Origin: an uncultured Bacteroidia bacterium | Lineage (GTDB): Bacteria; Bacteroidota; Bacteroidia; J057; CALLMJ01 | NCBI GenBank assembly: GCA_938006875.1 | Contig: CALLMJ010000050.1 | Span: forward strand, 1-40,920 | Direction: 5' to 3' | Length of the DNA: 40,920 nucleotides | Part shown: in pieces, positions 1-40,920 of the stretch | How positions within the stretch are numbered: the stretch's first letter is position 1 | Layout of the letters: each line of letters opens with the position of its first letter | The notes under the pieces: model-generated | What the model was told of the DNA's origin: nothing | Databases searched by the model: none | What the model saw: only the letters and a program-made list of their open reading frames with translations | Made by a program: the position numbers and the translations under genes

Positions 1-2836
1 TTTTTATCGTAGTTTTTACCATATAAAATAGCTCTTTGGTATGGCTGATTAAATACATCTATTACTAAAAGTTTTAACTCTAAATTTTTAAATTTTTTGG
101 CAATTTGAAAATCCAGTACATGTCTCGGTAATTGCCAAATATCAGGAAGTTCATTGGATTTTGTACCCGCATAGGGATTAGTACCCGCATACAAAATTAA
201 CTTGCCCGTATAATTATAAAAAGCACCAATTTCTAAGTTTTGATTAGGAAATGAATAAATTAGACCACTATTATTGATGTAATCAGCTTGTCCTTGAAGT
301 TTTCTTGAAACATAACCCGTCATAGTATCTTTTGTGGTAGAACGTATAAAAGAAAAATTACCATAGAAAAATAAATTATCTAAAACATCACTAATAAAAT
401 CAAAACTTTTTCGAATTTCAAGTTCAAATCCATAAACTTTCGCTTGCTGAACGTTACGAATTGCAAAAGAATCGGTAGAAATAATAGTACGGTGTTGTTC
501 AAAGGGATTGATAAAATACTTGCCAAAGCCTGTTACACTCACTAATTCACGACCACTAAAATAGTATTCTCCTTTTAATTCTGCGTGATGTTGCGTGCAA
601 TAAGTTAAACGAGGATTACCTGCGTATCTAAAACCATCAAAATTATCAAAATAAGTAAAACGGGTCAAATCTTGAAATTGAGTTCTATTAACCGTTTGAT
701 AGTAACCGATTTTAAAAATTAGGTCTTCTTTTGGTTGATACTTGAATAACAAATTGGGCAGAATTGCAAAAGAAGAGGTATCTAAAAGAATAGCAGTAGA
801 GTCAATAACCATAGGTTGCATTTTTTGAATAAAATTCTCCCAACGAATTCCTGCAGTTAAACTAATTTGCTTATTAATAAACCAAGTGGGTTGAGTAAAT
901 ATCGCAATTAGTTGGTTAGAACCTGTATAACTATCATAATTTTTTGTTCCTTCTTTTAAATAAAAGCCATTAGGACCGATATTACTACCCGTAAACATAT
1001 TGGCTTCGTTAGAAATATGGTAAGCTTCAGAAGGTAAACTAAAAACAGATCTATCCACTGGAAAGAATCCTAAATAACGTGCTTTGAATTCTCTGTGATT
1101 AGTAGAAAAATTTATTCCAGAATGAATAGTTATATTTTGAGATTTTCCTATAATTATATGGTGATTAAGCATTCCGCCATGTTGTTTTTCTATTTGATGG
1201 GTATTATAGGAATAGAAAAATTTTTCTCCAAAAGGTCTTCTTGCAAGAGTTAAATAAAGTTTAAAAGTGCTGTCATAAGTTGCCATTCTGGTGAGTGGCA
1301 TCTCAGAAACACTAAAATTATTGAAATAATTAAAATTTAGATAATGATTAGAATTAAATTTATATTCCAACTTTACTAGAGAATTGTTAAACTGATTGGT
1401 TGTAAATTTTTTTGCATAATAATAGAAAGGCACATATACCATTATGAGAGTATTGGTGATAGGGTCCCTGACACCTGATAAAGTCTGACCTGACAGACTT
1501 CCTGTTAAGTTATTAGAGGACTTACTAAAATAATTGTTAAATTCTACTGAAAGTTTATTATTTTTAAAACCTGTACCTATGTAATTACTAATTAGGTTGG
1601 ATGTATCATAAATTTATAGTTTCCTTTGGAAGAAATAAGAATTTTATTCGTTGCAATATCTCTTTGAGAAGTAACGATGTTTAAACGTGTTTTAGGATCA
1701 CTATCGTAAAGTATATCGGTTGTTGTACTAAATCCAAAGATATTTTTATTTTTTGTCCATTTTTTATCAATTTTTAAATACCATCTTTGGTTTAGACTTG
1801 AGTAAAATTCTTGATTAACTGAGTTATTAGGAAATTTAGCGGCAATTTCAGGAAGTTCATGAGATGAGGAGTCTAAGGATTGAATCGTTTTTGTATCAGG
1901 AAAATCAGAGGGTAAGGATTCTACATTTTTTAGAAAAGCAAATTTAGGATTACCAGGATAGGCAAAACGCTCTTGTTTTCTAAAAGAACTCATATCATTA
2001 TACTGCAAAATAGTACCAACCTCAAATAAATTTTTATCAGGGATATTGGTAGTTTTTAAATCTACCCATGCAGAAGAAGCTCCTGAAAAGTTGGCTGAAT
2101 TGATGCTTTTGTTTAAAATGATGTTACTCACTCCTGTGATGGGAAACGTATTATAATCAAAACTTTGGGGTTCATAACGATTAGCTAGAACAGGAATACC
2201 ATTGATAGTAAATAAAATATACTTATCAGATAAACCTCTAATGATTAAATTTCTATCTTCAATATAGGAAACACCGGGCATTCTTTTCAATGCGTTACTT
2301 AAATTAAGATTAGTGGAAGTTCTTAAAATAATTTCTGAGGAATACACATCGGTGAAAGTCATATTTCTTTTTTGTAATAAAATAGCGGCTACTTCGGTTT
2401 CTTGTTTAACTGTAGAAGTAATAATCACCTCTTCTGTGGTTAATTCTTTAGGTTTTAAGGTTATAGTGATAAGTTTCGCTTTCCCTTTTGGAACTTGAAT
2501 ATCTTTAATTTCTTTGATTTCATAACCAGTATATTGAACTCTTAAACTTATTGAGCCAGGTTCTTTAAGTTCTATGGAAAATTTACCCTCTAAATCGGTT
2601 AATAAACCTTTATTTTCTTCATTCAAAAGAGTAATAGTAGCGGAAGGGAGTGGTTCACCTGTCTCTCCATCTAAAATTACTCCTATGATTTCAGATTTTT
2701 GAGAAACTATTTCCTGTGTTTTAATGACAGGATTTTGAGTAACTTTTTTATTTCCTTTTAAACGAACATCTTGACATTTTGAATTTAAATTAAAAAGCAA
2801 GAATAATACTAAAAAAATACTAGTTATTTTTTGCAT
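1..2836 (-). pseudogene. TonB-dependent receptor, frameshifted and cut by the window edge
   Basis: Outer-membrane TonB-dependent receptor for an unknown substrate. The N-terminal part (1592-2836, 414 residues) has a signal peptide, a carboxypeptidase-regulatory-like domain (about residues 50-130, 'GVILDGETGEPLPSA') and a plug domain (about 165-260, 'ALKRMPGVSYIEDRNLIIRG'). That frame hits a stop at 1592-1594. The frame one base over reads on as barrel from about 1609 to position 1 without a stop ('YDTSNLISNYIGTGFKNN' and, at the edge, 'IDVFNQPYQRAILYGKNYD'). One extra base in the A run at 1610-1612 would join the halves as '..GNYKFYDTSN..'. So this is either a genuine one-base deletion or a read error. 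Only a short C-terminal end should lie outside the window. No SusD-like partner gene is visible. Confidence 0.85.
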
Positions 2837-2855
2837 AATTATAAAATTTTGTGCG

Positions 2856-2863
2856 TAAAATTA
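2856..2863 (-). promoter_or_regulatory. -7 box of the TonB receptor gene
   Basis: On the minus strand this reads TAATTTTA followed by CGC, one base off the Bacteroidota TAnnTTTG box. It lies 19 bases before the receptor ATG. No clear -33 TTG was assigned. Confidence 0.45.
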
Positions 2864-3126
2864 CTTAAAAAAGTAAAAAAAAAACAAAATTTTTCCATTT
2901 TTTTATTTTTCAAAAAAAATTAAAATTAATCAATGTATAATGTTAATTAATTAATTTTCAATAATTTTACACGAAATATTTTTATAATAAACTAAAAAAG
3001 TTTTATATTTTTTATTAAGTAAATATACGTAAAATAATAGTTTGGAATAATTCAATTCACATTTTTATTTAACATAATATAAATTATAGGACAATTAAAT
3101 TTATAAATTTTAAATGGTATTTTGCT

Positions 3127-3134
3127 TAAATTTG
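3127..3134 (+). promoter_or_regulatory. -7 box of xseA
   Basis: TAAATTTG followed by CG matches the Bacteroidota -7 consensus exactly. It lies 77 bases before the xseA ATG, which implies a leader of roughly 70 bases. Confidence 0.55.
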
Positions 3135-3211
3135 CGAATGAAATTGAGTTGAAACTTTAAAAAAAAATTATCTAACTATTTTTTCCAGTTTCCCCAATAT
3201 TAAATTAATTC

Positions 3212-4792
3212 ATGAAAGTCAGTGAGCTATTATTCAAAATAAAAAATTTACTTGAAGGTAATTTGGATTTAAGAGATATCTGGTTGGAAGGTCAGTTATC
3301 ACAACCCAAATTTTACAACCAAACGATTTACTTTAATATTAAAGATGAACAAACTGATAGCATATTAGGATGTTTTGTAGGTAGAGATTATTTTCAAAAA
3401 GTTTTAAATAAGTTAGAATGGAAAGATGGAATAAAATTAAAAATTTATGGATTTATTTCAGTTTGGAATAAACAAGGCACTTTTAAATTTATAGTTCAAG
3501 ACGCTGAAAAAGATGATGGTTTAGGTCAAAAATTTATTGAATTAGAAAATCTTAAAAAAAAATTATTATCAGAAGGTTTATTTGATAGCAAATATAAAAA
3601 GAAAATACCTTTATATCCCGAAAAAGTTGGAATTATTACTTCACTCAATGGAGCCGCTATACATGACATATTCAAAACTATGAAGAATAATGGATCATTA
3701 GTGGAATTAATTATTTTTCCTTCATTAGTACAAGGAGATGCAGCACCAGAAAGTTTAGTTAATGCATTGCTAGAAGCTGATGATTGGGGTTTGGATTTAA
3801 TGATACTAACACGTGGAGGTGGTTCATTTGAAGATTTATATTGTTTTAATAATGAACAACTTGCAAGAACCATTTTTCAATTAAAAACTCCTATCATTTC
3901 AGCGGTTGGGCATGAAACTGATATTACTATTGCTGATTATGTAGCAGATTTAAGAGCTTCAACCCCTACCCAATCCATCAACGAATTACCTAATTTTTAT
4001 CAAGAACAAGAACGTCTAATTTCTATTCAAGAACAATTAATTCAAATTTTCAATGAAAGAATTCAAAAAAATTTATTGGATTTATCCAATTACAATGATT
4101 TTATTCATTTAAAAATCCAAAATCTTATTCAACAAAGCCAAAAAGATATTGATAGTTTTGTTAATCAATTAGAATTACAAATAAAAAACCAAATTCAACT
4201 TAATCAAAATTTTTTGACTACTCTACACTCAGAACTTTTTAATATTTTACAAATTACTTTTCAAAAATCTTATAATCAATTAGATTTTTTTCAAAATCAT
4301 ATCAAAGATTTTGCTATCTCAATAATATCCATTCATAAAAAAGAAATTGATAAATTTCATGAAGATTTAAATATCTATCAATTTTTTAACGATTTAAAAT
4401 CTCAAGAAAATTTTTTGCAACAAATACAAAATAGTCTTCAAATTCATTTAGAAAATACTCTAATAAGTAATAAACAATCTATTGAAAATCATATTAATAA
4501 CACATGCTATTTTATGCAAAATATATCTAAAAACGAATGGGAAAAATTAAAAGCTCTTGAAACAGAAATTAACCATTTTATTTTTTCAATATTATCCAAT
4601 GAAAAATCTCAATTAAAAAATATTGTCTTAGAACTTGATAGTCATAATCATACAAAAATTTTAGAAAAGGGTTATTCCATTACTTTAAAAGAAGGAAAAA
4701 TTTTAAAATCTATTCAAGAAATTCAAAATGAAGATACTATCCAAACTTTTTTAAAGGACGGAAGTTTTGAATCTATTGTAAAAAAAATATAA
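3212..4792 (+). CDS. xseA: Exodeoxyribonuclease VII large subunit
   Basis: Large subunit of exonuclease VII, which degrades single-stranded DNA to oligonucleotides in repair and recombination. An OB-fold nucleic-acid-binding domain spans about residues 1-110. The catalytic domain follows with the family motifs 'GVITSLNGAAIHDI', 'LTRGGGSFEDLYCFNNEQLAR' and 'SAVGHETDITIADYVADLRASTPT'. Residues about 260-470 form a long Gln/Asn/Ile-rich coiled-coil region, and the end has the usual 'LEKGYSITLKEGKIL' element. At 526 residues it is longer than the 400-450 I expect for the family, the extra length being in the coiled coil. The small-subunit gene xseB, often adjacent, is not next to it. The ATG was chosen because the OB fold starts directly after it. 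Confidence 0.95.
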   Translation: MKVSELLFKIKNLLEGNLDLRDIWLEGQLSQPKFYNQTIYFNIKDEQTDSILGCFVGRDYFQKVLNKLEWKDGIKLKIYGFISVWNKQGTFKFIVQDAEKDDGLGQKFIELENLKKKLLSEGLFDSKYKKKIPLYPEKVGIITSLNGAAIHDIFKTMKNNGSLVELIIFPSLVQGDAAPESLVNALLEADDWGLDLMILTRGGGSFEDLYCFNNEQLARTIFQLKTPIISAVGHETDITIADYVADLRASTPTQSINELPNFYQEQERLISIQEQLIQIFNERIQKNLLDLSNYNDFIHLKIQNLIQQSQKDIDSFVNQLELQIKNQIQLNQNFLTTLHSELFNILQITFQKSYNQLDFFQNHIKDFAISIISIHKKEIDKFHEDLNIYQFFNDLKSQENFLQQIQNSLQIHLENTLISNKQSIENHINNTCYFMQNISKNEWEKLKALETEINHFIFSILSNEKSQLKNIVLELDSHNHTKILEKGYSITLKEGKILKSIQEIQNEDTIQTFLKDGSFESIVKKI

Positions 4793-4797
4793 TTTTG
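4790..4797 (+). promoter_or_regulatory. -7 box overlapping the xseA stop codon
   Basis: TAATTTTG, an exact TAnnTTTG match, begins on the TAA stop of xseA and ends 23 bases before the ATG at 4821. It suggests the downstream gene has its own promoter as well as possible read-through from xseA. Confidence 0.5.
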
Positions 4798-4820
4798 TGA
4801 TGTAAAAAAATAAATGTCTT

Positions 4821-5222
4821 ATGAAATCGTTATCAATCTATTTATTACTAAGTTGGTTTTTAAGCTCGGCTGCCTTGTCTCAAATTAAAAAAACTGCTAG
4901 TATTAATATATTAGCAAACGATAAATTAGATAGAGAAGAACTTACCATTAATGGTAATCGAATTCTTACAAAAGAAGTAAATGAATTGATTAAAAAAGAT
5001 TATAACGGTAAATTAGAAAAACCTTCTATTCAAGTTGATATTCTGAATGACTACCACGAAGTAGGGGCTTATCAAATAATATTTAATTTTACAGTAAACA
5101 CCCCAAAAAACTACAAAGATGATAATCTTTGTAGTTCTGTGTGTAATATTTTAGAAAATGAATTTTTAAAGTTAGATGTTAAAACAGGAAACTGTGATTG
5201 TAATCTGGTAATGAAAAAATAA
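4821..5222 (+). CDS. Small exported protein of unknown function
   Basis: I do not recognise this 133-residue protein. It begins with a clear signal peptide (residues 1-20, 'LLLSWFLSSAALSQ', probable cleavage after Ala or Ser before Gln), so it should be periplasmic or exported. There is no lipobox Cys at the cleavage site. The mature part is charged. It contains a cysteine-rich stretch near the C-terminus (Cys in 'LCSSVC' and 'GNCDCN') that could form disulfides or bind metal. It starts 28 bases after xseA and has a candidate promoter of its own. A perfect hairpin lies inside the coding sequence at 5111-5134. A function cannot be assigned. Confidence 0.75.
   Translation: MKSLSIYLLLSWFLSSAALSQIKKTASINILANDKLDREELTINGNRILTKEVNELIKKDYNGKLEKPSIQVDILNDYHEVGAYQIIFNFTVNTPKNYKDDNLCSSVCNILENEFLKLDVKTGNCDCNLVMKK
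5111..5134. repeat. Perfect hairpin inside a coding sequence
   Basis: CTACAAAGAT and its exact complement ATCTTTGTAG are separated by GATA, giving a 10-bp stem with a 4-base loop. It encodes 'NYKDDNLCS' of the small exported protein. There is no T run after it, so it does not look like an intrinsic terminator. Confidence 0.7.
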
Positions 5223-5224
5223 AA

Positions 5225-5314
5225 TTATTTAAAAAACCAATAAAAAATTAATGATAAAAAACAAACAACAAACAGAGCAAGTAATCTTCTAATTTTTCTT
5301 TCTAATAATGACAT
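5225..5314 (-). CDS. Possible 29-residue membrane peptide
   Basis: An ATG at 5312-5314 opens a frame of 29 codons and a TAA stop at 5225-5227. The peptide starts 'MSLLERKIRRLLALF', with basic residues first, then one hydrophobic span ending in 'FYWFFK'. That is the layout of a single-pass inner-membrane peptide with a cytoplasmic N-terminus. Upstream on the minus strand lies 'TATAATTTAGC', near the -7 consensus, 10 bases before the ATG. It is convergent with the small exported-protein gene and ends just past that gene's stop. Nothing else supports translation. A chance ORF in AT-rich DNA remains quite possible. Confidence 0.35.
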   Translation of the reverse strand: MSLLERKIRRLLALFVVCFLSLIFYWFFK

Positions 5315-5426
5315 ATTTTTGAAGCTAAATTATATTGTTTTATATTTTTTTTAATAGAAATCAGTTTAAATGGAAATTTTTTTAGCATAATTGGTTAATA
5401 TTTAAACATGAATTGAAAAAAATAAA

Positions 5427-5454
5427 ATCCGAAGTAATAAATATTACTTCGGAT
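5427..5454 (-). terminator. Intrinsic terminator of the fadN-fadA operon
   Basis: A perfect 12-bp stem (ATCCGAAGTAAT / ATTACTTCGGAT) with the loop AAAT lies 22 bases past the fadA stop. In the minus direction it is followed by a T-rich tract (complement of 5413-5426), as expected for a rho-independent terminator. Confidence 0.85.
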
Positions 5455-5476
5455 AATCAAATTTATGGGATTAGTA

Positions 5477-6646
5477 TTAAAGTAACTCGTAAACACCCGC
5501 AATACCTTGACCACCGCCAACACATGCAGTTACCATGCCATATTTTTGGTTTCTTCTACGCATTTCATTGAATAACTGGACGGAGAGTTTGGCACCTGAA
5601 CAACCGAGAGGGTGTCCTAATGCAATAGCACCACCATTTACATTAATAATTTCAGGATTTAATTCCGCTTCCTTAATTACAGCTAATGATTGAGCCGCAA
5701 AAGCTTCATTCAATTCAATTTGTTGGATATCATTTAATTTAAGACTTGCATTCTTTAACGCAACGGGAATAGCTTTTACAGGACCAATACCCATATAATC
5801 GGGTTCAACGCCTGCAATACCATATCCTACCAATCTTGCAATAGGTTTTAAATTGTGGGTTTTACAAAACTCTTCTGAACAAACCATCACAAAAGCGGCT
5901 CCGTCTGACATTTGAGAAGAGTTTCCTGCCGTAACCACTCCTTTTGCCGCAAAAACAGGTTTTAATTTTGCTAATGCTTCAATAGAGGTGTCGGCTCTTG
6001 GTCCTTCATCAGTATCTACTGTATATTTTCTTGATAGTTTTTTACCTTCTGCATAATAAACCTCTTCTATTTCAATTGGAACAATATCTTCTTTAAATTT
6101 TCCTTCTTGAATAGCTTTGATGGCTTTTTGGTGAGAATTATAAGAAAAAATGTCAGCATCTTCTCTAGAAACTCCATACTTTTGAGCAACCATTTCAGCG
6201 GTCATACCCATACCAAAATACCATTCAGGATGTTGCACGGTTACATTATAATTCGGAGCAATTTTATATCCTCCCATGGGTATAAGAGACATAGTTTCAG
6301 CACCGCCTGCAATAATACAATGTTGTAATCCTGCATGAATTTTTGAAGAAGCAATAGCTATGGTTTCTAATCCCGATGCACAATAACGATTTACAACCAT
6401 TCCAGGAACTTCTATTCCTAAGGACATTAAAGCAATCATTCTAGCCATATTCAAGCCTTGCTCTCCTTCAGGAATAGCGTTTCCCACAATCACATCTTCT
6501 ACTTCTTGTGGTGCAACATTAGGTACTTGTTTCATTAAATGTTTAATGACTTCCGCCGCAATATCGTCGGGTCTTGTAAATCTAAATTTTCCTTTTGGGG
6601 CTTTGCCTACGGCACTTCTGTACCCCGCTACTATATATGCATTCAT
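5477..6646 (-). CDS. fadA: Acetyl-CoA acyltransferase (3-ketoacyl-CoA thiolase)
   Basis: Thiolase that cleaves 3-ketoacyl-CoA with CoA to release acetyl-CoA, the last step of beta-oxidation. It has 389 residues, the usual length. The catalytic residues are visible: nucleophilic Cys near residue 88 ('NRYCASGLE'), 'NEAFAAQ', His in 'GHPLGCSG' (about 342), and the second Cys in 'TACVGGGQG' (about 374). It lies 27 bases downstream of fadN on the same strand, and a strong terminator follows. This matches the Bacillus-type fadN-fadA pair. The acyl-CoA dehydrogenase gene (fadE) that completes the Bacillus operon is not here. A biosynthetic acetyl-CoA acetyltransferase is possible, but the neighbour favours degradation. 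Confidence 0.93.
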
Positions 6647-6673
6647 TTTATTTCTCTTTTATTAGTTTGATTG

Positions 6674-9076
6674 TTAATTTCTTAATGGTTTACCGCTTGT
6701 TAATATAGAATTGATACGTTCAAGCGTTTTCTGTTCGCCACACAAGCTCAAGAAAGCTTCTCGCTCTAAATCCAATAAATATTGTTCAGATACTTCTGTT
6801 TTAGCGGATAAATCGCCACCGCAAAGTACATACCCTAATTTGGTAGCAATTTTTTTGTCATGTTCGGAAATATACCCCCCTACTTGCATAGAATATACCC
6901 CTGCATGCACTACCGCTAAACCTGCTCTTCCTAGTACTTTAATATCATTTCTTTGAACAGGTTGTGTATACCCCCTCTCATATAAATCTAAACAAACTTT
7001 TTTAGCATCGGTAAGCCTTCTTTCTGTATTTACGGAATATCTATCGTAGCCTTTTCGGAAATAGCCTAATTCGTAAGCTTCTTCGGCAGAAGTAGCCACT
7101 TTAGCTTGACCAATCGTTAAGAAATAATCACGAAGGATATTAAGTTCTTCACCATCACGGAGTTGGTCAGAAACTCTTAAAGCAAATTCTTTGGTACCAC
7201 AACCAGCTGGTATTAACCCTACCCCAACTTCCACTAAACCAATATAAGTTTCAGCGGCGGCTTGGATTGCGTCAGCGTGCATACTCATTTCACAAGCTCC
7301 ACCTAATGCAAGGCTATGAGGTGCAACTACCACAGGTATAGAGGAATATCTAACTCTCATGATAGTATCTTGGAAGTACTTAATAGCAAAATTGAGCTCG
7401 TCCCATTCTTGTTGGCAAGCCATCATGAATACCATTCCTAAGTTAGCACCTGCACTGAAGTTTTCGCCCTGATTTCCAATTACTAAACCTTTATAACTAG
7501 CTTCCGCAAGCTCTATAGCCTTGTTAATTCCTTGCAAAACTTCTCCACCTAACGAATTCATTTTGGAATGAAATTCTACACACAAAATATCATCGCCCAT
7601 GTGATGAATCGTTGCTCCCTCATTTTTCCAAACCACGTTTGTAGGTCTTAAACTTTCTAAATTAATCAATTTATCGGCTCCGGGTACAGCTTGGTAAGAT
7701 TTGGAAGGTGTATCATAGAATTTGCGAATACCTTTTTCAATTTTGTAGAACGAATTATTACCAGCGGCTACCATCTCATGAACCCATTGCGCTACTTTGT
7801 AACCCGCTTTTTCGCAAGCCTCTAAGGTTTCTTTTACTCCTAAATAATCCCAAGTAGCAAAAGGACCTATTTCCCAACCAAAACCTGCTTTTAAGGCATC
7901 ATCAATTTTATAAAGCTCGTCAGAAATTTCAGGTATTCTGTTAGATACATAAGCAAAAACTCCATACATAGACTGACGTGTAAACTCACCAAACTTATCT
8001 TGAGCTTGCGTTAAGGATTTTATTCTAGCAAGAGGTGTATCTAAATTTTTGAGTGCTTCTAATGATGGAGCTTTAACCTTTTGTTGGGATTGATATTCAC
8101 CTGTTTGTAGATTTAACTCTAGAATTTCTTTGGAGCCTGATGCCCTGTCTTTAAAATAAAAACCTTTACCTGTTTTGTCCCCAAATTGCTGGTTTTCAAT
8201 CATTTTTTGAATATAGGCAGGTAATTGGAAAACTTCTTTGCATTCGTCATGAGGGCAGTTGTCCGCTATTCCTTTCGCTACTTTTACAGCAGTATCTAAC
8301 CCAACTACATCCAAGGTTCTGAAGGTAGCCGATTTAGGTCTACCGACAAGCGGTCCCGTAACTTTATCTACTTCGGAGACGGTCAATCCCATTTTATCTA
8401 CGAGATGCAACAAGTGCATAATAGCGTAAATACCAATTCTATTGGCAATGAAAGCTGGGGTATCTTTACAAAGTACAGTTTGTTTACCCAAGAATAAATC
8501 ACCATAATGCATTAAAAATTCAGTTACTTCGGGGTCTGTATACTTTGTGGGAATGATTTCTAATAATCTCAGGTAACGGGGGGGATTAAAGAAGTGAGAA
8601 CCTGCAAAATGTTTTTTGAAATCTTCTGAACGACCTTCCGCCATGCTGGTAATAGGTATTCCGGAGGTATTCGAAGTTACGATAGAACCTGGTTTACGGT
8701 ACTTTTCTACTTGGTCTAAAATTTGTTTTTTGATGTCAAAAATTTCAATAACGACTTCAACAATCCAATCACAATCAGCGATTTTAGGAAAATCATCTTG
8801 ATAATTTCCCGTAGATATTAATTTAGCTGATGATTTTTTGTATAAAGGTGCTGGATTAGATTTAATCGCATTTTGTAAAGATTCATTTACAATACGATTT
8901 TTAAACTCTTTGGAATCAGTCGTTAAGCCTTTAGCTTTTTCTGCTTCGTTGAGTTCTTTGGGTACAATGTCTAATAGTAAAACTTCTACACCGATATTAG
9001 CGAAATGGCAGGCTATACGAGAGCCCATAATTCCTGAACCTAATACGGCTACTTTTCTGATTGGTCTATTCTTCAT
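6674..9076 (-). CDS. fadN: 3-hydroxyacyl-CoA dehydrogenase / enoyl-CoA hydratase fusion
   Basis: Bifunctional beta-oxidation enzyme that hydrates enoyl-CoA and oxidises L-3-hydroxyacyl-CoA with NAD. The domain order is dehydrogenase first, hydratase last, as in Bacillus FadN and opposite to E. coli FadB. An NAD Rossmann motif 'VAVLGSGIMGSRIA' opens the protein. The catalytic His is in 'SHFFNPP' and Glu in 'LLEIIPT'. Dehydrogenase C-terminal domains cover about 205-460. The crotonase fold follows, with the oxyanion-hole segment 'GENFSAGANLGMV' (about 537) and the Glu-bearing segments 'GGACEMSMHAD' and 'YIGLVEVGVGLIPAG'. Length is 800 residues, normal for FadN. First gene of the operon with fadA. 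The region looks less AT-rich than xseA, which may reflect expression level. Confidence 0.94.
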   Translation of the reverse strand: MKNRPIRKVAVLGSGIMGSRIACHFANIGVEVLLLDIVPKELNEAEKAKGLTTDSKEFKNRIVNESLQNAIKSNPAPLYKKSSAKLISTGNYQDDFPKIADCDWIVEVVIEIFDIKKQILDQVEKYRKPGSIVTSNTSGIPITSMAEGRSEDFKKHFAGSHFFNPPRYLRLLEIIPTKYTDPEVTEFLMHYGDLFLGKQTVLCKDTPAFIANRIGIYAIMHLLHLVDKMGLTVSEVDKVTGPLVGRPKSATFRTLDVVGLDTAVKVAKGIADNCPHDECKEVFQLPAYIQKMIENQQFGDKTGKGFYFKDRASGSKEILELNLQTGEYQSQQKVKAPSLEALKNLDTPLARIKSLTQAQDKFGEFTRQSMYGVFAYVSNRIPEISDELYKIDDALKAGFGWEIGPFATWDYLGVKETLEACEKAGYKVAQWVHEMVAAGNNSFYKIEKGIRKFYDTPSKSYQAVPGADKLINLESLRPTNVVWKNEGATIHHMGDDILCVEFHSKMNSLGGEVLQGINKAIELAEASYKGLVIGNQGENFSAGANLGMVFMMACQQEWDELNFAIKYFQDTIMRVRYSSIPVVVAPHSLALGGACEMSMHADAIQAAAETYIGLVEVGVGLIPAGCGTKEFALRVSDQLRDGEELNILRDYFLTIGQAKVATSAEEAYELGYFRKGYDRYSVNTERRLTDAKKVCLDLYERGYTQPVQRNDIKVLGRAGLAVVHAGVYSMQVGGYISEHDKKIATKLGYVLCGGDLSAKTEVSEQYLLDLEREAFLSLCGEQKTLERINSILTSGKPLRN

Positions 9077-9128
9077 TTGGATAGATTTAAAATGAGCCGC
9101 TAATTTAAAGGGTTTTTTAATGATTGAC

Positions 9129-9136
9129 CAAATTTA
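9129..9136 (-). promoter_or_regulatory. -7 box of the fadN-fadA operon
   Basis: On the minus strand this reads TAAATTTG, an exact match to TAnnTTTG. It lies 52 bases before the fadN ATG. No FadR-like operator could be recognised. Confidence 0.5.
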
Positions 9137-9312
9137 TTTTCAAAAATTTACTATTTTCAAAATAAAATGAAATTTTAAACAAGTTTTCAACGACTTTTTT
9201 ACAGAAATTTTTACTTTCATTTACAATTATACTATGTTTTCAAAAAAAAATGAAACTTAAAATCATAAGGGAGTTCCCTTCGCTAAACGTTCAAGCTTAA
9301 CTTAAAGACTAT

Positions 9313-10683
9313 TCAACGAGATTGAATATTAATTTTTACGTAAGGGTTTGGTTTGAGAGTTACCAGAGGTAAAGGCTTTACATCTTGATGATTGTCAATA
9401 AGTTTCCAATGAAAATTTCTTACCAAATCGCTTAATAATAAAACCATTTCCATAATAGCAAACTGCATTCCAATACACAACCTAGGTCCTGAACCAAAAG
9501 GAATATAGGAAAATTTATGTTTTAAACTGGAACCATTCAAAAATCTTTCGGGAAAAAATTGGTTAGGATTTTCCCATAAATTAGGGTGTCTATGAATAAA
9601 ATAAGGGATAAGAGCAACATTTGTATTTTCAGGAATAAAATATTCTCCTAAAAAATCTTCTTTTATACTTTTCCTGCCAATAATCCAAGCAGGTGGATAA
9701 AGCCTTAAACTCTCATCAATAATAGCTTTTGTCCATTTCAGTTGAGAAAAATTTTGATAATTTACTTGCTGATTATTAGTAACTTGTTGAATTTCCTCTC
9801 TAATTTTTTCTTGATAATCAGGATATTTTGCTAATAAATAAATAATCCAACTCATAGAAACCGCAGTGGTTTCGTATCCAGCAATAAAAAGAGTAACCAA
9901 TTCATCTCTAAGTTGTTGTTCATTCATAGATTTACCTGTATCCTCGTCTTTAGCATCTAGTAACAACGATAAAACATCATGAAAATCATTTGCATTTTGT
10001 TGATTTCTTTTTTGTATAATTTGATAAATCAACAGATCAATTTTTTGAATATCTTTTTTAAAACGAATATGAGATGGAAGCGGGAATTTTGCTGGGAAAT
10101 TGAAAGGTCTTCTGATTCTTTGGTTAATAAAAGTATTACAATTATTGATAGCTCTACCGGCATCAGAAGCTGAATTTTCTAAGTCCACAGAAAAAAGGGT
10201 TTTACCAGCAATAGTTAAAGTGGATTGGATCATTTCTTCAGAAACATCAATTTCATCAGTATGAGAATATTTTTTCCATCTATCCACAACATTTTGAGAG
10301 CAACTCTGCATAGTTTCAAAAATGGAAAGTAATTTTTGTTTATGAAAAGCTGGTTGGATAGTTCTTCTTTGTTGGAGCCAAAATTCACCTTCTGAGGTCA
10401 ATAAGCCATTGCCCAGAAAAAGTTTTAGGTGATCATATTTAGCACTTTTAGTGTAATTTTTGTGATTCTCTTGTAAAACATGTTGAACATGGTTTGGATT
10501 AAGAGTAATATAAAAAGTATTTTTTCCAAAGCCCACACGGAAAGTATCTCCAATTTCAGCAATACTTTCTTCAAAAGAGAGCAAAGGGTCTTGTATAAAT
10601 TGAATAATACCTTTAAGGGTTTGAAAAACTCCTATATTTTTCTTCTTAGGTATTTTGTGGGACAAAGTAGTATTTTGAATCAT
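9313..10683 (-). CDS. Cytochrome P450
   Basis: Haem-thiolate monooxygenase of 456 residues. The I-helix oxygen-activation motif is 'AGYETTAVSMSW' (about residue 268). The K-helix ExxR is 'ESLRLYPP' (about 324). The haem-binding loop is 'FGSGPRLCIG', with the axial Cys near residue 400. There is no N-terminal membrane anchor, so the protein is probably soluble. It resembles the class of bacterial P450s similar to the BM3 haem domain that hydroxylate fatty-acid-like substrates, but no reductase domain is fused and no ferredoxin gene is nearby. The substrate cannot be read from the sequence. It lies between the beta-oxidation operon and pyrG with its own promoter, so any functional link to fatty acids is only positional. 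Confidence 0.93.
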   Translation of the reverse strand: MIQNTTLSHKIPKKKNIGVFQTLKGIIQFIQDPLLSFEESIAEIGDTFRVGFGKNTFYITLNPNHVQHVLQENHKNYTKSAKYDHLKLFLGNGLLTSEGEFWLQQRRTIQPAFHKQKLLSIFETMQSCSQNVVDRWKKYSHTDEIDVSEEMIQSTLTIAGKTLFSVDLENSASDAGRAINNCNTFINQRIRRPFNFPAKFPLPSHIRFKKDIQKIDLLIYQIIQKRNQQNANDFHDVLSLLLDAKDEDTGKSMNEQQLRDELVTLFIAGYETTAVSMSWIIYLLAKYPDYQEKIREEIQQVTNNQQVNYQNFSQLKWTKAIIDESLRLYPPAWIIGRKSIKEDFLGEYFIPENTNVALIPYFIHRHPNLWENPNQFFPERFLNGSSLKHKFSYIPFGSGPRLCIGMQFAIMEMVLLLSDLVRNFHWKLIDNHQDVKPLPLVTLKPNPYVKINIQSR

Positions 10684-10698
10684 ATAAAATTAGATTTA

Positions 10699-10706
10699 CA
10701 AAATTA
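10699..10706 (-). promoter_or_regulatory. -7 box of the P450 gene
   Basis: The minus strand reads TAATTTTG, an exact consensus match, 15 bases before the ATG at 10683. This indicates a short leader and a promoter separate from pyrG. Confidence 0.6.
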
Positions 10707-10755
10707 AACAATTTTCAAGCCCTAAAAGTTAAGTAGTTTTGAATTAATCGGAAGT

Positions 10756-12414
<1,659 letters not shown>

Positions 12415-12458
12415 CTAATAAATTTTTACTTCTTAAAACTATTTTATAAAAAAAGTTT

Positions 12459-12466
12459 TATATTTG
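12459..12466 (+). promoter_or_regulatory. -7 box ending 4 bases before the SDR start codon
   Basis: TATATTTG followed by CATC and then ATG at 12471. With the usual short distance from this box to the transcription start, the mRNA should begin at or next to the start codon, so it is probably leaderless. Confidence 0.65.
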
Positions 12467-12470
12467 CATC

Positions 12471-13235
12471 ATGTTTCAGCAAGATTTATTTAAAGACCAA
12501 GTAGTTTTAGTTACGGGTGGTGGTAGCGGAATAGGCTTTTCTATTGCTCAACAATTTATAAATTACGGAGCAAAAGTCATTATAGCATCAAGAAAATGGG
12601 AAAAAATTGAAAAAGCTGTTGGGCAACTGGGTTCAAATTGTAAAGGTATGGTTTTGGATATTCGCCAAACAGAACAAGTTGAAGAAGTTATTAAATCTAT
12701 CGTGAATGAATATGGAAAACTAGATGTTTTGGTGAATAATGCAGGAGGACAATTTCCATCAGCTGCAGAAAATATTAGTATAAATGGTTGGAATGCAGTA
12801 ATTAATAATAATTTGAATGGTACTTTTTATGTATCAAGAGCCGCTTTTCTACACGCTTTTCAAAAACAAAATTCAGGGAATATCATTAACATAATTGCGA
12901 ATATATACAGAGGTTTTCCGGGTATGAGCCATACAGGTGCAGCAAGAGCAGGAGTTGATAATTTAACCAAATCTTTAGCAGTGGAATGGTCTCGTTTTCA
13001 AATTCGTGTAAACGCTATTGCTCCAGGAATTATTAATTCTTCGGGATTAGACCAATATCCTCCCCAACTATTAAATAACATTAATGCGAATATTCCATTG
13101 AAAAGAACAGGAACCTGTGAAGAGGTTGCTTATCCTGTATTGTTTTTGGCTTCTCCTATGGGTTCATATATTACAGGAGAAACTATTTATGTAGACGGTG
13201 GTATGAGATTATGGGGAGATTTGTGGGAAATGTAA
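12471..13235 (+). CDS. SDR family oxidoreductase, enoyl/dienoyl-CoA reductase-like
   Basis: A 254-residue short-chain dehydrogenase. The cofactor loop 'VTGGGSGIG' lies near residue 15, 'NNAG' near 89, and the C-terminal region ends 'GETIYVDGGMRLW'. The stretch 'GAARAGVDNLTKSLAVEWSR' matches peroxisomal trans-2-enoyl-CoA reductase and 2,4-dienoyl-CoA reductase relatives. The Tyr of the classic YxxxK pair is Asp here (DNLTK). Dienoyl-CoA reductases also lack Tyr at this site. A role in handling unsaturated acyl-CoA, alongside the fadN-fadA operon 3.4 kb away, is therefore inferred, not shown. Divergent from pyrG and convergent with the LD-carboxypeptidase gene. No 5' leader appears to exist. 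Confidence 0.85.
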   Translation: MFQQDLFKDQVVLVTGGGSGIGFSIAQQFINYGAKVIIASRKWEKIEKAVGQLGSNCKGMVLDIRQTEQVEEVIKSIVNEYGKLDVLVNNAGGQFPSAAENISINGWNAVINNNLNGTFYVSRAAFLHAFQKQNSGNIINIIANIYRGFPGMSHTGAARAGVDNLTKSLAVEWSRFQIRVNAIAPGIINSSGLDQYPPQLLNNINANIPLKRTGTCEEVAYPVLFLASPMGSYITGETIYVDGGMRLWGDLWEM

Positions 13236-13262
13236 TTAGAAAGAGCATAAAGAACTCAATAT

Positions 13263-13284
13263 GCGTGAGGGATGCAAAGGGCAT
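13263..13284 (+). repeat. Half copy of a GC-rich intergenic repeat
   Basis: GCGTGAGGGATGCAAAGGGC matches the first 22 bases of the element at 26851 at about 18 of 22 positions. It sits in the 180-base gap between two convergent genes and stands out from the AT-rich surroundings. The second half of the element is absent here. Confidence 0.6.
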
Positions 13285-13416
13285 ATTAGAAGTTTCATAG
13301 ATTTGGTTTATTATGAATGTTTTTTTATAATTAAACAAAGCCTCATTTTCTAAATCTGTTTCATTGATTTCCTCTAAAATCTTTTGCGATTCATTGGGAT
13401 TTAAATAACAAAGTTT

Positions 13417-14301
13417 TCATAGTTTTATCTTTTGTTTGATTTGAAGATTTTGGCTTTTTTGTACAATTTCTATATCATGTCCATGAATAAATGCTAAATT
13501 AGTGTCAGCATGACCAAAGGGTAATTGAGCAATTAGTGGTTTATTTGTAACATTTTTGAAAATTTCGTTTACATTAAATCCGAATGGGATATCATTATCT
13601 TTTAAATCTGTAAAACTCCCTAAAAGTAAACCTTTTGATTTTTGAAAAATTCCATTGTGTTTCAACTGATATGCCATTCTGTCAATATGATAAAGGTATT
13701 CTTCTAAATCCTCTAAAAAAAGCAGAAAATCATTACCTAATTGAATATTGGGGTTTCCAATAGAATGTGCTAATAAAGATAAATTTCCTCCTATAATTTT
13801 ACCATTAAGCTCAAAATCAATAACGTCATCACAATGATTAGAATAATTTACTTCTCCATTAAACAAAATATTAAGTACTGATTCAAAATTTTTTAAATTA
13901 ACTTTACCAAACCTTGAAGGCATATCTCCATGAATACTAATGAAACCTAAAGAGGCTAATTGTAAGTGAATCCATGTAATATCAGAAAATCCAATAATCC
14001 ATTTAGGATTTTGAGTAAATTTAGACCAATCTAAATATTCTAATATGCGTGTTGTTCCATATCCTCCTCTAACAATCCAGATGGCGCTCAACTCATCGTC
14101 ATCAATAAGTTTTTGAAAACTTTGAGCTCTAAATTTATCATTACCCGCAAATTGATGAAATTTTTCTAATAAATTATCAGCCAATTTTACCTTTAATTCT
14201 TTGCTTTCTAACCACTTAACAAAAAAAGATAAATCATTAGCTTCAATGAACCTTGCAGTGGCAGCCAAACCAATAGTATCCCCTTTTTTAATTAGTTTCA
14301 T
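13417..14301 (-). CDS. ldcA: LD-carboxypeptidase (S66 family)
   Basis: Muramoyltetrapeptide carboxypeptidase, a serine peptidase that trims the terminal D-Ala from tetrapeptides in murein recycling. It has 294 residues, near the usual 300. Family landmarks are 'IWIVRGGYGTTRIL', the nucleophile elbow 'IIGFSDITWIHL', 'IGGNLSLLAHSIG', the Glu region 'LFLEDLEEYLYHIDRM' and the His in 'FGHADTN'. No signal peptide is present, so it should act in the cytoplasm as usual. It is transcribed divergently from typA. The in-frame region after its stop stays open for about 60 codons without an ATG ('NPNESQKILEEIN'), and I could not identify that stretch. Confidence 0.9.
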   Translation of the reverse strand: MKLIKKGDTIGLAATARFIEANDLSFFVKWLESKELKVKLADNLLEKFHQFAGNDKFRAQSFQKLIDDDELSAIWIVRGGYGTTRILEYLDWSKFTQNPKWIIGFSDITWIHLQLASLGFISIHGDMPSRFGKVNLKNFESVLNILFNGEVNYSNHCDDVIDFELNGKIIGGNLSLLAHSIGNPNIQLGNDFLLFLEDLEEYLYHIDRMAYQLKHNGIFQKSKGLLLGSFTDLKDNDIPFGFNVNEIFKNVTNKPLIAQLPFGHADTNLAFIHGHDIEIVQKSQNLQIKQKIKL

Positions 14302-14313
14302 TTATTTATATTA

Positions 14314-14321
14314 CAATATTA
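14314..14321 (-). promoter_or_regulatory. Likely -7 box of ldcA
   Basis: The minus strand reads TAATATTG, one base off TAnnTTTG, 12 bases before the ldcA ATG. Confidence 0.4.
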
Positions 14322-14410
14322 ACGTAATTTTTATTACTTAGTTAAAAAAATGTTTTTTATTTTCACAAAAAGTTTTGTGGAAAAAAATTTATGACTAAAG
14401 AAACTTTTCG

Positions 14411-14418
14411 TAATTTTG
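14411..14418 (+). promoter_or_regulatory. -7 box of typA
   Basis: TAATTTTG followed by CGG, an exact match. Its last three bases are the TTG that could be mistaken for an upstream start codon of typA at 14416. Confidence 0.65.
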
Positions 14419-14433
14419 CGGCAAAATTCAAAA

Positions 14434-16239
14434 ATGCAAAATATTAGAAACATTGCTATTATTGCCCATGTAGACCATGGAAAAACTACTTTGGTAGATA
14501 AAATGTTACAAGTGGGTAAATTATTCAAAGAACATCAAGAAATGGGTGAATTGGTAATGGATAGTGGGGATTTAGAAAGAGAAAGAGGCATTACCATAAC
14601 AGCCAAAAATGTTTCTATAAACTATAAAGGAATAAAAATCAATATATTAGATACTCCTGGTCACGCCGATTTTGGGGGTGAAGTAGAAAGGGTTCTTAGA
14701 ATGGCTGATGGTGTACTTTTATTAGTTGATGCTTTTGAAGGTCCTATGCCTCAAACACGTTTCGTACTTCAAAAAGCTTTACAATTAAACTTAAAAATTA
14801 TATTGGTTATCAATAAAGTAGACAAACCCAATTGCAGACCCTTAGAGGTTCAAGAACAAGTAATAGATTTATTATTTGCTTTAGATGCAAATGAAGAACA
14901 ATTAGAATTTGTAACGGTTTACGGTTCGGGTAAACATGGTTGGTTTTCTGATTCTCCTAATAATAAAACAGATAATATCAATTTCCTATTAGACTCCATT
15001 TTAACCTCTTTTCAACCCCCCGCAGAAAATCCTGGTCCTGCACAATTACAAATTACCTCATTGGATTACTCTAATTATGTAGGTAGAATAGCTATTGGTA
15101 GAGTTTTTAGAGGAAAACTAGAGGCTGGTCAAACCGTAGCAGTAATAAAAAGAGATGGTTCAACCTCTAAACAAAAAATTAAAGAACTTTTTATATTTGA
15201 GGGATTTGAAAAAAAAACTGTCCCATCTGTGGATAACGGTGAAATTTGTGGTATTATAGGCTTAGAAACTTTTGAAATCGGGGATACTATTTCAGATTTT
15301 GAAACTCAGGAAGCATTACCTCCAATCGCTATTGATGAACCTACTATTTCTATGTACTTTACCATTAATAACTCTCCTTTCTTTGGTAAAGAAGGTAAAT
15401 TTGTAACTTCAAGGCATTTAAGAGATCGATTAATTAAAGAAACAGAAAAAAATTTAGCTTTAAAAATTATAGAAACAGATTCTCCTGATAGCTTTTTAGT
15501 GTATGGAAGGGGTGTACTGCATTTATCTGTTTTAATTGAAACTATGAGACGCGAAGGTTATGAACTTCAGGTTGGTCAGCCTCGTGTAATATTAAAAGAA
15601 ATTGACGGTATTACTTGTGAACCTGTTGAAATTTTAGTGGTAGATGTACCCGAAGAATTTGCGGGTAAAATCATTGAGCTTGCTGCAATAAGAAAAGGTG
15701 AACTTAGAATAATGGAACCCAAAGGAGATTTACAACATTTAGAATTTGTAATTCCTTCTCGTGGTTTAATTGGTTTAAGAACTCAAATGTTAACAGCTTC
15801 TCAAGGCGAAGCAGTAATCTCCCATAGATTTTTAGAATATCAACCCTTAAAAGGTGAAATATCAGGTAGAATTAATGGAGTTTTAATTTCTATGGGGACT
15901 GGTCCAGTGGTTCCTTACGCTTTATTTAAATTACAAGATAGAGGTATATTTTTTGTTGAACCTAACGTTGATGTTTATGGTGGGCAAGTAATTGGAGAAA
16001 GTAACAAACAAGGTGATTTAGTGGTTAATGTTCAAAAATCCAAACAATTAACTAATTTTAGAGCCTCTGGAAGTGATGAATCCATTATTTTAACTCCTGC
16101 CAAAAAAATGTCGTTAGAAGAATGCTTAGAATATATTGAAAAAGACGAATATGTAGAAGTTACTCCTCAATCTATTCGTATTCGTAAAATTTACTTAGAC
16201 GAAAACGAAAGAAAAAGAATGGCAAGTAAAATGATATGA
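14434..16239 (+). CDS. typA: Ribosome-associated GTPase TypA/BipA
   Basis: Translational GTPase of the EF-G/LepA group. It binds the ribosome and helps assembly and stress adaptation. It is 601 residues from the ATG at 14434. GTPase motifs are G1 'AHVDHGKTTL', G2 region 'RERGITITAKN', G3 'DTPGHADFGGEVERVL' and G4 'NKVDKP'. Domains II, III and V follow, with the family segments 'GRGVLHLSVLIETMRREGYEL' shortened here to 'GVLHLSVLIETMRREGYE', and the BipA-specific C-terminal domain ('GQVIGESNKQGDLVVNV'). A TTG six codons upstream falls inside the -7 promoter box and is rejected as the start. Single gene with its own promoter. Confidence 0.96.
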   Translation: MQNIRNIAIIAHVDHGKTTLVDKMLQVGKLFKEHQEMGELVMDSGDLERERGITITAKNVSINYKGIKINILDTPGHADFGGEVERVLRMADGVLLLVDAFEGPMPQTRFVLQKALQLNLKIILVINKVDKPNCRPLEVQEQVIDLLFALDANEEQLEFVTVYGSGKHGWFSDSPNNKTDNINFLLDSILTSFQPPAENPGPAQLQITSLDYSNYVGRIAIGRVFRGKLEAGQTVAVIKRDGSTSKQKIKELFIFEGFEKKTVPSVDNGEICGIIGLETFEIGDTISDFETQEALPPIAIDEPTISMYFTINNSPFFGKEGKFVTSRHLRDRLIKETEKNLALKIIETDSPDSFLVYGRGVLHLSVLIETMRREGYELQVGQPRVILKEIDGITCEPVEILVVDVPEEFAGKIIELAAIRKGELRIMEPKGDLQHLEFVIPSRGLIGLRTQMLTASQGEAVISHRFLEYQPLKGEISGRINGVLISMGTGPVVPYALFKLQDRGIFFVEPNVDVYGGQVIGESNKQGDLVVNVQKSKQLTNFRASGSDESIILTPAKKMSLEECLEYIEKDEYVEVTPQSIRIRKIYLDENERKRMASKMI

Positions 16240-16286
16240 TAAACTTTTATTACCACAAATCGTTATAATGGTAAATGAAATTTATT

Positions 16287-16294
16287 TAATTTTG
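16287..16294 (+). promoter_or_regulatory. -7 box of the Rieske oxygenase gene
   Basis: TAATTTTG followed by CA, an exact consensus match, 22 bases before the ATG at 16317. Confidence 0.6.
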
Positions 16295-16316
16295 CATTAA
16301 TAATTTTTTAATTTTT

Positions 16317-17405
16317 ATGCAATACCAATCATTTGATATTGATACAGACATTGCGAACGCTTCAACTTTACCTTCATTTTTTTATAGAAGCAGAGAAGTT
16401 TTTGAAAAGATGAAAAAAAATGTTTTTGCAAAAACATGGCATTGGATTGGAGATACAGACCTCGTAAAGCTTGAAAATACAGTATATCCATTTGTATTAG
16501 TTGACCATTTTCTTGAAGAACCTTTACTTCTTACAAAATCAGATGACGGAACCATTCACTGTCTTTCCAATGTTTGTACTCATAGAGGTAACTTATTAAT
16601 TTCCAATACCCAAAAATGTAAAACCATTCAATGTTCTTATCATGGAAAACGTTTTCAATTAGATGGTAAATTTTTGTCTATGCCTAAATGTGAAGGTATG
16701 AAAAATTTCCCTTCTGAAAAAGATAATTTGCCCAAATTACCACTCAAACAATGGAAAAACTTTTTATTTACAACTCTAAATGAAATCATTGATTTTGATG
16801 AACTTATAAAACCTTTAGAAGATCGGTTATTTTTTTTACCTTTTGACCGTTTAGTTTTAGAGCCTAGTTTATGCAGAGACTACCTTATTAAAGCGAATTG
16901 GATGTTATATTGCGATAATTATTTGGAAGGTTTTCATATACCTTTTGTTCATCCTGAACTCAATAAAATCCTTGATGGAAGTAATTATGAAACCTTGATT
17001 TTTGAATGGTGTAACCTACAAATTGGATATAGTAATGGAGGAGACTACATTTTTGATTTACCAACCAGTTCTCCTGATTATGGAAAATCTGTGGCTGCAT
17101 ATTACTATTGGCTTTTTCCTAATTTAATCCTTAATTTTTATCCATGGGGAATTTCTATGAATATTGTAAAACCTATTGATTTAGAACTTACAAAAGTAAC
17201 TTATGTTATTTATGTATGGGATAAAAGCAAACTAGGTATTGGTGCAGGAGGTAATTTAGATAAAGTTGAAAGAGAAGACCAACAAATCGTAGAAAATGTT
17301 CAAAAAGGTATTAAATCGGAATTATATAACCGTGGTCGTTTCTCCCCTAGAATGGAAAAAGGAGTACATCATTTTCATTCTTTAATGGCGAAATTTATGA
17401 AATAA
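16317..17405 (+). CDS. Rieske non-haem iron oxygenase, alpha subunit type
   Basis: A 362-residue Rieske oxygenase. The [2Fe-2S] ligands follow the CxH-x16-CxxH pattern: 'VCTHRGNLL' and 'IQCSYHGKRF' (about residues 85-107). The mononuclear iron site is visible as 'CDNYLEGFHIPFVHPEL' with two His, and the bridging Asp before them. A third ligand, Asp, is plausibly in 'REDQQIVENVQKG' near residue 325. The architecture fits the ring-hydroxylating dioxygenase / choline- and carnitine-monooxygenase superfamily. No beta subunit, ferredoxin or reductase gene is adjacent, so the substrate and electron donor are unknown. Convergent with the L-2-hydroxyglutarate oxidase gene (40 bases between stops). 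Confidence 0.9.
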   Translation: MQYQSFDIDTDIANASTLPSFFYRSREVFEKMKKNVFAKTWHWIGDTDLVKLENTVYPFVLVDHFLEEPLLLTKSDDGTIHCLSNVCTHRGNLLISNTQKCKTIQCSYHGKRFQLDGKFLSMPKCEGMKNFPSEKDNLPKLPLKQWKNFLFTTLNEIIDFDELIKPLEDRLFFLPFDRLVLEPSLCRDYLIKANWMLYCDNYLEGFHIPFVHPELNKILDGSNYETLIFEWCNLQIGYSNGGDYIFDLPTSSPDYGKSVAAYYYWLFPNLILNFYPWGISMNIVKPIDLELTKVTYVIYVWDKSKLGIGAGGNLDKVEREDQQIVENVQKGIKSELYNRGRFSPRMEKGVHHFHSLMAKFMK

Positions 17406-17445
17406 TAAAATCGAAAAAACTTAATCAGAATAAGGATTATAACCA

Positions 17446-18651
17446 TTAGAGTTTCCAAGAATTTTTTGCTAATTGAACAATATCATCGGCAATTGCTAAA
17501 CATGCGGTAGCAGCAGGGCTGGGTGCATTTAAAACGTGTATAGAACCTTCTGTTACTTCATAAGCAAAATCATCAATCATATTGCCATTAGCATCAAGCG
17601 CCATAGCCCTGACCCCTGAACGTCCTGGTTTTAAATCTGTGATTTTTAAATCCGGTAATAACCTTTGTAATTGTTTTAAAAATAAGGATTTAGAAAATGC
17701 TCTTCGGTATTCATCTAATCCAAAACGCCAATATTTTGCCATAAATTTTAAGGTTCCTTTATATGTCAGAGCTTCAAACGTATCTATGAAATTAAAATCG
17801 GTTTTTCCGTATCCTTCACGTTTAAAAGTAAAAACAGCATTTGGACCGCACTCTACCCCACCAAGAGCCATTCTTGTAAAATGAACCCCTAAAAATGGAA
17901 ATTGAGGATTGGGAACTGGATAAATCAAATTTTTGACTTTATGTTCAGCTTCATGAGTTAAGTCATAGTAATCCCCTCTAAACCCAACAATGCGCATTTT
18001 TGAGTTTAAACCTTCTAATTTAGCAATTCTATCAGAATGTAATCCTGCACATGCAATAAAATAATTAGTTTTAAACTTAGAATGATTCGTTATTAACGTA
18101 TAGGTTTTGTCAGAATTTTTTTGAATTTTTTGATTAAAAAGAACTTGATTTTTATGATATTGTATCAATTCAGCGAGTTTTTTACAAATCCCAGAAAAAT
18201 CAATAATTCCTGTATAAGGAACCCAAATGGATTGAATAGCATTACAATAAGGTTCAATTTCTTTTGAAGTTTTTCCATCAATCATTTTAATTTCTGATAA
18301 ACCATTTTCTAAACCCGTTTGATAAATTTTTTCTAAACGAGGAAGTTCATCTTCTGATGCAGCAGCAACAATTTTACCACAAACTTCATGTTTAATATTA
18401 TTTTCTTGAGCAAATGAAACCAATTGTTCACGACCCTTAAAGCAATTTGAGGCTTTTTTTGAGCCAGGTTTATAATAAAGCCCAGAATGTATAACCCCAG
18501 AGTTATGCCCAGTTTGGTGAGCGGCAACATGTGGTTCTTTTTCTAATACTAAAATTTGAGCGTCAGGAAATTGTAGCATTATTTTATAAGCGGTAGATAA
18601 ACCCACTGCTCCCCCTCCTATTATAACAAAATCAAAAACCTTATCTTGCAT
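17446..18651 (-). CDS. lhgO: L-2-hydroxyglutarate oxidase
   Basis: FAD-dependent enzyme of the DAO/GlpD-like fold that oxidises L-2-hydroxyglutarate to 2-oxoglutarate, a metabolite-repair and lysine-catabolism reaction. It has 401 residues. The dinucleotide-binding motif 'DFVIIGGGAVGLSTAYKI' opens the protein, followed by the family segment 'HQTGHNSGVIHSGLYYKPGS'. Other landmarks are 'FLGVHFTRMALGGVECGPNAV' as two overlapping motifs, 'KPGRSGVRAMALD' and 'VLNAPSPAATACLAIA'. The ATG at 18651 directly follows a -7 box by 4 bases, so the transcript is probably leaderless. No lysine-pathway neighbours are present. Confidence 0.93.
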   Translation of the reverse strand: MQDKVFDFVIIGGGAVGLSTAYKIMLQFPDAQILVLEKEPHVAAHQTGHNSGVIHSGLYYKPGSKKASNCFKGREQLVSFAQENNIKHEVCGKIVAAASEDELPRLEKIYQTGLENGLSEIKMIDGKTSKEIEPYCNAIQSIWVPYTGIIDFSGICKKLAELIQYHKNQVLFNQKIQKNSDKTYTLITNHSKFKTNYFIACAGLHSDRIAKLEGLNSKMRIVGFRGDYYDLTHEAEHKVKNLIYPVPNPQFPFLGVHFTRMALGGVECGPNAVFTFKREGYGKTDFNFIDTFEALTYKGTLKFMAKYWRFGLDEYRRAFSKSLFLKQLQRLLPDLKITDLKPGRSGVRAMALDANGNMIDDFAYEVTEGSIHVLNAPSPAATACLAIADDIVQLAKNSWKL

Positions 18652-18655
18652 GCTG

Positions 18656-18663
18656 CGAAATTA
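18656..18663 (-). promoter_or_regulatory. -7 box ending 4 bases before lhgO
   Basis: The minus strand reads TAATTTCG, one base off TAnnTTTG, then CAGC and the lhgO ATG. The spacing is the same 4 bases seen for the SDR and mfd genes. Confidence 0.55.
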
Positions 18664-18732
18664 CTTTAAAAATTTTCAAATTCATAAGATAAAAATATCA
18701 TTACAAATTTATGGGCATGCAAAATGCTATTA

Positions 18733-19056
18733 TTATTTAGGAGCAATTTCAGAATTTGAATTATTGATTCCTTGCTGAAAAGGTTTTGCGTAAACTTCTG
18801 GATGTAAATATCTACCTTTAAATTCTGGTTCTTTTTCTACTTCCGGAATTACGCGATTTTGATTCGCCCATGGGTCTTTGCGTATTCCTGTTACTTGCCA
18901 GCTTACTTTGATATTGGGTTTATCGGTACGAATTTTAAATTGATTGTTAGAGATTTTTTCAGATACAATCGCCAGAGCAAAATCGTTAGAGACAACAGTA
19001 AGTTGATAACGAAAATCTTTCTTTAAAAGTGAGTATTTTAAAATCCTAATTGAAAA
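18733..19056 (-). pseudogene. Decayed 3' end of a surface-protein gene
   Basis: An open minus-strand frame of 107 codons ends at the TAA at 18733-18735 and has an in-frame stop just upstream at 19057-19059, with no ATG near that end. The translation contains 'DFRYQLTVVSNDFALAIV', 'DKPNIKVSWQVTGIRKDPWA' and 'GRYLHPEVYAKP'. From memory, this resembles the conserved C-terminal tail of long Bacteroidota surface or tail-fibre-like proteins ('..VSWQVTGIRQDAFANANRI..KGKYLHP..'). Only the tail remains, so the rest of the gene was probably lost. It abuts the promoter of the intact T9SS cargo gene on the opposite strand. The family assignment needs a database search. Confidence 0.65.
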
Positions 19057-19087
19057 TTATACAAGAAATAAAAAATACAAAATTTTC

Positions 19088-19118
19088 TTGTATATTATTG
19101 AAACGTAATTTATATTTG
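19088..19118 (+). promoter_or_regulatory. Complete -33/-7 promoter of the T9SS cargo gene
   Basis: A -33 TTG at 19088-19090 is followed by 20 bases and then TATATTTG at 19111-19118, close to the TTTG-N19-TAnnTTTG layout of Bacteroidota primary-sigma promoters. The ATG at 19136 lies 17 bases after the box. Confidence 0.65.
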
Positions 19119-19135
19119 CAGATTAAAATAATAAA

Positions 19136-22100
19136 ATGTTCAAAATGACAATCAAAAATTGTATGAAAAACAATACTTTACTTTTTTTGTATTTTCTTGC
19201 TTTTCAATTTATAAACACGAATGTTAAAGGACAGTTAGTTCATTTAGGAGCTTCAGGAGGAACTCAGACTCATGGAACTTCCGCTGCTGGACCTATTAAT
19301 ATTTTTTATGAAAGTTTACATACTCAATTTATTTATACACAATCTGAGTTTTTAGCAGCTGGGATAAGTGGTGGTCAGGATATTACAGAGCTAGGTTTTT
19401 ATATAGTTTCTCCTCCCAATGTGCCTTTAAATGGTTACACTATCAAATTAAAAAATACAACATCCAATAGTACAGCTGTTTATGATGGTGTTGGGTTGAC
19501 TACCGTTTATTTTAATACTTCTTATTCGCCTGTTCCGGGAGGTTTTCAAATGTTAACATTATCCACACCTTTTACTTACACAGGTCAAAATTTATTAGTT
19601 GATGTTTGTTTTGCTCCTTCAGTTCCTTGGTCTAGTACTGGTGTTGTAAGGACCTATAACGCAACAAATTTAATGCACTATATTAGACAAGACGGCAATA
19701 ATACTTGCTCTATAAACACCACAACCAGCACAACCTATAAACCACAAATCCAATTTTTATTTACTAATCCTCTTCCTATGACATATGATTCTCTATCCGT
19801 AAATCATCCTTCTACATTGCCCGTATTCATAGGAACTTCAAATGCTCAAATATTAAATTTTAAAGTCCATACTACAGGTGGGTTAAGTCCGTTAAGTGCT
19901 ACACAATTTAATTTGAATATGACAGGGACCACCAATCCTACAACAGATATTTTAAATGCTAAATTATACTATACTGGCGGTTCAAACACTTTTTCTACTG
20001 CTCAACAAGTAGGTTCAACGATTATCAGTCCAACTGGCTCATTAACTTTCAATGATAATATTACATTAAGCCCTGGTCAAGCTAATTTTTGGTTAGTCTA
20101 TGATATTTCTGCAAGTGCAACACCTAGCAATTTTATTGATGCCCAGTTGGTAAATGTAGTAGTAGATGGAATCCCTAGAATACCTTCAAACGGTAATCCA
20201 GCAGGTTCAAGACAAATCGTAGATCCTTATGCAAATATACCATTTTTTGAAGGATTTGAAGGTACATGGATTGATGGTGCCGCTGTTCGTGATTTACCCT
20301 CAGTATTTTGGGTAAATACCCCAGCAACGACTGATAGTTCATGGAGAAGAAGTGATGACGGTGCATCAGCAAACTGGACTTCCCCTAATCTCGGAGCATA
20401 TTCTCCAACAGGTTCCAATGCTGCAGGTGGTTCTTCCCAACATTCAGCAAGATTCCATACTTATTTTTCCAGTACTAATTCAAGAGGTAGATTAGATTTA
20501 TATTTAAATTTTTCACCCGTTGGAAATAAACTTTTAAATTTTGATTATATCAATACATCAGGTTCAGACAATTTAACTATTCGTTTATCTACTGACGGAG
20601 GAGCAACTTTCCCAACTGTAATTGGTACTTATAATACTACATCTTCTTGGCAAAGATTTGAAAATATTCCTTTAGGAAGTTCAACTTCACCAACTTGTGT
20701 TCTAAGATTTGAAGCGAGAAGTGATTTTGGTGTTACAGATATTGGTTTAGATAACGTAAGAGTAAGAATACCAAGTCCTAATGATATTCAAATGGTTTCT
20801 ATGTCATCGCCTACCAGTGGTTGTAGTTTAGGAAACGAAGCTATCACGGTTTTAATTCGTAATATTGGTACAGTTACTCAAACTGGTTTTAATGTAGGTT
20901 ATTTATTAAATGGAGTACCCTATATCGAAAATGTAGGTACCTTTTTTGTCAATCCAGGGCAAACAAAAGCTTATACTTTTACTACTTTGGCCAATTTATC
21001 AGTACCTCAAACCTATGAAATTCGTCCTTTTACAGATTTATTCAACGATGGGGATAGAACCAATGATACCCTATCCTCTCAATTTGTTGAATCCAAACCT
21101 ACTGTTGTAAGCTATCCTTATGTACAAGATTTTGAATTAGGACAAGGTGGTTGGGTATCTGGAGGAACCAATAATACTTGGGCTTATGGAACGCCCGCTA
21201 AACCTACTATCAATACAGCCTCATCTGGAACAAAATGCTGGGTAAATGGAGGTTTAACGGGTTCTTCTTATGCTTCTAGTGAAAATTCTTTTGTTTTGGG
21301 TCCATGTTTTAATTTCTCAACTCTACAAAATCCTGTTATAAGTTTGAGAATTAACTATGTAACTGAAAATAACTGGGACGGTGTTGTTTTACAATCTTCT
21401 ATTAATGGAGGCACAACTTGGCAAAGAGTAGGAAACCTTGGGGACCCCGGTAATTGGTATAATAATGGTTCAATAATTGGAAATCCCGGTGGGCAAAGTA
21501 TTGGATGGTCTGGTAATTCTAACGGCTGGATTTCTGCAAGAAACAAATTAGCGGGTTTAGCTGGGCAACCCAATGTATTATTGAGGTTTGCTTTTGCTTC
21601 CGACGCATCAGTAAATTTAGAAGGTTTCGCTTTTGATGATGTAGTTATTCAAGAAGGACCTATTTTGAATCTTGCTTCTCCCTTAGTTCTTTGCTCCGGT
21701 GATACACTGACCTTAGATGCTGGCCCAGGTTGGAGTAATTATTTATGGTCAACTAATGAAAATACAAGAAGCATCAAAGTAACCAATCCTGGTTTTTATT
21801 TGGTTAGAGTTACAGACCAATTTGGTTTTACGGCTCAAGATACAATTGAAGTTTTAGGAAATGTTTTACAATTAGATTTGGGAACTAATCTGTTCCGTTG
21901 CCCTGGTGATACAGCAACTTTCACTTCAAATGTTTATGGAAATGTAAGTTATTTATGGAGTACAGGTGATACAACATCTTCAATTACTGTAAATCAAGCA
22001 GGCACATATAGCCTACAAATAACCGATGAATTTGGTTGTATTAAAAGAGATACCGTTGAATTATTAAATTTTGTAACGCCTAACTTTATTTTAGGAAATG

Positions 22101-23230
22101 ATACCAGTTTTTGTGCCGGTGGATATATTGAATTAAATGCAAATGCAAATTTATCGGGTTCAAGCTATTTATGGAATAATGGCGCTACCTCTCCAAGATT
22201 AGTGGTTACCGCTCCCGGAAGCTATTCTGTAATTGTAACTTCTCCTAATGGTTGCACAGCAACTGATACTATCAATGTAAATTTATTATATCAGCCATCT
22301 GTAAACTTAGGTCCTGATGTTACTTTATGCCAGTCTAATTCTTTAGTTTTGAATGCTTTCAATCCCAATTGTACTTATTTATGGAATACTGGAGATACTA
22401 CTGCTTCAATAACCGTAACACAACCTGGTAGTTATTCAGTGTTAGTTACTGGACCTAGCGGTTGTACAGCTAGTGATACTTTGATATTCTCAAACTTTAA
22501 TGCTTCAAGTGTTGATATTGGACAACCTATTGTAAGTTGCGGAAGTACTGTTTTATCTATTCAAAATCCTCAACCAGGAGTTAATTATTTATGGTCAACA
22601 GGTGCAACAGGTGCAACTGCTCTAATCACACAATCTGGAAAAGTGATAGTTCAGGCAACATCTTCTGATGGTTGTATCGCTTACGATACTACTGACGTAA
22701 CAATTTATCCCGAAGTAAATGCTAACATTGGGGGTTTAGATACTATGTATGTCAATGTACCTGCTCAACTCGTTGATGCATCTTTCCCTAATCCAACTTC
22801 TTGGTCTTGGTCAATTAGCGATGGAGGTTCTTATAACATTCAAAACCCTATCCATACTTTTACTTCTGAAGGTACTTTCAGTATTACTTTAGTGGTTGGA
22901 AATGGCTTTTGTTCAGATACAAGTTATAAAACAGTGTATGTTGTCAAAGAACCTGAAGTAAGTAAAGAAAATTGGAAATCACTACAAAACCTTATTGTAT
23001 ATCCTAATCCAAACAATGGACAATTTACCCTTTTAGCTGATTTTACTCAAAGTAATAATGTACAATTAGAATTGTTTAATGCAATTGGACAAAAAGTTTA
23101 TAATCAAGAAATTGGAGAAGTTATGAATCTTAAATCTAATATTGAAGTACAAAATCTATCTTCTGGCGTATATCATCTAAAACTCAGTTCCAAAGATGGA
23201 TATGCAATCGTAAAACTCTTTATCCACTGA
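19136..23230 (+). CDS. Large T9SS-exported repeat protein, adhesin-like
   Basis: A 1364-residue exported protein. A signal peptide (about 1-32) is followed by beta-rich modules. Two lectin-like/MAM-like blocks are visible, 'FFEGFEGTWIDG' from about 375 and 'YVQDFELGQGGWVSGG' from about 660. Five related repeats of about 70 residues run from about 843 to 1190; core pattern 'C.GDT..L......YLWSTGDTTSSITV..AGTYSL.ITD.FGC...DT'. A PKD-like domain (about 1195-1270) and a type A T9SS sorting domain ('YPNPNNGQFTL..IGQKVYN..LSSGVYHLKL', about 1285-1364) follow. The sorting domain predicts export across the outer membrane and surface attachment or release. The first repeat lacks the second Cys the others have. 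Function is probably adhesion or extracellular binding; no enzyme active site was recognised. Confidence 0.88.
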   Translation: MFKMTIKNCMKNNTLLFLYFLAFQFINTNVKGQLVHLGASGGTQTHGTSAAGPINIFYESLHTQFIYTQSEFLAAGISGGQDITELGFYIVSPPNVPLNGYTIKLKNTTSNSTAVYDGVGLTTVYFNTSYSPVPGGFQMLTLSTPFTYTGQNLLVDVCFAPSVPWSSTGVVRTYNATNLMHYIRQDGNNTCSINTTTSTTYKPQIQFLFTNPLPMTYDSLSVNHPSTLPVFIGTSNAQILNFKVHTTGGLSPLSATQFNLNMTGTTNPTTDILNAKLYYTGGSNTFSTAQQVGSTIISPTGSLTFNDNITLSPGQANFWLVYDISASATPSNFIDAQLVNVVVDGIPRIPSNGNPAGSRQIVDPYANIPFFEGFEGTWIDGAAVRDLPSVFWVNTPATTDSSWRRSDDGASANWTSPNLGAYSPTGSNAAGGSSQHSARFHTYFSSTNSRGRLDLYLNFSPVGNKLLNFDYINTSGSDNLTIRLSTDGGATFPTVIGTYNTTSSWQRFENIPLGSSTSPTCVLRFEARSDFGVTDIGLDNVRVRIPSPNDIQMVSMSSPTSGCSLGNEAITVLIRNIGTVTQTGFNVGYLLNGVPYIENVGTFFVNPGQTKAYTFTTLANLSVPQTYEIRPFTDLFNDGDRTNDTLSSQFVESKPTVVSYPYVQDFELGQGGWVSGGTNNTWAYGTPAKPTINTASSGTKCWVNGGLTGSSYASSENSFVLGPCFNFSTLQNPVISLRINYVTENNWDGVVLQSSINGGTTWQRVGNLGDPGNWYNNGSIIGNPGGQSIGWSGNSNGWISARNKLAGLAGQPNVLLRFAFASDASVNLEGFAFDDVVIQEGPILNLASPLVLCSGDTLTLDAGPGWSNYLWSTNENTRSIKVTNPGFYLVRVTDQFGFTAQDTIEVLGNVLQLDLGTNLFRCPGDTATFTSNVYGNVSYLWSTGDTTSSITVNQAGTYSLQITDEFGCIKRDTVELLNFVTPNFILGNDTSFCAGGYIELNANANLSGSSYLWNNGATSPRLVVTAPGSYSVIVTSPNGCTATDTINVNLLYQPSVNLGPDVTLCQSNSLVLNAFNPNCTYLWNTGDTTASITVTQPGSYSVLVTGPSGCTASDTLIFSNFNASSVDIGQPIVSCGSTVLSIQNPQPGVNYLWSTGATGATALITQSGKVIVQATSSDGCIAYDTTDVTIYPEVNANIGGLDTMYVNVPAQLVDASFPNPTSWSWSISDGGSYNIQNPIHTFTSEGTFSITLVVGNGFCSDTSYKTVYVVKEPEVSKENWKSLQNLIVYPNPNNGQFTLLADFTQSNNVQLELFNAIGQKVYNQEIGEVMNLKSNIEVQNLSSGVYHLKLSSKDGYAIVKLFIH

Positions 23231-23252
23231 CGATATTCAAAATTTAATTACC

Positions 23253-23282
23253 AAAAGAGCTGTTCTAATAGACAGCTCTTTT
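23253..23282 (+). terminator. Terminator between convergent genes
   Basis: An 11-bp stem (AAAAGAGCTGT / ACAGCTCTTTT) with an 8-base loop, 22 bases after the T9SS cargo stop. Its 3' arm ends in four T residues for the plus strand. The A run on the other side could let it also serve the convergent mfd gene. Confidence 0.8.
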
Positions 23283-23344
23283 AATTTAGTTTTTTGAGAG
23301 AATTTACAAATAAAGTGAAAGGGTAAACAAATAGAAAAAAAATA

Positions 23345-26300
23345 TTAACGTTCCTGAAAACTAACCTCATGAGATTTTTCTAATTTTTTTTCAACGAATT
23401 TCCATAAAACTGACATTTTAAACCAAGCCTGCTTGTAAGTTTTTAGGTTTGTACTCTCTAACCAAGTTTTACCGTCTTGCCTTTTCATAGTAAAATCATA
23501 TTGATGAGGAATAAAATCGAGAATAGCTTGAAAAACAGGAGTTTGGAAATAATGCGATTGACTATTAGAGGGAAAAAAAGCTTTCAATTTTGAATTTTTG
23601 ATGGTTACTTTTTCAAAACCTAAAGAATTAGCTAGCCATCTAAGTCTAACAGCGTCTAATAATGCTAATGTTTGTAAAGGAATTACACTAAATCTATCCA
23701 CCATTTCTCGGGAGAGTTCTTGTAATTCAACTTCATTTTTACATTCGGCAATACGTCTATAAAAAGCTAGTCTTTCAGCAGGATTGGGTATAAAATCTTC
23801 AGGAATGTAAGCAATATCATCACCATCTAACTGAACATCAGAAAGTTTTTTTTCTTTATTTTTGAAGATATCTTCTTGGAAGATGTCAGCGAAGTGCTCT
23901 TCTTTGAGTTCATAAATAGCTTCTTCTAAAATTTGGTGGTAGGTATCATATCCAATTTCGTTAATAAAACCGGATTGTTCTTTACCTAATAAGTCACCAG
24001 CACCGCGTATGTCCATATCTTTTAAAGATATTTGAAAACCTGCACCAAGATGATGAAATTCTTCAATTGCATGTAATCGTTTCATAGCATCAGTAGGCAA
24101 AACGGATAAAGGCGGAGCTAATAAATAACAAAATGCTTTTCTGTTAGAACGCCCTACTCTACCACGCATTTGATGCAAATCACTTAATCCATAATTATGA
24201 GCTTCATTAATGATGATAGTATTGGCGTTAGGAATATCAATACCGGATTCAACGATAGTAGTGGATACTAAAACATTATATTGCCCGCGTATAAATCCAG
24301 ACATTACTTTTTCCATATAATCTTCTTTAACTTGTCCATGTAAACAAACCACTCTTGCTTCAGGAACTAATTCCATAATCATAGAACCGATAGATTCTAA
24401 TTCTGCAATTCTATTATGAATAAAAAAAACTTGACCTCCACGATAAATTTCATAAGCTACCGCATCACGAATAATTTCTTTTGAATATCGGTGCAGAATG
24501 GTATCAACAGGTAAGCGATTGGGAGGAGGGGTTTGGATAATGGTCATATCACGAACACCCATAAGGCTAAATTGTAAGGTCCGAGGGATAGGAGTTGCTG
24601 TTAAGGTAAGAGTATCTACATTAGACTTTTTTAAACGCAGTTTTTCTTTTGCGGCAACTCCAAAACGTTGTTCTTCATCAATAATTAGTAAGCCTAAATC
24701 ATTAAATTCAACATCATCAGAAATCAAGCGGTGGGTACCAATAATAATATCAATTTGTCCATCTTTCAATCGTTTTAAAGTATCTTTAATTTCTTTTTGG
24801 GTTTTAAAGCGGTTTAAAAAATCAATTTTTAAAGGAAATTTATCTAATCTATCGGTGAAGGTTTTATAGTGTTGAAGGGTTAAAATAGTAGTGGGAGCCA
24901 AAATAGCAACCTGTTTTCCGTTACAAGCAGCTTTAAAAGCGGCACGAATGGCTACTTCTGTTTTTCCAAATCCAACATCACCACAAACCAATCTATCCAT
25001 GGGAGCTTGTGATTCCATATCTTTATTAATATCATCAAAAGCTTTTTCTTGATCCGGAGTAGGTTCATAAGGAAATGATGCTTCTAACTCTTGCATCAAA
25101 TAATTATTTGCGGAAAATGCAAAACCTTTTGAGGCTTTTCTTTTTGCATATAATTGAATAATATCAAAAGCTAATTCTTTAACTCGTTTTTTTACTTTAG
25201 ATTTTTTTTGTAGCCATTCTGATGAACCTAATTTGCTTAAACTTGGAACTGCTCCGTTTTTATCTGAATATTTAGAAATTTTATGTAATTGACTAACAAA
25301 TTCATACATAATACTGCCTCCTTTGAAAATCAATTTTACCATCTCATTTTCATTATCTCCCAACTTAACCAAATGCAAACCTCCATATTGAGCAATCCCA
25401 AAGTCACGATGAGTTACATAATCCCCAGGTTTTAAATTCGTTAATTCTTTTAATAAGTTTGAAGTATTTTTTAAGGATTTAAAAGGCGGTTGGTATTTGA
25501 AATATCGGTCAAAAATTTGATGATCCGTAAAGACACTAATTCCCAAATTAGGCATTTCAAAACCTTCAAAAAAATTAAAATGAACATCCGTAAATTTTAA
25601 TTTAGGTTCAATTTGATGAAAAATATCTTTTAAACGCTTTAATTGTTTATCATCAGCAAGTATATAGTTAGTAATTTGGTTTTCTTGGTTTTTCATTAAA
25701 TGAGAAGTAAGCATTTGAAAATCCTTTTTAAAATTGGGTTGTGGCTGAGATTCAAAATCAATAATATCTGCGGAGTTAGGTTGAAATTTGCCAAAATAAA
25801 TTATTGAATAGTTTTTTATCTGATTTTCAAGCATTTCTGATTTTAAGTATAGTTTATCAGGAATGGAAATAGGGCTTCCACCACCAGAATTTTTTTGACT
25901 ATCTAAATAAATTTTTTCTGCTTTTTCATAGAGTTTATTCAAATTTGCAATTAAGTGTTCTTGATCTTCTAACCAAATTAGAGTATTTTCACCTAAATAT
26001 TCTAAAATGCTGATTCTCTTCTCTTCTGTAGAAATTTTTTCTGTATTAGGAATTAAATTTACAAAAGGTAATTCATGATTAGTCATTTGGGAATCCAAAT
26101 CAAAGTATTTAATAGACTGAATAATATCCCCATCAAATAAAATGCGAATGGGTTGTGCATAAGCAAAAGAATAAAAGTCTATGATGCAACCTCTTTGTGC
26201 ATACTCTCCCGGTTCAGAAACTTCAAATGATGAAGTAAAATGGTATTCATGTAAAATTTCAATTAAAAATTTCATTCCTAATTTTTCACCAGAACGAATT

Positions 26301-26749
26301 TTTATGCTGTTTTTAGATAAATCTTTAGATTGAACCACTAAATCAAAAAGAGCTTCAGAATAAGTAATTAAAAGAAAAGGTTCTTTGGAATTTTCTTGTT
26401 GAAAATAATGTAATTGAGTTAAAACCTCAGTTCTTCTAAGAACATTTGCATTATCAATCTCTTCTATTTCATAAGGACGTTTGAAAGTAGCAGGAAAATA
26501 ATATAAATGATATTGAAATTGAATTTCATTGAGCCTTCTAAGTTCATCAAATAAATAGAACGCTTTTTCTTTATCCGAGCAAATGATTATATGTTTTGAA
26601 AATTCCTTATTTTGACTTTTAAGATATAGCAGTAAACTTAATTGGGAACCTATAAGGTTCTTGCAATAAATTGTTTTTTTTGAAGCATCAAGAAACTTTT
26701 GGATAGGTTCTAACTTTTTAAAATTGTTGATAAATTGATGAATATCCAC
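23345..26749 (-). CDS. mfd: Transcription-repair coupling factor
   Basis: DNA translocase that removes stalled RNA polymerase at lesions and recruits UvrA. It has 1134 residues, full length. In order: UvrB-like domains (about 1-330), CarD-like RNA polymerase-interacting domain ('LKPGDYVTHRDFGIAQYGG', about 440-540), RecG-like helicase with Walker A 'CGDVGFGKTEVA' (about 595), 'IDEEQRFGV', 'TLTATPIPRTLQ', and helicase C motifs 'STTIVESGIDIPNANTII' and 'HQMRGRVGRSNRKA', then the TRCF C-terminal domain. The start is GTG at 26747-26749. A TAAATTTG box ends 4 bases before it, which supports this start and suggests a leaderless message. Confidence 0.96.
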   Translation of the reverse strand: MDIHQFINNFKKLEPIQKFLDASKKTIYCKNLIGSQLSLLLYLKSQNKEFSKHIIICSDKEKAFYLFDELRRLNEIQFQYHLYYFPATFKRPYEIEEIDNANVLRRTEVLTQLHYFQQENSKEPFLLITYSEALFDLVVQSKDLSKNSIKIRSGEKLGMKFLIEILHEYHFTSSFEVSEPGEYAQRGCIIDFYSFAYAQPIRILFDGDIIQSIKYFDLDSQMTNHELPFVNLIPNTEKISTEEKRISILEYLGENTLIWLEDQEHLIANLNKLYEKAEKIYLDSQKNSGGGSPISIPDKLYLKSEMLENQIKNYSIIYFGKFQPNSADIIDFESQPQPNFKKDFQMLTSHLMKNQENQITNYILADDKQLKRLKDIFHQIEPKLKFTDVHFNFFEGFEMPNLGISVFTDHQIFDRYFKYQPPFKSLKNTSNLLKELTNLKPGDYVTHRDFGIAQYGGLHLVKLGDNENEMVKLIFKGGSIMYEFVSQLHKISKYSDKNGAVPSLSKLGSSEWLQKKSKVKKRVKELAFDIIQLYAKRKASKGFAFSANNYLMQELEASFPYEPTPDQEKAFDDINKDMESQAPMDRLVCGDVGFGKTEVAIRAAFKAACNGKQVAILAPTTILTLQHYKTFTDRLDKFPLKIDFLNRFKTQKEIKDTLKRLKDGQIDIIIGTHRLISDDVEFNDLGLLIIDEEQRFGVAAKEKLRLKKSNVDTLTLTATPIPRTLQFSLMGVRDMTIIQTPPPNRLPVDTILHRYSKEIIRDAVAYEIYRGGQVFFIHNRIAELESIGSMIMELVPEARVVCLHGQVKEDYMEKVMSGFIRGQYNVLVSTTIVESGIDIPNANTIIINEAHNYGLSDLHQMRGRVGRSNRKAFCYLLAPPLSVLPTDAMKRLHAIEEFHHLGAGFQISLKDMDIRGAGDLLGKEQSGFINEIGYDTYHQILEEAIYELKEEHFADIFQEDIFKNKEKKLSDVQLDGDDIAYIPEDFIPNPAERLAFYRRIAECKNEVELQELSREMVDRFSVIPLQTLALLDAVRLRWLANSLGFEKVTIKNSKLKAFFPSNSQSHYFQTPVFQAILDFIPHQYDFTMKRQDGKTWLESTNLKTYKQAWFKMSVLWKFVEKKLEKSHEVSFQER

Positions 26750-26753
26750 GATA

Positions 26754-26761
26754 CAAATTTA
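26754..26761 (-). promoter_or_regulatory. -7 box ending 4 bases before the mfd GTG
   Basis: The minus strand reads TAAATTTG, TATC, GTG. Exact consensus match with the same 4-base spacing to the start codon as the SDR and lhgO genes. Confidence 0.6.
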
Positions 26762-26850
26762 CGATAAAAAACTGAATAAGTAATACAATTTGAGCAGGAA
26801 AGGTTCAAAGAATAAAGTTTTGGGAAAAAGAGCAAGATGGATTTCAAAAA

Positions 26851-26925
26851 GCGTGAGGTTTGCGAAGGGCACAATTCGATAATACTCGTACCAGCCCGAC
26901 CAGCAGCGAAGCAAGAGGCACGCCC
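26851..26925 (+). repeat. GC-rich intergenic repeat with inverted ends
   Basis: The element opens GCGTGAGGTTTGCGAAGGGC, contains AGCCCGACCA at 26893-26902 and closes with GGCACGCCC. GCGTG and CACGC form short inverted ends. It is much richer in G and C than its surroundings. The first half recurs at 13263. AGCCCGACCA recurs inverted at 33842-33851. I recall similar GCGTGAGG..AGCCCGACCAGCAGCGAAG strings between genes in other Bacteroidota genomes, but cannot verify that here. Confidence 0.6.
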
Positions 26926-26935
26926 AAATTATCCA

Positions 26936-27901
26936 TCAAAAATTTATTATCTCCGATGCCGCTCTTTGAATTCTGTCATTGATTGCTTTACCTAATCCTA
27001 TTTCAGGTAACCATTCTATCACTACATAATCTACATTCCATGTTTCAATTTGCCGTAAAACTTGAAATAAATTCTGTGCCGCTTCTGTTAATGATTTTTG
27101 AGTGGATAAGTGAATTACAGGTTTATCTGTACGGTTTTCCTCAAAATCAATAATTCCCAATTTATCAAAACTGTATAGTTGAAGGTATTTTTCTAAATCG
27201 TTAGTAACAATGAGTTTCTTTTTGGGTGCATAATGCTGTATTAACATGCCCGGTGCTTGAGGTTTGGAAGACGAAACTTTTACTTGATGAATTTTACCCA
27301 CCACTTTTTCCATATCTTCTAATGTAATTCCTCCCAGTCTATAAACCACAATTTCTTCATTTTCAATTCCTACAATGGTTGATTCTAAACCTATTGAACA
27401 GGGTCCACCATCTAAAATCAAAGGAATTTTTCCTTTTAAATTGTGGTAAACATGTTCTGCTGAAGTGGGACTCACATAACCAAAGGGATTGGCACTCGGT
27501 GCAGCTAAGGGATATTCTATATTTTTTAAAAGTTCTAATGTAATTGAATGATTAGGTATTCTGACTGCAACGTACTCACTTCCTGCTGTTACTAAATAAG
27601 GTATAATTTCTTTTTTGGGTAATAAAAATGTTATAGGACCTGGACAAAATACTTCTGCGAGCTTCAATAATTCGCTATCCCATTCTTTCACAAAATCAAA
27701 ACTTTTTTCAAGAGAATAAGTATGAACAATCAAGGGATTGAAGGTAGGTCTATTTTTGACTTCAAATATTTTCACTAAGGCATCTGAATTGTAAGCATTC
27801 GCTGCTAATCCATATACGGTTTCCGTAGGAATAGCAACTACTTCGTTTTGATTCAGTAAATCAATGGCATGCTCAATGGTGTTGGTTATACGCGTTTGCA
27901 T
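26936..27901 (-). CDS. tsaC: Threonylcarbamoyl-AMP synthase, Sua5 type
   Basis: Makes threonylcarbamoyl-AMP from threonine, bicarbonate and ATP, the first step of the t6A37 modification of ANN-decoding tRNAs. The YrdC domain (about 1-205) has 'IPTETVYGLAANA', 'KNRPTFNPLIVH', 'LAAPSANPFGYVSPTSAEHV' and 'DGGPCSIGLESTIVG'. The C-terminal Sua5 domain (about 215-321) with the linker 'APGMLIQHYAPKKKL' makes it the long Sua5 form, 321 residues, not the short TsaC. It sits downstream of the GC-rich repeat's neighbour mfd on the same strand. The partner genes tsaB, tsaD and tsaE are not in the window. Confidence 0.93.
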   Translation of the reverse strand: MQTRITNTIEHAIDLLNQNEVVAIPTETVYGLAANAYNSDALVKIFEVKNRPTFNPLIVHTYSLEKSFDFVKEWDSELLKLAEVFCPGPITFLLPKKEIIPYLVTAGSEYVAVRIPNHSITLELLKNIEYPLAAPSANPFGYVSPTSAEHVYHNLKGKIPLILDGGPCSIGLESTIVGIENEEIVVYRLGGITLEDMEKVVGKIHQVKVSSSKPQAPGMLIQHYAPKKKLIVTNDLEKYLQLYSFDKLGIIDFEENRTDKPVIHLSTQKSLTEAAQNLFQVLRQIETWNVDYVVIEWLPEIGLGKAINDRIQRAASEIINF

Positions 27902-28081
27902 GATAATTAGTATTTATAATCTATTTATCGTCTATTATTTGCTTTTTGTTTGTATCTTCTACTATTCTACTTAACGTCCGCGAAGATTTGGGAAAAGCCT
28001 ATGGCTTTCCATTTTGCAATATTACTATCATATTCGTGAAAAAGAAAAATTTAATAAACTTTTTGGTAAATATTATACAGG

Positions 28082-28204
28082 TCAAATCCTAATCCACATC
28101 AGCATCATGAATATATTTTGGAAATCAAATATTTGAAGAAAGAGGAAGCCTTTAAGAAGTTGTAGGCAAAGGAACAATTGTCGAGGTATAAGAGGAGAGG
28201 ATAA
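28082..28204 (+). pseudogene. Remnant of a PD-(D/E)XK / AAA-ATPase (DUF1703-like) gene
   Basis: Within the 370-base gap 27902-28271, one plus-strand frame reads 'SNPNPHQHHEYILEIKYLKK', 'EEAFKKL', a TAG stop at 28163-28165, then in the same frame 'AKEQLSRYKRRG' and TAA. The 'EYILEIKYLKKEEA..AKEQLSRY' pattern fits the nuclease-fold C-terminus of the AAA-ATPase/PD-(D/E)XK proteins that are often multicopy in Bacteroidota, with the ExK of the active site in 'LEIKYL'. No N-terminal part or start codon is visible. The upstream bases (27970-28080) include an imperfect hairpin GGAAAAGCC/GGCTTTCC but no other coding frame I can name. The family assignment is from pattern recall. Confidence 0.5.
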
Positions 28205-28252
28205 GGGGCTCGCTAAATACATAAAATCTTGCTAAAATCAAAATGAATTTTG

Positions 28253-28260
28253 TATATTTG
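28253..28260 (+). promoter_or_regulatory. -7 box of the NfeD-like gene
   Basis: TATATTTG followed by CAG, exact match, 11 bases before the ATG at 28272. A TTG at 28229-28231 lies 21 bases upstream and could be the -33 element. Confidence 0.6.
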
Positions 28261-28271
28261 CAGAAAAAATT

Positions 28272-28595
28272 ATGTCATACATTGAATTAATTTTTGTTGT
28301 GATTCTTATTTTAGGTTTATTAACCTTTCTGATTGTTTACTTTTTAAAAAAGAAAGATGCTTTAATTTTAAAATCCAAAATGGAAAGTGAAGAAGGTTAT
28401 ACTAGCTTGTCGGGAAATTTAAAAAAAATATTGCATGCAAGAGGAAAAACTTTAACACCTATGAATCCAAGTGGAATAATAGAAATTGAAGGAGTTCGTT
28501 TTGATGCTCAATCCAGAGGAGAATATATTGAACCGGGCAATGAAGTAGAAGTTATTGGTTTTGATAGTGTTACACCGGTTGTAAGATTAGTGTAA
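28272..28595 (+). CDS. NfeD-like membrane protein
   Basis: A 107-residue protein. One N-terminal membrane span (about 4-26) is followed by a charged linker and a C-terminal OB-fold of NfeD type ('LSGNLKKILHARGKTLTPMN', 'GIIEIEGVRFDAQSRGEYIE', 'GNEVEVIGFDSVTPVVRL'). Short NfeD proteins usually pair with an SPFH/flotillin protein to organise membranes. No flotillin gene adjoins it. The only SPFH gene in the window, at 39659, is 11 kb away and of a different type. The start has a consensus -7 box in place. Confidence 0.85.
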   Translation: MSYIELIFVVILILGLLTFLIVYFLKKKDALILKSKMESEEGYTSLSGNLKKILHARGKTLTPMNPSGIIEIEGVRFDAQSRGEYIEPGNEVEVIGFDSVTPVVRLV

Positions 28596-28636
28596 AATTT
28601 AAAACTAAAAAATTAAAAGTTTTGCAATAACTTTTC

Positions 28637-28644
28637 TATTTTTG
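28637..28644 (+). promoter_or_regulatory. -7 box of the propeller-OmpA / mutL operon
   Basis: TATTTTTG followed by CA, exact match to TAnnTTTG, 32 bases before the ATG at 28677. It probably drives three genes through mutL. Confidence 0.55.
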
Positions 28645-28676
28645 CACAAGCTTTGATAGTTTGGAAAACTAAATTG

Positions 28677-30599
28677 ATGTATCGTTTTTTTTTGATTTTT
28701 ATATTCTTTAATTCTTTTACCTATGCCCAACAAATTCTTTGGCAACAAACTTTTGGTGGTTCCCAAACTGACCAAGCCGCTGCTTTTGTTAATACTAATG
28801 ATGGTTGTTATGGGGTGATTGGTACTACACGTTCTAAAGATGGCGATTTAGACCGTGACGGTTATGATTCTGATATGTGGTTTTGTAAAATTAATTCCAA
28901 AGGAATGGTCTTATGGCAAAAATATTTTGGAGGTAGATTTAATGAAGAAGGTACAGCAATTGATTATTCCAAAGATGGTGGTTTTTTATTAGTAGGTTCT
29001 TCAGAATCCAAAGATACGGTTGTAAAAGACAATCATGGAAAAAAAGATATTTATGTAGTCCGTATAGATGCTTTGGGTACAATATTATGGGCAAAATGCT
29101 ACGGTGGAACAGGTAATGATCAAGGTCTTTTTGGAATATGCACTAAAGATGGTGGTTATTTAATTGGAGGTTCTACGGGTTCTAATGATGGTTTAATAAA
29201 AAAAAATCAAGGTGGAACAGATTTTTGGGTATTAAAACTCAATTATAAAGGAGATATTCAGTGGCAATCCAATTTAGGAGGGATGTCTAATGAAACCGCA
29301 AATTGTGCAGTGGAAGTCAATGATGGATTTTTAGTAATTGGTTCTACAGATTCTGACAATAAAGATATACCTAAAAATCGTGGAAAAACGGATTATTTGG
29401 TTACTAAATATGATAAAAATGGTAAAATTTTATGGATACAAACTTATGGCGGTGAAAGTTTTGATGAACCTCATTCCGTTGTTTTAACTCCTCAAAATAC
29501 AGTAATGATTGCAGGAACTTCTTTTTCTAAATCTGGAGATATTAAATTTCATAAAGGTGGTGGAGACTTCTGGCTATTGGAAATAGACCCCAGAGATGGT
29601 AAAATATTATGGACTAATAATTACGGAGGTTCTGGTGATGAAGGCGCCAATATGATTTCTGTGGGCTACGATGGAAATTTTTTAGTTTGTGGAATGACCA
29701 ATTCGTTAGATGGGGACGTAAAAGGGCATAATGGAGTTTATGATGCTTGGGTTATTAAGTTTAATAAAAAAAATATTATATGGACGAAAAGTCTTGGTGG
29801 TAAAAATAATGACTCTTTTACAGCAGTACGTGAAGTTCCTTCTGGAGATTACGTTGCCGTTGGATTTACAGAATCCAATGATGGTACATTAGCATTAACT
29901 GACAGAAAAGGAGGGGTAGATTTATGGATTATCTCTACTAGAGACCCCATCAATCCACCTCAAGCTATTTCTTTAACTCCCACAACCATTACAGGCTACA
30001 TCAGAGATAAAGATACAAAAAAATTCTTACCTGCAGAAGTTTATTTAATGGATGAAACCAATGGCTCTAAATACAAAGCAGGTACTTCAAATCCTGAAAC
30101 CGGTATTTATCAAATCATTTTACCAGATACCCATAAAATGAGTATTGGATTTTTTTCCTTAGGTTATATTTTTAAAACACATTACATAAAAATTGATGAG
30201 TTTCAAAGGTATTCAGAAATCCGTTTAGATATTGAACTAGAAAAATTGAAAATTGGAACAGTAACTAAACTCAATAACATAGAATTTGATATCGGTTTAG
30301 CAAGTTTAAGACCCGAATCTTTTCCTGAATTAGATAGATTAGTACAATTTTTACAAATCAACAAAACGGTTAGAGTAAGAATCAATGGACATACCGACGG
30401 AACAGGGCAACCAGAAACCAAACAAAAATTATCAGAACTGCGAGCTATGGAAGTAAAAGTATATTTAATGAAAAAAGGAATTGCACCCAATCGTTTAGAA
30501 ATCAAAGGTTATGGTATGTCAAAACCCTTAGTGGAAGAAGTAGATGAAGAAACCCGACAAAAAAATAGAAGAGTAGAATTTGAAATTATTAGCTTTTAA
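28677..30599 (+). CDS. PorE-like protein: seven-repeat propeller, regulatory domain, OmpA tail
   Basis: A 640-residue exported protein. I start it at the ATG at 28677 ('MYRFFLIFIFFNSFTYAQQ', signal peptide); a TTG eight codons earlier is unlikely. Seven repeats of about 58 residues follow (about 20-430), each with 'W...(F/Y/L)GG' and a 'DGGYLIGGSTGSNDG'-like turn, as expected for a seven-bladed beta-propeller. A carboxypeptidase-regulatory-like domain comes next (about 445-520, 'TITGYIRDKDTKKFLPAEVYL'). An OmpA C-terminal peptidoglycan-binding domain ends the protein ('INGHTDGTGQPETKQKLSELRA', with its conserved Asp and Arg split across two motifs). The order resembles T9SS component PorE without its TPR domain and lipobox. 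First gene of an operon. Confidence 0.82.
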   Translation: MYRFFLIFIFFNSFTYAQQILWQQTFGGSQTDQAAAFVNTNDGCYGVIGTTRSKDGDLDRDGYDSDMWFCKINSKGMVLWQKYFGGRFNEEGTAIDYSKDGGFLLVGSSESKDTVVKDNHGKKDIYVVRIDALGTILWAKCYGGTGNDQGLFGICTKDGGYLIGGSTGSNDGLIKKNQGGTDFWVLKLNYKGDIQWQSNLGGMSNETANCAVEVNDGFLVIGSTDSDNKDIPKNRGKTDYLVTKYDKNGKILWIQTYGGESFDEPHSVVLTPQNTVMIAGTSFSKSGDIKFHKGGGDFWLLEIDPRDGKILWTNNYGGSGDEGANMISVGYDGNFLVCGMTNSLDGDVKGHNGVYDAWVIKFNKKNIIWTKSLGGKNNDSFTAVREVPSGDYVAVGFTESNDGTLALTDRKGGVDLWIISTRDPINPPQAISLTPTTITGYIRDKDTKKFLPAEVYLMDETNGSKYKAGTSNPETGIYQIILPDTHKMSIGFFSLGYIFKTHYIKIDEFQRYSEIRLDIELEKLKIGTVTKLNNIEFDIGLASLRPESFPELDRLVQFLQINKTVRVRINGHTDGTGQPETKQKLSELRAMEVKVYLMKKGIAPNRLEIKGYGMSKPLVEEVDEETRQKNRRVEFEIISF

Positions 30600-30602
30600 A
30601 AC

Positions 30603-32063
30603 ATGAAAAAAATCTTTTTAATTAGCATTTTCATTTTATTGAACTACACCTTAAAAGCTCAAAAAATTGAAGCAACATTAGCTTTAAGCCCTAAAGAACC
30701 CAAACCTTTATGGTTTGATTATTGTAAAGTTGATAAAGGATTGGTTACTATTGCCCCTATATCGAAAAGCTCCAAAAGAAATATTGGTATCTATAAATAC
30801 GATGAAAATTTTAAACGCCAATGGGTAAAAGAAGTTTACGAACAAACTCTCAATTCTGATATAGCCAATTTATCCGTTGTAGGTGAAAACATATTTTTAT
30901 TTGTCAATGAAACTTTTAATAAAGAACAAATTACCAAGATGTTTCATTATGATATTGATGGAAAAAAATTATCAGATAATATTTCTGTTTTGAGAATTGA
31001 TAACTCTGCTAAGTTTTCTAATTTAAAATTCAAAAAATCTTTTAATACTCAAAGATTTTTAGGTTTTACTTTTTCTATTCAAAAAAACTTTATTGATTTT
31101 CGGTATGTTACTTTTAATAATGAAGATGACACTTTTAAAGAAGGGAAATTTGAAATCATTTATAATTCTGACTTATTAGAAATTTTTCAAGTTGAAATTT
31201 CTAATCAAGGGAATATTTTTGTTTTAAGTAAAGAGAAAAAAGGAAAAGGTTCGCAACCTAGTGATTATCAATATGTCATCTATAAATATCAACCAGATAT
31301 TCAAAAAGTTAATTCTATTCCTTTACATGCTGATAATCGTTTTATCACAGACATTATTTTTAAAATTGATAAAAATGAAGATTTATTTTTAGGAGGTTTC
31401 TATTCTAATTTAAATTCAAGTTCTATTATTGGCACGATTTATTTCCGTATTGATCATGAAACTTTAGAAATTGTCAACCAAAAAACCGATAAATTAGAAC
31501 AATCTTTTTTGGAAAGATATATGTCACAAAAACAAATTTATAGAGGTAAGGAACTTATGGATTTTTACTTAGATAAAATGGTTTTAAGGTCTGATGGTGG
31601 TATTGTTTTGTTTACGGAACGTTTTTACAGTACCTATTCTTCTTCTAATATGTATTATGGATATTACGGTCCTGGAATGTATTATAGAGACAGAATGGTC
31701 TACAATTATAATGATGTAGCAGTAATTTCAATTGATAATGAAGGAAAAATAGAATGGACATCTATTGTAGAAAAAAGACAAAGTTCAGAATTTCCCCAAC
31801 AGTTATCGTATGTTCCTATCATTACACCCGAAAAAGTAGTTATTTTTTATAAATATTACATACGTGGAATTGGTCATAATATTTATTATCAAATTGTAAA
31901 TGAAGGAAAAGTGAATAGCCAACCGAAACCTTTTTTTAATGATTTTTCTGCAAGAGATTATTTTTATCGTTCAGCATGTGAACAAATTAGCAATGATGAA
32001 GCTATATTAGTTGTTTACAAAGCAAGAGGAAGATTGTTTACTTTTTATAAAGTTAGTTTTTAA
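30603..32063 (+). CDS. Exported protein of unknown function
   Basis: A 486-residue protein that I do not recognise. It starts with a signal peptide ('MKKIFLISIFILLNYTLKAQ'). The mature part is beta-rich with propeller-like phrases ('GNIFVLSKEKKGKGSQPSDY', 'GGIVLFTERFYSTY'). A Tyr-rich, Gly-containing segment near residues 343-370 ('NMYYGYYGPGMYYRDRMVYN') interrupts one blade. No membrane anchor, sorting domain or catalytic motif is apparent. It begins 3 bases after the preceding propeller-OmpA gene and ends 6 bases before mutL, so it is surely co-transcribed. Given the neighbour, a periplasmic or outer-membrane role is likely, but this is inference. Confidence 0.8.
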   Translation: MKKIFLISIFILLNYTLKAQKIEATLALSPKEPKPLWFDYCKVDKGLVTIAPISKSSKRNIGIYKYDENFKRQWVKEVYEQTLNSDIANLSVVGENIFLFVNETFNKEQITKMFHYDIDGKKLSDNISVLRIDNSAKFSNLKFKKSFNTQRFLGFTFSIQKNFIDFRYVTFNNEDDTFKEGKFEIIYNSDLLEIFQVEISNQGNIFVLSKEKKGKGSQPSDYQYVIYKYQPDIQKVNSIPLHADNRFITDIIFKIDKNEDLFLGGFYSNLNSSSIIGTIYFRIDHETLEIVNQKTDKLEQSFLERYMSQKQIYRGKELMDFYLDKMVLRSDGGIVLFTERFYSTYSSSNMYYGYYGPGMYYRDRMVYNYNDVAVISIDNEGKIEWTSIVEKRQSSEFPQQLSYVPIITPEKVVIFYKYYIRGIGHNIYYQIVNEGKVNSQPKPFFNDFSARDYFYRSACEQISNDEAILVVYKARGRLFTFYKVSF

Positions 32064-32069
32064 TAGAAA

Positions 32070-33824
32070 ATGTCCGTCATAAAAAGATTACCTGATGCTC
32101 TTATCAATCAAATTGCTGCTGGTGAAGTTGTTCAAAGACCAGCCTCCGTATTAAAAGAATTACTAGAAAATTCTATTGATGCAGGTTCTACCCAAATTCA
32201 AGTTCATATCAAAGATGCAGGAAAAACCTTAATTCAAGTAAAAGACAATGGAAAAGGTATGAACCCAATAGATGCAAAACTTTGCTTTGAGAGGCACGCA
32301 ACCTCTAAAATTTCCAACGTTGAAGATTTATTTCAAATTAAAACCATGGGTTTTAGAGGCGAAGCTTTAGCAAGTATTAGCTCTGTCGCTAAAGTAACTT
32401 TAATTACTCAACCTGAAAACCAAGATATAGGTACTCAAATAGAAGTTGAAGGCGGTAAATTTATACTCAATCAACCAGCTTTTTTGGGAAAAGGTACTCT
32501 TATTCAAGTAAAAAATTTATTTTATAATATTCCAGCGAGAAGAAAATTTTTAAAAACCAATCCCGTTGAATATAAACATTTATTAAATGAGTTTATTCAT
32601 ATTGCTCTCTCCCACCCTGATAAATCCTTGCAATTTTATTCAAATGATAATTTACAATTAGATTTAAAGCCTAATTCCTTAAAAAACAGAATTTTAGATA
32701 TTTTCAGCCAATGGAATGAAGAGCATTTGCTTTTAGTAGATGAAGAAACTCCCAATCTCGGAATTAAAGGTTATGTAGGTTCTCCAGAAACCGCTACATC
32801 TTCAAGAGGTGAACAATATATTTTTGTTAATCAAAGATTTATAAGGTCTAACTTCTTAAATCATGCCATTTTTAAGTGCTACGAAAATATTATTCCCAAA
32901 GGCGAATTTCCCTTTTTTGTCATTTTTATTCAAATTCACCCTTCAGAAGTTGATATTAATATTCACCCAACGAAAACAGAAATCAAATTTGAAAATGAAA
33001 ATTTTGTTTATTCCATTTTACATGCGGCTGTACGAAAAGCCATTGCAAAATTTCATGTTGAAGATATAGAATATGATGCTTTCCAAAACATTGTTAATCA
33101 ACAAAAAGTACATTTAGAAGGTGAAACAACCATCAAGCAATTCAAGCAACAAAAACAACCATCATCTAATGAAATTGATATTCAAAAAAGTTTAAATATA
33201 CTCTATCAACCTATCAATTCAAAAAATGAAGAAACCCAAAAACTCCTTTTTTCTACTGATAATTTAAACTTAAATTGGACTGCATTCCAAGTATATAACC
33301 AATTTATTATCACCAATTTTCAAAATAAATTATGGATTTTTCCTCAACAAAATGCACATTTTAGAATTTTATTTGAGAAATATTTACCCAAAATTCAACA
33401 AGGTTTGCATACTCAACAAATGTTGTACCCCGAAAGAATCCATTTATCTAACCCTGATTTATTAGTTTTTCAAGAAAATTCAAAAACATTTCAACAATTA
33501 GGTTTTGATTTTCAGTTAGATAATAACGGTATTTTAATGAAAGGTTTACCCGTAGAATTAAAAATCACCAATCTTCATAATTTTATCAATCAAATTTTAA
33601 ACAGTTTAAAATATTTGGATAATTACGTGAATAATTTTCATGAAGAGTTAGTAAAAACCATTATCAAACCCATTTCCATTTCCAAAGAACAGCCACTCAT
33701 AGAAAAAGAAATCAGAAATTTAGTTGAAGATTTATTTCAATCGGAAAATAAATTTTATGATCCTTATGGAAATCCCATTTTGTATGAGCTTAAGAATGAA
33801 GAAATCCTAAAATGGTTTCAATAA
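32070..33824 (+). CDS. mutL: DNA mismatch repair protein MutL, nuclease motif degenerate
   Basis: Mismatch-repair ATPase that links MutS to downstream factors. The GHKL ATPase is complete: 'IAAGEVVQRPASVLKELLEN', 'DNGKGM', 'RHATSKI' and 'TMGFRGEALASISSVA'. The C-terminal dimerisation domain (about 400-584) is present, but its endonuclease motif DQHAxxE is replaced by 'PQQNAHF' in 'WIFPQQNAHFRILFEKYL'. The C-terminal CPHGRP element is 'YDPYGNP' with no Cys. MutL here should therefore lack the latent nuclease. It has 584 residues, a normal length. It starts 6 bases after a secreted-protein gene, an unusual partner. Convergent with rnr. Confidence 0.94.
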   Translation: MSVIKRLPDALINQIAAGEVVQRPASVLKELLENSIDAGSTQIQVHIKDAGKTLIQVKDNGKGMNPIDAKLCFERHATSKISNVEDLFQIKTMGFRGEALASISSVAKVTLITQPENQDIGTQIEVEGGKFILNQPAFLGKGTLIQVKNLFYNIPARRKFLKTNPVEYKHLLNEFIHIALSHPDKSLQFYSNDNLQLDLKPNSLKNRILDIFSQWNEEHLLLVDEETPNLGIKGYVGSPETATSSRGEQYIFVNQRFIRSNFLNHAIFKCYENIIPKGEFPFFVIFIQIHPSEVDINIHPTKTEIKFENENFVYSILHAAVRKAIAKFHVEDIEYDAFQNIVNQQKVHLEGETTIKQFKQQKQPSSNEIDIQKSLNILYQPINSKNEETQKLLFSTDNLNLNWTAFQVYNQFIITNFQNKLWIFPQQNAHFRILFEKYLPKIQQGLHTQQMLYPERIHLSNPDLLVFQENSKTFQQLGFDFQLDNNGILMKGLPVELKITNLHNFINQILNSLKYLDNYVNNFHEELVKTIIKPISISKEQPLIEKEIRNLVEDLFQSENKFYDPYGNPILYELKNEEILKWFQ

Positions 33825-33841
33825 TATGCCACCCACTGTTA

Positions 33842-33891
33842 TGGTCGGGCTTGCTTAGGGCCTCGTTGTATGCTGCGGCATTTCGGCAAGC
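33842..33891. repeat. GC-rich intergenic repeat fragment between mutL and rnr
   Basis: In the 160-base gap between convergent mutL and rnr lies a GC-rich patch. It contains TGGTCGGGCT at 33842-33851, the inverse of AGCCCGACCA in the element at 26851, and an inverted pair GCTTGC (33849-33854) / GCAAGC (33886-33891). An AT-rich stem at about 33916-33940 (ACTTTTT / AAAAAGT) may act as a convergent terminator. No gene fits in this gap. Confidence 0.5.
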
Positions 33892-33984
33892 TTAATATAT
33901 CATAATCCTTCTTCCACTTTTTTCAAAAGTTTCAAAAAGTAGAGTAGCTAAGCTCCCTCCGCTTCCCTCACAATTAATTATTTA

Positions 33985-36168
33985 CTACTTTTTACTTCCT
34001 TTTGTTTTCTTTCTAGAACTTCTTTTAGAATTTTTATTCCCTTTAAAAAACTCAAAGTTTTCAACTTTTTCATAATTTCCATACTTTTCAGAAGAAACTA
34101 ATTCTAAGTCTATGGTTCTATGTTGAATATCTGTTTTGAGAATTTTTACTTTTACTTTGTCCCCTAATTGAAACCTTTTTTGAGTTTTACGTCCTAAAAT
34201 ACAGAAGTTTTTTTCATCATAAAAATAATTATCATCTTTAAGATTTCTGATAGAAACAAGCCCTTCGGCCCTAATATCTAACATTTGAACATAAAAACCC
34301 CAGCCAGTAACACCGGAGATGGTTCCCTCTACAATTTGACCCACATAGTCTGAGGAATACTCTACCAATTTGTATTTAATTGAAGCTCTTTCAGCATCAG
34401 AAGCTTTTTTTTCTTGCAAAGAACAGTGTTTACACATTTTTTTAAGTTGTTCTTCTTCATACAAGATTTTTTTGGGGTTCTCTAAGAACTGTTGTAATAT
34501 TCTGTGAACCATCAAATCGGGGTACCTTCTAATAGGAGAAGTAAAATGGGTATAATGATCAAAAGCTAAAGCATAATGACCAATATTTTCGGGTTGGTAA
34601 ACAGCTTTTGCCATACTTCTGATTGCAATATTAGCAACCAAATCTCCTAGTGGAGTTCCTTCAATTTTTTGATTAATTTGACCCAGAGTTTTTCTGAATG
34701 CTTTTTCGTTACTCAAATCGAGATGATAACCCAAAGTTTCCAAAAAGTTTTTTAAGTCTAACAATTTGTCTTGTTGAGGCTGGTCGTGAGCACGAAAAAC
34801 CATAGGAATTTTTTTGGATTTCGCAATCAATCTACAAACTCTTTGATTAGCCAAAAGCATAAAATCCTCAATGAGTTTATGGGCATCTTTACGAACTTTT
34901 GGCATAATTTTAATAGGTTTATTGTTTTCGTCTAATTTAAAACGTATTTCTTCGGACTCAAAGTTGATACTTCCATTTTTAAAACGTTTATTTCTTAAAG
35001 CATAAGCCAAAATATTTAAAGTTTTTAAAAATTCTGACCATTCACCATCTGAATTTTCTAATATTGCTTGAGCTTCTTCGTAAGTAAACCTTTTCATAGA
35101 GTGAATGATAGTTCTACCAAACCATTCGTTTATAATTTTTCCATTTTTATCTAATTCAAAAACTGCTGAAAAGGCTAATTTGTCTTCGTTAGGTCTTAAA
35201 CTACATAAAAAATTAGAAATTTTTTCGGGTAACATGGGAATAGTTCTATCCACTAGATAAACTGAAGTTGCTTTTTGATAAGCTTCTTGGTCTAATATGG
35301 AACCCATTTTAACATAGTAGGAAACATCAGCAATATGAACTCCTACTTCATAATTTCCATTTTCTAAAATTTGTAAACTCAATGCGTCATCAAAATCTTT
35401 AGCATCTTCTGGGTCAATAGTTATAGTAGGAATGATACGAAAATCTTTTCTTTTTTGATATTCTTCAGCGGGAATTTTTTCTGGTAATTCCTCAGCTTCT
35501 TTGATGGCTTCATCAGAAAAACCCTCTAATAAACCAAATTCATAGATAATGGAATGAATTTCCGTTTGGTGATTTCCAGGGTCCCCAAGAATTTTTATAA
35601 TTTCTAATTCTGGATTACCATTTTGATTCACCACTAATTTTGCGTAAGCTTTTTTTCCTATTTCTTCTCTTTTAACTTTTGAAGTGATATCATATTCCCA
35701 AGGAATTTTTTTATCATCTGGGACAAAAAATATTCTGTTTGTATCTTTGATAATTTTTCCAACAAAACTACGTTTTTCTCCTTCTAACCATTCCACTAAT
35801 TCTCCATAGGAATATCTTAATTTTTGTTCTAAAATTTTAATAATCACCTTATCTCCTACCATTAAAAAATATTTGTTGGATATTGGAACATAAACTCGTT
35901 CAGCAAGTACATTTACCCATGTTTCATAATGTTCTAATTGAATATCTTCAACAGTTGCTTCAAAAGTTTTTCCTACAATATTTAAACTAAATTTTGAGGT
36001 TGTTTGTTGAATTAATTCTCCTTCATTTGCTAACTCTTTAAGAGCTTGGAATATTTGTTCTAAATGAATTTGATTTTTTAACTGGGTTTTGCTATATATT
36101 TGTTTTGCATTGAAGGATTCACCAGGATATTCATAAAAAAATTTGAGTAATTCAGTTTTTAAATTCAT
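33985..36168 (-). CDS. rnr: Ribonuclease R
   Basis: Processive 3'-5' exoribonuclease that degrades structured RNA. It has 727 residues. Cold-shock/OB-like domains (about 1-230) precede the RNB catalytic domain, whose metal-binding Asp cluster is in 'IDPEDAKDFDDALSL' (about 258). Further RNB landmarks are 'HIADVSYYVKMGSILDQEAY', 'PEKISNFLCSLRPNEDKLAF' and 'HYTHFTSPIRRYPDLMVHR'. An S1 domain (about 615-700) and a Lys/Arg-rich tail ('KGNKNSKRSSRKKTKGSKK') follow. The tail is typical of RNase R. It lies 33 bases downstream of the NeuD-like gene, with its own consensus -7 box in the gap. Confidence 0.95.
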   Translation of the reverse strand: MNLKTELLKFFYEYPGESFNAKQIYSKTQLKNQIHLEQIFQALKELANEGELIQQTTSKFSLNIVGKTFEATVEDIQLEHYETWVNVLAERVYVPISNKYFLMVGDKVIIKILEQKLRYSYGELVEWLEGEKRSFVGKIIKDTNRIFFVPDDKKIPWEYDITSKVKREEIGKKAYAKLVVNQNGNPELEIIKILGDPGNHQTEIHSIIYEFGLLEGFSDEAIKEAEELPEKIPAEEYQKRKDFRIIPTITIDPEDAKDFDDALSLQILENGNYEVGVHIADVSYYVKMGSILDQEAYQKATSVYLVDRTIPMLPEKISNFLCSLRPNEDKLAFSAVFELDKNGKIINEWFGRTIIHSMKRFTYEEAQAILENSDGEWSEFLKTLNILAYALRNKRFKNGSINFESEEIRFKLDENNKPIKIMPKVRKDAHKLIEDFMLLANQRVCRLIAKSKKIPMVFRAHDQPQQDKLLDLKNFLETLGYHLDLSNEKAFRKTLGQINQKIEGTPLGDLVANIAIRSMAKAVYQPENIGHYALAFDHYTHFTSPIRRYPDLMVHRILQQFLENPKKILYEEEQLKKMCKHCSLQEKKASDAERASIKYKLVEYSSDYVGQIVEGTISGVTGWGFYVQMLDIRAEGLVSIRNLKDDNYFYDEKNFCILGRKTQKRFQLGDKVKVKILKTDIQHRTIDLELVSSEKYGNYEKVENFEFFKGNKNSKRSSRKKTKGSKK

Positions 36169-36180
36169 AATTTATTTTTA

Positions 36181-36188
36181 CAAAGGTA
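36181..36188 (-). promoter_or_regulatory. -7 box of rnr
   Basis: The minus strand reads TACCTTTG, exact match to TAnnTTTG, 12 bases before the rnr ATG. It fills the short gap to the upstream gene, so rnr can be transcribed independently of that cluster. Confidence 0.6.
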
Positions 36189-36201
36189 TTAATTTTTTTT
36201 A

Positions 36202-36828
36202 TCAATTAATTTTTTCAATAATTTTTAAAGGATTTCCTGCATAAATTCCTGGTTCTTGAATATCTTTGAGAACCACACTACCCATTCCAATAATGACATT
36301 ATCAGTAATTTTAACTTGATTTTTTATTATTGTACCACTACCAATAAAAACATGATTCCCGATTTGTACTTCACCATTTAATATTACTCCTGTTGATATA
36401 TGGACATTGTTACCTATTACACAATCGTGTTCAATAGTTGCACGGGTATTAATAATGCAAAAATTACCAATTGTAACATGGGAGTTTACAAAAGCATAAG
36501 GATGAACGGTATTCCCTATACCTATTTTTAGGTTCTGACTAATTAAAGAATAAGGAGATATTAAATTAATAAAAAAAGGATAATAATTTTCCAGAGATTG
36601 TATTAGACTAAACCTTGATTTTAAATTTGTTATACCCCCAATACCTAGAACAAAATAGCAATTAGAAAATTTGTTTATATCCTGAATTTTTCCCAAAACA
36701 TTAGGTTTAGATAAATCATCATCTAAATAACCTAAAATATTGTAATTAAATGATTTAGCAATTTCAGTTATGGATTTTGAATGACCTCCGCAACCTATAA
36801 TAATTAAATGAAGAGAATTAGAAATCAT
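36202..36828 (-). CDS. NeuD/PglD-like sugar O-acyltransferase
   Basis: A 208-residue acetyltransferase. The N-terminal sugar-binding half starts 'LHLIIIGCGGHSKSITEIA' and contains 'GYLDDD'. The C-terminal half is a left-handed beta-helix of hexapeptide repeats ('IGNFCIINTRATIEHDCVIG', 'IGNHVFIGSGTIIKN', 'DNVIIGMGSVV'). It ends with the characteristic 'GIYAGNPLKII'. The family acetylates nucleotide-linked or glycan sugars. The likely catalytic His lies in 'EHDCVIG'. Its start codon lies inside the end of the ECF sigma gene (11-base overlap), so translation is probably coupled. The other biosynthesis genes normally found with NeuD or PglD are absent. Confidence 0.87.
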   Translation of the reverse strand: MISNSLHLIIIGCGGHSKSITEIAKSFNYNILGYLDDDLSKPNVLGKIQDINKFSNCYFVLGIGGITNLKSRFSLIQSLENYYPFFINLISPYSLISQNLKIGIGNTVHPYAFVNSHVTIGNFCIINTRATIEHDCVIGNNVHISTGVILNGEVQIGNHVFIGSGTIIKNQVKITDNVIIGMGSVVLKDIQEPGIYAGNPLKIIEKIN

Positions 36829-37429
36829 CCATTTTGATAATTAATTCTTGAAGAATCATTTTGGCTCTTTTTAATTGAGCTTTTACAGTTCCTAGAGGTA
36901 AATTTGTAGAAACTGCAATTTCATCATAGCTAAGTTCTTCGTAATATCTTAATTCAATTAGAACTCTATATTTTTCAGGTAATGAACTTACAATTTTATT
37001 GATGATTTCTTTTCTTTCTTTTTTTTCAAGACCATTATCGGGCGTTAAAAATTTAGTGTCATTGATTTGAATTTCGTTTCCTTCATCATCATGAGTGCTT
37101 GATGCAAGTGAAAACGTTTCTATTTTCTTTTTTCTATAGATATCCACGCAAGTATTTGAAGCGATTTTGTAAAGCCACGTTGAAAAAGCAAATTTTGCTT
37201 CGTATTTATCAAGAGAAGCAAAAGCTTTCATGAAACATTCTTGAGTGGCATCTTCTGCATCATTTTCATTTTGAAGTAACTTTAAAGCAATATAATATAC
37301 ATTTCTTTTATATCGATTCATTAATTTTTCATAGGATTTTGTATTCCCATTCAAAGCATTTTGAACCAAAAATAAATCTTCCTTAGCTCTTGGAGACAAG
37401 TTTTCCAATATATTACTATCTATTTCCAT
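36818..37429 (-). CDS. ECF-type RNA polymerase sigma factor
   Basis: A 203-residue sigma-70 family protein of ECF layout. Region 2 is 'YKRNVYYIALKLLQNENDAE' with 'DATQECFMKAF' and 'FSTWLYKIASNTCVDIYRKK'. Region 4 is 'LPEKYRVLIELRYYEELSYD' with 'EIAVSTNLPLGTVKAQLKRAK', the DNA-binding helix-turn-helix. Regions 1.1 and 3 are absent. No anti-sigma gene is adjacent, which is unusual for regulated ECF sigmas. It overlaps the glycosyltransferase gene upstream by 10 bases and the acetyltransferase gene downstream by 11. Its target promoters are unknown. Confidence 0.93.
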   Translation of the reverse strand: MEIDSNILENLSPRAKEDLFLVQNALNGNTKSYEKLMNRYKRNVYYIALKLLQNENDAEDATQECFMKAFASLDKYEAKFAFSTWLYKIASNTCVDIYRKKKIETFSLASSTHDDEGNEIQINDTKFLTPDNGLEKKERKEIINKIVSSLPEKYRVLIELRYYEELSYDEIAVSTNLPLGTVKAQLKRAKMILQELIIKMDDF

Positions 37430-38508
37430 TGTTTTGATTTACTAAAAGAAAAAGGTAAAACTATGATTTGAAACATAAGAAAGATATATTCGCCAAAAAA
37501 GTTAAAAATCATAGGGATCCGAAAGCCAGTTTTGTGTGTAAATATTTGCATAGATGTAAATTTAACAAAGTTCATTAAACACAAAGATAATAACAAAATT
37601 TTATTTTCCAAAATATTTATTGTATTAAATATCCAAAATAAACTGATGAACTGCATAAAATTCAGTGTAAATAATAAAAATTTAGTGGTTAATTTGTAAT
37701 ATTTACTTGCTGAATAATGTCTTTTTTTTTGTTTTAAATAATCTATAAATTGAGTTTTGGGATTAGAAATCGTTTGAGAAGCTGGACTAAACAATACATC
37801 AAATTTATATTTTTTTTCTAAATTTTGTATAAATAAATCATCGTCTCCACTTAATACATTTTTATGTTTTTCATATCCTTTTTCTTGAAAAAAAATAACT
37901 TTTTTGAAACCCCAATTTCTACCGACGCACATATAAGGCGATTGTAATAATGCAGTAAAACTATATAAATAAGCCGTAAAAAAAGTTTCCCATTCAATTA
38001 AACAATTAAACCACATTTTTTTACTTGCATAAGGACTTAAACCCAAAACTATTTGGTTTCCATTTTGAAATGAAGTATTGTAATATTTTAACCATTGATT
38101 AGAAAGTGGTTTACAATCTGCATCTGTTAATACAATATATTCATAATCAGCATTTAATATACCTTTAGTTAAAGCAAATTTTTTAGGTGACCATTCTATT
38201 GGAGTAGATTCTAAGTTAATTACTTTAAGTTTATGGTTTTTAATATTTTGTAAAAATTTATAGCTTTCATCATTGGTATTATTAATAACAATAATCACTT
38301 GATAATTTGTATAATCCAAATCCAGCCAGTAATCAAGATGATTTTTTAAATTTACATATTCATTTTTAGCTGCAATTACAATAGAAATACCGAGTTCAAG
38401 ATTTTCTGTATTAATTTCAATTGGTTTTTTTTTAAAGATTATTACTGCAAGGGATATTAACCAAAAAATTGTTAATGAAACAAAAGAAATAAAAAGTAGA
38501 AAAGTCAA
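37420..38508 (-). CDS. Membrane glycosyltransferase, family 2
   Basis: A 362-residue GT-A glycosyltransferase. One N-terminal membrane span (about 3-24) precedes the catalytic domain: 'LGISIVIAAKNEYVNLKNHL', the DxD-type 'VLTDADCKP', 'GDDDLFIQNL' and the 'KQKKRHYSASKYY' motif that corresponds to the Q/RxxRW region, here without Trp. Two or three C-terminal spans (about 275-355) anchor it in the inner membrane. It resembles GT2 enzymes that build surface polysaccharides or glycolipids, but acceptor and donor are unknown. It starts 6 bases after the SiaC-like gene and overlaps the sigma gene by 10 bases. Confidence 0.88.
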   Translation of the reverse strand: MTFLLFISFVSLTIFWLISLAVIIFKKKPIEINTENLELGISIVIAAKNEYVNLKNHLDYWLDLDYTNYQVIIVINNTNDESYKFLQNIKNHKLKVINLESTPIEWSPKKFALTKGILNADYEYIVLTDADCKPLSNQWLKYYNTSFQNGNQIVLGLSPYASKKMWFNCLIEWETFFTAYLYSFTALLQSPYMCVGRNWGFKKVIFFQEKGYEKHKNVLSGDDDLFIQNLEKKYKFDVLFSPASQTISNPKTQFIDYLKQKKRHYSASKYYKLTTKFLLFTLNFMQFISLFWIFNTINILENKILLLSLCLMNFVKFTSMQIFTHKTGFRIPMIFNFFGEYIFLMFQIIVLPFSFSKSKQWK

Positions 38509-38514
38509 ATTTAA

Positions 38515-38886
38515 TCAATTGGAATAAATTTTTATTGGTATATTCACTAATTCGGAGATATCTTCCCCTACTTCAATCATATCATCATCTAACTCATCAT
38601 GATACCAGTTTACTAAAATTTTTTTTCCATTTTCATAATACAAATCTAATTCTTCAAATAAACGTATGACTAATTTTGTTGCACTAGAATTAATATAAGT
38701 TAACATGAAGTTAAGCGTAATTTCAGAGTTTGATTTGATATAATCAATAATCATTTCATGAATAGGGTTAAAAAATTCAGTAGCGTTAGCAGGGTAAAGT
38801 TTTCCAGTAAAATTAATAACACCTTTACTTTTATCAAACAAAACCTCTGGTGAAAACTTAGTACTTTCTATTAAGACTGCGTTCAT
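38515..38886 (-). CDS. SiaC-family (DUF1987) regulatory phosphoprotein
   Basis: A 123-residue protein of the SiaC family. In Pseudomonas, SiaC is a partner-switch phosphoprotein toggled by the SiaA phosphatase and SiaB kinase, and its unphosphorylated form stimulates a diguanylate cyclase. Family features seen here are 'TKFSPEVLFDK', 'GVINFTGKLYPANATEFFNP', the phosphosite region 'LTYINSSATKLVIRLFEEL' (Ser/Thr cluster) and 'WYHDELDDDMIEVGEDISEL'. SiaA and SiaB homologues are not next to it. It is the first gene of the cluster with GT2, ECF sigma and acetyltransferase. A TAAATTCG box at 38909-38916 could be its -7 element. Confidence 0.85.
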   Translation of the reverse strand: MNAVLIESTKFSPEVLFDKSKGVINFTGKLYPANATEFFNPIHEMIIDYIKSNSEITLNFMLTYINSSATKLVIRLFEELDLYYENGKKILVNWYHDELDDDMIEVGEDISELVNIPIKIYSN

Positions 38887-38908
38887 TTTGATTATACAAA
38901 AATTTATG

Positions 38909-38916
38909 CGAATTTA
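38909..38916 (-). promoter_or_regulatory. Likely -7 box of the SiaC-like cluster
   Basis: The minus strand reads TAAATTCG followed by CATAA, one base off the consensus, 22 bases before the ATG at 38886. Confidence 0.4.
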
Positions 38917-39060
38917 CTAATAAAAGCTATTCAATAACTAATTGAGATAGGCATTAAATTTTATTTTTCTGATAAACAATAACTTAAAAATTTTCTTAAT
39001 TTTTTTACCCAAAAAAATTTTTTCTTTGTAAAAAATGTTGAAACAAAAAATTTATGTTTT

Positions 39061-39567
39061 ATGGAAGATATCCTTGTAAACAAAGTTGCAAATAGTGCTA
39101 TACTGACCTTCAATCTTGAAGATTTTTATCCCAAACAACCGATTCAAGAATTAGATATTAAACATTTTCTTTTTATGGGATTAATCCTAAAAGAAAAAGA
39201 TTTTAGAGAAATGGTGAAAAATTATGATTGGAAACAATATGAAAATCAAATTGTTTGTATTTACTGTTCTGAAGATGCTATCATTCCAACTTGGGCTTAT
39301 ATGATTATTGCTACTTCATTAAATGAAGTTCATGCAGAAGCATTTTTGGGAAAAAAAGAGAATTTTCTTGATGCTTATTACTATAAAATTCTTCATGAAT
39401 TAAGTTATGATAATTTTCAAGATAAGAATGTAGTAATCAAAGGTTGTGGTGAAAAAAATATACCCAATTCTGCTTATGTATTGGCAAGCCAAAAGTTATC
39501 CAATTATGTTAAAAAATTATTTTATGGAGAGCCCTGCTCAACTGTACCGATTTGGAGAAAGAAATAA
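39061..39567 (+). CDS. DUF2480 family protein
   Basis: A 168-residue cytoplasmic protein of the DUF2480 family, found mainly in Bacteroidota. Recognisable segments are 'LDIKHFLFMGLILKEKDFRE', 'YCSEDAIIPTWAYMIIATSL', 'VVIKGCGEKNIPNSAYVLAS' and the C-terminal 'GEPCSTVPIWRKK'. The function is unknown. Two conserved Cys (in 'KGCG' and 'PCST') may be metal or redox sites; that is inference. No signal peptide or membrane span is visible. It is divergent from the SiaC-like cluster and lies 91 bases before the SPFH gene on the same strand. Confidence 0.88.
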   Translation: MEDILVNKVANSAILTFNLEDFYPKQPIQELDIKHFLFMGLILKEKDFREMVKNYDWKQYENQIVCIYCSEDAIIPTWAYMIIATSLNEVHAEAFLGKKENFLDAYYYKILHELSYDNFQDKNVVIKGCGEKNIPNSAYVLASQKLSNYVKKLFYGEPCSTVPIWRKK

Positions 39568-39611
39568 TTCATAAAATTTGTTAAATATTTTTTTGAGCGA
39601 AACCTTTTCGG

Positions 39612-39619
39612 TAATTTTA
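39612..39619 (+). promoter_or_regulatory. -7 box of the SPFH gene
   Basis: TAATTTTA followed by CG, one base off TAnnTTTG. TTTTG at 39591-39595 lies 16 bases upstream. The stretch before the box (GAAACCTTTTCGGTAATTTT) closely resembles the sequence before the typA box (GAAACTTTTCGTAATTTT). Confidence 0.45.
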
Positions 39620-39658
39620 CGTAAAATATTTCAAAAACAATTTTAACCACAATATAAA

Positions 39659-40783
39659 ATGGGAATTTTTAAATTTTTTTCAAACCAGTTCATTGAAATT
39701 ATTGAATGGTTAGACGATTCTAATGATACGATAATCTATAAATTTCCTGATGAAGATAGGGAAATTAAAATGGGAGCACAATTAGTGGTAAGAGAATCAC
39801 AAGTAGCACTTTTCTTAAATGAAGGAAAATTAGCAGATGTTTATGGACCTGGTCGTCATGAACTTTCTACTAGAAATATGCCTATTCTTTCTACTTTGAA
39901 AGGTTGGAAATATGGTTTTAATTCTCCTTTCAAATGTGATGTTTACTTTGTTTCTACTAAACAATTAGAAATTAAATGGGGTACTAAACAACCCATTTTA
40001 ATTAGAGACCCTGAATTTGATGCTGTAAGGATAAGAGCATTTGGTAATTTATATTTCAAAGTAGTTGATGCCCCTAAATTTTTTACAGAAGTTGCAGGTA
40101 CTGATTCCAAAGTAACTACCGATGAAATTATTGACAGATTTAGAGGTCTTATAATTACCAAATTTACTTCTTCTATTGGAAAAACTGGTAAATCTATCCT
40201 GGATTTGGCTTCCATGGGAGCAGATTTAGGAGCAGAGCTTTTACCATTTATTAACAAAGATTTAGAAGCTATTGGTCTTGAAATTAAGTCTTTCAATGTT
40301 GAAAGCATCAATTTACCAGAAGAACTTCAAGCAGAACTTGACGAAATGGTCAAAAATAACATGAAGTTAAGAACTAAACGTAAAGAAAAAATGCTTGAAA
40401 ATGAAATGGAACTTACTAACCTCGCTAATAAACTTAATCTTTCCCAAAACGTTGATGACATGAATAAGTTCCTTCAAATGCAAACAGGTTTAGGTATGAC
40501 CAAAGAAAATACGGGTGGTGGTGATAATAATGCAGGAAATATGATGAAAACCATGTTAGAAATGAATATGGGTATGAATATGGTTAATCAAATGATGAAT
40601 AACCAAAATCAGAACCAGAATAAAAATCAAACTCCTACAAATAATAATACCAACAATACTGATGCAGAAAGAGAAAAAATTATGGCTACTCTTAAACAAC
40701 TCGGTGAATTAAAAGAAATGGGTGTTCTTACTCAAGAAGAATTTGACGCAAAGAAAAAAGAACTTCTTTCTAAGTTAGTATAG
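39659..40783 (+). CDS. SPFH domain protein with C-terminal SHOCT
   Basis: A 374-residue protein of the SPFH/YdjI-like ('virion core protein') group. The SPFH fold covers about residues 35-270 ('GAQLVVRESQVALFLNEGKL', 'GPGRHELSTRNMPIL', 'RIRAFGNLYFKVVDAPKFF'). A Met/Asn/Gln-rich low-complexity linker follows (about 285-335). The end is a short SHOCT helix pair ('LGELKEMGVLTQEEFDAKKK'), often an oligomerisation motif. There is no signal peptide. In Bacillus, YdjI works with membrane-stress proteins such as PspA/YdjF; no such partner is in view. A terminator follows, so it is the last gene of its transcript. Confidence 0.87.
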   Translation: MGIFKFFSNQFIEIIEWLDDSNDTIIYKFPDEDREIKMGAQLVVRESQVALFLNEGKLADVYGPGRHELSTRNMPILSTLKGWKYGFNSPFKCDVYFVSTKQLEIKWGTKQPILIRDPEFDAVRIRAFGNLYFKVVDAPKFFTEVAGTDSKVTTDEIIDRFRGLIITKFTSSIGKTGKSILDLASMGADLGAELLPFINKDLEAIGLEIKSFNVESINLPEELQAELDEMVKNNMKLRTKRKEKMLENEMELTNLANKLNLSQNVDDMNKFLQMQTGLGMTKENTGGGDNNAGNMMKTMLEMNMGMNMVNQMMNNQNQNQNKNQTPTNNNTNNTDAEREKIMATLKQLGELKEMGVLTQEEFDAKKKELLSKLV

Positions 40784-40810
40784 TTTATTTTATGTTCATA
40801 TGTTAAAGTT

Positions 40811-40833
40811 AAGCTGCTCTTTATGGGCAGCTT
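40811..40833 (+). terminator. Intrinsic terminator after the SPFH gene
   Basis: A 9-bp stem (AAGCTGCTC / GGGCAGCTT, with one T-G wobble) and a 5-base loop, 27 bases past the SPFH stop and followed by a run of T residues. Confidence 0.85.
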
Positions 40834-40905
40834 TTTTATTAAAATTAAAATTTATTTGGTATTTCATTAAAAGTTTATTTATTTAGCGGTAGAGTTAATG
40901 TAGAT

Positions 40906-40920
40906 ATGAAAAAGATATTA
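40906..40920 (+). CDS. Possible start of a further gene, cut by the window edge
   Basis: ATG at 40906 opens 'MKKIL' and runs off the edge. The basic-then-hydrophobic start is what a signal peptide would give, but five codons are not enough to say more. Confidence 0.25.

Follow-up and report, generated by a model that had tools for sequence, protein, structure and literature searches.

An overlapping glycosyltransferase–sigma factor gene pair kept across the class Bacteroidia, and a four-gene set apparently confined to one uncultured genus

Do the tightly packed genes for a SiaC-family phosphoprotein, a membrane GT2 glycosyltransferase (GT), an ECF sigma factor, and a NeuD-like acetyltransferase form a single regulatory switch in an uncultured Bacteroidia bacterium? 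The initial annotation of this locus suggested such a switch, one that tunes a surface glycan, perhaps with the SiaC-like protein acting on the sigma factor. The locus belongs to a stretch of 40,920 nucleotides that was analyzed as a whole (hereafter, the window) and has the following features:

39061–39567, plus strand: divergent DUF2480 gene upstream of SiaC (PF10652, E=4.5e-68), a neighbor kept within the genus
38909–38934, minus strand: weak promoter candidate TTG-N15-TAAATTCG upstream of SiaC, picked by eye, one mismatch to TAnnTTTG
38515–38886, minus strand: orphan SiaC-family phosphoprotein, 123 aa (Pfam PF09345, E=7.6e-34)
37420–38508, minus strand: membrane GT2 glycosyltransferase, 362 aa, TTG start (Glycos_transf_2, 1.2e-12)
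37420–37429, minus strand: GT/sigma overlap ATGGAAATAG, 10 bases (GT ends in Trp-Lys-stop, sigma starts with Met-Glu-Ile)
36818–37429, minus strand: ECF-type sigma factor, 203 aa (Sigma70_r2, 4.5e-18; r4_2, 1.4e-15)
36202–36828, minus strand: NeuD/PglD/VioB-type sugar acetyltransferase, 208 aa (TIGR03570 NeuD_NnaD, 201 bits)
33985–36168, minus strand: RNase R (rnr), last gene of the same-strand run (TIGR02063, 689 bits)

Pfam and NCBIfam profiles bear out the family initially assigned to each of the four genes. The spacings are likewise as initially given: a 6-base gap between SiaC and GT, which presupposes that the TTG start of GT is correct, a GT–sigma overlap of 10 bases, and a sigma–NeuD overlap of 11. 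RNase R, the fifth gene of the run, follows NeuD after 33 bases. An Rfam scan of positions 33000–40920 returned zero matches. As for the acetyltransferase, it belongs to the NeuD/PglD/VioB group according to its TIGR03570 score (201.3 bits, cut-off 160.8), and its best solved relative is VioB (7txp, E=2.2e-30).

The identical gene order recurs in one other species of the genus, represented by an uncultured Bacteroidia MAG (contig CALLNY010000092.1), with a SiaC–GT gap of 8 bases, a GT–sigma overlap of 10, and a sigma–NeuD overlap of 11. RNase R is at the matching place there as well, the five-gene order being common to both genus members. Protein identity between the two species is highest for SiaC (90%), followed by RNase R (78%), sigma (76%), DUF2480 (72%), NeuD (67%), and GT (55%). 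Since the order and nearly identical spacing recur at 55–90% protein identity, the genes are real.

Wider synteny was assessed in 60 genomes, namely, the window's own and 59 relatives. GT adjoins a strong sigma match in 46 of the 60, and neither SiaC nor NeuD is found at the GT–sigma pair in any of the 58 relatives beyond the genus (0/58), both being there only in the two available genus genomes. Nor is SiaC, NeuD, or RNase R near the pair in any of 38 larger loci taken from genomes beyond the genus, and in 28 other genomes the sequence up to 1.5 kb from the best SiaC is free of sigma homologues. In relatives, SiaC and NeuD are located elsewhere in the genome or absent, with SiaC undetectable in 15 of the 46 genomes carrying the pair. 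Judging from these comparisons and on present data, the SiaC–GT–sigma–NeuD set is genus-specific, and the pattern indicates that SiaC and NeuD joined an older GT–sigma core within one uncultured genus. The suggested four-part switch thus has no comparative support, the set being confined to the genus and SiaC and NeuD standing apart in relatives. Judged by the refuting conditions that the initial annotation itself set, the order is present in both genus genomes and appears nowhere else among the relatives sampled. The proposal as a whole is partly supported: its GT/sigma link holds, with adjacency extending over the class. An association between SiaC and the pair (Fisher p=0.0006) was set aside because phylogeny confounds it: SiaC is missing altogether from one family.

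The extent of this adjacency was measured in an evenly drawn sample of 149 class genomes, with GT found in 130, a strong sigma match in 103, and both in 99. The sigma gene is located directly 3' of GT on the same strand in 98 of these 99, and in the lone exception (G264) GT is near a contig end. GT is kept without a strong sigma match in 31 class genomes. In two genomes (G036 and G030) GT is immediately followed by rsmG, the sigma gene being missing from that place, consistent with sigma loss.

At 42 distinct loci the junction itself was inspected, with a sigma ATG called in 40 of them and none in 2. The overlap ranges from 4 to 52 bases in 39 of the 40, the nearest ATG in the remaining locus being just past the GT stop; 10 bases is the commonest length (18 loci), followed by 13 (7 loci), and the ATG behind the longer overlaps may not be the actual start. 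All 40 loci share a single relative phase (overlap length 3n+1), which is independent of the choice of ATG. Ten further class loci give a similar picture, with an overlap of 10 or 13 bases in eight, 1 base in one, and 10 bases (by ORFs) in the tenth. Such overlap is far beyond chance. The commonest junction, ATGGARNTAR, encodes Trp-Lys or Trp-Asn followed by the GT stop and, in the other frame, Met-Glu of sigma. GT orthologues without sigma also end in Trp or carry it close to the C-terminus, and this residue may either serve GT itself or be a relic. Read from its distribution, the GT2–sigma pair is an ancient unit of the whole class, older than the initial annotation supposed.

According to its Glycos_transf_2 match, catalytic DxD, and predicted structure, GT is a membrane GT2 enzyme. 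An alignment of orthologues reveals invariant DxD (129–131), GDDD (221–224), and QKxRH (260–264) motifs, and the structure, predicted with pLDDT 88, has four long helices, one of them N-terminal and the other three C-terminal. The best fold matches of the model are hyaluronan synthase, PcManGT, GtrB, and BcsA, with modest TM-scores of at most 0.67. On another contig of the window's genome (C7:20196–22860), a GT2 paralogue is located just downstream of a SpoIIE phosphatase in a 1059-aa open frame.

The sigma factor consists of regions 2 and 4 and little else, as typical ECF members do, and its best NCBIfam match is SigW-like, below the cut-off. No anti-sigma gene adjoins it in the window, as the initial annotation said, and none was recognized among the selected genes of class flanks inspected by eye; the recognized class neighbors of the pair are rsmG (confirmed), tgt, an LptG-like permease, and unrelated genes. 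Outside the class, GT is not next to sigma in any of the 17 loci searched, and in the nine whose flanks were read no anti-sigma was recognized beside the GT-less sigma, a ppx/gppA-like phosphatase and mutS being among the recognizable genes. Since GT occurs without strong sigma in 31 class genomes and sigma without GT outside the class, neither strictly depends on the other.

Upstream regions yielded little. A similar element picked by eye, TAATTTCGCATA, is found upstream of SiaC in the second species, almost at the position of the candidate listed above, and a scan for sigma-70-type promoters performed no better than shuffles. No promoter motif is shared upstream of the pair: with tgt masked, the best 4- and 5-base dyads reach 6 vs a shuffle maximum of 5 and 4 vs 3, respectively, and the excess 3-base dyads are A/T words judged against base-shuffled controls only. 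An apparently conserved element upstream of GT, GGCATAAA, was rejected, as on the opposite strand it is part of the divergent tgt gene and encodes a conserved Phe-Met-Pro stretch. A conserved GATTTTCATTTACGCTAAGCTTTGTA-like block precedes the GT-less sigma in one family outside the class (loci L172, L174, L177, L179, L181, L182, and L184) and is possibly its promoter.

As for SiaC, the window protein is a clear member of PF09345 (116.4 bits, cut-off 24.5), scores 76.6 bits against NF038265 (biofilm regulation phosphoprotein SiaC, NCBIfam), below the equivalog cut-off of 150, and aligns to Pseudomonas aeruginosa SiaC (6kko/6k4f) with E=5.7e-10. The latter is phosphorylated at Thr68 (PMC7647112), the place of which is taken by Ser67 in the NSSATK motif of the window protein. 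The motif begins with NSS in the window and the second species; of the remaining aligned rows, all except two have NTS. A serine here could still be phosphorylatable. In the SiaC tree the window copy groups (94/90) with SiaC of two genomes of the same taxonomic order, a tentative placement given the long branches. In one of these genomes SiaC adjoins genes for a GH3 hydrolase and a subtilase, and in the other it is near a superoxide dismutase gene, in neither case beside the GT–sigma pair of that genome. A search of open papers for SiaC in Bacteroidota returned none.

Of the four SiaC genes in the window's genome, three come immediately after a SiaB (DUF6272) gene; the window copy does not and is therefore an orphan. 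SiaB homologues, which the initial annotation proposed to locate, are thus three in number, all on other contigs and each directly before another SiaC. SpoIIE-type phosphatases give 20 matches above the Pfam cut-off plus one partial match below it. The presence of SiaB homologues and these phosphatases implies a SiaC phosphorylation network in the cell, with the window SiaC outside its SiaB–SiaC units. Set against four SiaC and three SiaB genes, the 20 matches leave most phosphatases without an obvious substrate. The SiaC family is expanded in two relatives (G023 and G044), with up to 14 matches per genome. Genome G004 has a SiaB (DUF6272)–SiaC fusion, a single 319-aa protein (L103:9102–10061), which hints at a joint function of the two domains in this taxonomic order.

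Pseudomonas SiaC modulates the diguanylate cyclase SiaD (PMC8457831). A search for GGDEF proteins gave no match, and hence no SiaD-type target, in either genus genome, the window's genome being 97% complete; eight control genomes were positive. The SiaC–SiaD mechanism, therefore, very probably cannot operate here.

The reading that we consider moderately probable is a translationally coupled cassette of an envelope GT2 enzyme and a lone sigma factor, controlled at the level of expression, with an operon that later recruited an orphan SiaC and NeuD. The sigma factor would most likely be translated by ribosomes finishing GT. Its activity would probably be set by the amount of GT–sigma message transcribed and translated, given that none of the lineages inspected showed an anti-sigma gene in its vicinity. 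The cassette would thereby link the output of an enzyme of envelope glycans or glycolipids to a matching transcription program. Within the genus, it would be part of a longer co-transcribed operon, SiaC–GT–sigma–NeuD–rnr. One of the SiaB kinases encoded elsewhere in the genome would probably act in trans on Ser67 of the orphan SiaC, with a SpoIIE-type phosphatase removing the phosphate; the partner of this SiaC is very probably not a diguanylate cyclase. Against the reading stand the occurrence of GT and sigma apart from each other, the lack of a promoter motif common to the regions upstream of the pair, and the modest TM-scores of GT; adjacency with overlap, moreover, can persist without functional coupling.

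Among the alternatives, the least unlikely is that SiaC, the GT–sigma cassette, NeuD, and rnr are packed by chance, the genome being small and dense, and have nothing but a transcript in common. This explanation is suited by the lack of any conserved association of SiaC or NeuD with the cassette in other genomes and by the housekeeping nature of rnr at the end of the run; the order and tight spacing, however, are kept despite GT identity of 55%, a weak counterargument as it comes from two genomes. Quite improbable, in our judgment, is that SiaC modulates the adjacent GT2 (or NeuD) by protein contact, by analogy with its action on SiaD. DUF1987 proteins have been suggested to modulate adjacent gene products (PMC8457831), the SiaC gene abuts GT at 6 to 8 bases, and no GGDEF protein offers an alternative target. 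However, throughout the class GT orthologues function with no SiaC next to them, and conservation of 90% for SiaC vs 55% for GT does not suggest close co-evolution.

Very improbable is a partner switch, an extension of the initial proposal, in which a SiaB-type kinase would serve as the anti-sigma of the lone ECF factor until the dephosphorylated operon SiaC displaced it, tuning a surface glycan. It draws on the presence of SiaC and a sigma without adjacent anti-sigma in one run in both species, and on the description of SiaB and SiaC as an anti-sigma-like kinase and its antagonist (PMC7647112), three SiaB genes being encoded in the genome. Against it, the arrangement is genus-confined, the 15 pair genomes mentioned above have no detectable SiaC, and SiaC–sigma adjacency is missing from the 28 others. 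To our knowledge, there is also no precedent for an ECF sigma controlled by a SiaB-type kinase. The fuller version, a classical partner switch in which the orphan SiaC would release the ECF sigma from a SiaB-type kinase and the overlapping GT2 would make the very glycan whose supply the sigma regulates, is given marginally less credence still.

The main interest of the locus shifts from the four-gene reading, which is corrected here, to the class-wide GT2–sigma overlap. A sigma factor tied by frame overlap to one GT and kept across many class families suggests an unexplored regulatory link between envelope glycans and transcription, and the pair is a concrete knock-out target in any cultivable class member. 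The open papers searched contained no described GT–ECF pair or this overlap, and no system with the four-gene set, in agreement with the initial annotation. As SiaC proteins occur and diversify where no diguanylate cyclase is found, they must have other partners.

In comparison with SiaABCD of P. aeruginosa, the sequence of the window SiaC places it in the same family, and the genome has SiaB homologues and SpoIIE-type phosphatases; the window operon, however, is without SiaA, SiaB, and SiaD, has Ser for Thr68, and comes from a genome with no GGDEF match. Another point of comparison is provided by the lone ECF sigma factors of Bacteroidota, such as SigP of Porphyromonas gingivalis, which is reported to be under the control of the two-component system PorXY (PMC4800418). 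The window sigma is also ECF-type, with no adjacent anti-sigma seen, and it differs in overlapping a GT2 gene. Regarding NeuD/PglD/VioB acetyltransferases, the window protein is above the NCBIfam cut-off with VioB as its closest solved structure, although no sugar aminotransferase or dehydratase genes accompany it in the run. Finally, the window GT differs from hyaluronan synthase, BcsA, and GtrB by identity of about 15% and by QKxRH instead of QxxRW, but resembles them in its predicted GT-A fold, DxD, QxxR-type motif, and membrane helices.
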